A program made the translations under genes and the position numbers. The notes beneath the pieces were generated by a model. It was not told the DNA's origin. It ran no database searches and saw only the letters and a program-made list of their open reading frames with translations. 50,681 bases of DNA. Origin: Limisphaerales bacterium. GTDB lineage: Bacteria; Verrucomicrobiota; Verrucomicrobiia; Limisphaerales; JAKEEH01. Below, in pieces: positions 1-50,681 of this stretch (its first letter is position 1; each line of letters begins with the position of its first letter). The DNA is taken from positions 1 through 50,681 of the forward strand of contig JAKEEH010000122.1 in assembly GCA_022616725.1 (NCBI GenBank), written 5' to 3'.

Positions 1-267
1 GGTCACCAAAATAGCCTGGACAAGGTAGTTTGGCACCGGAGGGGCGCCGGCGCTTCCAATGGGCGCCGCGGTCGGCAGTGGCGGCGCAGCCGGAGCCGGA
101 AAGGCCCCGGCGAACTCTGGAAACGATCCGAGCGGCTTCCATTCGGTGCTTTCCGGTCCTTGCGCGAGGGTGTGGGCATTGGCCCGCCCTTCGGCAACCC
201 AGCGGCGTATTTCCTCAACCGACGCCGGCCCATATTCCCGTCCATCAGCCCCGCGAATCTTGTACAT
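1..267 (-). CDS. GYF_2 domain (CD225-like) membrane protein, 3' part cut by window edge
   Basis: The minus strand is open from an ATG at 267 to the left edge (89 codons, no stop), so only the N-terminus is present. It starts MYKIRGADGREYGP and continues with a tryptophan-containing segment (RRWVAEGRAN, STEWKPLG), the usual layout of the GYF_2 (DUF4339) domain. A Pro/Ala-rich linker follows and then PPVPNYLVQAILVT, which resembles the beginning of a CD225/dispanin-type double membrane span. Proteins of this build are common in planctomycetes and verrucomicrobia, where their role is not established. The fold call comes from motif recognition; the membrane part is inferred because it lies outside the window. 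Confidence 0.8.
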   Translation of the reverse strand, partial: MYKIRGADGREYGPASVEEIRRWVAEGRANAHTLAQGPESTEWKPLGSFPEFAGAFPAPAAPPLPTAAPIGSAGAPPVPNYLVQAILVT

Positions 268-662
268 GCGAAACAACTGCCGAAAACAACCCGCTCCTGT
301 CAAGAAGCGTAAATGAAATGGCGAATGTGCCTGCGAAGAATTGGCCAGGACCCGCTACGAACCCTTCTTTCTTATGCCTCTTTCTCCTTGACTTCTCCCT
401 TGCGCAACTGGGATGCTACTAACAGTCACCGCAATCGCGTCGCCTCAGGGATCCCGCCCGATCATGCCGCGGAGATTCATCCCGGCAACGTGCTCGTCCT
501 ATCCCGACGCCTTCGATGGCGTGCGTGCCAGCGTGCGTTACGTGGTGGATCGCGGCTCGCTCATTCAATGCGTGGTGCTGGCACAGCTTAATGAGAGCTG
601 CCGGCGCCGAATGAAGGGTGAAGTGTTGAAGAGTGGAAGCGTTAACTGTTAGAGTGCGGCTC
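268..662. other. Intergenic stretch without a supported gene
   Basis: Between the divergent GYF_2 gene and the AlkP-fold gene I see no reading frame with family motifs or a signal peptide on either strand. The short open frames here have skewed compositions (Arg/Cys/Ser-rich) typical of shadow frames. The stretch must hold the promoters of both flanking genes. Its right end (609-647) carries a short-period repeat described separately. Confidence 0.5.
609..647. repeat. Short-period (7/8-nt) degenerate array
   Basis: GAAG recurs at 613, 620, 628 and 636 (steps of 7, 8 and 8 nt), within units close to GTTGAAG. It ends 16 nt before the ATG of the AlkP-fold gene. It belongs to the same class as the arrays at 14647, 47494 and 50667. 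Confidence 0.6.
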
Positions 663-1821
663 ATGCCCGTCGCACATCGCTTCAAAGAAATCACATCGGC
701 GCTTCCCGTTGTTGGCACCGCGGTGTTGATCGTTCTGGCCCTGGCGTGGAGCGGGGCGCCGGGCGGGGCGGCGCAAACGAAGTCAAGGAACGTTTTCCTC
801 ATCACCGCGGACGGGTTGCGATGGCAGGAGGTGTTTCGCGGGGCCGAGGAGATGCCGCTGACGAAGGAGTTTGGGAATTTCGGCAACAGCAACACGATCC
901 GGACGAATTTCTGGCGGGAGACTCCGGAGGCGCGGCGTGAAGCGTTGCTCCCGTTTTTGTGGGGCACGGTGGCGAAGCAGGGGCAGTTGTGGGGGAACCG
1001 CGACAAGGGGAGCGAGGCGCGTGTGTCGAACGGCCATAATTTCTCGTATCCGGGCTACAACGAGTTTCTGACGGGCTTTGCAGACCCGAAGATCACCAGC
1101 AATGACAAGAATCTGAACGCGAACACGAATGTATTTGAATGGCTGCATTCGAAAGCGGCTTTCGCCGGGCACGTCGCGGCAGCAATCAACTGGGACGTGC
1201 TGCCGTGGATCTTGAACGCCCCGCGCGCCGGGTTCCCGGTGTGGAGCGCGTGGGATGTGCCGGACGGAACCCACCGCCTGGCCGTGCCGAAGGCACTCAC
1301 TGAACTGGCCGAGCGCAGCCGCACGGTCTGGGCGAATGTGGTGCTGGATACGTTCGTGGGTTACGCCGCCAAATACGCCGTGCGCACGCTCAAGCCGCGC
1401 GCGATGTATGTATCGTTTGGCGAGACGGACGACTGGGCGCATGAAGGGAATTATGAGCGTTACCTCAAGGCCGCGTGAGTTCGACCGCTTTCTTGGCGAG
1501 CTATGGACGCTGGTACAGTCGCTACCGGAGTATCGTGGAACAACGACGTTTCTTATCACGGTAGATCACGGGCGCGGGCCAGGTCCGGTGGCGTGGAAAA
1601 ACCACGGCAAGGAAATCGCCGAATCTGCCTACACCTGGTTCGGCGTGATCGGGCCGGATACGGCGCCGCTGGGGGAGCGCAGCAACACGCCGCTGGTAGT
1701 GCAAGCGCAGGTGGCTGCGACTGTGGCGGTGTTTGTCGGGGAGGATTTCCACGCTGCCATTCCGAACAGCGCGCCGCCCGTAGCGGGATTGGTGGGTGGG
1801 GCGGTGGCTGGTGATCAGTGA
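663..1821 (+). pseudogene. Alkaline phosphatase/sulfatase-fold hydrolase, frameshifted
   Basis: The first frame runs from ATG 663 to TGA 1476-1478; the protein continues in another frame from 1474 to the stop at 1819-1821. Joined, it has about 386 residues. It has a signal peptide (residues ~15-38), the first metal-binding Asp in NVFLITADGLRW, a likely nucleophile Ser in NFSYPGYNEFLTG, then FGETDDWAHEGNY before the break, and LITVDHGRG and KNHGKE after it. These are the metal-ligand positions of the AlkP superfamily, so the active site is split over both frames. The join reads YLKAA|REFDRFLGELW if a CG dinucleotide was lost from a CGCG tract near 1473. Either a recent inactivating deletion or an assembly error; a programmed shift is less likely. 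Substrate unknown (phosphate or sulfate ester). The start at 663 is preferred over GTG 633, which lies in the repeat. Confidence 0.82.
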
Positions 1822-1858
1822 CTTTGAGGGGGTTATTGAACTGACCCGCTTTTCAGCA

Positions 1859-2275
1859 TCAGCGACGCCCTTCCATCCACAGCAGGAAAGCGCCAGGTCG
1901 CATGATTGGGATGCCGAAGGGCTTTTCAAGAGCCAACAAATCCCGGTCATAGCTAACAATCGCATGTGCTCCGACTGCCAGCGCCGCGGCGATAAATCTT
2001 TCGTCCTTTAGGTCTCGCGATCGTTGCTGGCCCAAAGGAGACGGCTCCGCCCAGAGCGCCTTGGCACGTACCCAGGCTAATGCGCCGAAGGCGTTCGCCA
2101 GCGGTGCTTCTTGCGCGAGTACTTCGGGAACACGGGACTCGTACTCGGCGGCGATCTCCTCAGACACTACCAATCTGCACTGCCTTCTTGCGACGAGTGC
2201 GAGGCACTGGTGGGCGGGGCCGCGCCAGCCTATGGCGCTGATGAGGACACTGGTGTCAAAGACGACAAGGATCAC
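1859..2275 (-). CDS. PIN-domain toxin (VapC-like, TIGR00305 type)
   Basis: 138 residues, about one PIN domain. The N-terminal VVFDTSVLISAI carries the first acidic residue, SEEIAAEYE the conserved Glu region, LKDERFIAAA and VSYDRDLL the later acids. PIN toxins are Mg-dependent RNases; target unknown. It starts at a GTG that overlaps the antitoxin stop codon by 4 nt (GTGA), so the pair is translationally coupled with the antitoxin first, as is usual for type II systems. Confidence 0.9.
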   Translation of the reverse strand: MILVVFDTSVLISAIGWRGPAHQCLALVARRQCRLVVSEEIAAEYESRVPEVLAQEAPLANAFGALAWVRAKALWAEPSPLGQQRSRDLKDERFIAAALAVGAHAIVSYDRDLLALEKPFGIPIMRPGAFLLWMEGRR

Positions 2276-2523
2276 CTCTTGCGCCCGGCTTGAACTGCAC
2301 TCTCAATACGTCGGATATCATCTTCGGCTTCGGGCCGATTATGGCCACCTGCAAACGCCCGCTCGAAGACCTTGAGCTCCTCGGCCAGCTCACCAGCTTC
2401 CATTTGACGCAGGGCCTCGCGAACGACTTCGCCAGCGTCTTCGTACCGCCCGCTTTTGACCTTTCGATCGATGTAGCCGCTTAACTCGCCTGGCAGCGAC
2501 ACTCGTATCGTTTTGTTAGCCAT
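2272..2523 (-). CDS. CopG/ParD-family antitoxin
   Basis: 83 residues. The N-terminus KTIRVSLPGELSGYID is a ribbon-helix-helix strand and helix, followed by SGRYEDAGEVVREALRQ, the ParD/CopG second helix region. The rest is charged and probably disordered until it wraps the toxin. Such proteins bind their own promoter as dimers and neutralise the toxin; here the partner is the PIN protein directly downstream with a 4-nt overlap. The mix of a ParD-type antitoxin with a PIN toxin rather than ParE is common in mixed type II modules. Confidence 0.88.
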   Translation of the reverse strand: MANKTIRVSLPGELSGYIDRKVKSGRYEDAGEVVREALRQMEAGELAEELKVFERAFAGGHNRPEAEDDIRRIESAVQAGRKR

Positions 2524-2670
2524 ACACCCAAGGTAAGTCGCGGCAAGAACCTGTCAATGATTCGGGTCCGGTTACTCGAACCGTTCACGGCATTAGTGGT
2601 GTGGTACCTGTTAAGTTGCGCCTTGCACGCCGATTGGTGGGGCGGTGTTTCGATTCTTCCGTTTGTCAGT

Positions 2671-3318
2671 TCAGTGCCGCAGGTACTTGACGACGGCCTC
2701 GGTGCGGGTGTGGACGTGAAATTTTTCGTAGATGCGTTGAGTGTAAGTGCGGACGGTGCCCATGCTGATGCCCATTTGGGCGGCGATCTGTTTGTAGAGA
2801 AGACCCTTGACAAGACATTCCAGCACTTGTCTTTCCCGTTCCGAGAGCTGGGCGTCGGCTGGAGCCTGCGGCCGGGGCTTCTGGAAAAATGCCACGACCT
2901 TGCGCGCAATCTGGCTGGACATCGGTGAGCCGCCTTCGTGCACCTCGCGGATGGATTCCAGCAGTTTGGCCGGGCGGACGCCTTTGAGCAAATAGCCGAG
3001 GGCGCCGGCGGCCAGCGCCTGGAAAATCAACTCCGTGTCCTCGAAGGCAGTGAGGATGATGCACTTGCTGGAGGGCGTGCTCGATTTGAGCTGGGCGACA
3101 CACTCAATACCGCTCTTTCGCGGCAGGTTGATGTCCATGAGGATGACGGCGGGCTTAACGAGCGGCAGATCGCGCAAGGCTTCTTCGGCGCTGCCGTAAG
3201 TGCTCACGCACCGAAAGCCGCGCGTGTCCAGGTAGCGCGCGAGCGTCTCCCGCAGGCCATCGTCGTCCTCCACGATGGAAACAGTGATATCCATTTCAAT
3301 GGGTCTGAACGCTGACAA
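2671..3318 (-). CDS. NarL/FixJ-family response regulator
   Basis: 215 residues. Receiver domain (~10-125) with acidic pocket IVEDDD, phosphoacceptor Asp62 in ILMDINLPRKSG, the switch Thr in ILTAFED and Lys in YLLKGVRP. A linker leads to a LuxR-type helix-turn-helix (LSERERQVLECLVKG, QMGISMGTVRTY) at ~150-215. A second possible start is Met9 (position 3294), which begins directly before the receiver strand. It lies 95 bp downstream of the propeller histidine kinase on the same strand, so the two very likely form a phosphorelay pair that controls transcription in response to an extracellular signal. Confidence 0.92.
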   Translation of the reverse strand: MSAFRPIEMDITVSIVEDDDGLRETLARYLDTRGFRCVSTYGSAEEALRDLPLVKPAVILMDINLPRKSGIECVAQLKSSTPSSKCIILTAFEDTELIFQALAAGALGYLLKGVRPAKLLESIREVHEGGSPMSSQIARKVVAFFQKPRPQAPADAQLSERERQVLECLVKGLLYKQIAAQMGISMGTVRTYTQRIYEKFHVHTRTEAVVKYLRH

Positions 3319-3369
3319 TCTGCATCAACCGGGCCGTCTGCGACAGTCAGACAAAAGGAGGACAAGCGG

Positions 3370-3404
3370 AAACGCCAAACACCAAACAGCAAAAACCAAA
3401 CGCC
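3370..3404. repeat. Perfect 7-nt periodic array (five AAACNCC-like units)
   Basis: Five consecutive 7-nt units begin at 3370, 3377, 3384, 3391 and 3398; the pattern is AAAC followed by a variable base and CC or GC, with one AAAAACC. It lies in the 95-bp gap between the kinase and its response regulator. Confidence 0.8.
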
Positions 3405-3413
3405 CCAAAATGA

Positions 3414-6400
3414 TCATGAATCTCTCAAAGGCACCGCGAAGGTAACGGAAGTTCCCTTTCCAGGCATACTCGCCTGGGCGCACTCGCCGCCAATGCTCGC
3501 CAGCCGCTCCCGCATGTTCAGCAAACCGTCGCCCCCACAGTGCGCCGGGTTCCCGTTCGACGTCACGGGCGCCAGGACTTCGAAACCTCGGCCATTGTCC
3601 TCAATGGTTATGCGTAGCGAGGCGTCGTCCATGGCAAAGGCGATCTGCACCCGGTTCGCGGCGGCGTGCTTCAGAACGTTGTTGAGCGCCTCCTTGACCG
3701 CGCAAAAGAGATTGTGGCGCACGTCGGCCGAGAGCCGCCGGGCAGGGAATTCCTCTGGCAGTTGCAGTTCGAGTTCAACGGGTGTCAGTTCGAAGAACTC
3801 CTCCGCGTGCCGGCAAATGTAGTGCGCAAGGCTTTCCAGCGTATCGTTGCGCGGACTGACCGCCCAGACGATCTCGTCCACTGTACGAATGACGTCCCGC
3901 GCGGCTTCGGAGACTTGATCGATTTGCTGGCTGACGTCGGAGGCCGGGCCAAGGTTGCGGCTGGCGATATCGCTCAGAAACGAGATGCGACTAAGCTTGC
4001 CGCCGATTTCGTCATGCATGTCCTGGGCGATGCGCATCCGCTCCTTCTCCACCGCGTGAGCTTCCTCCAGACGGCGCAGTTTGCGGCGCAAGTGTCGTAC
4101 GGAGAAGAAACGGACGATTCCGCCAAGGCTACCGGCGGCGGCGATGCCAGCGATGGACAGGAACCATCCGCGCTGCCAAAACGGCGTGTGGATGCGGAAG
4201 GCGAACGTATCGCCCGCCTCGTTCCAGATACCGTCATTGTTGCAGGCGATGACCTGGAATCGGTACTCGCCCGGGGAAAGTTTCGAATAAGTTGCCGAGC
4301 GCGCCACGCCCGCTTCGGTCCAGTCGGAGTCGAAGCCGTCGAGGCGATACTTGAAGCGGACCCGTTCCGGCGCGGTGAGGCTGAGCGCTGTGTAAACGAA
4401 ATCAAGCCGCCGCGTGCCATAAGGCAGTTCGGCGGCTGCCCCGTCCCTGGCGGCCGCTGTCGGTTTGCCATCGGCGCGGATCTCCTCAATGCGGACTGGC
4501 GGAGGCGTCAGATTCATTTTGAGTTTCAGCTCGGCCGGATCCACCATTACCAGCCCCTTGGCGGTTGGAAACCAGAGTTTGCCATCCCTGGTTTTCAAAC
4601 CCGCGGGGAAAAAGCCATGCGAGCACTCGGCGCTGAGCATTCCTTCGCCACGTCCACAGGCAAACACTTCAAGGGCGCTCTTTCGGCCTGCGGCGACGGC
4701 GCGAAATTCATCTTTGGCAATGCGCATCAGCCCCCGATTGCTCCCCAGCCAAAGGTTGTCATCTTCGTCTTCGAGCACCTGCGAGATCGTGTTGTCGAGA
4801 AGCCCGTGATCGGTGGTAAACACCGACAGCTTTCCATCCTGCCAGTAACACAGCCCGGCGGCGGTGCCGATCCACATTCTGCCGCCCCTGCCTTCGTGCA
4901 GGGTGCGGACAAGGTCGGTGGGTAAACCGTCGCGGCGTGTCACCCACGTGACGACGTCATCCTTGAGCCGGGCCACACCCAGGCCGTGGGATGCAATCCA
5001 GAGCGCGCCCTCGCGATCCTCGAGCAATGCAGTGACGTGTGACCGCAATTCCCGCCCTCCGATGGGCACAGCGCTCATGACGTTGCTGGCCACGACTTTG
5101 TAGAGCCCGTAATAGGACCCCGCCAGAATGTTGCCCGCCCGGTCCTCGAACAGCGCCGTGATCTTGTCTATTCGCGCAAAGGTCCCGACCGCGGGCAAGT
5201 AGCGCGTGACGCTGCCCTCGTGGAAGCGCATCACGCCATCGCCGAAGGTGCCGACCCAAACCGCGCCATCGCGGGCGCGCATCACGCATTCGACAGGAGC
5301 TTCGCCGCGCTGGACACCTCCATCGAAAGGGCGAAAGTCGCCGGGCTTACCCTGCATCAGCCGGCCATCGCTCAGCCCGACCCAAAGGCGTCCTTCGGGG
5401 GTTTCGCGCAACGCCAGAACGGCGTCGTCGGTCAAACCGTCGCGCGCGGTATAGGTCGTCAAGACACGCCGCTTGATGCGGCCGAGCCCGGCGGTGCCGG
5501 TGCCGACCCACAAGTTGCCTTCGCGATCCTCAAACAAGGCGCGGATTTCGGCGCGGGCCAGCTTGCTATGCCCCGCGACGGGGTTCCAGCGCCCATCGCT
5601 GAAGCGGCGCAACCCCTTGCGCGTCCCAGCCCAAAGATCACCGGCGCGTCCTTCGCAAAAGGCTACTACCTCCGCATTGGCGAGCCGGGCAGACGCATCG
5701 CTGCTGGACCATTCGCCGGCCGGATCGCGGCGCCAAATGCGGCTCATCGTGCCGACCCAGACATTGCCACCTCGGTCCACATGGACAGCTCGAATGGGCA
5801 CCCGCGCCTCCGCGCCCAGAAAATGCGTCCGAAAGTCGGGAAATTGAAGCGCGCGCAAACTGACCCAGTCCGCGACCCACAACTGTCCATCATGATCGAA
5901 AGCAGTACTCCAGACGGAATTGGCCGCGTTGGTGAATCCATTTGCCTCGGTCAGCCATGCGACACGCCCGTTTTTCAGTTGACCTACGCCACCGCGGGTG
6001 CCGAACCACAAGACTCCCGCAAGATCCTCGGTGATGCACCGGATGACATTGAAGGAGGACCCCGGAGCTTCGGCAAAGGCTTTGACGAAGTTCCCGTCTT
6101 TGTAATGCATGAGGCCCGCGCCGTCCGTGCCGAGCCACAGCCGACCGCTCCTGTCGGCGTACAGACAGAGCACGCGGTTGGCCTGCTGATTCACGGGGTC
6201 ATCGGGGCCGATCCGGAGAAAGCGGACGCCATCGAACCTGACAATCCCGTCATGCGTGCCGCACCAAAGATATCCATCCGGAGTCTGGGCGATTCCGGTA
6301 ATGGTGTTGCCGGGCAGTCCATCCTCGGTCGTCCAAAGGTCCACCAGGTAATCGGAAAAAGCGTCATCGGGAGTCGATCTGGAGGAGGCTGGCGGTTCGG

Positions 6401-6488
6401 TGGCGGCAAACACGATCGGGCCAGCCATGAAGGCGCACATGGCAAATGGAGCGCAAGAGAACGCTCCCCGCAGCAAGCCATGGATCAT
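3414..6488 (-). CDS. Hybrid sensor: two-component regulator propeller histidine kinase
   Basis: 1024 residues. Signal peptide or anchor at 1-29; two seven-bladed propellers at ~40-660 recognised by at least a dozen copies of an LWxGTxxGL motif (LWCGTHDGI, LWLGTDGAGL, MWIGTAAGL, LWLGSNRGL). A Y_Y_Y domain (~680-765: FKYRLDGFDSDW, YSKLSPGEYRFQV) comes before one membrane helix (~770-790). The cytoplasmic part has a HisKA_3 dimerisation helix with the phospho-acceptor His825 in QDMHDEIGGKLSRI and an HATPase domain (KEALNNVLKHA, EDNGRGF, GGDGLLNMRERL). This is the architecture of BT4663-type or SusR-like sensors without a fused regulator; in Bacteroides such sensors detect oligosaccharides, but the ligand here is unknown. 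Its partner is the response regulator downstream. Confidence 0.95.
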   Translation of the reverse strand: MIHGLLRGAFSCAPFAMCAFMAGPIVFAATEPPASSRSTPDDAFSDYLVDLWTTEDGLPGNTITGIAQTPDGYLWCGTHDGIVRFDGVRFLRIGPDDPVNQQANRVLCLYADRSGRLWLGTDGAGLMHYKDGNFVKAFAEAPGSSFNVIRCITEDLAGVLWFGTRGGVGQLKNGRVAWLTEANGFTNAANSVWSTAFDHDGQLWVADWVSLRALQFPDFRTHFLGAEARVPIRAVHVDRGGNVWVGTMSRIWRRDPAGEWSSSDASARLANAEVVAFCEGRAGDLWAGTRKGLRRFSDGRWNPVAGHSKLARAEIRALFEDREGNLWVGTGTAGLGRIKRRVLTTYTARDGLTDDAVLALRETPEGRLWVGLSDGRLMQGKPGDFRPFDGGVQRGEAPVECVMRARDGAVWVGTFGDGVMRFHEGSVTRYLPAVGTFARIDKITALFEDRAGNILAGSYYGLYKVVASNVMSAVPIGGRELRSHVTALLEDREGALWIASHGLGVARLKDDVVTWVTRRDGLPTDLVRTLHEGRGGRMWIGTAAGLCYWQDGKLSVFTTDHGLLDNTISQVLEDEDDNLWLGSNRGLMRIAKDEFRAVAAGRKSALEVFACGRGEGMLSAECSHGFFPAGLKTRDGKLWFPTAKGLVMVDPAELKLKMNLTPPPVRIEEIRADGKPTAAARDGAAAELPYGTRRLDFVYTALSLTAPERVRFKYRLDGFDSDWTEAGVARSATYSKLSPGEYRFQVIACNNDGIWNEAGDTFAFRIHTPFWQRGWFLSIAGIAAAGSLGGIVRFFSVRHLRRKLRRLEEAHAVEKERMRIAQDMHDEIGGKLSRISFLSDIASRNLGPASDVSQQIDQVSEAARDVIRTVDEIVWAVSPRNDTLESLAHYICRHAEEFFELTPVELELQLPEEFPARRLSADVRHNLFCAVKEALNNVLKHAAANRVQIAFAMDDASLRITIEDNGRGFEVLAPVTSNGNPAHCGGDGLLNMRERLASIGGECAQASMPGKGTSVTFAVPLRDS

Positions 6489-6542
6489 ACCCCATCGTGC
6501 CCTATCGATGCTGAATAAGCAAGATCAGGGGCGCAGTGCGGA

Positions 6543-7499
6543 TCAAACCGCGCTCAACTCCCGCAACACCCGGCAGAGGGCAGCGAGGCGGGGCATCTCG
6601 ACTTTGACAGATCGCGCCTGCCGGAGCGGTTCCAGGAACAGCGCATCAAGCTCAAGTGGCAACCCGTTCTCAAAGTCCAGCACCGTGGAAGGCTTATAGG
6701 CGCCCATCGTGAGAGTGCGTTCGACCTGTTTGTCGGCCAGAGAATGGGGGACCTGGAATTGAAAGCCGCGCGCGGCGGCGATCACTTCGAGCATCAACTC
6801 GCGAACGATCGCGGCCCATCGCGGATCGGCAAGGAGTTTGTCGGTAGTCAGACAAGGCTGTGTTCGGCGTGCGGGCTTATCGTTGAGGATCGAGTCGAGT
6901 CCCGCGGAACTGGCGACCCCTAATCCGTTGAATGGAATATTCCAAGCCAACTTCTCCCAATGGGCACGCGCGAGGTTGTCCGTTACGTCGCACGGGACGC
7001 CTGCATGGCGGAACATGGTGGCGATGTCGTGCGTGCGCGGTTCGGGCCAGCGTTGGAATTCGCCGATGATGATGTGCCCATGATCAATGTGATGAATGAC
7101 TCCGGGCGCGATGCGGTTGAGACAGACGAAAGCCAGGCCGCCCATGATCTGTTCGACGGAGAACAGCTTTGCGAGACGCTCTTCGTTGCCGAGGCCGTTT
7201 TGCAGCGTCAACACCGCCGTGCCGGAGGAGACGAGCGGCGGGAGTAATTTCGGAAACTCATCGTTGGCAGTCGTCTTCAGCCCGATGATTACAAGATCGC
7301 AGGGGCCGATCGTTTCCGGGGCGCGAGCGCATTTGGGACGGACGTTGAAGTCACCGTCTTTGCTGTGGATCGTGACACCACGCCGACGGACGACGTCGTA
7401 GTCCGAGCGCAAAAGGAAGTGAACCTCCCGGTTGTCGCGGGCGAGTTTCGCGCCGTAAAAGCTCCCGAGGGCGCCGCAACCAACAATGGCGATCTTCAT
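6543..7499 (-). CDS. panE: 2-dehydropantoate 2-reductase-like (ketopantoate reductase)
   Basis: 318 residues from ATG 7499, chosen because MKIAIVGCGALGSFYGAKLA begins the Rossmann strand; the frame stays open upstream but lacks family character. Other family signs are LQNGLGNEE, the GGLAFVCLNR segment, HIIIGEF and HWEKLAWNIPFNGLGV, with the Lys/Asn active-site region. The enzyme reduces ketopantoate to pantoate with NADPH in pantothenate synthesis, but many ApbA/PanE homologues act on other 2-oxoacids. It is divergent from metG and not in a pantothenate cluster, so the exact substrate is uncertain. Confidence 0.85.
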   Translation of the reverse strand: MKIAIVGCGALGSFYGAKLARDNREVHFLLRSDYDVVRRRGVTIHSKDGDFNVRPKCARAPETIGPCDLVIIGLKTTANDEFPKLLPPLVSSGTAVLTLQNGLGNEERLAKLFSVEQIMGGLAFVCLNRIAPGVIHHIDHGHIIIGEFQRWPEPRTHDIATMFRHAGVPCDVTDNLARAHWEKLAWNIPFNGLGVASSAGLDSILNDKPARRTQPCLTTDKLLADPRWAAIVRELMLEVIAAARGFQFQVPHSLADKQVERTLTMGAYKPSTVLDFENGLPLELDALFLEPLRQARSVKVEMPRLAALCRVLRELSAV

Positions 7500-7608
7500 G
7501 TGCCGTATATTCCGCCTCTTGTCTCGCACTTCGACTGGCGTATGTCCACTCAATCGAGGAGTTCGCCCGCGTTGCCAATTGGCTTCCCCTGCGCCACACT
7601 GACGGCGG

Positions 7609-9174
7609 ATGAGCAAACGGTTTTACATCACGACGGCCATTGATTATGTCAACGGCCAGCCGCACCTCGGGCACGCCTACGAGAAGATCGTCGCGGACGT
7701 GATCGCACGAGCGCAGCGCAGCCTGGGCAACGAGGTTTTTTTCCTCACCGGGCTGGACGAGCACGGGCAGAAAGTGCAGCAAACCGCTCTGGGGGAAGGA
7801 AAGAGTCCGCAGAAATATTGCGACGAACTGGCGGCGGATTGGCGCGCGTTGGCGGATACGCTCAAGCTTTCCATCGATGACTTCGTGCGCACCACCGAGA
7901 TGCGCCACAAAGGAGTCGTGCAGGCCATCCTTAGCCGGCTCGAGGCGTCGGGCCACTTTTACAAAGCTGAATACACCGGTTGGTATTCGACAAAGGAGGA
8001 AACTTTCCTCACCGAAAAGGATCGGCGAGCGGACGGCACTTTTGACCCGAGCTATGGCGAAGTGATCGAGCTTGCAGAGGAGAATTATTATTTCAAGCTG
8101 CGCCGGGAACAGGAGTGGCTCATTGACTATATCGAGAACACTCCCGGTTTCATTCAACCGTCCTATCGGCGCAATGAGGTGCTCGGGTTCCTGAGGAACA
8201 ACACGCTCGAAGACCTCTGTTCGACGCGGCCGGCGGCGCGGCTCAATTGGGGCATCCCGGTGCCGTTCGATCCGAGCTACGTCACTTACGTCTGGTTCGA
8301 CGCACTTGTGAATTATATCAGCATTCCCGCCGCGCATGGTGACCCGGTGGTTTGCTCCGCGCTGGGACTAGCGACGGAAGGCGCACCGGGTTTGTCGCTT
8401 TGGCCGGCGGACGTGCATTTGATCGGCAAGGACATTCTGAAATTTCATGCGGTCTTCTGGCCGATCATGCTCAAGGCGATGGGATTGCCTTTGCCCAAGA
8501 CGCTATTAGTGCATGGCTGGTGGCAAAAGGATGGCGAAAAGATGAGCAAGACCACCGGCAACGTCGTCGAGCCGGGAAAGGTGATCGAGGAATGGGGGGT
8601 GGACGCCTTCCGCTATTACGTGGTGCGCGAACTCGATATCGGGCCGGATGGAAACTGGACGGACACCGGGTTCAAAGCGCGCTACAAGGCCGAGCTGGCG
8701 GATGGCTTGGGGAATCTGGTTAACCGGTCGCTCTCGATGCTCAAGCGGTATCGCAACGGGGTTGTCCCAAGGCGATCAGATGAGCTTGCGCCTGATGCCG
8801 AAAAGGTAGTGGCGGAAACGAGGCGCCTGCTGAGCGAATACCAACTTCAAGAGGCGCTGGAGACGATTTGGCGTCTTGTGACACGCGGCAATCAGTATGT
8901 TGACAAGACGGCGCCCTTCAAGCTGGCCAAAGATCCGGCACAAACCAAGCGAGTGGACGAGGTGCTGTACAATCTGGTGGAAGTGTGCCGGATTCTGGCA
9001 GTGTTGCTCTGGCCTTTTGTCCCCGAGACGTCGAGTAAGATATTCAATCAACTCGGCGTTGCCGGCGCCCCTGATAAGCTGGCGCACGCAGCGTGGGGCG
9101 GCCTGCCGGCAGGACACACGATCGGCGAGATCGCCGCGCTGTTTCCGTGGCGGGAAGCGAAGCCGACGGCGTGA
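7609..9174 (+). CDS. metG: Methionyl-tRNA synthetase
   Basis: 521 residues. Class I signature PHLGHAYEKI (HIGH-like) near the N-terminus, YVWFDALVNY in the catalytic domain, and KMSKTTGN as the KMSKS loop at ~305-312, followed by the helical anticodon-binding domain (~370-515). It attaches methionine to tRNA-Met. The zinc-knuckle region is present as GWYSTKEETFLTEKD but has no cysteines, as in one known MetRS subgroup. The C-terminal EMAPII/Trbp111 tRNA-binding domain of longer MetRS proteins is absent. Start ATG gives MSKRFYITTAIDY, the expected N-terminus. Confidence 0.96.
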   Translation: MSKRFYITTAIDYVNGQPHLGHAYEKIVADVIARAQRSLGNEVFFLTGLDEHGQKVQQTALGEGKSPQKYCDELAADWRALADTLKLSIDDFVRTTEMRHKGVVQAILSRLEASGHFYKAEYTGWYSTKEETFLTEKDRRADGTFDPSYGEVIELAEENYYFKLRREQEWLIDYIENTPGFIQPSYRRNEVLGFLRNNTLEDLCSTRPAARLNWGIPVPFDPSYVTYVWFDALVNYISIPAAHGDPVVCSALGLATEGAPGLSLWPADVHLIGKDILKFHAVFWPIMLKAMGLPLPKTLLVHGWWQKDGEKMSKTTGNVVEPGKVIEEWGVDAFRYYVVRELDIGPDGNWTDTGFKARYKAELADGLGNLVNRSLSMLKRYRNGVVPRRSDELAPDAEKVVAETRRLLSEYQLQEALETIWRLVTRGNQYVDKTAPFKLAKDPAQTKRVDEVLYNLVEVCRILAVLLWPFVPETSSKIFNQLGVAGAPDKLAHAAWGGLPAGHTIGEIAALFPWREAKPTA

Positions 9175-9223
9175 TTGGAAACTCTGCGGGCGAGCAACGT
9201 CATTAGATTAGGAAAGATGAGCT

Positions 9224-9931
9224 ATGCTACCGTTGCGCGATGATGTCCCGGCGAACACCTATCCAGTGGTGACGGTGACGATTATTGCGCTGAATGTTTT
9301 GGTCTTCCTCTACGAGCTGCTTTTGGGCTCAAAGCTCGAATACCTGCTTTTGGACTGGGCGATTGTACCCGCGCGCTATACAGAGCCGGACGTGGCGCGC
9401 CACTTCACGATTGTCGAGCAGGGAATCCCGTTTCTGAGTTCAATGTTTCTGCACGGCGGATGGGTGCACCTGTTGGGGAACATGTGGACGCTCTGGATTT
9501 TCGGAGACAATGTGGAAGACCGGCTTGGGCATAAGCGGTATTTGGGGCTTTATTTGCTCTCCGGACTGGCTGCGGGGCTGATGCACATCGTGACCAACGC
9601 GAATTCCGGTGTGCCGACAATCGGTGCCAGCGGCGCGGTCGCAGGCGTGATGGGGGCATACTTCCGATTCTTTCCTCATGCGCGCGTGGAGACGGTTATC
9701 CCGCCATTGTTCTTCGGGCCGATCTTTGTTTTGCCGGCCGTAGTATTTCTCGGATGGTGGCTATTGCTGCAGTTCTTCAACGGCACGATGACCCTGCTGG
9801 CCGGGTCGAGCGATTTTGCCGGGGTGGCATGGTGGGCACACGTCGGGGGTTTTGGGCTGGGGTTTGCTTTGGTATTGTTTGCGCGGCGGAAAGTCCCGCC
9901 TCGCGTGCGCTTTCGCTATGAAGAAGAGTGA
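9224..9931 (+). CDS. Rhomboid-family intramembrane serine protease
   Basis: 235 residues with about six membrane spans. The catalytic Ser lies in PTIGASGAVAGVMG (~133-146) and the His in WWAHVGGFGLGF near the C-terminus; HLLGNMWTLWIFG with the conserved L1-loop residues and WVHLLGN precede them. The N-terminus begins MLPLRDDVPAN, the common start of bacterial rhomboids of this subgroup. Rhomboids cut single-pass membrane proteins inside the bilayer; the substrate cannot be predicted. It lies 49 bp after metG and may be cotranscribed. Its last codons form one arm of a large inverted repeat. Confidence 0.93.
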   Translation: MLPLRDDVPANTYPVVTVTIIALNVLVFLYELLLGSKLEYLLLDWAIVPARYTEPDVARHFTIVEQGIPFLSSMFLHGGWVHLLGNMWTLWIFGDNVEDRLGHKRYLGLYLLSGLAAGLMHIVTNANSGVPTIGASGAVAGVMGAYFRFFPHARVETVIPPLFFGPIFVLPAVVFLGWWLLLQFFNGTMTLLAGSSDFAGVAWWAHVGGFGLGFALVLFARRKVPPRVRFRYEEE

Positions 9932-9968
9932 CGAGTGACCAGTGAGTAGTCACTCGTCACTCTTCTTC
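9920..9968. terminator. 19-bp perfect inverted repeat over the rhomboid stop codon
   Basis: Left arm 9920-9938 and right arm 9950-9968 are exact reverse complements (19 bp) around an 11-nt loop. The TGA stop codon of the rhomboid gene lies in the left arm. The arms also show a 7-nt period (AAGAGTG, ACGAGTG, ACCAGTG, then the complementary units). There is no clear T-run, so it may be a terminator, an RNA 3'-end protector or a repeat turned on itself. Confidence 0.6.
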
Positions 9969-9991
9969 GTGCCTTGGTTGTTAACTCTTTC

Positions 9992-10015
9992 CTCGTGTCT
10001 TAGCGTCTTTGTGGT
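9992..10015. repeat. 8-nt periodic array
   Basis: Three units of 8 nt starting at 9992, 10000 and 10008 share a C/T-T-N-N-GTGT-type pattern and lead into TTAAA. It ends 13 nt before the ATG of the next gene. Phrases of this kind recur in many bacterial genomes; here it is one of the window's set. Confidence 0.5.
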
Positions 10016-10028
10016 TAAATCGGACGCA

Positions 10029-11159
10029 ATGATGATCGATCTAATCACCCAACGCCCGCGCTCAATACTGGCGCTGGCGATGTTGTTGACGAACATCCCG
10101 CAGCAGCTTCCAGCAGCGCCCGATCAGGCCAAAGCGACGCCGCTTGAAATTGTCCTGGTGGAGGCGCCAATGGTCACGCCTGCGACGGTGGCGCAGTGGA
10201 AAAAGGAAAAGTTTCACGCGGTGGCGGTCGTGCTGGACGAGCAAGCCGAAAAGCGAAGCTATGCCGATTGCGCGCGTCACATTTCCGAGGCCGGCCTGGA
10301 TCTTTACTGCTGGATCGAGGTCGCCCGGAACCCGAAGATGGCGGCCGCGCATCCCCGATGGATGGCCGCGTTGGGCTCGCATGACGACTGGCAGAAGAAT
10401 TTTCCGAACGCGCCTGAGCCGGCGATTGGCGAAGTGGCCAAGGCGTTCCCGTGGGTGCCAATTGTCTATGCCGAAGCTTTTGACGCGCACCTTGCGCGCA
10501 TCGAGGAGTTGCTCCAGCGCCTGCCGAATACCTGGCGCGGATTGCTGCTGAACGATCTCCAGGGCGGCCCCAGCGCCTGCGGATGCGGCAACGTGCAATG
10601 CCGCTGGGCGGTTGATTACCACGTTCCCTCAACGGCGGCGAAGTTGCCCGGCGCCGACGCCGCGGCCCGGTTTACCGCCGAGGTGCGCCAGCGGCTGGGA
10701 GATAAACCAGTGATTCCTGTCTGGACAACCGAGTGCGCCGAGGTCGATCTCCCGCCGGACAAAAACCGAGGCCGTCCTGGCACTGGAATGTGCGGCACGG
10801 TCGGGTGCGCGACGAGCGCGTGTTCGGAGGTGTTTGCCCGACAGTGGACGGCGCTGACCTCAGATTATAGTGGACCGATCGGACTGTTGGCAGCGCATAC
10901 GTCACTGTACAGAACGCAAAAAGAGTTTGGAGGTGGGACGGGATGGGTCACCAACGCGATGGCATACTTAGATTACACTCTTCCCGCAAAAGGCGCAAAA
11001 ACCGTTTCTCCAGATCGCCTTTGGGTGGTGGTTGAGGGTTTGCGCCAGGATGAGGAAACCATCGCGCGCACGGCGGCGATTAAGTCCGGCGCCGGCGCCG
11101 TCATCGTGGCGCGTGTCAAGATTGACCAGTCCTACGAGCCGCGAATAGTGCGCAAGTGA
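10029..11159 (+). CDS. Unknown exported protein with a Cys-rich middle
   Basis: 376 residues from the ATG at 10029 (a second ATG follows at once). I do not recognise the family. The N-terminus has a hydrophobic stretch (SILALAMLLTNIPQQLPAA) that fits a signal peptide. Eight cysteines cluster in the middle: ACGCGNVQCRW (~182-192), TTECAEVDLPPD and GMCGTVGCATSACSE. Alternating hydrophobic strands (IVLVEAP, AVAVVLDE, LYCWIEV, GLLLNDLQGG, RLWVVVEG, AVIVARV) suggest a TIM-barrel-like or glycosidase-like fold, with the cysteines possibly binding a metal or forming disulfides. That fold is only an inference. The longer frame from 9942 would translate the repeat and is not preferred. Confidence 0.75.
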   Translation: MMIDLITQRPRSILALAMLLTNIPQQLPAAPDQAKATPLEIVLVEAPMVTPATVAQWKKEKFHAVAVVLDEQAEKRSYADCARHISEAGLDLYCWIEVARNPKMAAAHPRWMAALGSHDDWQKNFPNAPEPAIGEVAKAFPWVPIVYAEAFDAHLARIEELLQRLPNTWRGLLLNDLQGGPSACGCGNVQCRWAVDYHVPSTAAKLPGADAAARFTAEVRQRLGDKPVIPVWTTECAEVDLPPDKNRGRPGTGMCGTVGCATSACSEVFARQWTALTSDYSGPIGLLAAHTSLYRTQKEFGGGTGWVTNAMAYLDYTLPAKGAKTVSPDRLWVVVEGLRQDEETIARTAAIKSGAGAVIVARVKIDQSYEPRIVRK

Positions 11160-11188
11160 CCTTCGATTCGTGAGCGGTTTCCGCGCTG

Positions 11189-11710
11189 TCAGGTAGCCGC
11201 AACGAAGGAGTAAACACGGCGGCTGCCCTCCGCGACATCCGCCTGGCTCATCTGCAGGTTCACCAACTCACGGCAGGCATCCGCATTCGGATAGCCCTGG
11301 GCGCTGGAAAGCTGCAACCACTTGAATGCCTCGATGCGGGCTTCGTCCGCCTCAGCTTTCGGCAGCGTCAGGCTCGCCCGAAAGCATCGGTCACCGAGAT
11401 GGTACTGCGCGGCTGGGTCGCCCTGCGCCGCGGCGCGCGAAAACCATTTTGTCGCCTCAGACAGATCACGCTCCACGCCGTCGCCGGCCGTGTACATCAA
11501 CGCGAGATTATTTTGCGCCATCGAATTTCCTTCTTGAGCGGCTTTGCGATAGCAGCTCGCCGCGGCTGCCGGCAGGTCGCTGTTCGAGAATAACGCCCCG
11601 AGATTATTTTGCGCCTCGGGCCCGTCTGCATCCGCGCGGCACTGGAGTTCCTGCGCCGACACGGCTCGCGGACGAAATAGCATCCCAGTGAACAAGGCTT
11701 TTTTGAACAT
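11189..11710 (-). CDS. Sel1-repeat protein
   Basis: 173 residues. Short hydrophobic N-terminus (KALFTGMLFRPRAVSAQ) that may be a signal peptide, then Sel1-like (TPR-related) repeats: AQNNLGALFSNSDLP, AQNNLALMYTAGDGVERD with ATKWFSRAAAQGDPAAQYHLG, and EAFKWLQLSSAQGYPNA. Sel1 repeats form helical scaffolds that bind other proteins, often in envelope signalling. The partner is unknown. It converges with the preceding plus-strand gene. Confidence 0.85.
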   Translation of the reverse strand: MFKKALFTGMLFRPRAVSAQELQCRADADGPEAQNNLGALFSNSDLPAAAASCYRKAAQEGNSMAQNNLALMYTAGDGVERDLSEATKWFSRAAAQGDPAAQYHLGDRCFRASLTLPKAEADEARIEAFKWLQLSSAQGYPNADACRELVNLQMSQADVAEGSRRVYSFVAAT

Positions 11711-11886
11711 TGCTCACGATAACGGATCGGAAGCTTAAGGCAACAAAAAGTTTGCTCGCGCAAATTCAGGTGCTCCACGACGCCCAAAGATATTTTAAAA
11801 TAAATCTTGCGCTGGAGAACAACCCGGACGAGTATGCGGCGTCTGTTGGATAACTAGTCTCTTCCAAGGCATGGTGGATCTTCAGG

Positions 11887-11899
11887 TGAACTCAGTTCA
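11887..11899. promoter_or_regulatory. Perfect 13-nt palindrome upstream of the RRM gene
   Basis: TGAACT and AGTTCA flank a single C, 78 nt before the RRM start codon, in an AT-richer gap of 266 bp with no gene (11711-11976). The symmetry and position fit an operator, but nothing identifies a binding protein. Confidence 0.3.
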
Positions 11900-11976
11900 G
11901 TGATGATTTGAAACCCGGTGGTCGGGAACATTTTGGATAATCAAGGGTCGGGTCGAACAGCAACTATCACTGATAT

Positions 11977-12288
11977 ATGAATAATAAGTTATTTGTCGGA
12001 AATCTTTCCTTCAATACCACGGAAAACGATCTGCAGGACGCCTTTGCCGCCCACGGCACCGTCACGGAGGCCAACCTGGTCACCGATCGCATGACCGGCC
12101 GGGCGCGCGGGTTTGGGTTTGTGACCATGAGCACGGACGAGGAAGCAACCAAAGCGGTGGAAGCCCTCAATGGCGCTCTGCTCGACGGGCGTAACCTGAC
12201 CGTCAACGTCGCTCGCCCACGCGAAGAACGCGGTGGTGACAGTCGCGGTTCGCGCCGCGAGCATAGTGGCGGACGCAACCGTTACTAA
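11977..12288 (+). CDS. RRM-type RNA-binding protein
   Basis: 103 residues: one RNA recognition motif (1-80) plus an Arg/Gly-rich tail. RNP2 is LFVGNL (5-10) and RNP1 is RGFGFVTM (44-51), both canonical. The tail ([21 protein letters not shown]) is basic and probably disordered. Single-RRM proteins of this type in cyanobacteria and PVC bacteria bind RNA and are often cold-induced; the role here is inferred to be RNA chaperone or post-transcriptional control. The long leader with a palindrome at 11887 would fit regulation at the RNA or promoter level. Confidence 0.95.
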
Positions 12289-12310
12289 TCAAAGCTCAGC
12301 GTCAAAGTTC

Positions 12311-12349
12311 ATCGGCGGCGTCGGATTTCGGCGCCGCTCTTCCGCCGAT
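12311..12349. terminator. GC-rich hairpin after the RRM gene
   Basis: ATCGGCGG (12311-12318) pairs with CCGCCGAT (12342-12349), with further G/C pairing possible inside. It lies 22 nt after the RRM stop codon. No T-run follows, so it may act only weakly as a terminator. Confidence 0.3.
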
Positions 12350-12428
12350 TCCCGCAGGTCGAGAAGGAATTCAGATAAGCGCGCGTTTGAAACCTTTCCA
12401 TTCTCCATTGCGCGAGTAGGTGCTCGGC

Positions 12429-14756
12429 TCACTGGGTCGGCGAGACGATCCGGTAGAATTGTGAGCTGCCCGCCCCGGAGTCGTTCACTTGGCGCGTGCC
12501 AGTAGTGGGTTCAGATGAAACGTCCGAAAGCTTCGTCCAGGTGTTTGATGTCAAAAGGCTCCGCTGCTGCACGGTATAGGTGGAGTACGCGAAGCCTGTG
12601 AAGCGGATGGTGGTTGTCGTGCCGGTCCGCTGCACGGACTCGACACGAATCAGTTGCCTGCCCGGGTTCGGCGTCCCTGCAGTCCAGTTAATCGGGTCAT
12701 TCCCGTATTCTTCTGGTTTCATGCGCTGCAAAGCCGGTCCGTCGCCGTCGGGAGACAGGGGCCAGGGAGCGGAATCGAAGTACTTTACGCGGTCCACAGC
12801 TATGTAAGGAACCAGCCCGGCATCGGGCCGCCCCGGCGCTTGCGGCGGGTCTGGCTTGTACAGTTCCACGCTGCCGTCGCCGTTTTGCAGCTTGCCCTTG
12901 TATGGACCGAAAATTTGCGCGTCCGGCGGAACGCCATATTTCGCGCGAAATGCGGCCAACTGGACGACATCGACCGTGGGATTAAAATTCACCACCAGCA
13001 TGTAGGCGCCGGACGCCAGCGAGACGTTCTGGGGAAAATCAAAGTCCACCACGCCGCGCAAGCGCCAGGTGTTGGTGCGCCCGTCGGCAAACGGATAAAC
13101 CGTGGGGTCGTAAAGCAACACCTGTGACGAACTCGCATTGTATAGCTCTATGTATTCATCTATACTGTTGTCAAGTGAATTGGTGGGGGTGACGATGTCC
13201 GGCGGGTGGTACATGATTTCGCTGATGACAATCGGGCCAATCTTTGGATACGCGTTGCTGGCTCCCGCGCCGGTGCGGAATTGAGTGACAGACGTTGGGT
13301 TGCTGACGCCAAAGGTATGACGGCTCATGGGAACGAAATCCGTCGTGCCAGCGGAAGTCACATAGCGGCCGAAAGACACGCCGTTTTCCGCCGGACCGAA
13401 GTCGCGGCTCGTGCGGAAAAATGTCAGGTTGCCAGCGGCGTCAGCGGTGTGGAGATAAACCTGATCGCCACGGGCCGAGTTGAGCGTAAAGCTGCGATTC
13501 GTCCCAAAGCCATTGGAATTGAAACCCTGAATGCTGCCGGGATTCTCGTAAAAGACTTTATAACCGCCAGCCGGGACTTCTGTCGGAATAGGAATGCGAA
13601 ACTTCTTGGGATCGTCCTTGGAGTTGCTCAACCACCAGCCTCCAACCTGCACCGGCGCTGCCGTGGGGTTGTAAAGCTCGATCGCGTCTTCGAGCGGCGG
13701 GTCGGTATGCGTCAGGACTTCGTTGATAATTATGTCTGTCAGCAATTGAAAGTTGCTGGCCGCCGGAGTCGATCGCCCCACTGCGAAAAAGACCAGGTTT
13801 GTGCCGCCGTCTGGAAGCCGGCCATAGGAGACGCCATTCGTCTGCTGGCCGAAATCGACACGATCAATGAAATTAACACGATCCGGCCGGTAGAGGACGA
13901 CGCGCTCGCCGGCGGCGCGAAGCTGGAAATCGACGTGGTCGGCGTCATTGTTGTCGAGGTCGTCGGCGATGAATTGAATGAACCCTCCCGGCGCGATGAA
14001 AGAAAGGTTCGGTATGGTGCGGTTGGTCGGCGCCGTAGCCGCGTCGCTCCAGATCAATCCTCCTACCGACACGTGGTTGGTGGTGTCGCCGTTATAAAGC
14101 TCGAACCAGTCGTCCCCGCTCGACGGGCTCGCCATGATCTCGTTCACTTTCAACAGATTGTCCGAGCCCAAAGGCATGGCCTGGTTCGGTAGTTCGAAGG
14201 TCGGCTGAGTTAATGCCCATGCACCCGTGCCATCTGGCACGCGCCCGATGGTCTGGTCGGTGACTTGCAGCCCAAAAGCAATCGTGTCCTGAAGCAGCGA
14301 ACCACTGAAACTCGCGTTGTAGAGGGATACGTCGTCGCTTTGGTGATTTAACGTGAAGCGGGTATGAATCCCCGGCGAATTCGTCGCGTCGTCAAGCCAG
14401 ACGACCAAGTAACCGCCCGCAGGAATGACCGTGTTCGCTGGAAAAACAAATTTGCGCGGTTGGGAGACGGCATCGGTGATGCTCCAATCCGCAATGTTTA
14501 CGGGTGCGCCGGAGGTGTTGCGAAGCTCAACCCAGTCAGGGTAGGCGCCATCGTTCGCCACGGCAGATTGGTTATTGGCCATGATTTCGTTAAGGACGAC
14601 CTGGGCGGGCGTGAATCCCGCTGACAGCAGGAGCCAGACAAACAAAAGTTGAAGCGTTGACGGCTTGAAGGGCTCAAAGGTCAGAGAAGCGATTCGCCAT
14701 GGGCGATTCGCCGCTCGTGGCTGGATGGCGCGCGAAAACACGTCCAATTTATACAA
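12429..14756 (-). CDS. Secreted lamin-tail-domain (LTD) repeat protein
   Basis: Up to 775 residues. At least four LTD domains can be seen by their starting motif: VVLNEIMANN with WVELRNTS, LKVNEIMASP with WFELYNGD, IIINEVLTHT with AIELYNPT, and IVISEIMYHP with YIELYNAS. LTDs are Ig-like beta-sandwiches found in large cell-surface or secreted proteins of this phylum. The C-terminus (last ~75 residues) has a YTVQ...TSNTW...FYRIV pattern shared with two other exported proteins of the window. The hydrophobic core of the signal peptide is LQLLFVWLLLSAGF. No ATG precedes it: candidate starts are TTG 14756, a GTG shortly after, or TTG near 14654, just inside the repeat array. Confidence 0.88.
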   Translation of the reverse strand: MYKLDVFSRAIQPRAANRPWRIASLTFEPFKPSTLQLLFVWLLLSAGFTPAQVVLNEIMANNQSAVANDGAYPDWVELRNTSGAPVNIADWSITDAVSQPRKFVFPANTVIPAGGYLVVWLDDATNSPGIHTRFTLNHQSDDVSLYNASFSGSLLQDTIAFGLQVTDQTIGRVPDGTGAWALTQPTFELPNQAMPLGSDNLLKVNEIMASPSSGDDWFELYNGDTTNHVSVGGLIWSDAATAPTNRTIPNLSFIAPGGFIQFIADDLDNNDADHVDFQLRAAGERVVLYRPDRVNFIDRVDFGQQTNGVSYGRLPDGGTNLVFFAVGRSTPAASNFQLLTDIIINEVLTHTDPPLEDAIELYNPTAAPVQVGGWWLSNSKDDPKKFRIPIPTEVPAGGYKVFYENPGSIQGFNSNGFGTNRSFTLNSARGDQVYLHTADAAGNLTFFRTSRDFGPAENGVSFGRYVTSAGTTDFVPMSRHTFGVSNPTSVTQFRTGAGASNAYPKIGPIVISEIMYHPPDIVTPTNSLDNSIDEYIELYNASSSQVLLYDPTVYPFADGRTNTWRLRGVVDFDFPQNVSLASGAYMLVVNFNPTVDVVQLAAFRAKYGVPPDAQIFGPYKGKLQNGDGSVELYKPDPPQAPGRPDAGLVPYIAVDRVKYFDSAPWPLSPDGDGPALQRMKPEEYGNDPINWTAGTPNPGRQLIRVESVQRTGTTTTIRFTGFAYSTYTVQQRSLLTSNTWTKLSDVSSEPTTGTRQVNDSGAGSSQFYRIVSPTQ
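14647..14678. repeat. 8-nt periodic array at the 5' end of the LTD gene
   Basis: Four units of 8 nt begin at 14647, 14655, 14663 and 14671: AGTTGAAG, CGTTGACG, GCTTGAAG and a diverged GGCTCAAA. The first is identical to a unit in the 47494 array. It overlaps the presumed start region of the LTD gene. Confidence 0.7.
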
Positions 14757-14849
14757 TAAAATCGCGTGTTCGCCAAACGGGATTTAGCGAAGATAAGCGC
14801 AAACAGAAGTTGAAACTTTGCGCAAAGCAGGGCAAACAAAGGCAGGGAC

Positions 14850-15341
14850 ATGAATCTCGATGACGCACAACGGCAGCAGGTGATGAAGTGGATTGAGGAC
14901 GGGCTGAAAGTTTCAGAGATCCAGAACAAGTTGGCCTCAGACCTCGGGCTGCGAATGACCTACATGGAAGTTCGCTTGCTGCTCGACGATTTGAAGCTGA
15001 AGCCGAAGGACAAGGAGGCGCCGGTTGCGCCCGCCGGAGCGCTTAATGCCAAAGCTGCGCCGCCCTCCGGCGCTCCGGCGCCAGCGGGGCCGGAAGAGCT
15101 GCCCGAGGAAGCGCCCCCGGGAGGCGGTGGTGTGTCGGTGACGGTTGACCAGGTGACGCGACCCGGCGCGATCGTCAGCGGCAAAGTACTCTTCAGTGAT
15201 GGTCAGGCCGCGGATTGGTATCTGGACCAGATGGGACGCCTCGGTGTCGTGGCCAAACAGCAAGGCTACAAACCGTCGCAAGCGGACCTAATGGCGTTCC
15301 AGGCGGAGTTACAGAACGAGCTGGCGAGGCAGGGATATTAA
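14850..15341 (+). CDS. Conserved-looking unknown protein with HTH-like N-terminus
   Basis: 163 residues. Residues 1-50 (QQVMKWIEDGLKVSEIQNKL, LGLRMTYMEVRLLLDDL) look like two helical segments of a helix-turn-helix-like fold. A Pro/Ala/Gly linker follows (~55-95), then a small beta-rich C-terminal part (VSVTVDQVTRPGAIVSGKV, WYLDQMGRLGVVAKQQGYKPS). Cytoplasmic; no signal peptide. I recognise no named family. The two-part build suggests a small regulator or adaptor, which is speculation. It is divergent from the LTD gene. Confidence 0.8.
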   Translation: MNLDDAQRQQVMKWIEDGLKVSEIQNKLASDLGLRMTYMEVRLLLDDLKLKPKDKEAPVAPAGALNAKAAPPSGAPAPAGPEELPEEAPPGGGGVSVTVDQVTRPGAIVSGKVLFSDGQAADWYLDQMGRLGVVAKQQGYKPSQADLMAFQAELQNELARQGY

Positions 15342-15342
15342 G

Positions 15343-15390
15343 AATCCAAAACGCCAAACATCCAAAAACTTCAAACACCAAACATCAGAC
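15343..15390. repeat. 8-nt periodic array (six CAAA-ended units)
   Basis: Units start at 15343, 15351, 15359, 15367, 15375 and 15383 (AATCCAAA, ACGCCAAA, CATCCAAA and variants). It begins directly after the stop codon of the preceding gene and opens a 648-bp gene-poor gap (15342-15989). Confidence 0.75.
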
Positions 15391-15540
15391 TGGTGTGGCG
15401 CTTCGGCTGGTTCCCAGTCCCTGTAACCAGAAGATCAACGGCGGGCAATCGTGCCGCGACATAGCCGGTGCAGTCGGCCCTCTCCCAGGGAGGAAGAGGG
15501 TAATCCGGGGATGCGTCTGGTCCACCCCGTGCCGGAACCA

Positions 15541-15588
15541 CTGTTTCAGTGCTTCAGTGCGTTGGTGCTTCAGTAAGTCAGTGGTCAG
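15541..15588. repeat. 8-nt periodic array (GTGCTTCA units)
   Basis: Six units start at 15541, 15549, 15557, 15565, 15573 and 15581. GTGCTTCA occurs twice unchanged; the others differ at one to four positions. Upstream at 15478-15500 is an imperfect CCCTCTCCC/GGGAG..GAGGG hairpin. Confidence 0.75.
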
Positions 15589-15621
15589 CGATAAGGGATG
15601 AGTTGGCTCGGCTCGCAAACA

Positions 15622-15657
15622 AAAAGAGGACCAGTCGTCCATTACTGGTCCTCTTTT
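15622..15657 (-). terminator. Strong intrinsic terminator, 14-bp stem
   Basis: Perfect 14-bp arms (15622-15635 and 15644-15657, AAAAGAGGACCAGT) around an 8-nt loop. On the minus strand the stem is followed by a run of five T then GTTTG, a good rho-independent signal; on the plus strand the T-run is within the arm. It lies 26 nt after the stop of the small minus-strand frame at 15684-15857. Confidence 0.8.
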
Positions 15658-15683
15658 GCAGGAGGTGCGGTTATGCCAGGATA

Positions 15684-15857
15684 TTAGCTGTCGGTATTAC
15701 GCTTGCGAACTTTGTCACGAGCGACTGCGCCACTCACATGCGCCTTCGCCGCGCGAGCTCGTCCGGCACCCTGTTGCACCGCCGCTGGCACCTCTACTGG
15801 GCTCTCCATTCCCGGCCCCAGCGGCAATCGGATGCTATTCCCCAACAAAATTCTCAT
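15684..15857 (-). CDS. Possible small basic protein, 57 residues
   Basis: Open frame from ATG 15857 to TAA 15684. It starts MRILLGNSIRLPLGPG and ends with a strongly basic stretch (VARDKVRKRNTDS). I recognise no family. Support is contextual: a strong minus-strand terminator lies 26 nt downstream, and the gap holds no other explanation for it. A TGTCCA/TGGACA inverted repeat (15857-15873) covers the start codon. Against it: no clear ribosome-binding site. It could instead be the 3' part of a small RNA. Confidence 0.35.
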   Translation of the reverse strand: MRILLGNSIRLPLGPGMESPVEVPAAVQQGAGRARAAKAHVSGAVARDKVRKRNTDS

Positions 15858-15902
15858 GTCCAATTTCTGGACACACCATGTTCCGTGCCAAAGTTCGATT
15901 AA

Positions 15903-15936
15903 ATCGTAAGATCGTTATATATCGTTGAATCGTTGA
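15903..15936. repeat. Short-period ATCGTT array upstream of the phosphatase gene
   Basis: ATCGT recurs at 15903, 15911, 15921 and 15929 (steps of 8, 10 and 8 nt). The last units are ATCGTTGA, like the CGTTGA units elsewhere. It ends about 55 nt before the start codon at 15990. Confidence 0.55.
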
Positions 15937-15989
15937 GGGGTTTGGGTTCGTCTTTTTGTCACAGTTGTGTCACAATTCAGCCGCTTACG

Positions 15990-18815
15990 ATGTTGAAATT
16001 GAAGTATTGGGCGGGTGTTTCTTTGCTCACGATCACATTTTTCGGCTTTCAAACGGCGTTTTCTGCCGTTTTGGTGCCGGCAGGAAGTGTCTGGAAGTAC
16101 CTCGACGACGGGTCCAATCAGAGTAACGCCTGGCAAACGATTGAGTTTGAGGACGACGGGTGGGAATCAGGACCCGCCCAGCTTGGTTACGGCGATGGCG
16201 ACGAGGCGACGATCGTCAGTTTCGGAACCAACGCGAACAGTAAGTTCATTACGACTTATTTCCGGCATGTTTTCGAAGTGGCGGACCTGACCGGGATCAC
16301 GAACGTGACCGTGCGTCTGCAGCGGGACGATGGCGGCATTGTGTATTTGAATGGGGTGGAGATTTTCCGCAGCAATATGCCGAACGGGCCGGTGAATTAC
16401 CTGACGCCGGCTTCAACGGCCGCGGGGGGAACGAACTCGACGTTCTTTTTCAGCACGAACGTGCCGCTTTCGCTGGTGCTGACTGGGCGAAATCTGCTCG
16501 CGGTGGAAGTTCACCAGAACAGCGGGAGCAGTTCGGACTTGAGTTTTGACCTGGAATTGTTCGCTGCCGGGGACAATGAACCGCCAACTGTCGCGATCTC
16601 AAACCCGAAGAACAACGCATTCGTACCTGCGCCGTCCGACATGATGCTGAGCGCTGACGCCGGCGATATCGACGGCACGGTGACTCGTGTCGAGTTTTAC
16701 CAGGGGAATCTGAAGCTGGGGGAAGTCACGAACGCTCCTTTCAGCCTGATGTGGAGCAATGTGCTCCCCGGCGCGTACACGCTGTACGCGATCGCGGCGG
16801 ACAATCGCGGTCTGATTACGAAATCGCTCGGCTCCAAGGTGCTGATCGGCGGCGGTGGGGCGTCGAATCTTGTTCTGCTGCCTGCCGGCTCGGAGTGGCG
16901 TTATCTCGACACGGGAGTGGCCCCGGGAACTGACTGGAGGCAATCGGATTTCGATGATGGTCTTTGGAAAAGCGGCTCCGGGCAATTCGGGTACGGGGAC
17001 AGCGACGAAGTGACGCGGGTCAGCTTTGGACCCGACTCGAACAACAAGTTCGTCACGACGTACTTCCGGACGACATTTGTCGTCGGCGACACGTCGGCCA
17101 TTCCGACACTGGTGATCAGGTTTTTGCGCGACGACGGGGGCATCGTCTATATCAATGGGCTTGAGGCATTTCGCAGCAACATGCCCGGCGGGGTGGTATC
17201 GAATGGCACGTTTGCGGCGACGACGCTGGGCACCCCTGAGGAAGCGACGTTTGTCCGCTCGCTGGCCAACCGTCGATTGCTAGTGAACGGGACCAACGTC
17301 ATCGCGGTCGAGGTTCATCAATCGACGACGAACAGCTCGGACCTGAGCTTCGACCTGGAATTGCTGGGTTCGGATATTCCGGGGGTTGTGCGCGGGCCGT
17401 ATCTTCAGCGCGGTACCCCCAACAGCGTAGTTGTGCGCTGGCGCACGGATGCTCCCTCCAACAGCCGCGTGACTTACGGCACAAACGCGGCCGATTTGGA
17501 CCGTGCGGCGACGAACCTGGCCATAATCGCCGAGCACACGGTTACCCTGACTGGCCTCTCGCCCGACACCACTTACTTCTACAGCATCGGAACTACAGCG
17601 ACGAACCTGCTGGGTGGTCTGGATTTCCAGTTCACGACGGCGCCGCCGCGGGGCACGCCCAAACCGACGCGGGTCTGGGCGATTGGCGACTCCGGGACGG
17701 CAAATGTGGATGCGCAGAATGTGCGCGACGCCCATTACCGCTTTGCGCCGAGTCGGGCGCCGGACTTGTGGCTGATGCTGGGCGATAATGCTTACAATGA
17801 CGGCGACGACGACGAATATCAGGCGGCGGTGTTCGACACGTATCCGGCAACGCTGCGCAAAACCGTGCTCTGGCCCACGATCGGCAATCACGATACCGAC
17901 CAGTTGGCCGACCCGCTGCCGACCATCCCGTATTACCAGATATTCACGTTGCCGACGGCGGGGGAGGCGGGCGGCGTCGCCTCCGGGACGGAGGACTATT
18001 ATGCATTTGACTACGGGAATATTCATTTTGTTTGCCTTGATGCGATGACGTCCGCACGAACGCCCGGCAGCCCGATGCTGACGTGGGTGCAAAACGATCT
18101 CAACAGCACCACCCAGGAGTGGGTGATCGCTTTCTGGCATCATCCGCCCTACAGCAAAGGCAGCCACGACTCGGATACGTCGGCGCGCCAAACGGAAATA
18201 CGGCAGTTCATTGTGCCGATCCTGGAGTCCAACGGGGTTGATCTTGTCCTGTGCGGGCACAGCCACGCGTATGAACGCTCTTACCTGATACACGGGCACT
18301 ATGGCCTGTCGCCGAGTTTCAATGACTCGATGAAACGGAACCCCGGCAATGGCCGGGAAGACGAAGACGGCGTTTACCAAAAGCCCACTGGCGCCCCTGG
18401 AGAGGGGACGGTCTATATCGTCGCCGGCAGTTCCGGGAAAGTTTCGGGCGGCCTTTTGAATCATCCGGCGATGGTCCTGTCCCTCAACCGGCTCGGCTCG
18501 CTGATCCTCGACATCGATGGTCATCGGCTGGACGTGAAATTCGTCCGGGAAAACGGCCTGGTGCAGGATTACTTTACCATGATTAAAGGGCCGCTCGCGC
18601 CGACGCTCACGATTGCGCGTTCCGAAGCGGCCGACGACGTGATCCGCTGGTCCACTAACTATGGCCCGGTATTCACGCTGGAATCGGCGGCCGAAATCAC
18701 TGGCGACTGGAGCGAAGTCCCCTCCCCGCGCCTGCGTTCTGGAAACCAGTATGTCGTCACCAACACGCCCGCGTCCCCGCGCCTGTTCTATCGCTTGCGC
18801 AGACCGTCGGAGTAA
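15990..18815 (+). CDS. Exported purple-acid-phosphatase-like metallophosphoesterase
   Basis: 941 residues from ATG 15990, chosen because it starts the signal peptide (YWAGVSLLTITFFGFQTAFSA). Domains: beta-jelly-roll module 1 (~27-190), an Ig-like domain (~197-288, NEPPTVAISNP), jelly-roll module 2 (~293-460) which repeats module 1 (shared RDDGGIVYLNG/YINGLE, IFRSNMP/AFRSNMP, DLSFDLEL), a fibronectin-like domain of purple acid phosphatases (GPYLQRGTPNSVVVRW), then the catalytic domain with GDSGT, LMLGDNAYNDGD, TIGNHD, AFWHHPPYSKGSH and CGHSHAYER. These hold the dinuclear metal ligands. The C-terminal ~80 residues carry the window's shared FTLESAAEITGDW...FYRL domain. Likely releases phosphate from organic esters outside the cytoplasm. 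Confidence 0.94.
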   Translation: MLKLKYWAGVSLLTITFFGFQTAFSAVLVPAGSVWKYLDDGSNQSNAWQTIEFEDDGWESGPAQLGYGDGDEATIVSFGTNANSKFITTYFRHVFEVADLTGITNVTVRLQRDDGGIVYLNGVEIFRSNMPNGPVNYLTPASTAAGGTNSTFFFSTNVPLSLVLTGRNLLAVEVHQNSGSSSDLSFDLELFAAGDNEPPTVAISNPKNNAFVPAPSDMMLSADAGDIDGTVTRVEFYQGNLKLGEVTNAPFSLMWSNVLPGAYTLYAIAADNRGLITKSLGSKVLIGGGGASNLVLLPAGSEWRYLDTGVAPGTDWRQSDFDDGLWKSGSGQFGYGDSDEVTRVSFGPDSNNKFVTTYFRTTFVVGDTSAIPTLVIRFLRDDGGIVYINGLEAFRSNMPGGVVSNGTFAATTLGTPEEATFVRSLANRRLLVNGTNVIAVEVHQSTTNSSDLSFDLELLGSDIPGVVRGPYLQRGTPNSVVVRWRTDAPSNSRVTYGTNAADLDRAATNLAIIAEHTVTLTGLSPDTTYFYSIGTTATNLLGGLDFQFTTAPPRGTPKPTRVWAIGDSGTANVDAQNVRDAHYRFAPSRAPDLWLMLGDNAYNDGDDDEYQAAVFDTYPATLRKTVLWPTIGNHDTDQLADPLPTIPYYQIFTLPTAGEAGGVASGTEDYYAFDYGNIHFVCLDAMTSARTPGSPMLTWVQNDLNSTTQEWVIAFWHHPPYSKGSHDSDTSARQTEIRQFIVPILESNGVDLVLCGHSHAYERSYLIHGHYGLSPSFNDSMKRNPGNGREDEDGVYQKPTGAPGEGTVYIVAGSSGKVSGGLLNHPAMVLSLNRLGSLILDIDGHRLDVKFVRENGLVQDYFTMIKGPLAPTLTIARSEAADDVIRWSTNYGPVFTLESAAEITGDWSEVPSPRLRSGNQYVVTNTPASPRLFYRLRRPSE

Positions 18816-18820
18816 GCGGC

Positions 18821-18848
18821 TAATGACAAAGGACTAATGACTAAGTTG
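18821..18848. repeat. 7-nt periodic array after the phosphatase gene
   Basis: Four heptamers at 18821, 18828, 18835 and 18842: TAATGAC, AAAGGAC, TAATGAC, TAAGTTG. It starts 5 nt after the stop codon. Nothing else is seen in 18849-18967 apart from the next gene's leader. Confidence 0.65.
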
Positions 18849-18970
18849 TGGCCTTATCATTGGCTCTTAAGGCTTTTCCCGGCGCTTGGTCATGATGTCT
18901 TCCGGGCCTTCGGAGTTGGCAGTTGGGAGAAATGGTGTAAATTCCCAGAGCCATCAAACGTTGTTTCGTG

Positions 18971-19960
18971 ATGCGAATCGAGTGCGGTGTTAGACTCGAA
19001 TGGCGGTCGGCCCGAATTGGGGCGCTGCTGCTGTTGATGGCGTTGTTCTCTGGATGTTGCTGCAAGATTCCTTGCATGGGCCGCTCGAATGCCGCTGTGA
19101 CCCTGCCGCCGGAAGTCGCCGCAGAGTTTCAAACGCCGGGACACGAAGACGCCGCGAACGAATTGGGACTCGCGCAAAATCATCGCTACATGAGCTTGCG
19201 GTTTGAGCTGGCGGCGCTCCCCAACGGCAACACGACGAATCGCCCCCTGACCCTGGAATGTTATCTGCCCGCCAAACGCACCAATCCGCCGGTGATCATG
19301 ATTTTGCCGATGCTCGGGGGCACTTATCCGTTGGAGCGGTACTTCGCCCGGTATTTCGCCCGGCACGGCCTGGCTTCAGTCATTGTTCATCGCGAGAAGA
19401 TCAAGGCCGAACCGGATTCGGCCGATGGCCTGAACGAGCTGTTCCGGGCAACGATTTTTGACAACAAGCGCGCGATCGACTGGCTGCAAACGCGGCCGGA
19501 ATTCGATGCCAGCCGGATCGGTGTCTTTGGCGTCAGCCTCGGGGCGATTAAAGCTGCGCTTCTGACCCCCCTCGAACCCCGGGTCGATGCCACTGTGCTG
19601 GCGATGCCGGCGGGCGATTTGCCTTACATTCTCACTTACACGACCGAGCGGGGCATCGCCAGACGGCGGAAAGAAATCCTGGCGTCACGCGAGTTTACGG
19701 AAGAGATGTTGCGCGCTCACCTGCAGATAAAGATGACGTGTGATCCGATGCGCTATGCGCCTTACGTGGACCCTAAAAAGGTGCTGATGGTGCTGGCGGC
19801 GTGGGACTCGACAGTGCCAGTCAAGAAAGGGCTGGAATTACGGCGCGCGATGCACAAGCCGGAGACGATCGTCGTGGCTTCGGGCCATTACACAGCGGCG
19901 TTGTACTTGCCCTGCCTGCAGTGGCAAACGGTGCGCTTTTTCAAGAAGCGGCTCAATTGA
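18971..19960 (+). CDS. Alpha/beta-hydrolase lipoprotein
   Basis: 329 residues. The N-terminus is a lipoprotein signal: hydrophobic LLLLMALFSGC with the lipidated Cys at about residue 29, followed by CCKIPC. The hydrolase core shows a strand PPVIMILPMLGG (oxyanion region), the nucleophile elbow GVFGVSLGAIKAA with Ser, and VLMVLAAWDSTVPVKKG carrying the acid and GHYTAAL the probable His. Family: dienelactone-hydrolase or acetyl-xylan-esterase-like. Substrate unknown; location is the outer membrane or periplasm. A GTG lies directly before the ATG. Confidence 0.85.
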   Translation: MRIECGVRLEWRSARIGALLLLMALFSGCCCKIPCMGRSNAAVTLPPEVAAEFQTPGHEDAANELGLAQNHRYMSLRFELAALPNGNTTNRPLTLECYLPAKRTNPPVIMILPMLGGTYPLERYFARYFARHGLASVIVHREKIKAEPDSADGLNELFRATIFDNKRAIDWLQTRPEFDASRIGVFGVSLGAIKAALLTPLEPRVDATVLAMPAGDLPYILTYTTERGIARRRKEILASREFTEEMLRAHLQIKMTCDPMRYAPYVDPKKVLMVLAAWDSTVPVKKGLELRRAMHKPETIVVASGHYTAALYLPCLQWQTVRFFKKRLN

Positions 19961-19998
19961 GTCTTGAGTCCAGCGCCCGGACGGGAAAGCCTAGAGGC

Positions 19999-21615
19999 AT
20001 GAACTCCGGACGTTTGTTTGCCGTGGGTCTTGCGCTGGCCGCTTGTACGTTCGCGAGCGCAGCGCTGCCAGTCGCGGCTGCGGCAGCGAAGAAAATCGTG
20101 CTGATCGCCGGAGGGCTCGACGAGCATCCGGAGAACACGCACGAATACGAGAAGAACATTATTCTCCTGAAGGATTGCCTGGACACGTCGCCGAACCTCA
20201 CTGGGTTGCGGACCGAAGTGTACTTTAGTGGCTGGCCGGAGGACCCGCGTGCGCTGGACGATGCCGACACGATCTTCATTACTTCGAGCGGATCCGACCG
20301 GCGCGAGTCCGATCATCCGCTTTATGTCGGCGATCGGTTGGCGCAACTCGAAAAACAGATGAAACGCGGGTGCGGGGTCGTGATGTTTCACTGGAGCACG
20401 TTTCATCCGCGGCGGGCACACGATCAAATTACGGAGTGGGTGGGCGGTTACTTCGATTACGAGAGCGGGACGGAGCCGCGCAAATGGTATTCAGCCATTG
20501 AAACGCGAGAGTGGCAAACGGCGCTGGCCAATCCCGAGCACCCGGTGAATCGGGGCGTGCGCCCTTTCAGAGTGACCGAAGAGTATTATTTCAATTTGCG
20601 CTTTCGTGACAACGACACTCGTGTGGTCCCATTGCTTCTGAAGCAAGCGGGCGGTCCCGTCTTGCCGAACACTGTGGCGTGGGCGGTTGAGCGAGCCGAC
20701 GGCGGGCGCGGATTTGGAACGACCGGCGGACACTTTTACGAGAATTGGTGGCTGCCGGATTTTCGGCGAATGATTCTCAACGCGATTGTGTGGACCGCGA
20801 AAGCCGATGTGCCGCCAGGAGGCGTCGAATCGAACCTCGGCAATGAAATCAGGGTCTTGATCGTCACTGGGCACAATCATCCGGCGCACGACTGGCGCGC
20901 GGTCACCGCCGCTCTGCATCATGCGCTCGAACAGGACCCACGGGTGGCCGTGACGGTCACGGAGAATGTCGAGGACCTTGCGTCGGCAAAGCTGTCCACG
21001 AACCACGCGGTGGTGCTGAATTACGCGAACTGGCAACGCAGCGGGCTGAGTGACGCGGCGAAGACGAATTTTACAAACTATCTTCGAAATGGCGGGGGGC
21101 TCGCTGTGATTCACTTTGCGAATGGCGCGTTTCATTTCTCCCTTCCCGGCGCGGAGGAATCTGACTGGCCGGAATATCGCCGAATCGTCCGGCGGGTCTG
21201 GGACCATAGGGGCGGCAGCGGCCACGACAACTACGGGCTGTTTCGGGTTCGCATTCACAACACATCGCACCCGATTGCGGCTGGATTGGAATCATTTGAC
21301 ACGATGGACGAACTGTACTTTCGCCAGGCGGGCAGCGAACCGATTCAGCCCTTCGCCACGGCGCGTTCAAAGGTCACGGGGCGGGACGAACCGATGGCGT
21401 GGGCCTATGAGTACGGCCAGGGGCGCGTGTTCCAGACGGTACTCGGTCACGCCGCGGAATCGGTCCATAAAGCGGCAGCGTTGATTCGCCGGGGCGCAGT
21501 CTGGGCGTCGAAATGCGAGCCGCTGAGCTTTGACCCACCGCCGGAGCTGACGGAGAAGGCGCGGTTTCGGCCCGGCAGTCCGTGGAAACCACAAGGAACA
21601 AATGCTAATCGTTAG
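19999..21615 (+). CDS. Exported protein with two ThuA-like domains
   Basis: 538 residues from ATG 19999 with a signal peptide (GLALAACTFASAALPVAA). First ThuA/glutamine-amidotransferase-like domain at ~28-275 (KKIVLIAGGLDEHPENTHEY, GCGVVMFHWSTFH, WAVERADGGRGFGTTGGHFYENW), second at ~285-510 (RVLIVTGHNHPAHDW, NGGGLAVIHFANGAFHF, WAYEYGQGRVFQTVLGH). The repeated order strand - GG - H - FGTTGGH/FQTVLGH supports duplication. ThuA is linked to trehalose or sugar metabolism in other bacteria; in PVC genomes it often accompanies putative sugar dehydrogenases such as the next gene. Catalytic role unproven. Confidence 0.9.
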   Translation: MNSGRLFAVGLALAACTFASAALPVAAAAAKKIVLIAGGLDEHPENTHEYEKNIILLKDCLDTSPNLTGLRTEVYFSGWPEDPRALDDADTIFITSSGSDRRESDHPLYVGDRLAQLEKQMKRGCGVVMFHWSTFHPRRAHDQITEWVGGYFDYESGTEPRKWYSAIETREWQTALANPEHPVNRGVRPFRVTEEYYFNLRFRDNDTRVVPLLLKQAGGPVLPNTVAWAVERADGGRGFGTTGGHFYENWWLPDFRRMILNAIVWTAKADVPPGGVESNLGNEIRVLIVTGHNHPAHDWRAVTAALHHALEQDPRVAVTVTENVEDLASAKLSTNHAVVLNYANWQRSGLSDAAKTNFTNYLRNGGGLAVIHFANGAFHFSLPGAEESDWPEYRRIVRRVWDHRGGSGHDNYGLFRVRIHNTSHPIAAGLESFDTMDELYFRQAGSEPIQPFATARSKVTGRDEPMAWAYEYGQGRVFQTVLGHAAESVHKAAALIRRGAVWASKCEPLSFDPPPELTEKARFRPGSPWKPQGTNANR

Positions 21616-21630
21616 GAAAGCCTGTCGTTG

Positions 21631-21752
21631 TAACCCCCGACGTAAGAAGGGGGCTGGAAGATCCCCTTCACGTGACGATCGCTTCAGATCAATCAGCCCC
21701 CTCGAGTTTTTACATATTCTTCGCCGAAGCTTCGCCCGCAGGTCGGGGGTTA
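21631..21752. repeat. 122-bp palindromic element (MITE- or REP-like)
   Basis: Outer arms 21631-21641 (TAACCCCCGAC) and 21742-21752 are exact reverse complements, and inner arms 21648-21656 (AGGGGGCTG) and 21694-21702 are as well. A smaller palindrome CGAAGCTTCG lies inside the right half. The nested symmetry is typical of non-autonomous mobile repeats. It lies between the ThuA gene and the start of the next gene; no clear target-site duplication is visible. Confidence 0.65.
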
Positions 21753-21754
21753 TA

Positions 21755-23986
21755 TTGTGGTTGTTGATGTTTGCGGTTGGGGTCTCGCCAGCGGTTTCCT
21801 CCGACGGCACGCCAAAACTTCTGCCGCCTCATCCTGGTCTGGACAATGGCGAAGGCGGGCACTGGGGCAAACAGCAGGAGAAGGACTGGGTGGACAATCG
21901 GTGGAACCAAATGGATGTGGGACCAATGGTCAGTTCCATTCTGCGGGTGCCAAACGGGACGATTGCCAAGGGCTTGTCCATTCGCGTGGGTGCGAACGGC
22001 GAAGCGGCGGTGTGCTATGATACGCACTCACCAAATCTGCGGGCCGGGTGGTTGGGGAAGTTCATCTCGTTCAGTCCAGCGCGGTATGGACTGATCGAAA
22101 GGCCAAACATTGTCGGCGATTTTCAATTCACGGGTCCTTCGAGCAACGCGTGGTCCGGACCGGTTCAATACTCCGGCCTGTATCGGCACGGCAAACGGGT
22201 TGTGTTGCATTACCGGGTCGATGATGCGTCCGTTTTTGAATTGCCCTGGGCTGAAACGCGTGATGGCTTGACGGTTTTTACCCGCGTCCTGGAAGTTGGC
22301 CCGCTTCGCGAACCGACGACACTCAATACTGTGGAACGGAGTGGCGCCTCGGCAAAGATCATCGACGAAGCCGGTCTGAGAATCGCGGTTGCTGAACGGG
22401 ATGGTTCTTTGGTCGCGCTTGCAATGGTGCCGGAGAAGGCGTCTGCGACGCTCACGGCTGAAGCGGGCCGCCTGGGGATTGCGCTTCCATCGAGCCCTGC
22501 ACCGCAGCGAGTCAAGTTGTGTGTTTGGAGAGGACCGCGGGAACACCTGGCCAGGTTCGCGGCAGTCGTCAGAGCCTCCGCGTCGCCTGAAAATGTCGAG
22601 CTGTTGACTCGCGGAGGCGTGTCGCTCTGGCCCGAACTACCGGCGCGCAGAGGACAAGTCGCGTTGACATCGGATGCCTATGTGATTGATACATTGCCGG
22701 TGCCGTATGAGAACCCCTGGAAAGCTTTGATGTTTTTGTCGGGAATCGATTTTTTTGAGAATGGCGACGCGGCGGTATCGACACTGCACGGTGACGTCTG
22801 GGTGGTCAGCGGAATTGATGAGAAATTGCAAAACGTCAGGTGGAAGCGGTTTGCGACGGGGTTATTTCAGCCGCTTGGGCTGAAGATCGTACGGGGCCGT
22901 GTGCATGTCCTTGGCCGCGATCAGATCACAGCTCTTGAAGACCGAAATGGCGACGGCGAAGCAGATTGGTACGAGAACTTTTGCAATCAAATTCGCACGT
23001 CGGAGGAGGGGCACGATTACGTTACGAGCCTGGAGGCCGATCCGGCGGGCAATTTCTATTACGTGGATCCGCGCGGCCTTCATCGCATTTCGACTGATAG
23101 CCGAAGGCACGAAACAATCGCGAGTGGCTGGCGCAATCCCAATGGCATGTCCGTCGGTCCGGATGGCATGATCACGGTGGCGCCGCAGGAGGGTGAATGG
23201 ACGCCCGGTTCAGCGTTATGCGAAGTCAAACCGGGCGGGCACTATGGCTTCGGCGGGCCGCGGGTGACGCCGGAGCGCCCGCTCGGCTATGACCCGCCGC
23301 TCTGCTGGATTCCGCGGCACATCGACAACTCTTCCGGCAGCCAGGTCTGGGTCACCAGCGATCGCTGGGGGCCACTCGCGGGGCAGTTGCTCAACCTATC
23401 ATTTGGGCGCTGTTCGATGATGCTGGTGTTGAGGGAAGTTGTGGATGGCCAGGCGCAGGGCGGAGTCGTGCCGTTGAAGGGGCGGTTCATTTCCGGCGCG
23501 ATGCGCGGGGCGTTTCGGCGGCAGGATGGGCAACTGTATGTCGCGGGGACGCGCGGATGGGTAAGCAGTGCGTTGCGCGATGGGTGCCTGCAGCGAGTGC
23601 GCTATACGGGCGCAAAAGTTCATTTGCCCATTGCCCTCCGCGCGTGCAGCAACGGCTTGCGGATCACGTTCACACAACCGCTGGACCGGCGCACGGCCGA
23701 GGACACGGGCAGCTACGGCATCGAACAGTGGAATTACCGCTACGGCAAAGAATATGGTTCCAAGGAATACTCAGTGGTGTTCCCGGATCAGGTGGGACAC
23801 GACCCTGTGGATGTGCGTTGCGCGCGAGTGTTGCCGGACGGCAACTCAGTGTTCCTGGAGATTCCAAACCTGCGCCCCGTCATGCAAATGGCGATCCAGT
23901 ACAACATCCACGCGGCCGATGGCAAAACGATGCGAGGGGAGATCCTCAACACGATCAATCGCCTGGGGGAAGCGTCACAACAGTAG
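21755..23986 (+). CDS. DUF6797 / membrane-bound-dehydrogenase-type propeller protein
   Basis: About 743 residues if it starts at TTG 21755, which gives a signal peptide MWLLMFAVGVSPAVSS; ATG 21767 would shorten it and the upstream frame to 21602 would translate the palindromic element. Residues ~20-180 match the DUF6797 type (DKNW-like QEKDWVDNRWNQMDVGP, KGLSIRVG, YSGLYRHGKRVVLHYRV). Residues ~370-650 form a propeller like glucose/sorbosone dehydrogenases of PVC bacteria (GLKIVRGRVHVLGRDQI, GWRNPNGMSVGPDGMI, PGGHYGF). The C-terminal ~100 residues are a beta-rich LRITFTQPLD module. Usually these proteins have a heme c domain; no CxxCH is seen here. Likely periplasmic sugar-related role. Confidence 0.85.
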   Translation: MWLLMFAVGVSPAVSSDGTPKLLPPHPGLDNGEGGHWGKQQEKDWVDNRWNQMDVGPMVSSILRVPNGTIAKGLSIRVGANGEAAVCYDTHSPNLRAGWLGKFISFSPARYGLIERPNIVGDFQFTGPSSNAWSGPVQYSGLYRHGKRVVLHYRVDDASVFELPWAETRDGLTVFTRVLEVGPLREPTTLNTVERSGASAKIIDEAGLRIAVAERDGSLVALAMVPEKASATLTAEAGRLGIALPSSPAPQRVKLCVWRGPREHLARFAAVVRASASPENVELLTRGGVSLWPELPARRGQVALTSDAYVIDTLPVPYENPWKALMFLSGIDFFENGDAAVSTLHGDVWVVSGIDEKLQNVRWKRFATGLFQPLGLKIVRGRVHVLGRDQITALEDRNGDGEADWYENFCNQIRTSEEGHDYVTSLEADPAGNFYYVDPRGLHRISTDSRRHETIASGWRNPNGMSVGPDGMITVAPQEGEWTPGSALCEVKPGGHYGFGGPRVTPERPLGYDPPLCWIPRHIDNSSGSQVWVTSDRWGPLAGQLLNLSFGRCSMMLVLREVVDGQAQGGVVPLKGRFISGAMRGAFRRQDGQLYVAGTRGWVSSALRDGCLQRVRYTGAKVHLPIALRACSNGLRITFTQPLDRRTAEDTGSYGIEQWNYRYGKEYGSKEYSVVFPDQVGHDPVDVRCARVLPDGNSVFLEIPNLRPVMQMAIQYNIHAADGKTMRGEILNTINRLGEASQQ

Positions 23987-24089
23987 AGTGCCTATTGGAC
24001 GAGACACGCGGTCTGGCCTGGCCTGGGATTGCTCTTTCAACCGCCGTTATTGCGTTGCAACGGTCGCCAAAATCTCGAAAGTTTCGCCC

Positions 24090-25481
24090 ATGAGATTACT
24101 TTTGACGGGTCTGATCCTGGTTTGTGTCTTGGGCGCGTTTGGCGCAGCGACACCGGATTTTACGGCGGCACACAAAGAGGTCGTGGACATCCTTTCCGGG
24201 TTCATCAAGGTGGATACGAGCAATCCCCCCGGCAACGAAACGAAGGGGGCGCAGTTCCTCAAGGCGTATTTAGACCGGGAAGGCATCCTCGCAGAGATCG
24301 TCGCGCTGGAGCCAACGCGGGGCAATTTGGTCGCGCGGATCAAAGGGAATGGCAAGAAGAAGCCGCTCCTGTTGATGGGGCATCTGGATGTCGTTGGTGT
24401 CGAGCGGGAGAAGTGGACCGTCGAGCCGTTCGCGGGAGTGATCAAAGATGGCTACATCTACGGGCGCGGAGCGGCGGATGACAAAGGAATGACGAGCGTC
24501 TGCCTGGAGATCATGCTGCTGCTGAAGCGGCTGAACGTGTCGTTGGATCGCGATGTGATTTTCCTCGCGGAGTCTGGCGAAGAAAGCACGACCGACGTGG
24601 GCATCGATTTCATGGTGGAGAAGCACTGGGACAAGATCGCGTGTGAATTCGCGCTCAACGAAGGAGGCTCGATTCGGGAAGAGAACGGCAGGATCCGTTA
24701 CGTCGGGGTCTCCACGACGGAAAAGGTGCCGCGCCCGGTGCTCGTGTCGGCCCGAGGAAGGAGCGGGCACGGGTCAAAACCGCGAATGGACAATGCAATC
24801 GTGCATCTGGCGGCGGCGGTGGCGAAGATCGGGCAGTGGCAGCCGCCAATGCGCTTGAACGAGACCACGCGGGAGTTTTTCGCGCGCCTGGCAAAGATCA
24901 GCCCGCCGGAGGAAGCGTTCATTTACCGGAACCTGGAGAATCCGGCGCTGGGCGCGATGGCGCAGGAATACTTGAGGGCCTCGAACATCACTTACAATGC
25001 GATGCTGCGCACGACCGTCTCGCCGAACATCATCAAGGGCGGGTTTCGGATCAACGTGATTCCCGGCGACGCGCTGGCGACGGTGGACGTGCGGGCATTG
25101 CCAGATGAGGACTTCGAGAAATTTCTGCAAACATTGCGCGACGTGATTAACGATCCTGCAGTCGAGGTGGTGTCGGCAAGCGGCAAAGCGCGCCCAAACT
25201 CGCCACCGTCCGATTTGAATACGGAGATGTTTCAGGCGTTGGAAAGGGCGCAACAGCGACTTTTCTCCGATGCGGTGACGATTCCGGTATTGTTAACAGG
25301 GGCGACAGATTCGGCGCAACTCCGCGCCAAGGGCGTTCAGGCCTACGGCATCGGCAGCGTGATGAGCGAGGAGGATGGCAACCGCTTCCATGGAAACGAC
25401 GAACGCTTGTCGGTGAAAGGACTGCGCAAGTTTATCGAGTTCATGTGGCTGGCGGTGATGGATGTGGCCGCGGCCAAATAG
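24090..25481 (+). CDS. Exported M20-family metallopeptidase
   Basis: 463 residues from ATG 24090 (signal peptide LLLTGLILVCVLGAFGAA). M20 zinc ligands and catalytic residues are seen in LLMGHLDVVGVE (His/Asp), IYGRGAADDKGM (Asp), LAESGEESTTD (Glu pair) and RFHGNDERL (His), and the dimerisation domain lies between (~195-345: SARGRSGHGSKPRMDNAI, IPGDALATVDVRALPD). Family members are carboxypeptidases or aminoacylases (ArgE/DapE/CPG2). Presence of a signal peptide suggests action on peptides in the periplasm. It follows the previous gene by 103 bp. Confidence 0.94.
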   Translation: MRLLLTGLILVCVLGAFGAATPDFTAAHKEVVDILSGFIKVDTSNPPGNETKGAQFLKAYLDREGILAEIVALEPTRGNLVARIKGNGKKKPLLLMGHLDVVGVEREKWTVEPFAGVIKDGYIYGRGAADDKGMTSVCLEIMLLLKRLNVSLDRDVIFLAESGEESTTDVGIDFMVEKHWDKIACEFALNEGGSIREENGRIRYVGVSTTEKVPRPVLVSARGRSGHGSKPRMDNAIVHLAAAVAKIGQWQPPMRLNETTREFFARLAKISPPEEAFIYRNLENPALGAMAQEYLRASNITYNAMLRTTVSPNIIKGGFRINVIPGDALATVDVRALPDEDFEKFLQTLRDVINDPAVEVVSASGKARPNSPPSDLNTEMFQALERAQQRLFSDAVTIPVLLTGATDSAQLRAKGVQAYGIGSVMSEEDGNRFHGNDERLSVKGLRKFIEFMWLAVMDVAAAK

Positions 25482-25528
25482 CCGATCAACGTTGAGATTT
25501 CCATGCGTTCGAGTTTCTTGAGTTAGCC

Positions 25529-26341
25529 ATGCCATTGTTTGCGCACGATGGGATTCGTTTCAACTTTCGCGAAAGCGCGGCCAGCGGAACACCGTTTTTC
25601 TTCCAGCATGGGCTAGGCGCTGACCTGACGCAGCCTTTCAGCCTGTTTGCGCCACCGCTCGATGTGCGGATGATCGCCTTCGACGCGCGCGGGCATGGCG
25701 CGACCGAGCCGTTGGGCCCGCCGGAAAAGCTGCGTTTTGACATCTTCGCGGACGATTTGCGTACATTGATGGAGTATTTGAGGATTCGTAGCGCAATTGT
25801 CGGCGGCATTTCGATGGGCGCCGGGGTCGCGCTCAACTTTGCAGTGCGTTATGTTGGGCGCGCAACTGCCCTGGTACTGTCGCGACCGGCATGGTTGGAA
25901 AAACCGCATGGATGGAACGTGCGAATGTTCACGCTCATCGCGGAGCTGCTCCGGGAGCACGGGCCGGTGCGTGGCCAGGAGCTGTTTCGGCAAACCTCCG
26001 AATACGCGGACACGCTCCAGCGCTGGCCGGAGGTTGCAGCTTCGCTAGAGGCGCAGTTCGGAAGTCCGCACGTGGCAGAGACCGCGTGCAAATTCGAATC
26101 TATCATCCAGGATACGCCCTGCGCCGACCGCCGCCGGTGGCGGGCGATTTCCGTGCCGACGCTCGTCCTGGCCAATCGCCACGATCCGATTCATCCGTTC
26201 GAGTTTGGGGAAGAACTGGCCCGGGAAATCCCCGGGGCCGAACTCGTGGAGATTACGTCAAAGTCCGTGAGCGTGGATCAACACACTCGCGACGTGCAGG
26301 CGGCGCTGGAAGCATTCGTGCGGCGCGTTCTGAAGAAATGA
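25529..26341 (+). CDS. Alpha/beta hydrolase
   Basis: 270 residues, cytoplasmic. HGLGADLTQPF holds the oxyanion region, GGISMGAGVALNFA the nucleophile Ser at about 93, LANRHDPIHPFEFG the acid, and SVDQHTRDVQAAL the His. It resembles 3-oxoadipate enol-lactonase or BioH-like general esterases; the real substrate cannot be read from sequence. It comes directly before tRNA-Asn on the same strand. Confidence 0.9.
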   Translation: MPLFAHDGIRFNFRESAASGTPFFFQHGLGADLTQPFSLFAPPLDVRMIAFDARGHGATEPLGPPEKLRFDIFADDLRTLMEYLRIRSAIVGGISMGAGVALNFAVRYVGRATALVLSRPAWLEKPHGWNVRMFTLIAELLREHGPVRGQELFRQTSEYADTLQRWPEVAASLEAQFGSPHVAETACKFESIIQDTPCADRRRWRAISVPTLVLANRHDPIHPFEFGEELAREIPGAELVEITSKSVSVDQHTRDVQAALEAFVRRVLKK

Positions 26342-26380
26342 CCGGAGATTTCGGCGATTGCGTTATTGCGCTCAAACCGG

Positions 26381-26409
26381 TTGACGGCAGCGACAGTCGT
26401 TTGTAAGTT
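26381..26409 (+). promoter_or_regulatory. Sigma-70-type promoter of tRNA-Asn
   Basis: TTGACG (26381-26386), a 17-nt spacer and TAAGTT (26404-26409), 16 nt before the mature tRNA 5' end. The tRNA-Asp promoter at 28924-28952 has the same -35 and spacer, which supports both. Confidence 0.6.
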
Positions 26410-26425
26410 ACGCAGCCCTTTGGGT

Positions 26426-26500
26426 TCCAGAGTAGCTCAATGGTAGAGCAGCCGGCTGTTAACCGGCGGGTTGCAGGTTCGAGCCCTGCCTCTGGAGCCA
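26426..26500 (+). tRNA. tRNA-Asn (GTT)
   Basis: 75 nt with encoded CCA. Acceptor stem TCCAGAG/CTCTGGA (7 bp), D-arm AGCTCAATGGTAGAGC, anticodon stem GCCGG/CCGGC with loop CTGTTAA (anticodon GTT), and T-arm GCAGGTTCGAGCCCTGC. A recombinase gene follows at 26678, so the 3' end may be an integration site. Confidence 0.97.
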
Positions 26501-26677
26501 GTGCGTAAGTCGTTGCGCCGCAACGGCGCTGCTCCGAGGAGGAGGCCGAAAACGCCCAACTGTCAGGAAAGTGTCAGGGTACTGCCGGCGAATGCAACCG
26601 TTCGCACGTAGTTGTGCAGTACTCCGCCACTACCCGCTAAGCTTCGTCTGCCTTGTTCTCGATGAAAGAGATAAGGC

Positions 26678-27685
26678 ATGAAGCAACGATACTGGCTCTT
26701 CAAGCGTGGGAGCACATACTACGTTGAGGACGCACAAACCGGGCAGCAGACAAGCCTCGGCACGACTGATAAACGCGAAGCCGAACGACTTCGCAATGCC
26801 AAGATCGAGGCGGCGCAACAGCCCGCCCTGGGCTTAAGACTGGCCAGAGTCTATCTGACTGCATACGACCCAAAGCTGCAGACCCGAACCTGGGCGATGC
26901 TCATGGACCATTATTGCGGACAGGGCAAGGATTCCACCAGAGAGCGGAATCAGCGCGCGCTGCGCAGCAGAGCTTTTGACTGCATCCGCCAGAAGCGAAT
27001 CATTGAAACCACGGCCGAGGACGTCCGTCGGGTGATGTCCAACGGCCAGGTGTTTACGAATCATCTTTTGCGATGCCTGCACAATCTGGCGATTGGCCTG
27101 GGCTGGCTTCCGTGGCCGATCATTCCGCCAAAACTTTGGCCAGCGCCACAGACTAAACCCAAGCGTGGCATCACGGCCGAAGAACACCAAAGGATCATCC
27201 AGGCTGAAAATAATTCCGAAAGAAGACTCTTTTATGAAATGCTGTGGGAAATCGGCGCTTCACAGAGCGACGCCGCTGTGTTAGAGGCCGAACATATCGA
27301 TTTTCAATCGAGAACATTGGCTTATCAACGGGCGAAAACCGGACAATGGGCTTATCTGACAATCGGAAGCAGGCTGCAATCGCTGTTGCGCGAATTGCCC
27401 GCGGAAGGGGCGCTCTTTCCTAAGACTGCCAAGCTGACAAACAAAGATCGGGCTGCTGAATTCCGACGCCGGTGTCGGCTTTTGGGCATCGAGGGGGTCT
27501 CGCTTTACAGCTACCGCTATGCCTGGGCAGAACGGGCAAGGCGCGCCGACATGCCGGAGCGATACGCCCAGGAGGCTTTAGGGCACGCCAGTAAAGCTGT
27601 CCACCGTGCCTACGCGCGAAACGCTCGCGTCATCGTTCCCGCAATGGAAGAGTTTGAGCGTTCCTCTTGGAAAGACCCTCAGTGA
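26678..27685 (+). CDS. Tyrosine-recombinase-like integrase, divergent active site
   Basis: 335 residues. N-terminal beta-rich segment (RYWLFKRGSTYYVEDAQTG), a core-binding region (~70-155) and a catalytic-like domain (~165-325). Box II ends with EALGHASKAVHRAYAR, giving the GH and the Tyr nucleophile. The Lys is in RAKTGQW. However, the first catalytic Arg position reads IGASQSDAAVLEAEHID, with no Arg, and the HxLRH box reads LYSYRYAWA, keeping Arg but replacing both His by Tyr. It lies 178 bp after tRNA-Asn, a classic target. It is either a distinct recombinase subgroup of this phylum or an inactive relative. Confidence 0.85.
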   Translation: MKQRYWLFKRGSTYYVEDAQTGQQTSLGTTDKREAERLRNAKIEAAQQPALGLRLARVYLTAYDPKLQTRTWAMLMDHYCGQGKDSTRERNQRALRSRAFDCIRQKRIIETTAEDVRRVMSNGQVFTNHLLRCLHNLAIGLGWLPWPIIPPKLWPAPQTKPKRGITAEEHQRIIQAENNSERRLFYEMLWEIGASQSDAAVLEAEHIDFQSRTLAYQRAKTGQWAYLTIGSRLQSLLRELPAEGALFPKTAKLTNKDRAAEFRRRCRLLGIEGVSLYSYRYAWAERARRADMPERYAQEALGHASKAVHRAYARNARVIVPAMEEFERSSWKDPQ

Positions 27686-27709
27686 TGTTTCGAAGAGGCG
27701 CTCGGCGGA

Positions 27710-28042
27710 TCATGCCGCCATGGCAGCCGCTGTCGTCGAGCCGGTTCCTTTCCGAGACGTCGAACGTCTATTTTTCTTGCGCCAGTTCTCGGCTATAGCC
27801 CTGGTGGCCTTATGGAGCCACTCATTACTTTGAGCGAGTTGTTCCAGTTCAGAGGCCGCAAAGAATTTTGGGGCATTTGGCGCTGGGTTACCGAGCGGCT
27901 TGAGCAATTTGGCCGAGATGAGCACAGGGATGTCGTGTTCCTGGAACCCAAGCAGTGCGGGTGATGCTGACGCGTCCAGCCGCCCCGGTAACCGGGTCCA
28001 GTTCAAACACTCCCAAGTTTCGTTCTGGTTCCTCACATTCAT
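27710..28042 (-). CDS. Small DNA-binding-like protein
   Basis: 110 residues from ATG 28042. The core (LPGRLDASASPALLGFQEHDIPVLISAKLLKPLG, split by helices, then APKFFAASELEQLAQSNEWL and ENWRKKN) reads like an excisionase or winged-helix-like domain: a helix, a turn, and a basic tail. I recall related proteins in other verrucomicrobia next to integrases but cannot name the family. It converges with the recombinase gene. Role as a recombination directionality factor is possible but inferred. Confidence 0.6.
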   Translation of the reverse strand: MNVRNQNETWECLNWTRLPGRLDASASPALLGFQEHDIPVLISAKLLKPLGNPAPNAPKFFAASELEQLAQSNEWLHKATRAIAENWRKKNRRSTSRKGTGSTTAAAMAA

Positions 28043-28115
28043 TGTACTTAATCTCTCCGCTCGCTGACCCTGTCGAGATGAGGAACCGAGCAGCAATGAC
28101 ACCCGTTCCATCACA

Positions 28116-28804
28116 GCCGCTCACTTTTAGTATATCGCCACGGGAGAGCAACGCAAACGAAAACAAATTTGAAATAGCAATGCGATAATTGTTCACCGAG
28201 CGCCCAACTTCAACGAGGTGAGGAAGTCGTGAATCTGTGCCGGGGTAATGGCGGCGATTTGACACCGGAAACAATCGCTGAACCTTGTCAGCCGACTCTT
28301 CAAATCCTTGATGTGAACATCGCTAAGCCCTTGCGCCTGCTTTGACCGAATCAGTTCGTCAACCACGTCCGGCGTAAGCTTGTGAGTGACCTTGGATGCG
28401 TGTCGGTGAAAGAACCGCGCGGCTTCAACCAGACCGCCGCCCTGCAGGAGTTTTTTTGCTTCCGCGTATTCCAGCGCCGCCAGGTCCAATGGCACGCCAA
28501 ACGGTTCGATAGCGTCCCTGGCGCGGATGTAGACGAGACGATCGTCCCCTTTGAGTTCCAGGACACCCAGTTCCCCATTGACGAGGCTATTGACAATCGA
28601 TTGAGCCCGTTCGGTCGCCCGCTTGAGGTCTGAGAACGTTTCACGCGTTCGGTCCCGACCTTTATAATATGTGACCGTGAAGGACTCGAGTCCCTTGGTC
28701 GGAGTGCGATAAATTTTTACAACGGCAAACCCCAGTTTGACAGTCTTGACCGGCCCTTTTATGGTTTTAGTGCGCACAAGCGACAAATTTGTCAGGAAAA
28801 TCAA
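28116..28804 (-). pseudogene. Broken tyrosine integrase, N-terminal part only
   Basis: The first frame (start 28804, 203 residues) holds an integrase N-terminal arm and core-binding domain (YYKGRDRTRETFSDLKRATE, LTPDVVDELIRSKQAQGLSD, ITPAQIHDFLTSLKLGAR) and stops at TGA 28193-28195. The next frame continues the family sequence at once with RSVNNYRIAISNLFSFALLSRGDI, which shows a small indel at ~28196. No catalytic domain (R, HxxR, Y) follows in any frame before 27700, so the gene is both frameshifted and truncated. It is unlike the integrase at 26678 and points to repeated insertion at this spot. Confidence 0.72.
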
Positions 28805-28831
28805 GAAGTTTACGAAAATGGCCGAAAAACA

Positions 28832-28908
28832 TGGCGGGAGCGGCGGGGCTCGAACCCGTAACCTCTGCCGTGACAGGGCAGCGCTCTAACCAATTGAGCT
28901 ACGCCCCC
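28832..28908 (-). tRNA. tRNA-Asp (GTC)
   Basis: 77 nt with encoded CCA. Acceptor GGGGGCG/CGCTCCC (one G-T pair), D-arm AGCTCAATTGGTTAGAGC, anticodon stem CTGCC/GGCAG with loop CTGTCAC (anticodon GTC), and T-arm with GGGTTCGAGCCC. It bounds the recombination spot on the right. Confidence 0.97.
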
Positions 28909-28923
28909 GCGAAGGGGAGAGTG

Positions 28924-28952
28924 ACATTACGGGATGTTTCTTCCGTAGTCAA
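28924..28952 (-). promoter_or_regulatory. Sigma-70-type promoter of tRNA-Asp
   Basis: On the minus strand TTGACT (28952-28947), a 17-nt spacer and TAATGT (28929-28924), 15 nt before the tRNA 5' end. Same layout as the tRNA-Asn promoter. Confidence 0.6.
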
Positions 28953-29062
28953 CCGGCCATTTGAGACAAATGGGGCAGCAAGGAAACAGCGGCACAAAAA
29001 ACAGGCACCGAAGGGGACAGAGGGGTCATTTCCCGACTGGAAACGAAACCGAGCCTCGCGAT

Positions 29063-29812
29063 ATGAGAATTATCATTCTGGCGGCAGGTTACGCGACGCG
29101 CCTTTATCCGCTGACTTTGACCCAACCCAAGCCCTTGCTGCCGGTTGCGGGCAAGCCGATGGTTGATCATGTCCTGGACAACCTCGCCCCGATTCAGGGC
29201 ATTGAGCGGGTTTATATAGTTACCAACGCCAAATTTGCCGCCCATTTTCAACAATGGGCTGACCACTATCGCGCCACCAAAGCAAAGCTGGACTTTACGA
29301 TCGTGAATGACCGGTCCACCGATGACTCCAATAAGCTCGGCGCGATTGGTGATCTCCACCTTGTCATCACGCGCGAAAAGGTTGACGCGGACCTGATCGT
29401 CGTCGCGGGGGACAATCTCTTTAGTTGCAGCCTGGAAGGGTTTGGGACCTTCTGCCGCGAGAAGAACGCGCCCGTCCTCGGCGTTTACGATGTCGGCAGC
29501 CTGGAAGAAGTCAGGAAATATAACTCCATTAGCATCGACGAGAGTGGCAGGATTACCTTCTTCGAGGAAAAGCCCAAAAACCCTACCAGCACGCTCACCG
29601 GTATTGCGCTCTATTATTACCCAAAGTCAACACTGCCTCTGATCAAGCAATATGTCGCCGAGGGCAATAACCCGGATCAGCCGGGCCGGCTTGTTCAGTG
29701 GCTCTATCCACGAATCCCCGTTTACACGTGGCGAGTTCCGGGCATATGGTTCGACAGCGGGTCCAGGGAAGCTCTGGAAGAAGCAAACAGGGTGTTTAAG
29801 CCGGCGGAATAA
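29063..29812 (+). CDS. Sugar-phosphate nucleotidyltransferase (RfbA/GlmU-N type)
   Basis: 249 residues from ATG 29063. The nucleotide-binding signature ILAAGYATRLYPLTLTQPKPLLPVAGKPM starts the protein (A-T-R-L, with the uridylyl/thymidylyl-binding PKPLLP). VVAGDNLF holds the Mg-binding Asp, and VPGIWFDSGSREAL is the usual C-terminal sugar-binding piece. It makes an NDP-sugar (dTDP-glucose or UDP/GDP-sugar) for surface polysaccharide; the exact sugar is not certain because no other pathway genes are adjacent. The frame opens upstream at TTG 28961 but that lacks family sequence. Confidence 0.9.
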   Translation: MRIIILAAGYATRLYPLTLTQPKPLLPVAGKPMVDHVLDNLAPIQGIERVYIVTNAKFAAHFQQWADHYRATKAKLDFTIVNDRSTDDSNKLGAIGDLHLVITREKVDADLIVVAGDNLFSCSLEGFGTFCREKNAPVLGVYDVGSLEEVRKYNSISIDESGRITFFEEKPKNPTSTLTGIALYYYPKSTLPLIKQYVAEGNNPDQPGRLVQWLYPRIPVYTWRVPGIWFDSGSREALEEANRVFKPAE

Positions 29813-29840
29813 TACACCTGTGGCCTAAATCGTCGAAAAT

Positions 29841-30200
29841 TCAGGCCGAAGGCCGCGGGTCAATTGAACACTCGGGCACCGGCTTCGGGAACTCCGGACG
29901 GATAAACTTGGTATTGCCGGTCTTCGGAGTATCGCGCGCGACCATCAGCGGGACATAGGATTCTTCGCTCCAGTTTACGGGGACCTTGCGTTTGGCGCGT
30001 CGCTTTTTCTTCATCTGGTGTGCAGGTATGCGGGCCAATTACCTTGACAAGTTTCGCCCACATTACCCTGTTTAGATTATCGGCAATTTCCTCTTTGGCT
30101 GTAACGCTGGCCAATAGGGCCTGGATTGCCTCTAGCTCCTGGACTGAATTTTCTCGCCGGACGATTACTTTGGCGTAATTTCTCTCCTGATATCTCTGCG
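29841..30200 (-). pseudogene. Possible frameshifted small gene in the gap before purS
   Basis: In the 410-bp gap 29813-30222, two adjacent minus-strand frames look protein-like. The first (~30190-30020) reads ENSVQELEAIQALL, TAKEEIADNLNRVMWAKLVKV. The second (~30014-29841) reads KKKRRAKRKVPVNWSEESYV and GNTKFIRPEFPKPVPECS. They would join near 30015 with one indel. No family is recognised. It may be a decayed gene or coincidence. Confidence 0.3.
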
Positions 30201-30222
30201 GCGCATTGCGCGCCGCCCCAGG

Positions 30223-30462
30223 ATGAAAGCAAGAATTATCATTACTCCGAAACGGGCCGTCCTCGACCCGCAGGGCAAGACCGTGCAAAACGCGCTCGAA
30301 CACATGGGCTATTCGGGCATACAGGCGGTCCACGTCGGCAAATATCTCGAAGTCGAGCTTGCCGCCACCGACAGGGAGGCCGCCCGCAAGCAACTGGATG
30401 ACGCCTGCCACAAATTTTTGAGCAATCCCGTCATTGAGGATTATAAGTTAGAGGTGGAATGA
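30223..30462 (+). CDS. purS: Phosphoribosylformylglycinamidine synthase subunit PurS
   Basis: 79 residues, the usual PurS length. MKARIIITPKRAVLDPQGKTV, the TVQNALEHMGYSGI helix and VHVGKYLEVEL strand are family hallmarks. PurS joins PurQ and PurL in the complex that converts FGAR to FGAM with glutamine and ATP. It overlaps purQ by 4 nt (ATGA). PurL is not in the window. Confidence 0.95.
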   Translation: MKARIIITPKRAVLDPQGKTVQNALEHMGYSGIQAVHVGKYLEVELAATDREAARKQLDDACHKFLSNPVIEDYKLEVE

Positions 30463-31172
30463 ATTTTGTCGTCTTACAGTTCCCGGCTTCGAATTGCGAC
30501 CAGGATGCCGTCCACGTCCTGCAGAACGTGCTCGGCCATTCCGCCCGATTGCTCTGGCACAAGGAAACCTCCCTGGGCGGAGCAGATGCGGTCGTCATCC
30601 CCGGGGGTTTCAGCTACGGCGATTACCTGCGCACCGGCGCCATCGCCCGCTTCAGCCCGGTCATGCAAGCCGTCCAGCAATTCGCCGCCAACGGCGGACC
30701 GGTGCTCGGCATCTGCAATGGGTTCCAGATCTTGTGCGAAGCCGGTCTGCTCCCCGGTGCCCTCATTCGGAACCGCTCGCTGCAATTCCGTTGCGAACAC
30801 GTCTATCTCAAAACCGTGACGCGCAACTCGCCGTTCACGCGCAAAATCGGCGATAGCAAGTTGCTGCGCGTCCCCATCGCGCATGGCGAAGGCTGTTATT
30901 TCGCCGATGCCGACACCTTGCAGCGCCTCAACGCGGAGGACCGGGTGCTCTGGCGCTACGTCAACGCCCAGGGCGAACCGACCGAAATCTCCAACCCGAA
31001 CGGCTCCCTCGAGAACATCGCCGGCATTTGCAGCGAAGCGCGCAACGTCGCTGGTCTGATGCCCCATCCTGAACGGGCCAGCGAACCCCTGCTGGGCAGC
31101 GCGGATGGCCGGATGATTTTCGAAAGCCTGGTGGACTCGATGGCTGAGCGCGCCACGGCGAAGGCCGCTTAA
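30459..31172 (+). CDS. purQ: Phosphoribosylformylglycinamidine synthase glutaminase PurQ
   Basis: 237 residues. Glutaminase class I: oxyanion region [19 protein letters not shown], nucleophile Cys in [18 protein letters not shown] (~86), His/Glu in [13 protein letters not shown]-terminus [15 protein letters not shown] is typical for PurQ. It supplies ammonia to PurL in purine synthesis. Translationally coupled to purS. Confidence 0.97.
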
Positions 31173-31203
31173 CCGGCTAAGTTTTTTAGAGCCACCGCAC
31201 GAG

Positions 31204-31512
31204 ATGAGCCTGTATCGCTTCAGAGACACGAGTATTTCTGTCCGCGCACGGCGTCTCAGCCGCTTGTGGTTCATTCTAACGATCATCCTGGCGGTCCCGT
31301 GCCTCGCTTTCATATTCGTGCCGGCAGAGTTTAGCGTCCTGGTCCAGCCAGATGGCACCGCTCGCTGGTTGTACAACCGGCAATTCGACCTGCCTACCGG
31401 TGACCCCGCGGTCTTCTATGATTGCTCGTTCGCACCGTTGTTCTGGTGCTTTTTAGGGTGTTCGCTATTTTACTACATAATACACCGATTGGTTTTGAGG
31501 TATGCAGCCTGA
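31204..31512 (+). CDS. Small two-span membrane protein, unknown
   Basis: 102 residues, starting 31 nt after purQ. Two hydrophobic segments: LWFILTIILAVPCLAFIFV (~22-40) and APLFWCFLGCSLFYYIIHRLV (~77-97), with a polar loop between. N-terminus is basic, so it is probably inside. No family is recognised. The position suggests it is the last gene of the purSQ unit. Confidence 0.6.
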   Translation: MSLYRFRDTSISVRARRLSRLWFILTIILAVPCLAFIFVPAEFSVLVQPDGTARWLYNRQFDLPTGDPAVFYDCSFAPLFWCFLGCSLFYYIIHRLVLRYAA

Positions 31513-31718
31513 TTGGACTGCACTGCGGCCCACTTGACCGTCTGACTGAATTCTTAATTTTTCCGCTTCCAAAAACTGTTGACCCTGAAAAACCCCTTCG
31601 GTTAGTTTGCGGCGCGATGCGCAGGTGTGAGCCGCTTCGTCAAACCGAGCAGTTCCTGTGGCCTGTAGCCGCCCGCCGTTCCGTTCCGAGGGAACGCGGG
31701 TTTTTTGATTTGGCAGAT
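31513..31718 (+). ncRNA. Candidate structured leader RNA of ilvN-ilvC
   Basis: A 206-nt gap without a gene. It can fold into a long arm: TCGG (31598-31601) with CCGA (31645-31648), TTTG (31606-31609) with CAAA (31641-31644), CGGC (31610-31613) with GCCG (31631-31634), leaving a TTAG bulge, a CTTCGT internal loop and a GCGATGCGCAGGTGTGA tip that can form a further GCG/CGC pair. A terminator follows at 31672-31706. This arrangement (folded domain, then terminator, then start codon) is that of a riboswitch or attenuator. I cannot match it to a named class, and no Ile/Leu/Val-rich leader peptide is visible. Confidence 0.45.
31672..31706 (+). terminator. Intrinsic terminator 12 nt before the ilvN start codon
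   Basis: CCCGC (31672-31676), a bulged C, and GTTCC (31678-31682) pair with GGAACGCGGG (31691-31700) around an 8-nt loop; six T follow (31701-31706). ilvN starts at 31719, so its transcript must normally pass this site, which implies controlled read-through. Confidence 0.75.
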
Positions 31719-32192
31719 ATGCGACATACCATTTCTGTGCTGGTGGAGAACAAGTTCGGCGTGCTCACGCGCGTCGCCGGGCTCTTCAGCGGCCGCGGTT
31801 ACAACATCGATACCCTGAACGTCGGGCCCACGCAGGACCCCAACACCTCCCGCATGACCATTGTCACGCGCGGCGATGATGCCACGCTCGAACAGATCGT
31901 TCGCCAGCTCAACAAGCTCGTGGACGTGATCGCCGTGCAGGACTTTCGCGACGGCGAATACGTCGATCGCGAACTCGTGCTCGTCAAGGTCAATGTCGAT
32001 TCAAAAAGCCGCGCCGAAGTCATGCAAATTACCGACATTTTTCGCGCCAAGATCGTCGATGTGCAGCCGCGCACGCTCACCATCGAGATCACTGGCAACG
32101 AGAGCAAGGTGCAGAAATTTCTGGACCTCATGTCCACCTTTGGCATCGCCGAACTCAGCCGCACCGGCAAAGTCGCCCTGCCTCGCAAGTAA
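31719..32192 (+). CDS. ilvN: Acetolactate synthase small (regulatory) subunit
   Basis: 157 residues from ATG 31719. N-terminal ACT domain (RHTISVLVENKFGVLTRVAG, FSGRGYNIDTLNVGPT) that binds valine, then the C-terminal activation domain (DREL VLVKVNV, ITDIFRAKIVDVQPRTLTIEITG). It makes acetolactate synthase valine-sensitive and boosts its activity. The catalytic subunit ilvB is not beside it. It is followed by ilvC after 18 nt. The start is fixed by the ACT domain; the frame stays open upstream across the leader. Confidence 0.96.
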   Translation: MRHTISVLVENKFGVLTRVAGLFSGRGYNIDTLNVGPTQDPNTSRMTIVTRGDDATLEQIVRQLNKLVDVIAVQDFRDGEYVDRELVLVKVNVDSKSRAEVMQITDIFRAKIVDVQPRTLTIEITGNESKVQKFLDLMSTFGIAELSRTGKVALPRK

Positions 32193-32210
32193 TTTCAACA
32201 ACTCCAATTT

Positions 32211-33236
32211 ATGCCTGCAAAAGTTTATACTGACAAAGATGCTGATTTAAATGTCCTCAAGGACAAAACCCTCGCCGTGCTCGGCTTTGGCTCGCAAGGC
32301 CATGCCCATGCCCTGAATCTCAGGGACAGCGGACTGAACGTGATCATCGGCCTCTATGAAGGCAGCAAATCGATTCCCGTCGCGGAAGAGAAAGGGTTTG
32401 AGGTCGTGCCGACATCACAAGCTGTTCAGCGCGCAGACGTAATTTTTGTCGCCATCCCGGACACCAAACAAAAAGCGGTCTATCAACGCGACATCGCTCC
32501 GTTCCTGAAGCGCGGCAAGACGCTGCTATTTTCCCATGGGTTTTCGATCCACTTCAAGACCATCGTCCCGCCAAAGGATGTTGATGTGATTCTCGTCGCA
32601 CCCAAGGGCCCCGGGCACATCGTGCGCCGTCAATACACAGAAGGCAAAGGCGTGCCGGCGCTCATCGCTGTGTACCAGAACCCGAGCAAGCAGGCCAAGA
32701 AAGTGGCTCTGGCCTGGGCCAAAGGCATCGGCGGCACTCGTGCCGGCGTCATCGAAACGACATTCAAGGAGGAGACCGAAACCGACCTGTTCGGTGAGCA
32801 GACCGTCCTCTGCGGCGGCGTGAGCGCGCTGGTCCAGGCCGGTTACGAGACGCTCGTCGAAGCCGGCTATCAGCCTGAAATGGCCTATTTCGAATGTCTG
32901 CATGAACTGAAATTGATCGTTGACCTGATGAACGAGGCGGGGATCAGCGGCATGCGGTTCTCGGTTTCTGAGACGGCCAAGTGGGGTGACGTCTCGGTCG
33001 GCCCGAAAATCATTGACGGCAGCGTCAAGAAGCGGATGAAGGCGGCGCTGAAGGACGTGCAGAGTGGCAAATTTGCGAAGGGTTGGGTCAGGGAATACGA
33101 GAGCGGCTACAAAAATTACAACGCGTTGCTAAAAAAAGGGGAAAACCATTCGATCGAGAAAGTCGGCGCCCGCTTGCGCTCGCTCATGCCCTGGATGCAA
33201 AAGCGGTCAATTAAGGGCGCGCAGGCAGCATATTGA
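32211..33236 (+). CDS. ilvC: Ketol-acid reductoisomerase (class I)
   Basis: 341 residues, the class I length. NADPH-binding [21 protein letters not shown], the catalytic region [22 protein letters not shown], and the knotted C-terminal domain with [19 protein letters not shown] and [24 protein letters not shown], which contain the Mg-binding Asp/Glu. Second step of valine and isoleucine synthesis, acting after IlvB/IlvN. Same operon as ilvN and presumably under the same leader. Confidence 0.98.
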
Positions 33237-33274
33237 GCGCATTTGCACAACCGAACCTACGGCGCGCGGCCTTA

Positions 33275-33586
33275 TTACGAGGGCCAGCGCTCGCGCCAGT
33301 AACCCGGCCGCCGACTCAGGTGCATCACAGCATAGATCGTTACCCTGTCGCGCTCGGCCTGCCACTGATAATAGATCGCGTACGGATATCGATGGACAAG
33401 GTATCGCCGAATTCCTGGTTTATCAACGATCCGCCATCGGGTCGGAGCTTCCAAAATGGTTGTGATGGCGCTTTCGACCTCGGCAACAAAGCCGGCCGCC
33501 ACAATCGGCGGAGCCTGTTCCAGGTAGTATTCAGTAGCGTCAGAATACTCTATGAGTGCATCCGGATGAAAGCCATAGCCAGCCAT
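33275..33586 (-). CDS. ParE/RelE-superfamily toxin
   Basis: 103 residues. FHPDALIEYSDATEYYLEQ, FVAEVESAITTILEAPTRW, RRYLVHRYPYAIYYQW and VTIYAVMHLSRRPGYWRERW are the ParE/RelE core: two helices then a beta-sheet with the R-Y-P-Y segment. ParE proteins block gyrase and RelE proteins cut ribosomal mRNA; sequence alone leans to ParE. It lies downstream of its antitoxin, 6 nt apart, and opposite to the flanking ilvC and leuS. Confidence 0.9.
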   Translation of the reverse strand: MAGYGFHPDALIEYSDATEYYLEQAPPIVAAGFVAEVESAITTILEAPTRWRIVDKPGIRRYLVHRYPYAIYYQWQAERDRVTIYAVMHLSRRPGYWRERWPS

Positions 33587-33592
33587 CCTTTG

Positions 33593-33835
33593 CTATTTTG
33601 AAGATGCGTGAGCTGCCAACAAAAGCTTTCGAACGCGCGCGAGCGCTTCGTCTCCTGGAATCAAGGCTACCTCGCCTGATTCAACTTGCGAAATCCTGCG
33701 TCGGATTTCCTCAAGCTGTGCACCAGCAACTTCAGAGGGGATATCCTCGGCCAGACTTTCAATGAGAAGTTCTGTGAGCTCAGCACGCTTGTCCGCCGGC
33801 AGCTTCAATGCATCCTGAAAGAGCTTTTCAGCCAT
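33593..33835 (-). CDS. Addiction-module antitoxin (TIGR02574 type)
   Basis: 80 residues. LPADKRAELTELLIESLAED and a helical C-terminus (EEIRRRISQVESGEVALIPGDEAL) are typical of the 'addiction module component' antitoxins that accompany ParE/RelE toxins. First gene of the pair; acts by binding the toxin and probably the promoter. Confidence 0.9.
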   Translation of the reverse strand: MAEKLFQDALKLPADKRAELTELLIESLAEDIPSEVAGAQLEEIRRRISQVESGEVALIPGDEALARVRKLLLAAHASSK

Positions 33836-34002
33836 GAGGCATTATAACGGATTACCGGCTGCGAGCAAGTCATTGCCGCACGCGAGTTACATCATCGTGC
33901 CTGCGCGGGAAGATTGAGTTCTGCAACCGTTGTTGAGATCCGCCGCCGCCTGCGCCTACGTTTTAATTGCTCCAAGGCCCATTTCTCCCAATATTATCCA
34001 GC

Positions 34003-36678
34003 ATGTCGAGTGCGCGCAGGCAGTATCCGTTTCATTTGATCGAGCCGAAGTGGCAGGCCCGCTGGGACCACGAACAGACGTTCCGGGCCTGGAACCCGGG
34101 CGAGGACATCCCGGCCGATCACCCCTTCCGCAAACGGCACCCTGCGGCGCTTCCGCCGAAATACTATATCCTTGATATGTTTCCCTATCCGAGCGGTGCC
34201 GGACTGCACGTCGGGCATCCGGAGGGGTACACGGCTACCGATATCTTGGCGCGCTACCGCCGAGCGCTTGGGTTTAACGTGCTGCATCCGATGGGATGGG
34301 ACGCTTTCGGCCTGCCGGCCGAGCAATACGCCATCAAGACCGGGCAGCATCCCCGCAAGACCACCGAGGCGAACATCGCGACCTTCAAGCGGCAGATCAA
34401 ATCGCTCGGGTTCAGCTACGACTGGTCGCGAGAGGTGGATACGACCGACCCGAATTACTTCAAGTGGACGCAGTGGATCTTCCTGAAGATCTACAATTCC
34501 TGGTTCAACCCGGCCACAAGCAAAGCCGAGCCGATCGAGACGCTCACGTATCCGCCCGAGTTAAGGAGCGACGAGGAGAAACGCGCCTATCGCGACAGCA
34601 AACGCCTGGCCTTCGTCTCGGAAGCGCCCGTGAACTGGTGCCCGGAACTCGGCACCGTGCTGGCGAACGAGGAGGTCATCGACGGCAAGAGCGAAGTCGG
34701 CGGCTATCCGGTGATCCGCAAGCCGATGCGCCAATGGATGCTGCGCATCACCGCCTACGCCGAGCGCCTTCTGAACGACCTCGATTCTATTGACTGGAGC
34801 CATTCCCTCAAGGAGATGCAGCGCAACTGGATCGGGCGCAGCGAAGGCGCAGAGGTCATTTTCAGGCTCGCCGACTCGGAGAAGTCGATCACCGTTTTTA
34901 CAACCCGGCCCGATACGCTTTGGGGCGCGACCTACATGGTCCTTTCGCCCGAGCATAAACTGGTTGACGAGATTACGACGCCCGAATACCGCGCTGAGGT
35001 CGAGAAATACCGCGCTTATGCCGCGAGCAAGAGCGATCTGGAACGCACCGAACTCGCCAAAGAAAAAACCGGCGTCTTTACAGGCGCGTACGCGATCAAT
35101 CTGGCCAACAACGAACGCATCCCGATCTGGATCGCCGACTATGTGCTCATCAGCTACGGCACCGGCGCGATCATGGCCGTGCCAGCACATGACACGCGCG
35201 ACCTTGAGTTTGCAGAAAAATTCAGCTTGACCGTCATCAAAGTTGTTGAACCTCCGGACGGGAAGGATTGGCGCGGATTCGTAGATGACGGGACTTCGGT
35301 AAATTCGTCAAATCCCGAGATTTCGCTAAACGGCCTCCCGACACCTGAAGCAAAACGAAAGATCACCGCCTGGCTGGAATCGAAAGGCCTCGGCAAAAAG
35401 ACCATCAATTACAAACTGCGCGACTGGCTCTTCAGCCGCCAACGTTATTGGGGCGAGCCGTTTCCCATTGTGTGGAAGAACGGTCATCACGAAGCGTTGC
35501 CGGAATCGGCGCTGCCGGTCCTTCCGCCCGAATTGCAGGATTACAAGCCGACCGCTTCCGGCGAACCGCCCCTGGCCCGCGCCAAAGAATGGGTCAACCT
35601 GCCCGACGGTTCCACGCGCGAAACCAACACCATGCCGCAATGGGCCGGCAGTTGCTGGTACTACCTGCGCTTCATCGACGCGCAGAATCCCGCCTCACTG
35701 TGCGATGCCAAAGCCGAGCGTTACTGGATGGGCACGGGTGGCAGCAGCGCAACTCCGGGTATTGATCTTTACGTCGGAGGCACCGAACACGCCGTCTTGC
35801 ACCTACTCTATTCCCGGTTCTGGCACAAGGTGCTTTACGATCTCGGCTACGTCTCGACGCCGGAGCCGTTTTTTAAACTCGTCAACCAGGGTCTTATCCT
35901 CGGCGAGGACAATCAGAAGATGTCTAAATCGCGCGGCAACGTTATTCCCGTTGACGCACCGGTCAAGGACTTCGGAACCGACGCCCTCCGCCTGTTCGAA
36001 ATGTTCATTGGACCGCTGGAGATGGTAAAGCCCTGGAGCACTCGTGGAGTCGAAGGTGTTTACCGTTTTCTCGGCCGCGTCTGGCGGCTGTTCGTCGATG
36101 AACAAAGCGAGACCGAATTGGAGCAGCGCTTAACCACCGAGCAGCCGGGCCCGGAACTTCTCGACATCATTCGACTTAACCCCGCTATTCAAGATGTGAC
36201 TGCCACGCCGGTGCAGCTCAAAACACTGCACGCCTGCATCAGGAAAGTTACCGAAGATCTCGATGGCTTGCGTTTCAACACGGCGATTTCCGCGCTGATG
36301 GTTTTCGTCAACGAAGCCATGACGTGGGAAACGCGCCCGCGTTCTGTCATGCGCGACTTCCTCATCCTGCTGCAACCGTTCGCGCCGCATCTCGCCGAAG
36401 AATTATTTTCTCGCCTCTATCTCAAATCTGAACTGCGCCTGCCCTACATCCCGTGGCCGAAGTTCGATCCCGCGCTGCTGGTCGAAGACATGCTGGTAAT
36501 CGCGGTGCAGGTGAACGGCAAGTTGCGCGACACGATTGTCGTCCCCGCCAATCCGACGCAGGAGGAAATCGAAGCAGCCGCGCTGAAAGCCGAAAAGGCG
36601 CAGCCGTTTCTCGCCGGCAAGATCGTCAAAAAGATTATCGTGGTGCCGAAGCGGTTGGTGAATATCGTCGTCGCCTGA
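34003..36678 (+). CDS. leuS: Leucyl-tRNA synthetase
   Basis: 891 residues from ATG 34003. HIGH-type motif in [20 protein letters not shown], editing (CP1) domain with [20 protein letters not shown] and the [15 protein letters not shown] loop that holds the hydrolytic Asp, KMSKS loop [12 protein letters not shown], and the C-terminal tRNA-binding domain. It charges tRNA-Leu and removes mischarged products. The first 35 codons ([19 protein letters not shown]) are canonical. The frame opens 36 nt earlier but that adds no family sequence. Its neighbour ilvC is in the branched-chain pathway, but the toxin pair separates them. Confidence 0.98.
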
Positions 36679-36680
36679 CA

Positions 36681-36711
36681 GGGGCGAAATAATCATTGAA
36701 AGAATCGCCCC
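36681..36711. terminator. Weak hairpin after leuS
   Basis: GGGGCGA (36681-36687) and TCGCCCC (36705-36711) around a 17-nt AT-rich loop, 2 nt after the leuS stop codon. There is no T-run. Confidence 0.35.
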
Positions 36712-36753
36712 GCTGGGCCGTTATATCACAAAGGGTAATACGGAAGGCCGTCT

Positions 36754-37398
36754 ATGACGCGATCAGCCATTTCTTTCCTATGGCTCGCTGCCTGGCTCTC
36801 AATTCCGATCTGTGGCAGCGCCTCAGTAAAGATCACCCGCTTTGACGCCGCAGGCGCCTTGGCATGGACTAATTCCTTTTGCACGAGCAATCCGGTCTAT
36901 GAAATCGTGCGTGCCCCTGCGATTACCGGATCCTGGCAGCACGTGGCTTACGTCACCAATCAGCACAGTTTCAGCCTGCCCGATCCAATCCCTTCCGGTG
37001 CTTCCATGGCGTTCTATCGGGTCGCGTGGATTGAGAACGATCCGATCATCCTCGACTACGCCTACGACGAACATGGCATTGGCGAGCCGTCAGTGATAGG
37101 CACGTTGACGCTTCACCTGCCCACAATGTCCGCGACCTGGTTCTTTGAAGAAACCGATTTCAACACCAGTCCTCATCCCCTCGGTGCAGGATTTGGCGGC
37201 ATTGGCCAGCGACAAAACGACGAGACGCTCATTATCAGACTGCGGATGAATCCCGACGACGGCGTTTACCTCGAAGGCCAGTTGCGTTCATCGCCGACGG
37301 CAAGCAACTGCGGCTACGCTTTCAGCGGAATGGTTTATTGGATCAACTTCACAGGCACCTTTCCGATCGGCCCGTTCATCGCCCGGCAGGAACCATAA
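36754..37398 (+). CDS. Unknown exported protein with the shared FYR-type domain
   Basis: 214 residues with a signal peptide (ISFLWLAAWLSIPICGSASV). Residues ~25-90 (ALAWTNSFCTSNPVYEIVRA, ITGSWQHV, SMAFYRVAW) repeat the pattern seen at the C-termini of the LTD protein and the phosphatase, here at the N-terminus. The C-terminal half (GTLTLHLPTMSATWFFEE, RLRMNPDDGVYLEGQL) is beta-rich and unrecognised. It may be cotranscribed with the pseudopilin gene 14 nt downstream. Confidence 0.75.
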   Translation: MTRSAISFLWLAAWLSIPICGSASVKITRFDAAGALAWTNSFCTSNPVYEIVRAPAITGSWQHVAYVTNQHSFSLPDPIPSGASMAFYRVAWIENDPIILDYAYDEHGIGEPSVIGTLTLHLPTMSATWFFEETDFNTSPHPLGAGFGGIGQRQNDETLIIRLRMNPDDGVYLEGQLRSSPTASNCGYAFSGMVYWINFTGTFPIGPFIARQEP

Positions 37399-37412
37399 AA
37401 TCGGTGAGGCAA

Positions 37413-38156
37413 ATGGATACAAGTTCCATTTTGAATCACGATGACAAGTCTTTGGCTGGCGAGAGCCCGCCTGCATTTACGCTCATCGAACTGCTGGTCC
37501 TCATTGCCGTTATCGCTATGCTTGCCGCAATTCTGCTCCCGGTGTTGAGCCGCGTCAAAGACACCGCAGCGCGTGTTCAATGTCTCAACAATGTGAAACA
37601 GATCGGCCATGCCGTCTTCCTCTACACCGAGGATCACGAGGACTTTTTTCCGCTGGTCGAAGATTGGCCGGCCTTTGGCGGCAGGCGCGGCACGACCGGC
37701 GTTTACAATTCTAACGCCTACGATCCCACAAATCGGCCCCTCAACGAATACGTCGGCTATCAACTCGAGGTGTTCCACTGCCCGCGCGATAAAGGGGACG
37801 CGCTCAATGGCGTCAACCTGCCGTTGTGGGAGGCTTACGGCAACAGCTACATCATGCAATTGGGCGCCAGTAGTTTCCGCACACAATATATCCTCGCGAT
37901 GCGCAACGGCACCTACGGTCCGCCAGTGCGTGTCAGCACGATCCACCGCACGGAAAATAAGATCGTCGTTTCGGAATGGCCGTTCCACGCCAACCGTCCC
38001 TTGACTGACAGCCGCACCCAGTGGCACAACCGCGGTCAGGTGCGGGCGTTTAACATCTACTTCGCCGACAGCCACGCCGACTACTTCAAATTTCCCTCCA
38101 CTTACGGTCCCGCCGACGAATGGATCGCCCCGGATCCAGCTTACTTGTGGTGGTAA
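37413..38156 (+). CDS. Type II secretion/type IV-like pseudopilin
   Basis: 247 residues. Prepilin cleavage/methylation region: PPAFTLIELLVLIAVIAMLAAILLPVL, with Phe at +1 and Glu at +5; the -1 residue is Ala instead of the usual Gly. The globular part (RVQCLNNVKQIGHAVFLYTEDH, and near the end FNIYFADSHADYFKFP) is the H-x-D/G-type verrucomicrobial/planctomycete pseudopilin fold. It needs prepilin peptidase and is probably part of an export or surface fibre system not in this window. Start at 37413 is set by the short basic leader before PPAFTLIE. Confidence 0.93.
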   Translation: MDTSSILNHDDKSLAGESPPAFTLIELLVLIAVIAMLAAILLPVLSRVKDTAARVQCLNNVKQIGHAVFLYTEDHEDFFPLVEDWPAFGGRRGTTGVYNSNAYDPTNRPLNEYVGYQLEVFHCPRDKGDALNGVNLPLWEAYGNSYIMQLGASSFRTQYILAMRNGTYGPPVRVSTIHRTENKIVVSEWPFHANRPLTDSRTQWHNRGQVRAFNIYFADSHADYFKFPSTYGPADEWIAPDPAYLWW

Positions 38157-38172
38157 GAATCGCCACCTTGGG

Positions 38173-38220
38173 TCCTTCAACTCTTCGACCCTGCAACGCT
38201 TCAACTCTTCACACTCTCAC
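38173..38220. repeat. 8-nt periodic array (CTTCAA units)
   Basis: Six units of 8 nt at 38173, 38181, 38189, 38197, 38205 and 38213, all built around CTTCAA or CTTCAC (TCCTTCAA, CGCTTCAA, CTCTTCAC). It follows the pseudopilin stop codon by 17 nt and precedes the next gene by about 50 nt. Confidence 0.8.
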
Positions 38221-38271
38221 CCATTTAGGGTGAACACCCCACACCCCTAAACGGAACCATGCCCCGGACTC

Positions 38272-40197
38272 ATGGCTCTTAACCGCGTTATGACGAAATA
38301 CAAACTTACCCATCGTATGAAATTCACGTTCTGCGCCGCTGCCGTTGTTTGGGCGGGCATAGCGTTGCAGGCTCAGACCAATGGTCCGATCCTGGTCGAT
38401 CCCAATCTCAGGGTGCGCTCCGTTGTGAGCAATCTTGATCAACCTACAAGCATGGCGTTCCTCGGCGCGAACGACTTTCTCGTGCTCGAAAAGGCCTCCG
38501 GCAGAGTTTTGCGCGTCGTCGATGGCGCGGTCACCGCCACCGCGCTCGACCTCGCCGTCAACTCCGCCTCCGAGCGCGGGTTGCTCGGCATCGCGTTGCA
38601 TCCCGACTTTCCGGCCAACCCCGGTGTCTATCTCTATTGGACTGAAAGCTCGACCGGCGCTGATTCAGGCGAACTCGCCGATGTCCCGCTCCTCGGCAAT
38701 CGTGTGGATCGTTTTATGTGGAACGGCTCCACTCTGACGAGGGAGCAAAATCTGATCCGCCTGCGCGCCCTTCAACAGGATGCCGACCAGCCTCTTCGCG
38801 GCAATCATGATGGAGGCGTGGTGCGCTTTGGTCCCGATGGCAAGCTCTACATTTATATGGGCGATAATGGACGTCGTGGCCAAATGCAGAACCTCCCCGA
38901 TGGTCCGGGCCCGGACGGCAACATGCCGGACGACCAATTCGGCGGCCCGGAACCCGATGACGCCCATCTCACTGGCGTGGTTCTCCGCTTGAATGACGAT
39001 GGCTCGGCCCCAACCGACAATCCGTTCTTCCGCGCCGGGGCCATTCGCGGCGGCGAAGCAGGGGCTAACCTGCAGAAGGTCTTTGCCTATGGCATCCGCA
39101 ACGGCTTTGGAATGGCCTTCGATCCGTTCTCTGGGGAACTGTGGGAAGGGCAAAATGGCGATGACAGTTTCACGGAAATCAACCGGGTCGAGGCGGGTGC
39201 AAATCTCGGCTGGATTCAAGTTATGGGACCGCTGGAACGCATCGCCCAGTTCAAAGAAATCGAGACCAGCTCAAACTTCTTCGGCCTGCAACAGATTCGC
39301 TGGTCCCCCACCAACATCGCCGACTCCGCCCAGGAAGCGTTGGCCCGCCTGTTCATGGTGTTTGAGGGCGGCGACGAATTTGGAGCCTTGATGACAGGCG
39401 CTGAAGAAGTGCCCCCGGTGCAAACCGACGCCCGCGCTCTGGCCCGTTTCACGTTGAACCCGGACGGGACGCTCTCTTACGAACTGCGCGCCACCGGACC
39501 CATTGAGGATGCGACCCAGGCGCACATTCACGTGGGCGGGCGCAAGCAGAATGGCCCGGTGGTTCTGTTTTTGTTTGGCTTCGATCCGGCAGGACAGGAT
39601 TTCCAGGCTGGCGACTTGATTGCGAGCGGCACGGTCAACGATTCGGACGTCATCGAGCGCCCCGGCTTCACGCCCACAATTTCCAACCTCGTCCAACGCA
39701 TACGCCAGGGGCGTACCTATGCGAATCTCCACACCATCGCCCATCCGGGCGGGGAGGTCCGCGGGCAAATCATCGTCACCGATCGCGCCCCTGTGTCGCG
39801 CTACAGTGACCCGGAATTCAGTTGGAAATTCGAGGTCGCTCCCGCCGGCATCGGCTTCATCAGCAGCCGGGCTCTTGGGCCGCAATACCAGGGCGATTTG
39901 ATCGTCGGCGCCGCTCGAGACTTCCTCCAGGGCGGCACGCTGTTCCGTTTCAACCTCACCGGCAACCGCCGGAAGATTGCCGTTGAAGATCCGCGTCTCG
40001 AGGATCGCGTCGCGGACAATCTGGCCAAGTTTGAAATCACCGAAAGCGAAAGCCTGCTGTTTGGGACCGGGTTTGGAATCGGGACAGATATTCACACCGG
40101 ACCCAACGGCAACCTCTACGTCGTGTCGCTCTCGAACGGCACAGTTTACGAAATCTCCCGGCTCACTCCGACGGGCAAAACCGGATTGCGCAAATAA
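38272..40197 (+). CDS. Exported PQQ-dependent sugar-dehydrogenase-like protein with CHRD insert
   Basis: 641 residues (starts at 38290 or 38317 would also keep the signal peptide KFTFCAAAVVWAGIALQAQ). Glucose/sorbosone dehydrogenase propeller: LDQPTSMAFL, RGLLGIALHPDF, NHDGGVVRFGPDGKLYIYMGDNG, FAYGIRNGFGMAFDPFSGELW, HTGPNGNLYVVSLSNGTVYE. Between ~365 and 505 the propeller is interrupted by a CHRD domain (LMTGAEEVPPVQTDARALARF, ATQAHIHVGG, GTVNDSDVI, YANLHTIAHPGGEVRGQI), otherwise found in BMP-inhibitor chordins and bacterial surface proteins. It may bind a sugar or metal ligand. Enzyme activity is likely periplasmic oxidation of a sugar but untested. Confidence 0.92.
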   Translation: MALNRVMTKYKLTHRMKFTFCAAAVVWAGIALQAQTNGPILVDPNLRVRSVVSNLDQPTSMAFLGANDFLVLEKASGRVLRVVDGAVTATALDLAVNSASERGLLGIALHPDFPANPGVYLYWTESSTGADSGELADVPLLGNRVDRFMWNGSTLTREQNLIRLRALQQDADQPLRGNHDGGVVRFGPDGKLYIYMGDNGRRGQMQNLPDGPGPDGNMPDDQFGGPEPDDAHLTGVVLRLNDDGSAPTDNPFFRAGAIRGGEAGANLQKVFAYGIRNGFGMAFDPFSGELWEGQNGDDSFTEINRVEAGANLGWIQVMGPLERIAQFKEIETSSNFFGLQQIRWSPTNIADSAQEALARLFMVFEGGDEFGALMTGAEEVPPVQTDARALARFTLNPDGTLSYELRATGPIEDATQAHIHVGGRKQNGPVVLFLFGFDPAGQDFQAGDLIASGTVNDSDVIERPGFTPTISNLVQRIRQGRTYANLHTIAHPGGEVRGQIIVTDRAPVSRYSDPEFSWKFEVAPAGIGFISSRALGPQYQGDLIVGAARDFLQGGTLFRFNLTGNRRKIAVEDPRLEDRVADNLAKFEITESESLLFGTGFGIGTDIHTGPNGNLYVVSLSNGTVYEISRLTPTGKTGLRK

Positions 40198-40219
40198 CAG
40201 CGCGCACCACTCGCACAAA

Positions 40220-40320
40220 CCCGCCCTCTCCCGTCCAACGGGAGAGGGCGGGTAGATCGATCCGGGCAGCAGACGCCAAGGAGGTAGGGGTGAGGAACCC
40301 CGCGGAAGAATACGTTCCGC
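40220..40320. repeat. Three consecutive hairpins after the dehydrogenase-like gene
   Basis: 15-bp perfect stem CCCGCCCTCTCCCGT (40220-40234) with 40238-40252 and a 3-nt loop; GGGGT/ACCCC (40287-40291 and 40297-40301); GCGGAA/TTCCGC (40302-40307 and 40315-40320). The first lies 22 nt after the stop codon and is probably a terminator or dispersed repeat. The rest of 40198-40488 shows no gene. Confidence 0.55.
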
Positions 40321-40488
40321 CACCCGGACCAAATCAACAGCCTGCAGACTATTTGAAACGGCTTCCGCGCGCCATCGGAGCAACTGCGAAGCGGGCGTCA
40401 GTAAAATTACTACACGCCGCACCGAGGAACCAGGATGCGAGGGATCGACCACGATTGACACCCCGCAGCGATTTGACTACCAAGGATT

Positions 40489-41019
40489 ATGCGTTCCATT
40501 TCATCTCTCCTGTCAGGTTGGCTGTTCGCGCTGGTCGCATTCGCGGGCATGGCCGCAGAGGCGCCGAAAACTTTTAAAGTCGGTGAATTCGCCTTTGCCC
40601 GTCCCGAAGCGTGGGAATGGATTGTGTCCGCCTCGCCGATGCGCAAAGCTCAACTCAAGGTCCCCGCCAAGGGAGGCAAACCCGCGGAGGTGGTTTTCTT
40701 TTACTTTGGTGAGGGCAGCGGTGGCGGGACTAAGGCGAACGTGGACCGTTGGCTGGGACAATTCGAGGAGCCGCGCGACAAGATTAGCGCCAAAGTCGAG
40801 GAGAAAAAGGCCGGCCCCCGCACCATCACCTACGTGCAGGCCGAAGGCACCTACAAAAGCGGAATGCCCGGCGGCCCGACCACCCCGCAGCCAAATACGA
40901 TGTTGCTCGGCGCGATCCTCGAGAGTTCCCAGGGCAACGTCTTCGTTCGCATGACAGGTCCCATTGATGTCGTCAAGACCGCGAAGGACGATTTCAACAA
41001 AATGATCGAGGCGAGATAA
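40489..41019 (+). CDS. Unknown exported protein
   Basis: 176 residues with a signal peptide (LLSGWLFALVAFAGMAAEA). The rest (TFKVGEFAFARPEAWEWI, AEVVFFYFGEGSGGGTKANVDRWLGQF, RTITYVQAEGTYKSG, LLGAILESSQGNVFVRMTGP) is a compact alpha/beta fold that recurs in PVC genomes without a named function. The pattern resembles a lipid- or ligand-binding beta-barrel-like domain; this is not certain. Confidence 0.8.
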   Translation: MRSISSLLSGWLFALVAFAGMAAEAPKTFKVGEFAFARPEAWEWIVSASPMRKAQLKVPAKGGKPAEVVFFYFGEGSGGGTKANVDRWLGQFEEPRDKISAKVEEKKAGPRTITYVQAEGTYKSGMPGGPTTPQPNTMLLGAILESSQGNVFVRMTGPIDVVKTAKDDFNKMIEAR

Positions 41020-41053
41020 GCATCCATCGCCTCGCCTCAGCCCCGCGAGCGTC

Positions 41054-41893
41054 TTACTTGAGTTCTGCCGCCGCCGGATCGCCGCCAAATTGTGCGTGCC
41101 TTTTTAGTTTGGTCCACGTGTTTTCGGACATCGCGGCCTGCCGGTACACCGGCGTCCATAACGGCTCCGCGCTGGTCGAGCGGCGGGCTCGCTCGAGCCA
41201 TTTGCGGTCGAGTGGTTCCGCGATCAGAGACATCGAATTGGCGGCGATGGTCGTCTCTTCCTTCTCGCCTGTGGCGTGACCGACGCCGACAAAAAAGCCC
41301 GCCAGCAGCAAGGAAACGCGCAACATCGTGCTGCGCGAATAGGTCGGCAGTGCGCACGGGCGGTTTGGGTCGAGCAGTTCGTAAATGCGCGCGAAAAGCG
41401 GCTGGGTCCACATGGCGGCGTTGGTGGCCGGCGAAAAGGCATCGAAGAGAATTCCGTGCGGCTTCGGCAATCCCTCCGCCTCGGGGCGGTGGAGCAATTC
41501 AGCGAAATCGTCCACCTGAACTTCCCATGAGACGTGCTGCCGATCGTTGTCAAACGCGATTGAGCGATCCCGGAGCAGTGCGGCCACCGCCGTCTCGTAT
41601 TCGCCGAAGTAACCGAGTTCCATTCGGTGAGCCAGCGCAAACTCCAGCGGATCGAGCGTCTGATCAAAACTTACGATCCGCAGCGACCCGCGAATCTCTC
41701 GACATGCGCGCAGGACGGTGAGCACATTTGCCGCCGCTCCAAGGCCGACATCCCAGAGGACAAATCCCTCCTCGCAGGTTCGCATTCGCTCCGGCAACCG
41801 CAGTTGGCGCACGTAGAGCGCTTCGGCCTCCGCGACCGGCCCGATCACCGGATGAAACGTCTCGTCGTGCTCCAGTGAATGCACGCTGGCCAC
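41054..41893 (-). CDS. MnmD/MnmC-N-like tRNA-uridine methyltransferase
   Basis: 279 residues from GTG 41893. SAM-binding motif FVLWDVGLGAAANVLTVLRA, the FAxP-type ILFDAFSPATNAAMWTQPLF, and ALPTYSRSTMLRVSLLLAGFFVGVG are typical of the DUF752/MnmD methyltransferase family that finishes mnm5U34 in tRNA. N-terminus HSLEHDETFHPVIGP matches the family entry. The frame stays open upstream for about 26 codons (YRLVRLANG) with no ATG, so a CTG start or an earlier GTG could add residues. No FAD-dependent MnmC C-part is present. Confidence 0.85.
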   Translation of the reverse strand: MASVHSLEHDETFHPVIGPVAEAEALYVRQLRLPERMRTCEEGFVLWDVGLGAAANVLTVLRACREIRGSLRIVSFDQTLDPLEFALAHRMELGYFGEYETAVAALLRDRSIAFDNDRQHVSWEVQVDDFAELLHRPEAEGLPKPHGILFDAFSPATNAAMWTQPLFARIYELLDPNRPCALPTYSRSTMLRVSLLLAGFFVGVGHATGEKEETTIAANSMSLIAEPLDRKWLERARRSTSAEPLWTPVYRQAAMSENTWTKLKRHAQFGGDPAAAELK

Positions 41894-41975
41894 GCCGTTG
41901 GCCAGGCGGACGAGGCGATATGGGATTTTCAGATTGTCAGACGCGTCGTTTCTCAGATGATCAGCGTATCAAATT

Positions 41976-42455
41976 ATGGATCAGTTGCTCAAGCTACTGC
42001 AGGAAAACGCCGCGCTTCGCCCCGCCCAACTCGCCGCCATGTTGAACAGTTCGGAGGAGGAGATCGCCTCGCGGATCAAGGCCTACGAAGCGGACCACGT
42101 CATCGTCGGGTATCGCGCGATCCTGAATGAGGAGAAGCTCGGCATGGAGCTGGTTCGCGCGGTGATCGAAGTCAAGATCACTCCGGAACGCGGCGGCGGC
42201 TTCGACCGGCTGGCCGAGCGCATCGCCAAATACAGCGAAGTCAAATCCTGCTATCTGATGAGCGGCGGTTACGACTTGCTCGTGGTGGTCGAGGGCAAAA
42301 ATCTGCGTGACGTGGCAACATTCGTCTCCGAGAAACTCGCCACCATCCACGGAGTCATTTCGACGGCGACCCATTTCATGCTCAAGCCCTATAAGGAACA
42401 GGGCATGCTGATGTACCACGAACACGACGACGAACGGCTGGCGGTAACCCCTTAG
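41976..42455 (+). CDS. Lrp/AsnC-family transcription regulator
   Basis: 159 residues. N-terminal HTH (DQLLKLLQENAALRPAQLAAML) and an AsnC-type effector domain (ELVRAVIEVKITPERGGGF, EVKSCYLMSGGYDLLVVVEG, TATHFMLKPYKEQG). Such proteins sense amino acids and control transport or metabolism genes. It is divergent from the methyltransferase gene and 103 bp ahead of the end of the convergent roadblock gene, so its target is not evident from position. Confidence 0.94.
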   Translation: MDQLLKLLQENAALRPAQLAAMLNSSEEEIASRIKAYEADHVIVGYRAILNEEKLGMELVRAVIEVKITPERGGGFDRLAERIAKYSEVKSCYLMSGGYDLLVVVEGKNLRDVATFVSEKLATIHGVISTATHFMLKPYKEQGMLMYHEHDDERLAVTP

Positions 42456-42558
42456 CCCCAGCAAGAATCGGGAGCACGGCCGGCCGGTCGCAACTTTCGG
42501 GTTGCGAGCAGTCCGCGAACATGCCGTTCTGCGACGGCACGCACGCGCGATTGTGCGC

Positions 42559-43050
42559 TTAAGCGACCTTTCTTTTCTTTTTGGTGAACACAGGCGCGGT
42601 GTTTGCCACGTTGAGCATCGACAGATCGATCCCGTTTTCGGGGTCGCGCTCGTGCGCTCGCTTCAACTGGGCGGAAACCTCCCTCAGCGTCGTCTCGGCA
42701 AAATATTTCACCGCCCCAACGCTGATGCGCGCCTTGAAAATAATTGTCAGGAGCGAATATTCATCCACATTCAGGACCAGCAAACTGAACGACTCGCCCT
42801 GCTGATAGACGCTGGTGAAGTTAGTTTCGTTGACCAGACCGGCGATGCCTTGCGTGGCGGCAAAGGATGCCGCCGACAGCGCTGCCAGCGTGACAGTGTC
42901 AAATGAACTAAAATCACCGACCTGGCTGATGAGGAATCCGCCCTTATCGATGAGCAGGCCGATGCTGGCATCGCTTTTCAGGAGCAACTCCTGCACGGAG
43001 CGATTGATCTCAGCGATATCTTCTTCGATGAGTTGAGGCAGCGTCGCCAT
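42559..43050 (-). CDS. Roadblock/LC7 protein, MglB-like
   Basis: 163 residues. Roadblock/LC7 fold (~15-145): DAS IGLLIDKGGFLISQVGDF, LAALSAASFAATQGIAGLV, SFSLLVLNVDEYSLLTIIFKA. Short basic tail (FTKKKRKVA). In Myxococcus the MglB homodimer is a GTPase-activating protein for MglA. It starts 1 nt after the MglA stop on the same strand, a tight pair. It is the last gene of the minus-strand arm. Confidence 0.93.
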   Translation of the reverse strand: MATLPQLIEEDIAEINRSVQELLLKSDASIGLLIDKGGFLISQVGDFSSFDTVTLAALSAASFAATQGIAGLVNETNFTSVYQQGESFSLLVLNVDEYSLLTIIFKARISVGAVKYFAETTLREVSAQLKRAHERDPENGIDLSMLNVANTAPVFTKKKRKVA

Positions 43051-43051
43051 A

Positions 43052-43666
43052 TTAAGCCGCTTTGCGGCCGCTCTCGTTGATGAATTTGTGGAGGAGGAGG
43101 CGCGTAATCATGTTCAAGGTCTCGAACACGCCTTCGCACTTGTTGGCGCAGGCCTCAAAGGAGGGCACCTGCACCTCGCGATTGTTGAGGAGGAACTCCA
43201 TGTACTCGAGGGGAGCGACGGTGGGGAGATCGCGCTTATTGTACTGCAAAATGTACGGGATATCCGCGAGGTTCAGGTTGAGGCTCCGGAGATTCTCTTC
43301 CAGATTGGAAAAGCTTTTGACGTTCTCCTCCATTTTGTCGTACTGCGAGTCCGCGACGAACACGATGCCATCGACGCCGCGGAGCACGAGCTGGCGCGTG
43401 GTGTTGTAAATGACCTGGCCGGGCACGGTGTAGAGCTGGAATTTGGTTTTGAAACCCTTGATCGCGACCGCCTCGATGGGAAGGAAATCGAAGAACAGCG
43501 TGCGATCAGAGCTCGTGGCCAGCGACACCAGTTTGCCTTTGTTGCCCTCGGCGGTCTGCACGTGGTCGTGGACCTGCACGAGGTTCGTGGTCTTGCCACC
43601 CAGCGCAGGTCCGTAATAGACAATCTTGACCTGCAGTTCTTTGGTTGCCTGATTGATTATCGCCAT
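43052..43666 (-). CDS. mglA: MglA-type small GTPase
   Basis: 204 residues from ATG 43666 (MAIINQATKELQVKIVYYG). P-loop GPALGGKTT, switch I region SSDRTLFFDFLP, MglA-specific YTVPGQVIYNTTRQ in place of DxxG, NKRD as YNKRDLP, and a C-terminal helix. These are MglA features rather than Ras/Rab ones. MglA sets cell polarity and drives gliding or twitching in Myxococcus and is tied to type IV pili or to vesicle-like systems elsewhere. Here it lies between two roadblock proteins with spacings of 13 and 1 nt. Confidence 0.96.
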   Translation of the reverse strand: MAIINQATKELQVKIVYYGPALGGKTTNLVQVHDHVQTAEGNKGKLVSLATSSDRTLFFDFLPIEAVAIKGFKTKFQLYTVPGQVIYNTTRQLVLRGVDGIVFVADSQYDKMEENVKSFSNLEENLRSLNLNLADIPYILQYNKRDLPTVAPLEYMEFLLNNREVQVPSFEACANKCEGVFETLNMITRLLLHKFINESGRKAA

Positions 43667-43679
43667 ATGTTTAATCGCG

Positions 43680-45509
43680 TTACTTCGTGTGTCGGCCCAA
43701 TTCGGTGCTGATGAGGCAAAGATCGGAAATCGGAAGGCCCGTGTCCGGTTTGCCGAGCGCCGCAAAATAAATGATTCCCGCATTGAAAATCTGCAGCGTG
43801 CCAGTCTCGACCGCGAAACTGACGCTCTGCACTTCGCCCATCTGCAATTCCTTTGTGTACTGCGTGAGCCGGCCAAAGATCTGCGGGATGAACGCCGCGA
43901 TGGTTTCAGCTTTCCACGGAGGGGGCATGCAACCGGCCACCAGCAAACCGTCCTGCAGCGCGATGAGTGCCCCTGTGACGCCAGGCAGCGTAATCGTTTT
44001 GTGAACGATTTCGTTGGGCGTCCAGTTCTTCTTGTTCGGCTCGTTGAAAAGTTCGCAGAGATTCTGCGGGCGCGGCCGGTCTGAGGCGACAGGAGCCGGG
44101 GCCGGTGGAGCAGGGGGTTCCGGCGCCGGCGCGGCGGCTTCCGCCTCGGGCTCGGCTTCGGCTTGTTCGAGCTTCTCGCCCCTGGCGTTAAACAGATCGG
44201 GAATGCCGCTCGGCACGTTTGATTTCTTGGCGCCCCTTAAGGACCGCTGTTCCAGAAACAGTGGCGCGATCACGGGCAGCGGAAATTCCAGGATCGTTTC
44301 GGCGTGCTCCAGGGAGACCTCCACTTCGGGCTCAGGGCGCAACCAGATAACGACCTGCTTGAGCGGAAATTCCACTTTGCCCAATTTCAGGGCACTCTCT
44401 ATCACATTTATGGGCAGTTCGATGTCCGTCGCCCCGAGTTGCTGAATCTGGCTCCGCACCTGGGCGGGCCACTTCTGGCAGACCTTGGCCAAAGAGACGG
44501 AAATTCTTGCCTCATTTGTTCCAGGGAACGGAGTTGCCACGAATGGGCTCGCGGCTGGGGCGGGCTGCACCGGCGCGACTGCAGGAGCGGTCGGCAACTT
44601 GATCGCATTTGGCGGCAGGGTCGTGGGGGGCGCAGGCGCGGGCTTCTGAGGCGCTACCGGTTGAGGTCTTGGAACAGCGCTAATGGACGGGCCGGTCGGA
44701 AGGGGCGTTTGCACGGGCACCCGAGCCACCGGGGCCACCTGTGTCGGCGCCGGTTTAGCGAGGGGCGGAACCGAAGGCGCAGGGATTGTTGGGGCGGCGC
44801 TGGGTGTTTGCGCGGCTGTCGCCATTTGGCGGGCCAGATTTGGCGCCGCGATGCGGATAGGTTCAGGTTGCGGTGTTTGTGCGACACGGGGAACGGGGGA
44901 AGTAAACGTGTGGCCTGGCGTAATTGCGGGCGCTTGAGGGACAGGCTGCGCCGGAGCCGCTTTCGCCTGATTTTTGTCCAGAACTCTTACTGTCGTGAGC
45001 CGTTCGCCTTTGCTGCCAAACAGGTCCGTCAAATCATCGGGAACGCTGACCAATTGCTGGTCGCTGCGGCGGGCAAAGGCCTCGGGCCGGATTTGATTCA
45101 AAATCTCGCGTAATGGCAGGTCGATCAGGCGATTTTCGCTTCCGGTGCCGGCTGCGAACGTGCCGGGAGGCGCCACACGGCGCAGTTCACCGAGCGGCAC
45201 CTTGACGGCGCCGCGGGAAAGCTGTTCGAGGGCAGCCGCACGCGGAAGCTGATAGATATGCGAGCCGCTGTTGACCGCACCGCGTCCCTGCAGCTCCTTT
45301 GGGACCATGAGTAAAATTGCGCTGAACGGGACCGCTATCGAATCGCCCGATCCTGCGGGCGCGGGCGATGGAGGGGCGGCGGTGCGGCGGAAGAAATCTG
45401 TGGCCTGGCGAACGGATTGAGTCAGCAGCGCCGGTGGAGTTGGGGAAAATGGTGTCTCGGACTGCGCGCCAGCAGATTTTTTGAATAACTTCGCAATTTT
45501 CCCGAACAT
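43680..45509 (-). CDS. Roadblock/LC7 protein with duplicated unknown module and Pro-rich linker
   Basis: 609 residues from ATG 45509. Basic N-terminus (FGKIAKLFKKSAG); module copy A (~58-175) with IAVPFSAILLMVPKEL, VKVPLGELR (102-110) and DLFGSKGERL (162-171); a Pro/Ala-rich linker (~180-330); module copy B (~334-450) with VEFPLKQVV (379-387) and DLFNARGEKL (438-447); an acidic Ala/Pro linker; then an LC7 domain (~505-605: GVTGALIALQDGLLVAG, LTQYTKELQMGEVQSVSF, FNAGIIYFAALG). The long frame upstream of 45509 is a shadow. The LC7 domain suggests it scaffolds or activates MglA. The module is not a family I can name. It is the first gene of the minus-strand arm. Confidence 0.85.
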   Translation of the reverse strand: MFGKIAKLFKKSAGAQSETPFSPTPPALLTQSVRQATDFFRRTAAPPSPAPAGSGDSIAVPFSAILLMVPKELQGRGAVNSGSHIYQLPRAAALEQLSRGAVKVPLGELRRVAPPGTFAAGTGSENRLIDLPLREILNQIRPEAFARRSDQQLVSVPDDLTDLFGSKGERLTTVRVLDKNQAKAAPAQPVPQAPAITPGHTFTSPVPRVAQTPQPEPIRIAAPNLARQMATAAQTPSAAPTIPAPSVPPLAKPAPTQVAPVARVPVQTPLPTGPSISAVPRPQPVAPQKPAPAPPTTLPPNAIKLPTAPAVAPVQPAPAASPFVATPFPGTNEARISVSLAKVCQKWPAQVRSQIQQLGATDIELPINVIESALKLGKVEFPLKQVVIWLRPEPEVEVSLEHAETILEFPLPVIAPLFLEQRSLRGAKKSNVPSGIPDLFNARGEKLEQAEAEPEAEAAAPAPEPPAPPAPAPVASDRPRPQNLCELFNEPNKKNWTPNEIVHKTITLPGVTGALIALQDGLLVAGCMPPPWKAETIAAFIPQIFGRLTQYTKELQMGEVQSVSFAVETGTLQIFNAGIIYFAALGKPDTGLPISDLCLISTELGRHTK

Positions 45510-45698
45510 AAGTTTCTCGCGTAGCACGTCATGAGCCAAGCGCGCGCCTTTGGAGGGTTGAAAGCGACAATCACTGCTGCCGGCGAACTTCGGCTTGGTT
45601 TCTGCTACGCGCTGCATCTGGCGCCCCGCCGATTTCGCAGACGCCGAGTAGCTGAGTATGCGTTGGAATCGGTGGAGCACTGAAAGAACGCCCACAAC

Positions 45699-46784
45699 AT
45701 GGTAGCGCAACCTAAAATTCTGTTGCTGGATGACGACCAGGATTTCCTGGACCTCTATAAAGAGATGTTGACGCAGCACCTGTCTTGTCTGCCCGAGGTG
45801 CGCACCGCGTCGTCCGGATCGCGAGCCTTATCACTGCTGGAATCGGAGCCTTTCACGCTCATGGTCGTGGACCTGAACATGCCCAAGATGGACGGCCTGC
45901 AGGTCCTGTCGATCGCCCGCCGCAAATATCCCACGCTGAAATTGGTCGTGCTGACCGGGATTCGTGACGAACAATTCCGCACCCGCGCTTACGCGATGGG
46001 CATCGACCAGTATTGGATCAAGCCCGAATCGGACCAGGAGATGGGCTTGTTCATGGAATCGATCGAATCGCTCCTGAACCGTGAAGCGCAAGGTGGTTTT
46101 CGCGGCGTGCAGAGCAAGAGCCTGGTGGATATTATTCAGTTGGAGTGCCTGTCACAAAGTTCTTCAGTATTGAAGATCACCAACGGCGTGGTGGAGGGCA
46201 AAATCTGGATTCAGAACGGCGAGGTGATCGATGCGGAAGCGGCCGGCATCACGGCCGAACCGGCTTTTCAGCGCATCCTGTCCTGGAAAACCGGGAGCTT
46301 CGAAATCATGCCGGCTGATTCGCTCCGGCCACGCGCGATTTTTACGTCTTACCAGGGCCTGCTCCTCAACACGGCGCAGGCGATCGACGAGGCGGCGTCG
46401 CAGCCGGAGCCGGTTGAGACTCCGGGCGCCACGCCTGTCAATGAACAGTTAACCACGCAATCGCTCCTGGTGGAGGTGTCGCAGATGACGGGGATCGATT
46501 TCGCGTTGATCCTGGGCAAGGAGAAAAAAGCGGAAGATTTCTGGGGATTGGATAATCCCAAGCCGGTCACGACCTGGCTCCGCCAAACGATCGATTCCTT
46601 CAAGGAATTGGGTGAGCGGCTGCAAGTCGGGGAAATGCAGCAGATCACCGCAACAGGGCTGCACAAGAAGATCAGTATCGCCACGGCCGGCAAATCGAGC
46701 CTGTGTATCGGGTTCCCAAGCGCCACTTCGACCGATCAGATGCGCGAAACGATGCGAACGATTGTAACAAAATGGGTCTCCTGA
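45699..46784 (+). CDS. Receiver - PATAN (DUF4388) - LC7 regulator
   Basis: 361 residues. Receiver domain (~5-125): acidic DDD (11-13), phosphoacceptor Asp58 in VVDLNMPKMDG, Thr in VLTGIRD and Lys108 in YWIKPE. PATAN/DUF4388 (~128-225): SKSLVDIIQLECLSQSSSVLKI, GKIWIQNGEVIDAEAAG, FEIMP. C-terminal part (~258-360) looks like a roadblock/LC7 fold (GIDFALILGKE, LGERLQVGEMQQITATG, CIGF) and shares the LQxGExQ motif with the 609-residue protein. PATAN regulators control polarity and motility in cyanobacteria and others. It is divergent from the MglA arm; the 189-bp gap 45510-45698 must hold both promoters. Confidence 0.9.
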   Translation: MVAQPKILLLDDDQDFLDLYKEMLTQHLSCLPEVRTASSGSRALSLLESEPFTLMVVDLNMPKMDGLQVLSIARRKYPTLKLVVLTGIRDEQFRTRAYAMGIDQYWIKPESDQEMGLFMESIESLLNREAQGGFRGVQSKSLVDIIQLECLSQSSSVLKITNGVVEGKIWIQNGEVIDAEAAGITAEPAFQRILSWKTGSFEIMPADSLRPRAIFTSYQGLLLNTAQAIDEAASQPEPVETPGATPVNEQLTTQSLLVEVSQMTGIDFALILGKEKKAEDFWGLDNPKPVTTWLRQTIDSFKELGERLQVGEMQQITATGLHKKISIATAGKSSLCIGFPSATSTDQMRETMRTIVTKWVS

Positions 46785-47092
46785 AGTTTCTTACCGGGTC
46801 CAGAGAGCCGCGGCTGATGCGTCTGCCTTCCGGCAGTTTCACCGTGGACGCGAACTGCAAGATCATGACCTCGACCCTGCCGCAAAACTTTCCCGAGGGC
46901 CGGATGCGGGAGATTGGGCAGCAGGTGCTGGCGTCGTTTCGGGCGGCCAAGCAGGCGCAAATGCCGTTGACGGAGCTCATTATTCATTTTGCCGCCCTGA
47001 AGCTTCTGGCCCGCGAGCTGCGCGGGGGGGCGATGATTTTCCTGATGCCGCAGAGTCTGAACCAACCCACTAAATTGTCGGAACGCGTATGA
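46772..47092 (+). CDS. Unknown small protein in the MglA/roadblock cluster
   Basis: 106 residues from ATG 46772, overlapping the regulator gene by 13 nt. The frame upstream of 46772 is a shadow. MGLLKFLTGSREPRLMRLPSGSFTVDANCKI, TLPQNFPEGRMREIGQQVLASF and LTELIIHFAALKLLARELRGGAMIFLMP suggest a mixed alpha/beta fold of longin or roadblock type, but I cannot identify it. It overlaps the next gene by 4 nt. Confidence 0.75.
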   Translation: MGLLKFLTGSREPRLMRLPSGSFTVDANCKIMTSTLPQNFPEGRMREIGQQVLASFRAAKQAQMPLTELIIHFAALKLLARELRGGAMIFLMPQSLNQPTKLSERV

Positions 47093-47490
47093 GCAAGAAC
47101 AACATCGATCAACTGATCCTCCGCCTGGAGAGCTATCTGGAATGCTGGAAACAGTATAACAGTTTTATGGCGATGGCCCGGAGCAAAAAATTCGGCACGG
47201 AAGAGGAGAACCAGTTCCTGGAAATCAAAAGCGTGATCACCCAGGAGTTGGAGTTGCTTCTCTCCTCTATTGATTGCGGGCCCATCAGCCGCGACGAGGT
47301 GCATTCGCTGATCGCCGCCGGGCCATCGATCCGGTTCCTCAGCGAGATGAACGACAACTCGCTGCGAAACATCGAGAGCCAGTGGCACAAACTGTTCATT
47401 GGGCTGCAATCGATCCTCGGCCAGCTCAAAGTCAAGCAAAACCAGGTCGATAGTAAGGGTCTGATGAGCGGCTTCCTCGGACGCAAATAA
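47089..47490 (+). CDS. Unknown all-helical protein in the MglA/roadblock cluster
   Basis: 133 residues. Nearly all-helical composition (DQLILRLESYLECWKQYNSF, FLEIKSVITQELELLLSSID, LRNIESQWHKLFIGLQSILGQL). No family recognised. It overlaps the previous gene by 4 nt and is followed by a strong terminator, so the plus-strand arm (46784-47490) is one operon. Confidence 0.75.
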   Translation: MSKNNIDQLILRLESYLECWKQYNSFMAMARSKKFGTEEENQFLEIKSVITQELELLLSSIDCGPISRDEVHSLIAAGPSIRFLSEMNDNSLRNIESQWHKLFIGLQSILGQLKVKQNQVDSKGLMSGFLGRK

Positions 47491-47493
47491 CTT

Positions 47494-47557
47494 CGTTGAA
47501 GCGTTGAGGAGTTGAAGCGATTCAACGATTCAACGCTTTTACGCTTTTGCGGCTTGT
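47494..47557. repeat. 8-nt periodic array, eight units
   Basis: Eight units of exactly 8 nt from 47494: CGTTGAAG, CGTTGAGG, AGTTGAAG, then two CGATTCAA, then CGCTTTTA and CGCTTTTG, then CGGCTTGT. The array turns from TTGAAG to TTCAA, its reverse complement, and thereby creates the hairpin described next. Best-preserved array in the window. Confidence 0.85.
47499..47544 (+). terminator. Terminator hairpin built from the octamer array
   Basis: AAGCGTTGA (47499-47507) pairs with TCAACGCTT (47530-47538), and GTTGAA (47511-47516) with TTCAAC (47521-47526), leaving a 3x3 internal loop and a GCGA tetraloop. TTTT runs follow at 47537-47540 and 47545-47548. It lies 9 nt after the last gene of the cluster. 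Confidence 0.75.
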
Positions 47558-47589
47558 CAGTTGGCACGATTTAGCATCTAACACCGCGC

Positions 47590-48384
47590 GTGCCGGAGTG
47601 GCTGAATGTCGCGCTCCTCGGGATTATCGAGGGCATAACTGAATTCCTGCCTGTCTCATCGACAGGCCATCTTCTGCTTGCCGAAAAATGGCTCGGTCAC
47701 CGCAGCGATCTTTTTAACGTCGTCATTCAATGCGGCGCCGTTTTGGCGGTGCTGATGGCCTTTTCGGGCCGCATGCGCGACCTGCTTGTCAAAACGCACG
47801 AACCGGAGAACCGCGATTATTTGCTCAAGCTGCTTTTGGCCTTTGTTATCACTGGCGCGGGCGGGATGGTTCTGAAGCGATTTGAATTTCAATTGCCGGA
47901 GACAGCCGCCCCCGTCGCCTGGGCAACCCTCGGGGGCGGCGTCTTGATCCTCGTCGTCGAAGGCTGGCTGCAAGGCCGCTCGTTGAAACCCCGGATCACA
48001 TGGACCGTCGCCGCTATCGCGGGGGTTGCGCAGTTGGCCGCGGCAATCTTCCCGGGCACTTCCCGCTCAGGCGCGACCATTCTCGCGGCGCTGGCCCTTG
48101 GGGTTCAGCGCAAAGCGGCGACGGAGTTTTCTTTCCTCCTCGGCATCCCGACGCTGCTCGCGGCCGGTGGAATGCACGTTTATTCCGCCCAACAGCGTGG
48201 CCAAACGATCGATTGGCCGCTTGTGCTCATTGGCGCCTCGTTTGCGGCGGTCACCGCGTTCGTAGCCGTCAAGTGGTTGTTGCATTATGTGCAAAGCCAC
48301 ACGTTCAAAGCCTTCGGTTGGTACCGCATTGGCCTGGGCATCCTCATCCTCATCCTCTTCGCTAAGCACAGCCAATCACAGTGA
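47590..48384 (+). CDS. uppP: Undecaprenyl-diphosphatase
   Basis: 264 residues from GTG 47590, about eight membrane spans. LLGIIEGITEFLPVSSTGHLLLAEKWLG and FPGTSRSGATILAALALG are the two catalytic motifs (E-x3-E, and PGxSRSxxT) of the BacA/UppP family. It removes a phosphate from undecaprenyl-PP to recycle the lipid carrier for peptidoglycan and other wall polymers, and gives bacitracin tolerance when abundant. The octamer array lies 33 nt before the start. Confidence 0.97.
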   Translation: MPEWLNVALLGIIEGITEFLPVSSTGHLLLAEKWLGHRSDLFNVVIQCGAVLAVLMAFSGRMRDLLVKTHEPENRDYLLKLLLAFVITGAGGMVLKRFEFQLPETAAPVAWATLGGGVLILVVEGWLQGRSLKPRITWTVAAIAGVAQLAAAIFPGTSRSGATILAALALGVQRKAATEFSFLLGIPTLLAAGGMHVYSAQQRGQTIDWPLVLIGASFAAVTAFVAVKWLLHYVQSHTFKAFGWYRIGLGILILILFAKHSQSQ

Positions 48385-48417
48385 GTCGTGGAAGCCCGCC
48401 CGTCCTGCCTGTGCACG

Positions 48418-49614
48418 CTACTCGTTGGCCTCGCTGCGGATTTCGAGGATGTCGCTGGCGTCGATTTTGATCGACGGGAAGGCTGCATCTTTGACCATGA
48501 CGGCGTCGTCAAGGAGGTCGAGTCGGGCGGCGCGGAAGAGGCCGTCGTCGCGCGTTTTTACCTCGAAATTCGCGGCGCCGCCGCGGACGGGCCGCAGGAC
48601 TGCGGCAATAGCTTGGGAGACGTTGATGGTTTTTGCTCCGAGAACGACTGAGCTCACGCGGATCTGTCCGTTCTTTACGCCCTCGAAATCGCCCTCGACG
48701 AAATCCCCAGACTTGAGGAGGACGCCGGCGCGGCCATGGGCCAACTTGGAGTCGGTTTCGGCGGTGACAGGGCTGAAGATCAATCGCGCGATCTGGATAA
48801 TCGACAGAGGCTGAGCGAGGCCGGCGAGGCGAGCGGAGGCCCTGTCGGCGGATTCAACGCGGCCAGGGATCAGCGATCCGTTCACCGTCAATACACCTGA
48901 AGCGAAACGCTTTTTCGGCACCCTGGTCATCATTCCCTCGAGATTGTCGGCCGGGATGAGATTCTCGGCCGGAACGATCGCCTGCGGCATAGACTGGCTG
49001 CTCCAGAGCAGGCGTGCAATCGCCCGGTCTTTGGTGTCACAAACTTCCATGCGGAACGTGTTCGTCTGGCCGGCCATCAACACCAGCGGAGGAGTCGTCA
49101 AATTCTGAAACCGGTCGTGCCAGGAATCGATGGCGGGCGCGTTGTTGATCCAGAGGCGAACGCCGCCGTCGCTGATGCTATGAAAAGTATAATGGGCGGT
49201 GACGGGCGCGATGATGCGGCCAATCCAGCGGACGCTAAAGCCGTTTGAGTTCATATCCGGCAGCGGGGCGGAGTGCCCCCAGTCGAAGTCGATGGCGGGG
49301 TCGAAGCGCGTCTTGAAGAATTCGCCGGTGCAATCGGGATTGTTGTAATAGATGCCCAGCAAGCCATTGGCGGGGGGCGTGGGCAGGATTGTGAGCGTGT
49401 TGGTGGCGGCGTCGGGAAGGACGGCGCGATAGAGTTTCAACGCGGGCAGCGTGAGTTCAACCGTAGCGCCATTGGTGTCGCCAACGATGACCTTACCGGG
49501 CGCGAGGCGAACGTCGCCGTTGAGGGTTTTTCCTGATTTTGTTTCGACCGCGCCAGGCAGGCCCGCGGCGGCGACGGAGGCACAGAGCTGAAGAGCAAGG
49601 CACAAGCGTGGCAT
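48418..49614 (-). CDS. Exported PA14-domain protein
   Basis: 398 residues with a signal peptide (LCLALQLCASVAAAG). PA14 domain at ~85-225: GLLGIYYNNPDCTGEFFKTR, DFDWGHSAPLPDMNSNGFSVRWIGRI, YTFHSISDGGVRLWINNAP, LVLMAGQTNTFRMEV. PA14 domains are beta-barrels that bind glycans. The rest is SH3-like or beta-sandwich in appearance (GKTLNGDVRLAPGKV, LLKSGDFVEGDFEGV). It lies 3 nt from the next minus-strand gene, so the two are probably cotranscribed. Confidence 0.88.
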   Translation of the reverse strand: MPRLCLALQLCASVAAAGLPGAVETKSGKTLNGDVRLAPGKVIVGDTNGATVELTLPALKLYRAVLPDAATNTLTILPTPPANGLLGIYYNNPDCTGEFFKTRFDPAIDFDWGHSAPLPDMNSNGFSVRWIGRIIAPVTAHYTFHSISDGGVRLWINNAPAIDSWHDRFQNLTTPPLVLMAGQTNTFRMEVCDTKDRAIARLLWSSQSMPQAIVPAENLIPADNLEGMMTRVPKKRFASGVLTVNGSLIPGRVESADRASARLAGLAQPLSIIQIARLIFSPVTAETDSKLAHGRAGVLLKSGDFVEGDFEGVKNGQIRVSSVVLGAKTINVSQAIAAVLRPVRGGAANFEVKTRDDGLFRAARLDLLDDAVMVKDAAFPSIKIDASDILEIRSEANE

Positions 49615-49617
49615 CGA

Positions 49618-50681
49618 TCAGCGCTGATAGAGGGGAACGTAATGATAAGGCATGGCGAGGATCATGGTGTAAACAGCCGTGCAATAGATCTGGCCGACGC
49701 CGCGGCCCTGGTCGAGACGAGTCTCCCAAAAGGAGGTATCGCCGCGAGTGCTCACCGCCTTAAGGAGGGTGTCTTTCGTGAGACTGTACCAACGCCGCCA
49801 GGTATCGCCGCCGATCATGTATTGCGCGGGGGCGGCGTAGAAATTTCCGTAGGTGAACCATTGGTCGGTCTCCTTGTGATTCTTGATCAGATATTCAGAG
49901 CCTTTCCTGACCATTTCATCGTCATAGAGACCACAGACCTGCAAGGAGTAGATGGCGGCCGCGGTGCGGGCAAAGCCGGGCTCGCGATTCGGCTGGTACG
50001 TAAAGCCGCCGCTGGGAGGGTGATAGCATTTTTTGACGTATTTGACCGCGTTGTCGATGGTGGCCTGGGGCACGTCGAGTCCGCCGTTTTTCGCGGCGCG
50101 CAAGGCAACGACGTGCAGGACGGTGACGGAAATATCCGCATCCCGGGCGACGGGACGGTAGCGCCAGCCGCCCTCGTGGTTTTGCGAGGCGATAATGACC
50201 TTGATGATGCGTTCGAGTTTTTGGCGCATGGCCGGGGAGCGGGTTTGCCCATACAACTCAGCCAGGGCAATCGCAGCGACGCCATGGCCGTACATGTATT
50301 GGCCGTTGTTGCGATTGCCCATGATCCCGTCGGCGGCGGTGGAATCGAGCAGGTATTGCGTTCCCAGAGTGACATTTTTGCCGAACTCGCCCTCCCCGGG
50401 CAAATGGCCAGCCGCTTGGAAGGCCATGAGGACGTATCCGGTAATGGCGATCGGATGGCGCTGCTCTTCGTCGGACGCGCCCCACGCTCCGTTGGGCGCT
50501 TGCTTTGAGGCGAGCCATTTGAGAGCGCCTCTTATAACGGCCTCGGTTTTGGCGTCCACGATCACCGGGTCTTTTCCGGGTGGTTCGGGGGCCGGAAGTT
50601 CGGCGGCGGGCAACAGAGACGCCATCAGGAACGTGATTGTCAGGATGAGCGACGCGACAACTATCGCGTTGAAGGGTTGAA
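49618..50681 (-). CDS. Toroid-fold (squalene-cyclase/prenyltransferase-like) exported protein, 5' end beyond window
   Basis: At least 353 residues. The body is an alpha/alpha-toroid of repeated helical hairpins: VIRGALKWLASKQAPNGAWG, NHEGGWRYRP, SGGFTYQP, and others. The first ATG is 50625, but the frame stays open to the window edge with AIVVASLILTITFLMASLLPA, a good signal peptide, so the true start is probably at or past 50681. In PVC genomes such proteins are secreted and often lie with PA14 or peptidase genes; they may act as enzymes on polymers or as scaffolds rather than as terpene cyclases (no DCTAE or DxDD motif is seen). Confidence 0.82.
   Translation of the reverse strand, partial: QPFNAIVVASLILTITFLMASLLPAAELPAPEPPGKDPVIVDAKTEAVIRGALKWLASKQAPNGAWGASDEEQRHPIAITGYVLMAFQAAGHLPGEGEFGKNVTLGTQYLLDSTAADGIMGNRNNGQYMYGHGVAAIALAELYGQTRSPAMRQKLERIIKVIIASQNHEGGWRYRPVARDADISVTVLHVVALRAAKNGGLDVPQATIDNAVKYVKKCYHPPSGGFTYQPNREPGFARTAAAIYSLQVCGLYDDEMVRKGSEYLIKNHKETDQWFTYGNFYAAPAQYMIGGDTWRRWYSLTKDTLLKAVSTRGDTSFWETRLDQGRGVGQIYCTAVYTMILAMPYHYVPLYQR
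50667..50681. repeat. Octamer array reaching the right edge
   Basis: CGTTGAAG (50667-50674) and GGTTGAA (50675-50681) continue the same phase and sequence as the 47494 array and probably extend beyond the window. On the minus strand it lies at or before the 5' end of the toroid-protein gene. Confidence 0.5.

Follow-up and report, generated by a model that had tools for sequence, protein, structure and literature searches.

The window analysed here is a stretch of 50,681 nucleotides from a Limisphaerales bacterium (contig JAKEEH010000122.1), in which six open reading frames form two divergent arms (Table 1). All coordinates and spacings were re-derived and agree to the base with the original prediction, which had described six genes around a divergent gap of 189 bp, with intergenic gaps of 13 and 1 nt and overlaps of 13 and 4 nt. 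A scan of the divergent gap for sigma-70-type sites gave no promoter of this type. A pseudopilin-like ORF is located about 5 kb from the cluster.

Table 1. Features of the six-gene cluster, with positions in the window.
Feature	Position	Strand	Remarks
MglB-type roadblock protein	42559..43050	-	163 aa
MglA-type small Ras-like GTPase	43052..43666	-	204 aa, ATG at 43666
609-aa scaffold-like protein	43680..45509	-	two copies of a ~115-residue domain, Pro-rich linkers, C-terminal roadblock
609-aa protein, dedicated domain copy 1	45003..45347	-	E 4.6e-32
609-aa protein, dedicated domain copy 2	44175..44507	-	E 7.6e-36
609-aa protein, C-terminal roadblock/LC7 domain	43776..44006	-	6.8e-5, above curated cut-off
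Divergent intergenic region, 189 bp	45510..45698	.	24-693 bp in relatives
REC-PATAN-roadblock response regulator	45699..46784	+	361 aa
Regulator, receiver domain	45711..46079	+	D11, D12, D58, T86, K108
Regulator, PATAN (DUF4388) domain	46098..46400	+	8.5e-15
Regulator, C-terminal roadblock-like domain (predicted)	46464..46778	+	AF2 topology and weak profile matches
106-aa minimal roadblock protein (predicted)	46772..47092	+	AF2 and PDB matches; starts inside regulator gene
133-aa conserved protein, putative REC-PATAN partner, without database family	47089..47490	+	41 orthologues

The GTPase is the only MglA of this genome. It shows a Ras/Arf domain match, and the best PDB match of its profile is MglA from M. 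xanthus (6h17, 1.6e-71). In the window copy the P-loop reads GPALGGKT and the G4 motif NKRD; P-loop and NKxD are conserved in 23 orthologues, in which Arg55 next to the G2 threonine (SSDRTLFFDF) and the motif TVPGQ are invariant. The intrinsic arginine and TVPGQ are also present in 20 class-level copies. An intrinsic arginine beside the G2 threonine, together with TVPGQ in G3, has been described as the signature of Group 1 MglA (Wuichet 2014), and by these motifs and the best PDB match we assign the protein to the Group-1 type. The neighbouring protein matches Robl_LC7 (2.1e-8), and its family profile aligns along its length with M. xanthus MglB (6izw/6h5b, 6.6e-25). Judged by their sequences, the two proteins are genuinely related to MglA and MglB of Myxococcus, and MglB is the presumed GAP of MglA. 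A coupled MglB gene adjoins mglA in all 38 complete clusters.

The third protein of the minus arm had been read as a 609-residue LC7 protein. This is correct for its C-terminus, where Robl_LC7 was matched at residues 502-578 (3e-4, Pfam domain search) and in 39 of 40 orthologues (best 3e-9). The description was incomplete, however, and missed a domain of about 115 residues, which is duplicated (N1 versus N2 by hhalign, 98.7%, 2.4e-16) and is found only in this system. A scan of the genome detected only two LC7 domains with Pfam, both of them in the cluster. Dehydrogenase E2 chains were rejected as relatives of the 609-aa protein, since the weak PDB matches to them fall in the Pro/Ala-rich linkers and reflect composition.

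In the plus arm, the regulator carries a receiver (Response_reg, 2.7e-20) and a PATAN domain, both of which were found in 43 of 43 orthologues. Receiver residues D11, D12, D58 and K108 are invariant, with T or S at position 86, in 44 of 44 copies, and the domain is putatively phosphorylatable. The C-terminus was expected to be LC7-like, and the AF2 monomer agrees with this, giving a-b-b-a-b-b-b-a, the roadblock topology, at high confidence (pLDDT of the blocks about 80-95). The profile match to the roadblock protein 7f8f is weak (0.014) and co-linear; Robl_LC7 was matched by 2 of 17 members (best 0.0037), and the C-terminus of the window copy gave no Pfam match to it. A Foldseek search with the whole regulator model, in which only receiver proteins were among the matches listed, is uninformative on this part. 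From the monomer model and the weak profile matches, the C-terminus is predicted to adopt a roadblock-like fold.

The two small proteins downstream had been listed as unknown, and this no longer applies to the first of them. The AF2 model of the 106-aa protein (b-b-a-b-b-b, mean pLDDT 86.5) lacks the first and the last roadblock helix, and the 50 PDB matches listed for it are roadblock proteins or roadblock-containing complexes (best 1.9e-4). By sequence no Pfam match was obtained, and no usable result came from comparing the regulator, 106-aa and 609-aa families with MglB, profile against profile; for the 106-aa protein it was the comparison of folds that decided. With the roadblock fold that its model indicates, one MglA would have four roadblock folds around it, namely MglB, the C-termini of the 609-aa protein and of the regulator, and the 106-aa protein. 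In 42 of 43 loci the regulator and 106-aa genes overlap by exactly 13 nt. The 133-aa protein is still without a database family: its orthologues show a mean column identity of 64%, protein and family gave only chance-level matches in Pfam and PDB, and a phage search with the protein found no match. In 11 loci its gene is followed by UppP/BacA, a cell-wall lipid gene.

We surveyed 245 genomes of the host order, which are mostly drafts. Of these, 105 have both MglA and the regulator, 6 have MglA alone, 10 the regulator alone, and 124 neither (Fisher 5e-49, without phylogenetic correction); both arms are thus jointly present or absent in 229 genomes. Several of the regulator-only cases stop at contig edges. 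Roughly half of the relatives sampled keep the six-gene set, and its divergent order is identical in all 38 adjacent loci fetched, so that the cluster is conserved in relatives as anticipated and is no chance neighbourhood. In one genus the arms lie apart (about 430 kb in G097), each of them whole. The 133-aa marker was found in 3 of 289 genomes of the phylum, this genome included, and is almost absent outside the host order. Its rarity pointed to order specificity of the entire system, a reading that was rejected when a search with MglA showed the minus arm to be class-wide; a few genomes of the host order, as well as members of other orders, have this arm but no regulator.

Within the window the cluster has neither a pilus motor gene nor a kinase gene next to it, which counts against the reading proposed below. 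The original statement that no motility or pilus gene is adjacent, apart from the pseudopilin, holds for the window, but it is specific to the host order. Among 20 loci fetched from elsewhere in the class, outside the host order, 14 have a PilB-type ATPase immediately upstream of scaffold-mglA-mglB, and in 13 a TPR-MshEN protein precedes this ATPase. The present genome has an orthologous TPR-PilB pair on another contig (58% identity). On this evidence the switch is probably linked to pili.

We propose that the six genes are one signalling module, in which an MglA/MglB switch would be gated by a phosphorylatable REC-PATAN-roadblock regulator and would control the type IV pilus assembly motor. 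We put the probability of this reading at about 0.6. In the output arm, MglA would be the GTPase switch and MglB its roadblock GAP, the C-terminus of the 609-aa scaffold would pair with roadblock partners, and its duplicated N-terminal domain may bind the pilus machinery or the cell pole. On the input side, the receiver of the regulator would be phosphorylated by a histidine kinase whose gene lies elsewhere. The regulator roadblock might pair with the co-translated 106-aa roadblock, or dock on MglB or on the scaffold, whereby phosphorylation is proposed to alter the nucleotide state or the docking of MglA; the 133-aa protein may serve the REC-PATAN part. The target would be the type IV pilus assembly ATPase PilB, and the module may set where or when pili are built. 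We infer these protein contacts, which partner controls which, and any effect on pili from the folds, the conserved residues, the co-occurrence and the PilB-type linkage in relatives. PATAN regulators of Synechocystis bind PilB (PMC10519157; PMC7690835), and MglA with SgmX stimulates T4P formation in M. xanthus (PMC7519303). The coupling of phosphorylation to the GTPase, put forward in the original prediction, is well founded as a hypothesis, since the receiver residues are kept in every copy and MglA and MglB are relatives of the Myxococcus proteins. As a more tentative extension, MglA may be surrounded by a single heteromeric scaffold of the four roadblock folds, the bacterial equivalent of Ragulator, where receiver phosphorylation would set the GTPase state and hand it to PilB via PATAN and the duplicated domain.

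As to other inputs, CheW is enriched in genomes with the cluster (83 of 121, versus 31 of 124; 6e-12, with no tree correction). This genome gave no strong match to CheW, which rules it out as an obligatory input here.

The module could also be a polarity module that is not specific for pili, where MglA would mark a pole, a division site or an envelope site and pili would be one possible client. Myxococcus MglA positions several machines, for gliding as well as T4P (PMC9481161). PilT, present in 244 of the 245 genomes of the host order and for this reason rejected as a discriminating marker, is equally common without the cluster, so that pili do not require the cluster. The UppP/BacA neighbour would fit an envelope role as well, but this adjacency is seen in a minority of loci, and the PilB-type ATPase directly upstream in 14 of the 20 class-level loci argues against this reading. 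We regard this alternative as unlikely.

A further possible target of the module, in place of type IVa pili, is a type II secretion or pseudopilus system with a GspE-type motor. The two class-level ATPases that were tested fall just under the curated PilB cut-off with GspE second, and could thus be GspE-like; ATPases near the regulator arm in two loci (L005 and L006) have GspE as their best score, and the window holds the pseudopilin-like ORF. However, PilB (TIGR02538) outscores GspE for both class-level ATPases (4.6e-195 and 1.3e-202), and in another locus (L111) a PilT above its cut-off is part of the ATPase array close to the cluster. Control of secretion is improbable, and more so than a general polarity role.

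That the arms are separate systems sharing a promoter region, with a plus arm that acts on a target other than MglA, is very unlikely: a 133-aa homologue does stand beside a degenerate REC-PATAN protein with no MglA nearby in another order (family f67), the minus arm can occur without the regulator and one genus has split arms, but the arms come and go together in 229 of 245 genomes, the plus arm holds two more predicted roadblock folds, the partner class of MglA, and three loci from other orders likewise have a PATAN gene (with FHA) in divergent orientation to the scaffold gene.

Among known systems, the MglA/MglB/MglC/RomR module of M. xanthus shares an MglA of the Group-1 type (intrinsic arginine finger, TVPGQ), a full-length MglB relative, extra roadblock protein(s) and a receiver-domain regulator. 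There, the roadblock protein MglC bridges RomR and MglB (PMC10329633), whereas here the regulator itself appears to carry the roadblock together with PATAN, four roadblock folds are predicted alongside a 609-aa scaffold with its private duplicated domain, and everything is encoded in one locus. The Synechocystis regulators PixG, PilG, TaxP2, PixE and LsiR likewise combine receiver and PATAN; they are reported to influence T4P motility, their PATAN domain binding to PilB (PMC7690835, PMC10519157). In PixG, PilG and TaxP2, PATAN is N-terminal, while the cluster regulator has its receiver first, adds a roadblock-like domain and is encoded alongside an MglA/MglB pair.

The actinobacterial conservon (CvnA-D) is likewise a conserved locus that contains homologues of MglA and MglB and is connected with two-component signalling. 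The cluster differs from it in having neither CvnC nor a histidine kinase such as CvnA, which is absent from the cluster genes and the flanking genes examined, and in its MglA, which is of the Group-1 type rather than Group 2. PATAN genes were reportedly noted near MglA/MglB by Makarova in 2006. They occur occasionally near Group 1 and 5 mglA, and Verrucomicrobia were listed only under Group 5 (Wuichet and Sogaard-Andersen, PMC4316618); in the present case the six genes form a stable unit across one order, their MglA is of the Group-1 type, and the MglA arm is class-wide. In the literature we found no paper linking MglA with DUF4388 by that name, and no study on the control of surface movement in this phylum.

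The Rag-Ragulator (LAMTOR) system resembles the cluster in that one small GTPase system is served by several different roadblock folds, and LAMTOR complexes are among the best PDB matches of the 106-aa model. The likeness is one of fold and parts list only, and Rag GTPases carry their own roadblock domain, unlike the MglA described here. What distinguishes the present cluster is that a putatively phosphorylatable receiver, PATAN and a roadblock-like domain are joined in one polypeptide, whose gene neighbours encode MglA, MglB and two additional roadblock folds, and that in other parts of the class a PilB-type ATPase shares an operon with the mgl genes. Hence, a path from phosphate through GTPase to pilus motor could be tested with few purified proteins.

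The six-gene cluster is real and conserved; the original description was correct, and the cluster is richer than it said. All six open reading frames and the 189-bp divergent gap lie at the coordinates first given, with MglA starting at 43666, and the tight spacings (13 and 1 nt between genes, 13 and 4 nt where genes overlap) were likewise reproduced. The host genome is a draft Verrucomicrobiota assembly with Pedosphaera parvula and Verrucomicrobiales MAGs among its nearest named relatives. It carries one MglA copy, and a Pfam scan detected two LC7 domains in it, both inside the cluster and no others. Around its single GTPase the locus probably has four roadblock folds. A UppP/BacA (undecaprenyl-diphosphatase) gene follows the 133-aa gene, as a homologue does in 11 fetched loci, and a CHRD domain fused to a glucose/sorbosone dehydrogenase-like domain is encoded elsewhere in the window.

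Coordinates of the cluster and of other features in the window and in loci fetched from relatives (L numbers)
Sequence	Position	Strand	Feature
Window	38272-40197		CHRD fusion
Window	42559-43050	minus	MglB
Window	43052-43666	minus	MglA
Window	43680-45509	minus	609-aa scaffold-like protein
Window	45510-45698		divergent gap
Window	45699-46784	plus	REC-PATAN regulator (361 aa)
Window	46772-47092	plus	106-aa protein
Window	47089-47490	plus	133-aa protein
Window	47590-48384		UppP/BacA
L105	5373-6179		UppP/BacA homologue
L107	4916-5764		MglB with CDGSH extension
L108	10372-11229		MglB with CDGSH extension
L109	8552-9346		MglB with CDGSH extension
L129	8491-10024		133-aa homologue locus, no MglA nearby (another order)
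L130	8460-9631		133-aa homologue locus, no MglA nearby (another order)
L177	11383-12075		PATAN-FHA gene, divergent from scaffold gene
L178	5202-6161		PATAN-FHA gene, divergent from scaffold gene
L179	4891-5922		PATAN-FHA gene, divergent from scaffold gene

Conservation in relatives, which the original prediction had called for, was found. Among 245 genomes of the Limisphaerales, draft assemblies for the most part, MglA was detected in 111 and the regulator in 115 (strong matches counted): both in 105, MglA alone in 6, the regulator alone in 10 and neither in 124 (Fisher 5e-49, from counts that ignore phylogeny). Both genes lie near each other on one contig in about 85 of the 105 double-positive genomes and mostly on separate contigs of drafts in the rest; in some genomes with the regulator alone, the contig breaks off at the cluster with the first part of the 609-aa gene still on it (L137-L139). 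We fetched 40 stretches, selected mostly for both genes on the same contig; in all 38 clusters whose arms are adjacent, the six genes recur and their divergent order is unchanged. The single-contig genome G097 holds its two arms, each whole, about 430 kb apart, and its congener G011 has them on different contigs. A second mglB-mglA-scaffold arm occurs in a genome also holding a complete cluster (L141, G102 contig 107), where the adjoining REC-PATAN-like gene is only distantly related.

Receiver and PATAN domains were found in 43/43 regulator orthologues. The receiver should be phosphorylatable, judging from its sequence, because 44/44 copies have D11, D12, D58 and K108, with T or S at position 86. 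As had been proposed, the C-terminus is likely a roadblock domain: in the AF2 model (mean pLDDT 88) the last 105 residues run helix-strand-strand-helix-three strands-helix, the roadblock order, and their profile matches almost the entire chain of the roadblock structure 7f8f (0.014). Robl_LC7 was matched by 2/17 members, at best 0.0037.

Two small proteins had been called unknown. One of them, the 133-aa protein, is well conserved (64% mean column identity) and matches no database family. The 106-aa protein is, by its AF2 model (pLDDT 86.5; strands 21-25, 31-34, helix 42-61, strands 68-73, 76-83, 86-93), a minimal roadblock version without flanking helices. Its PDB E-values are modest, and the 50 matches listed include Asgard roadblock 7yh1 (1.9e-4), Ragulator and dynein complexes and M. 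xanthus MglB, with no competing fold among them. Since its gene overlaps that of the regulator by exactly 13 nt in 42/43 non-redundant loci while codons differ, the two are probably translationally coupled. In two genomes of another order, 133-aa homologues directly follow a PATAN protein whose receiver is degenerate and no MglA gene adjoins, so we infer that the 133-aa protein is a partner of REC-PATAN rather than of MglA. These two loci adjoin an HU-like gene and a hybrid histidine kinase.

The 609-aa protein contains two diverged copies of a domain of about 115 residues (hhalign 98.7%, 2.4e-16) and Pro/Ala-rich linkers that vary in length; its C-terminal part is a roadblock, matched in 39/40 orthologues. 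A Pfam search gave no match for the repeated domain, and a PDB profile search of the protein returned only LC7 and linker-composition matches. In a sample of 20 genomes from the order, the repeated domain was found only where the cluster is present and only in this gene.

The MglA and MglB profiles match their M. xanthus namesakes at 1.6e-71 and 6.6e-25. MglA has the motifs GPALGGKT, SSDRTLFFDF (arginine next to the G2 threonine), TVPGQ and NKRD, conserved among orthologues. The G2-adjacent arginine and TVPGQ are Group 1 marks according to Wuichet and Sogaard-Andersen (PMC4316618), who do not list Group 1 for Verrucomicrobia; judged by these motifs, MglA would be of Group 1 type. In three genomes the alignment shows MglB extended by a pair of CDGSH iron-sulfur motifs, which Pfam confirms for L107 (zf-CDGSH, 2e-17), and a free-standing CDGSH ORF adjoins mglB in other loci (L121); a redox input to the GAP is possible.

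MglA relatives are also present in other orders of the Verrucomicrobiia. Directly upstream of scaffold-mglA-mglB, an ATPase was found in 14 of 20 loci fetched from these orders, and a TPR-MshEN protein likewise in 13. The two ATPases tested scored best as type IV pilus PilB, just below the curated cut-off (4.6e-195 and 1.3e-202), with GspE second. The orthologous TPR-PilB pair is present in the host genome too, on a different contig, its PilB being 58% identical (next paralogues about 42%). Thus the mgl arm stands apart from PilB in the window's order, where it lies opposite the REC-PATAN arm; PilT is near universal there. PATAN-FHA genes diverge from the scaffold gene in three further loci, suggesting that an FHA-type input takes the receiver's place and that exchange of the input domain is a recurrent theme among PATAN partners.

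Most likely, the cluster controls the type IV pilus motor. In the best-supported chain, a kinase encoded elsewhere would act on the receiver of the regulator, roadblock contacts would pass the signal to MglA/MglB, and MglA-GTP or PATAN would act on PilB. CheW is enriched in genomes with the cluster, as a chemosensory source would lead one to expect; this fits many genomes but not the host genome. The literature backs each of the two ends of the chain on its own: in Synechocystis, PATAN regulators bind PilB (PMC10519157, PMC7690835), and polarity in M. xanthus is set by MglA, with roadblock proteins and a protein with a receiver taking part (PMC10329633, PMC9481161). Judged against the open-access literature searched, the cluster is a new variant of MglA-roadblock switches.
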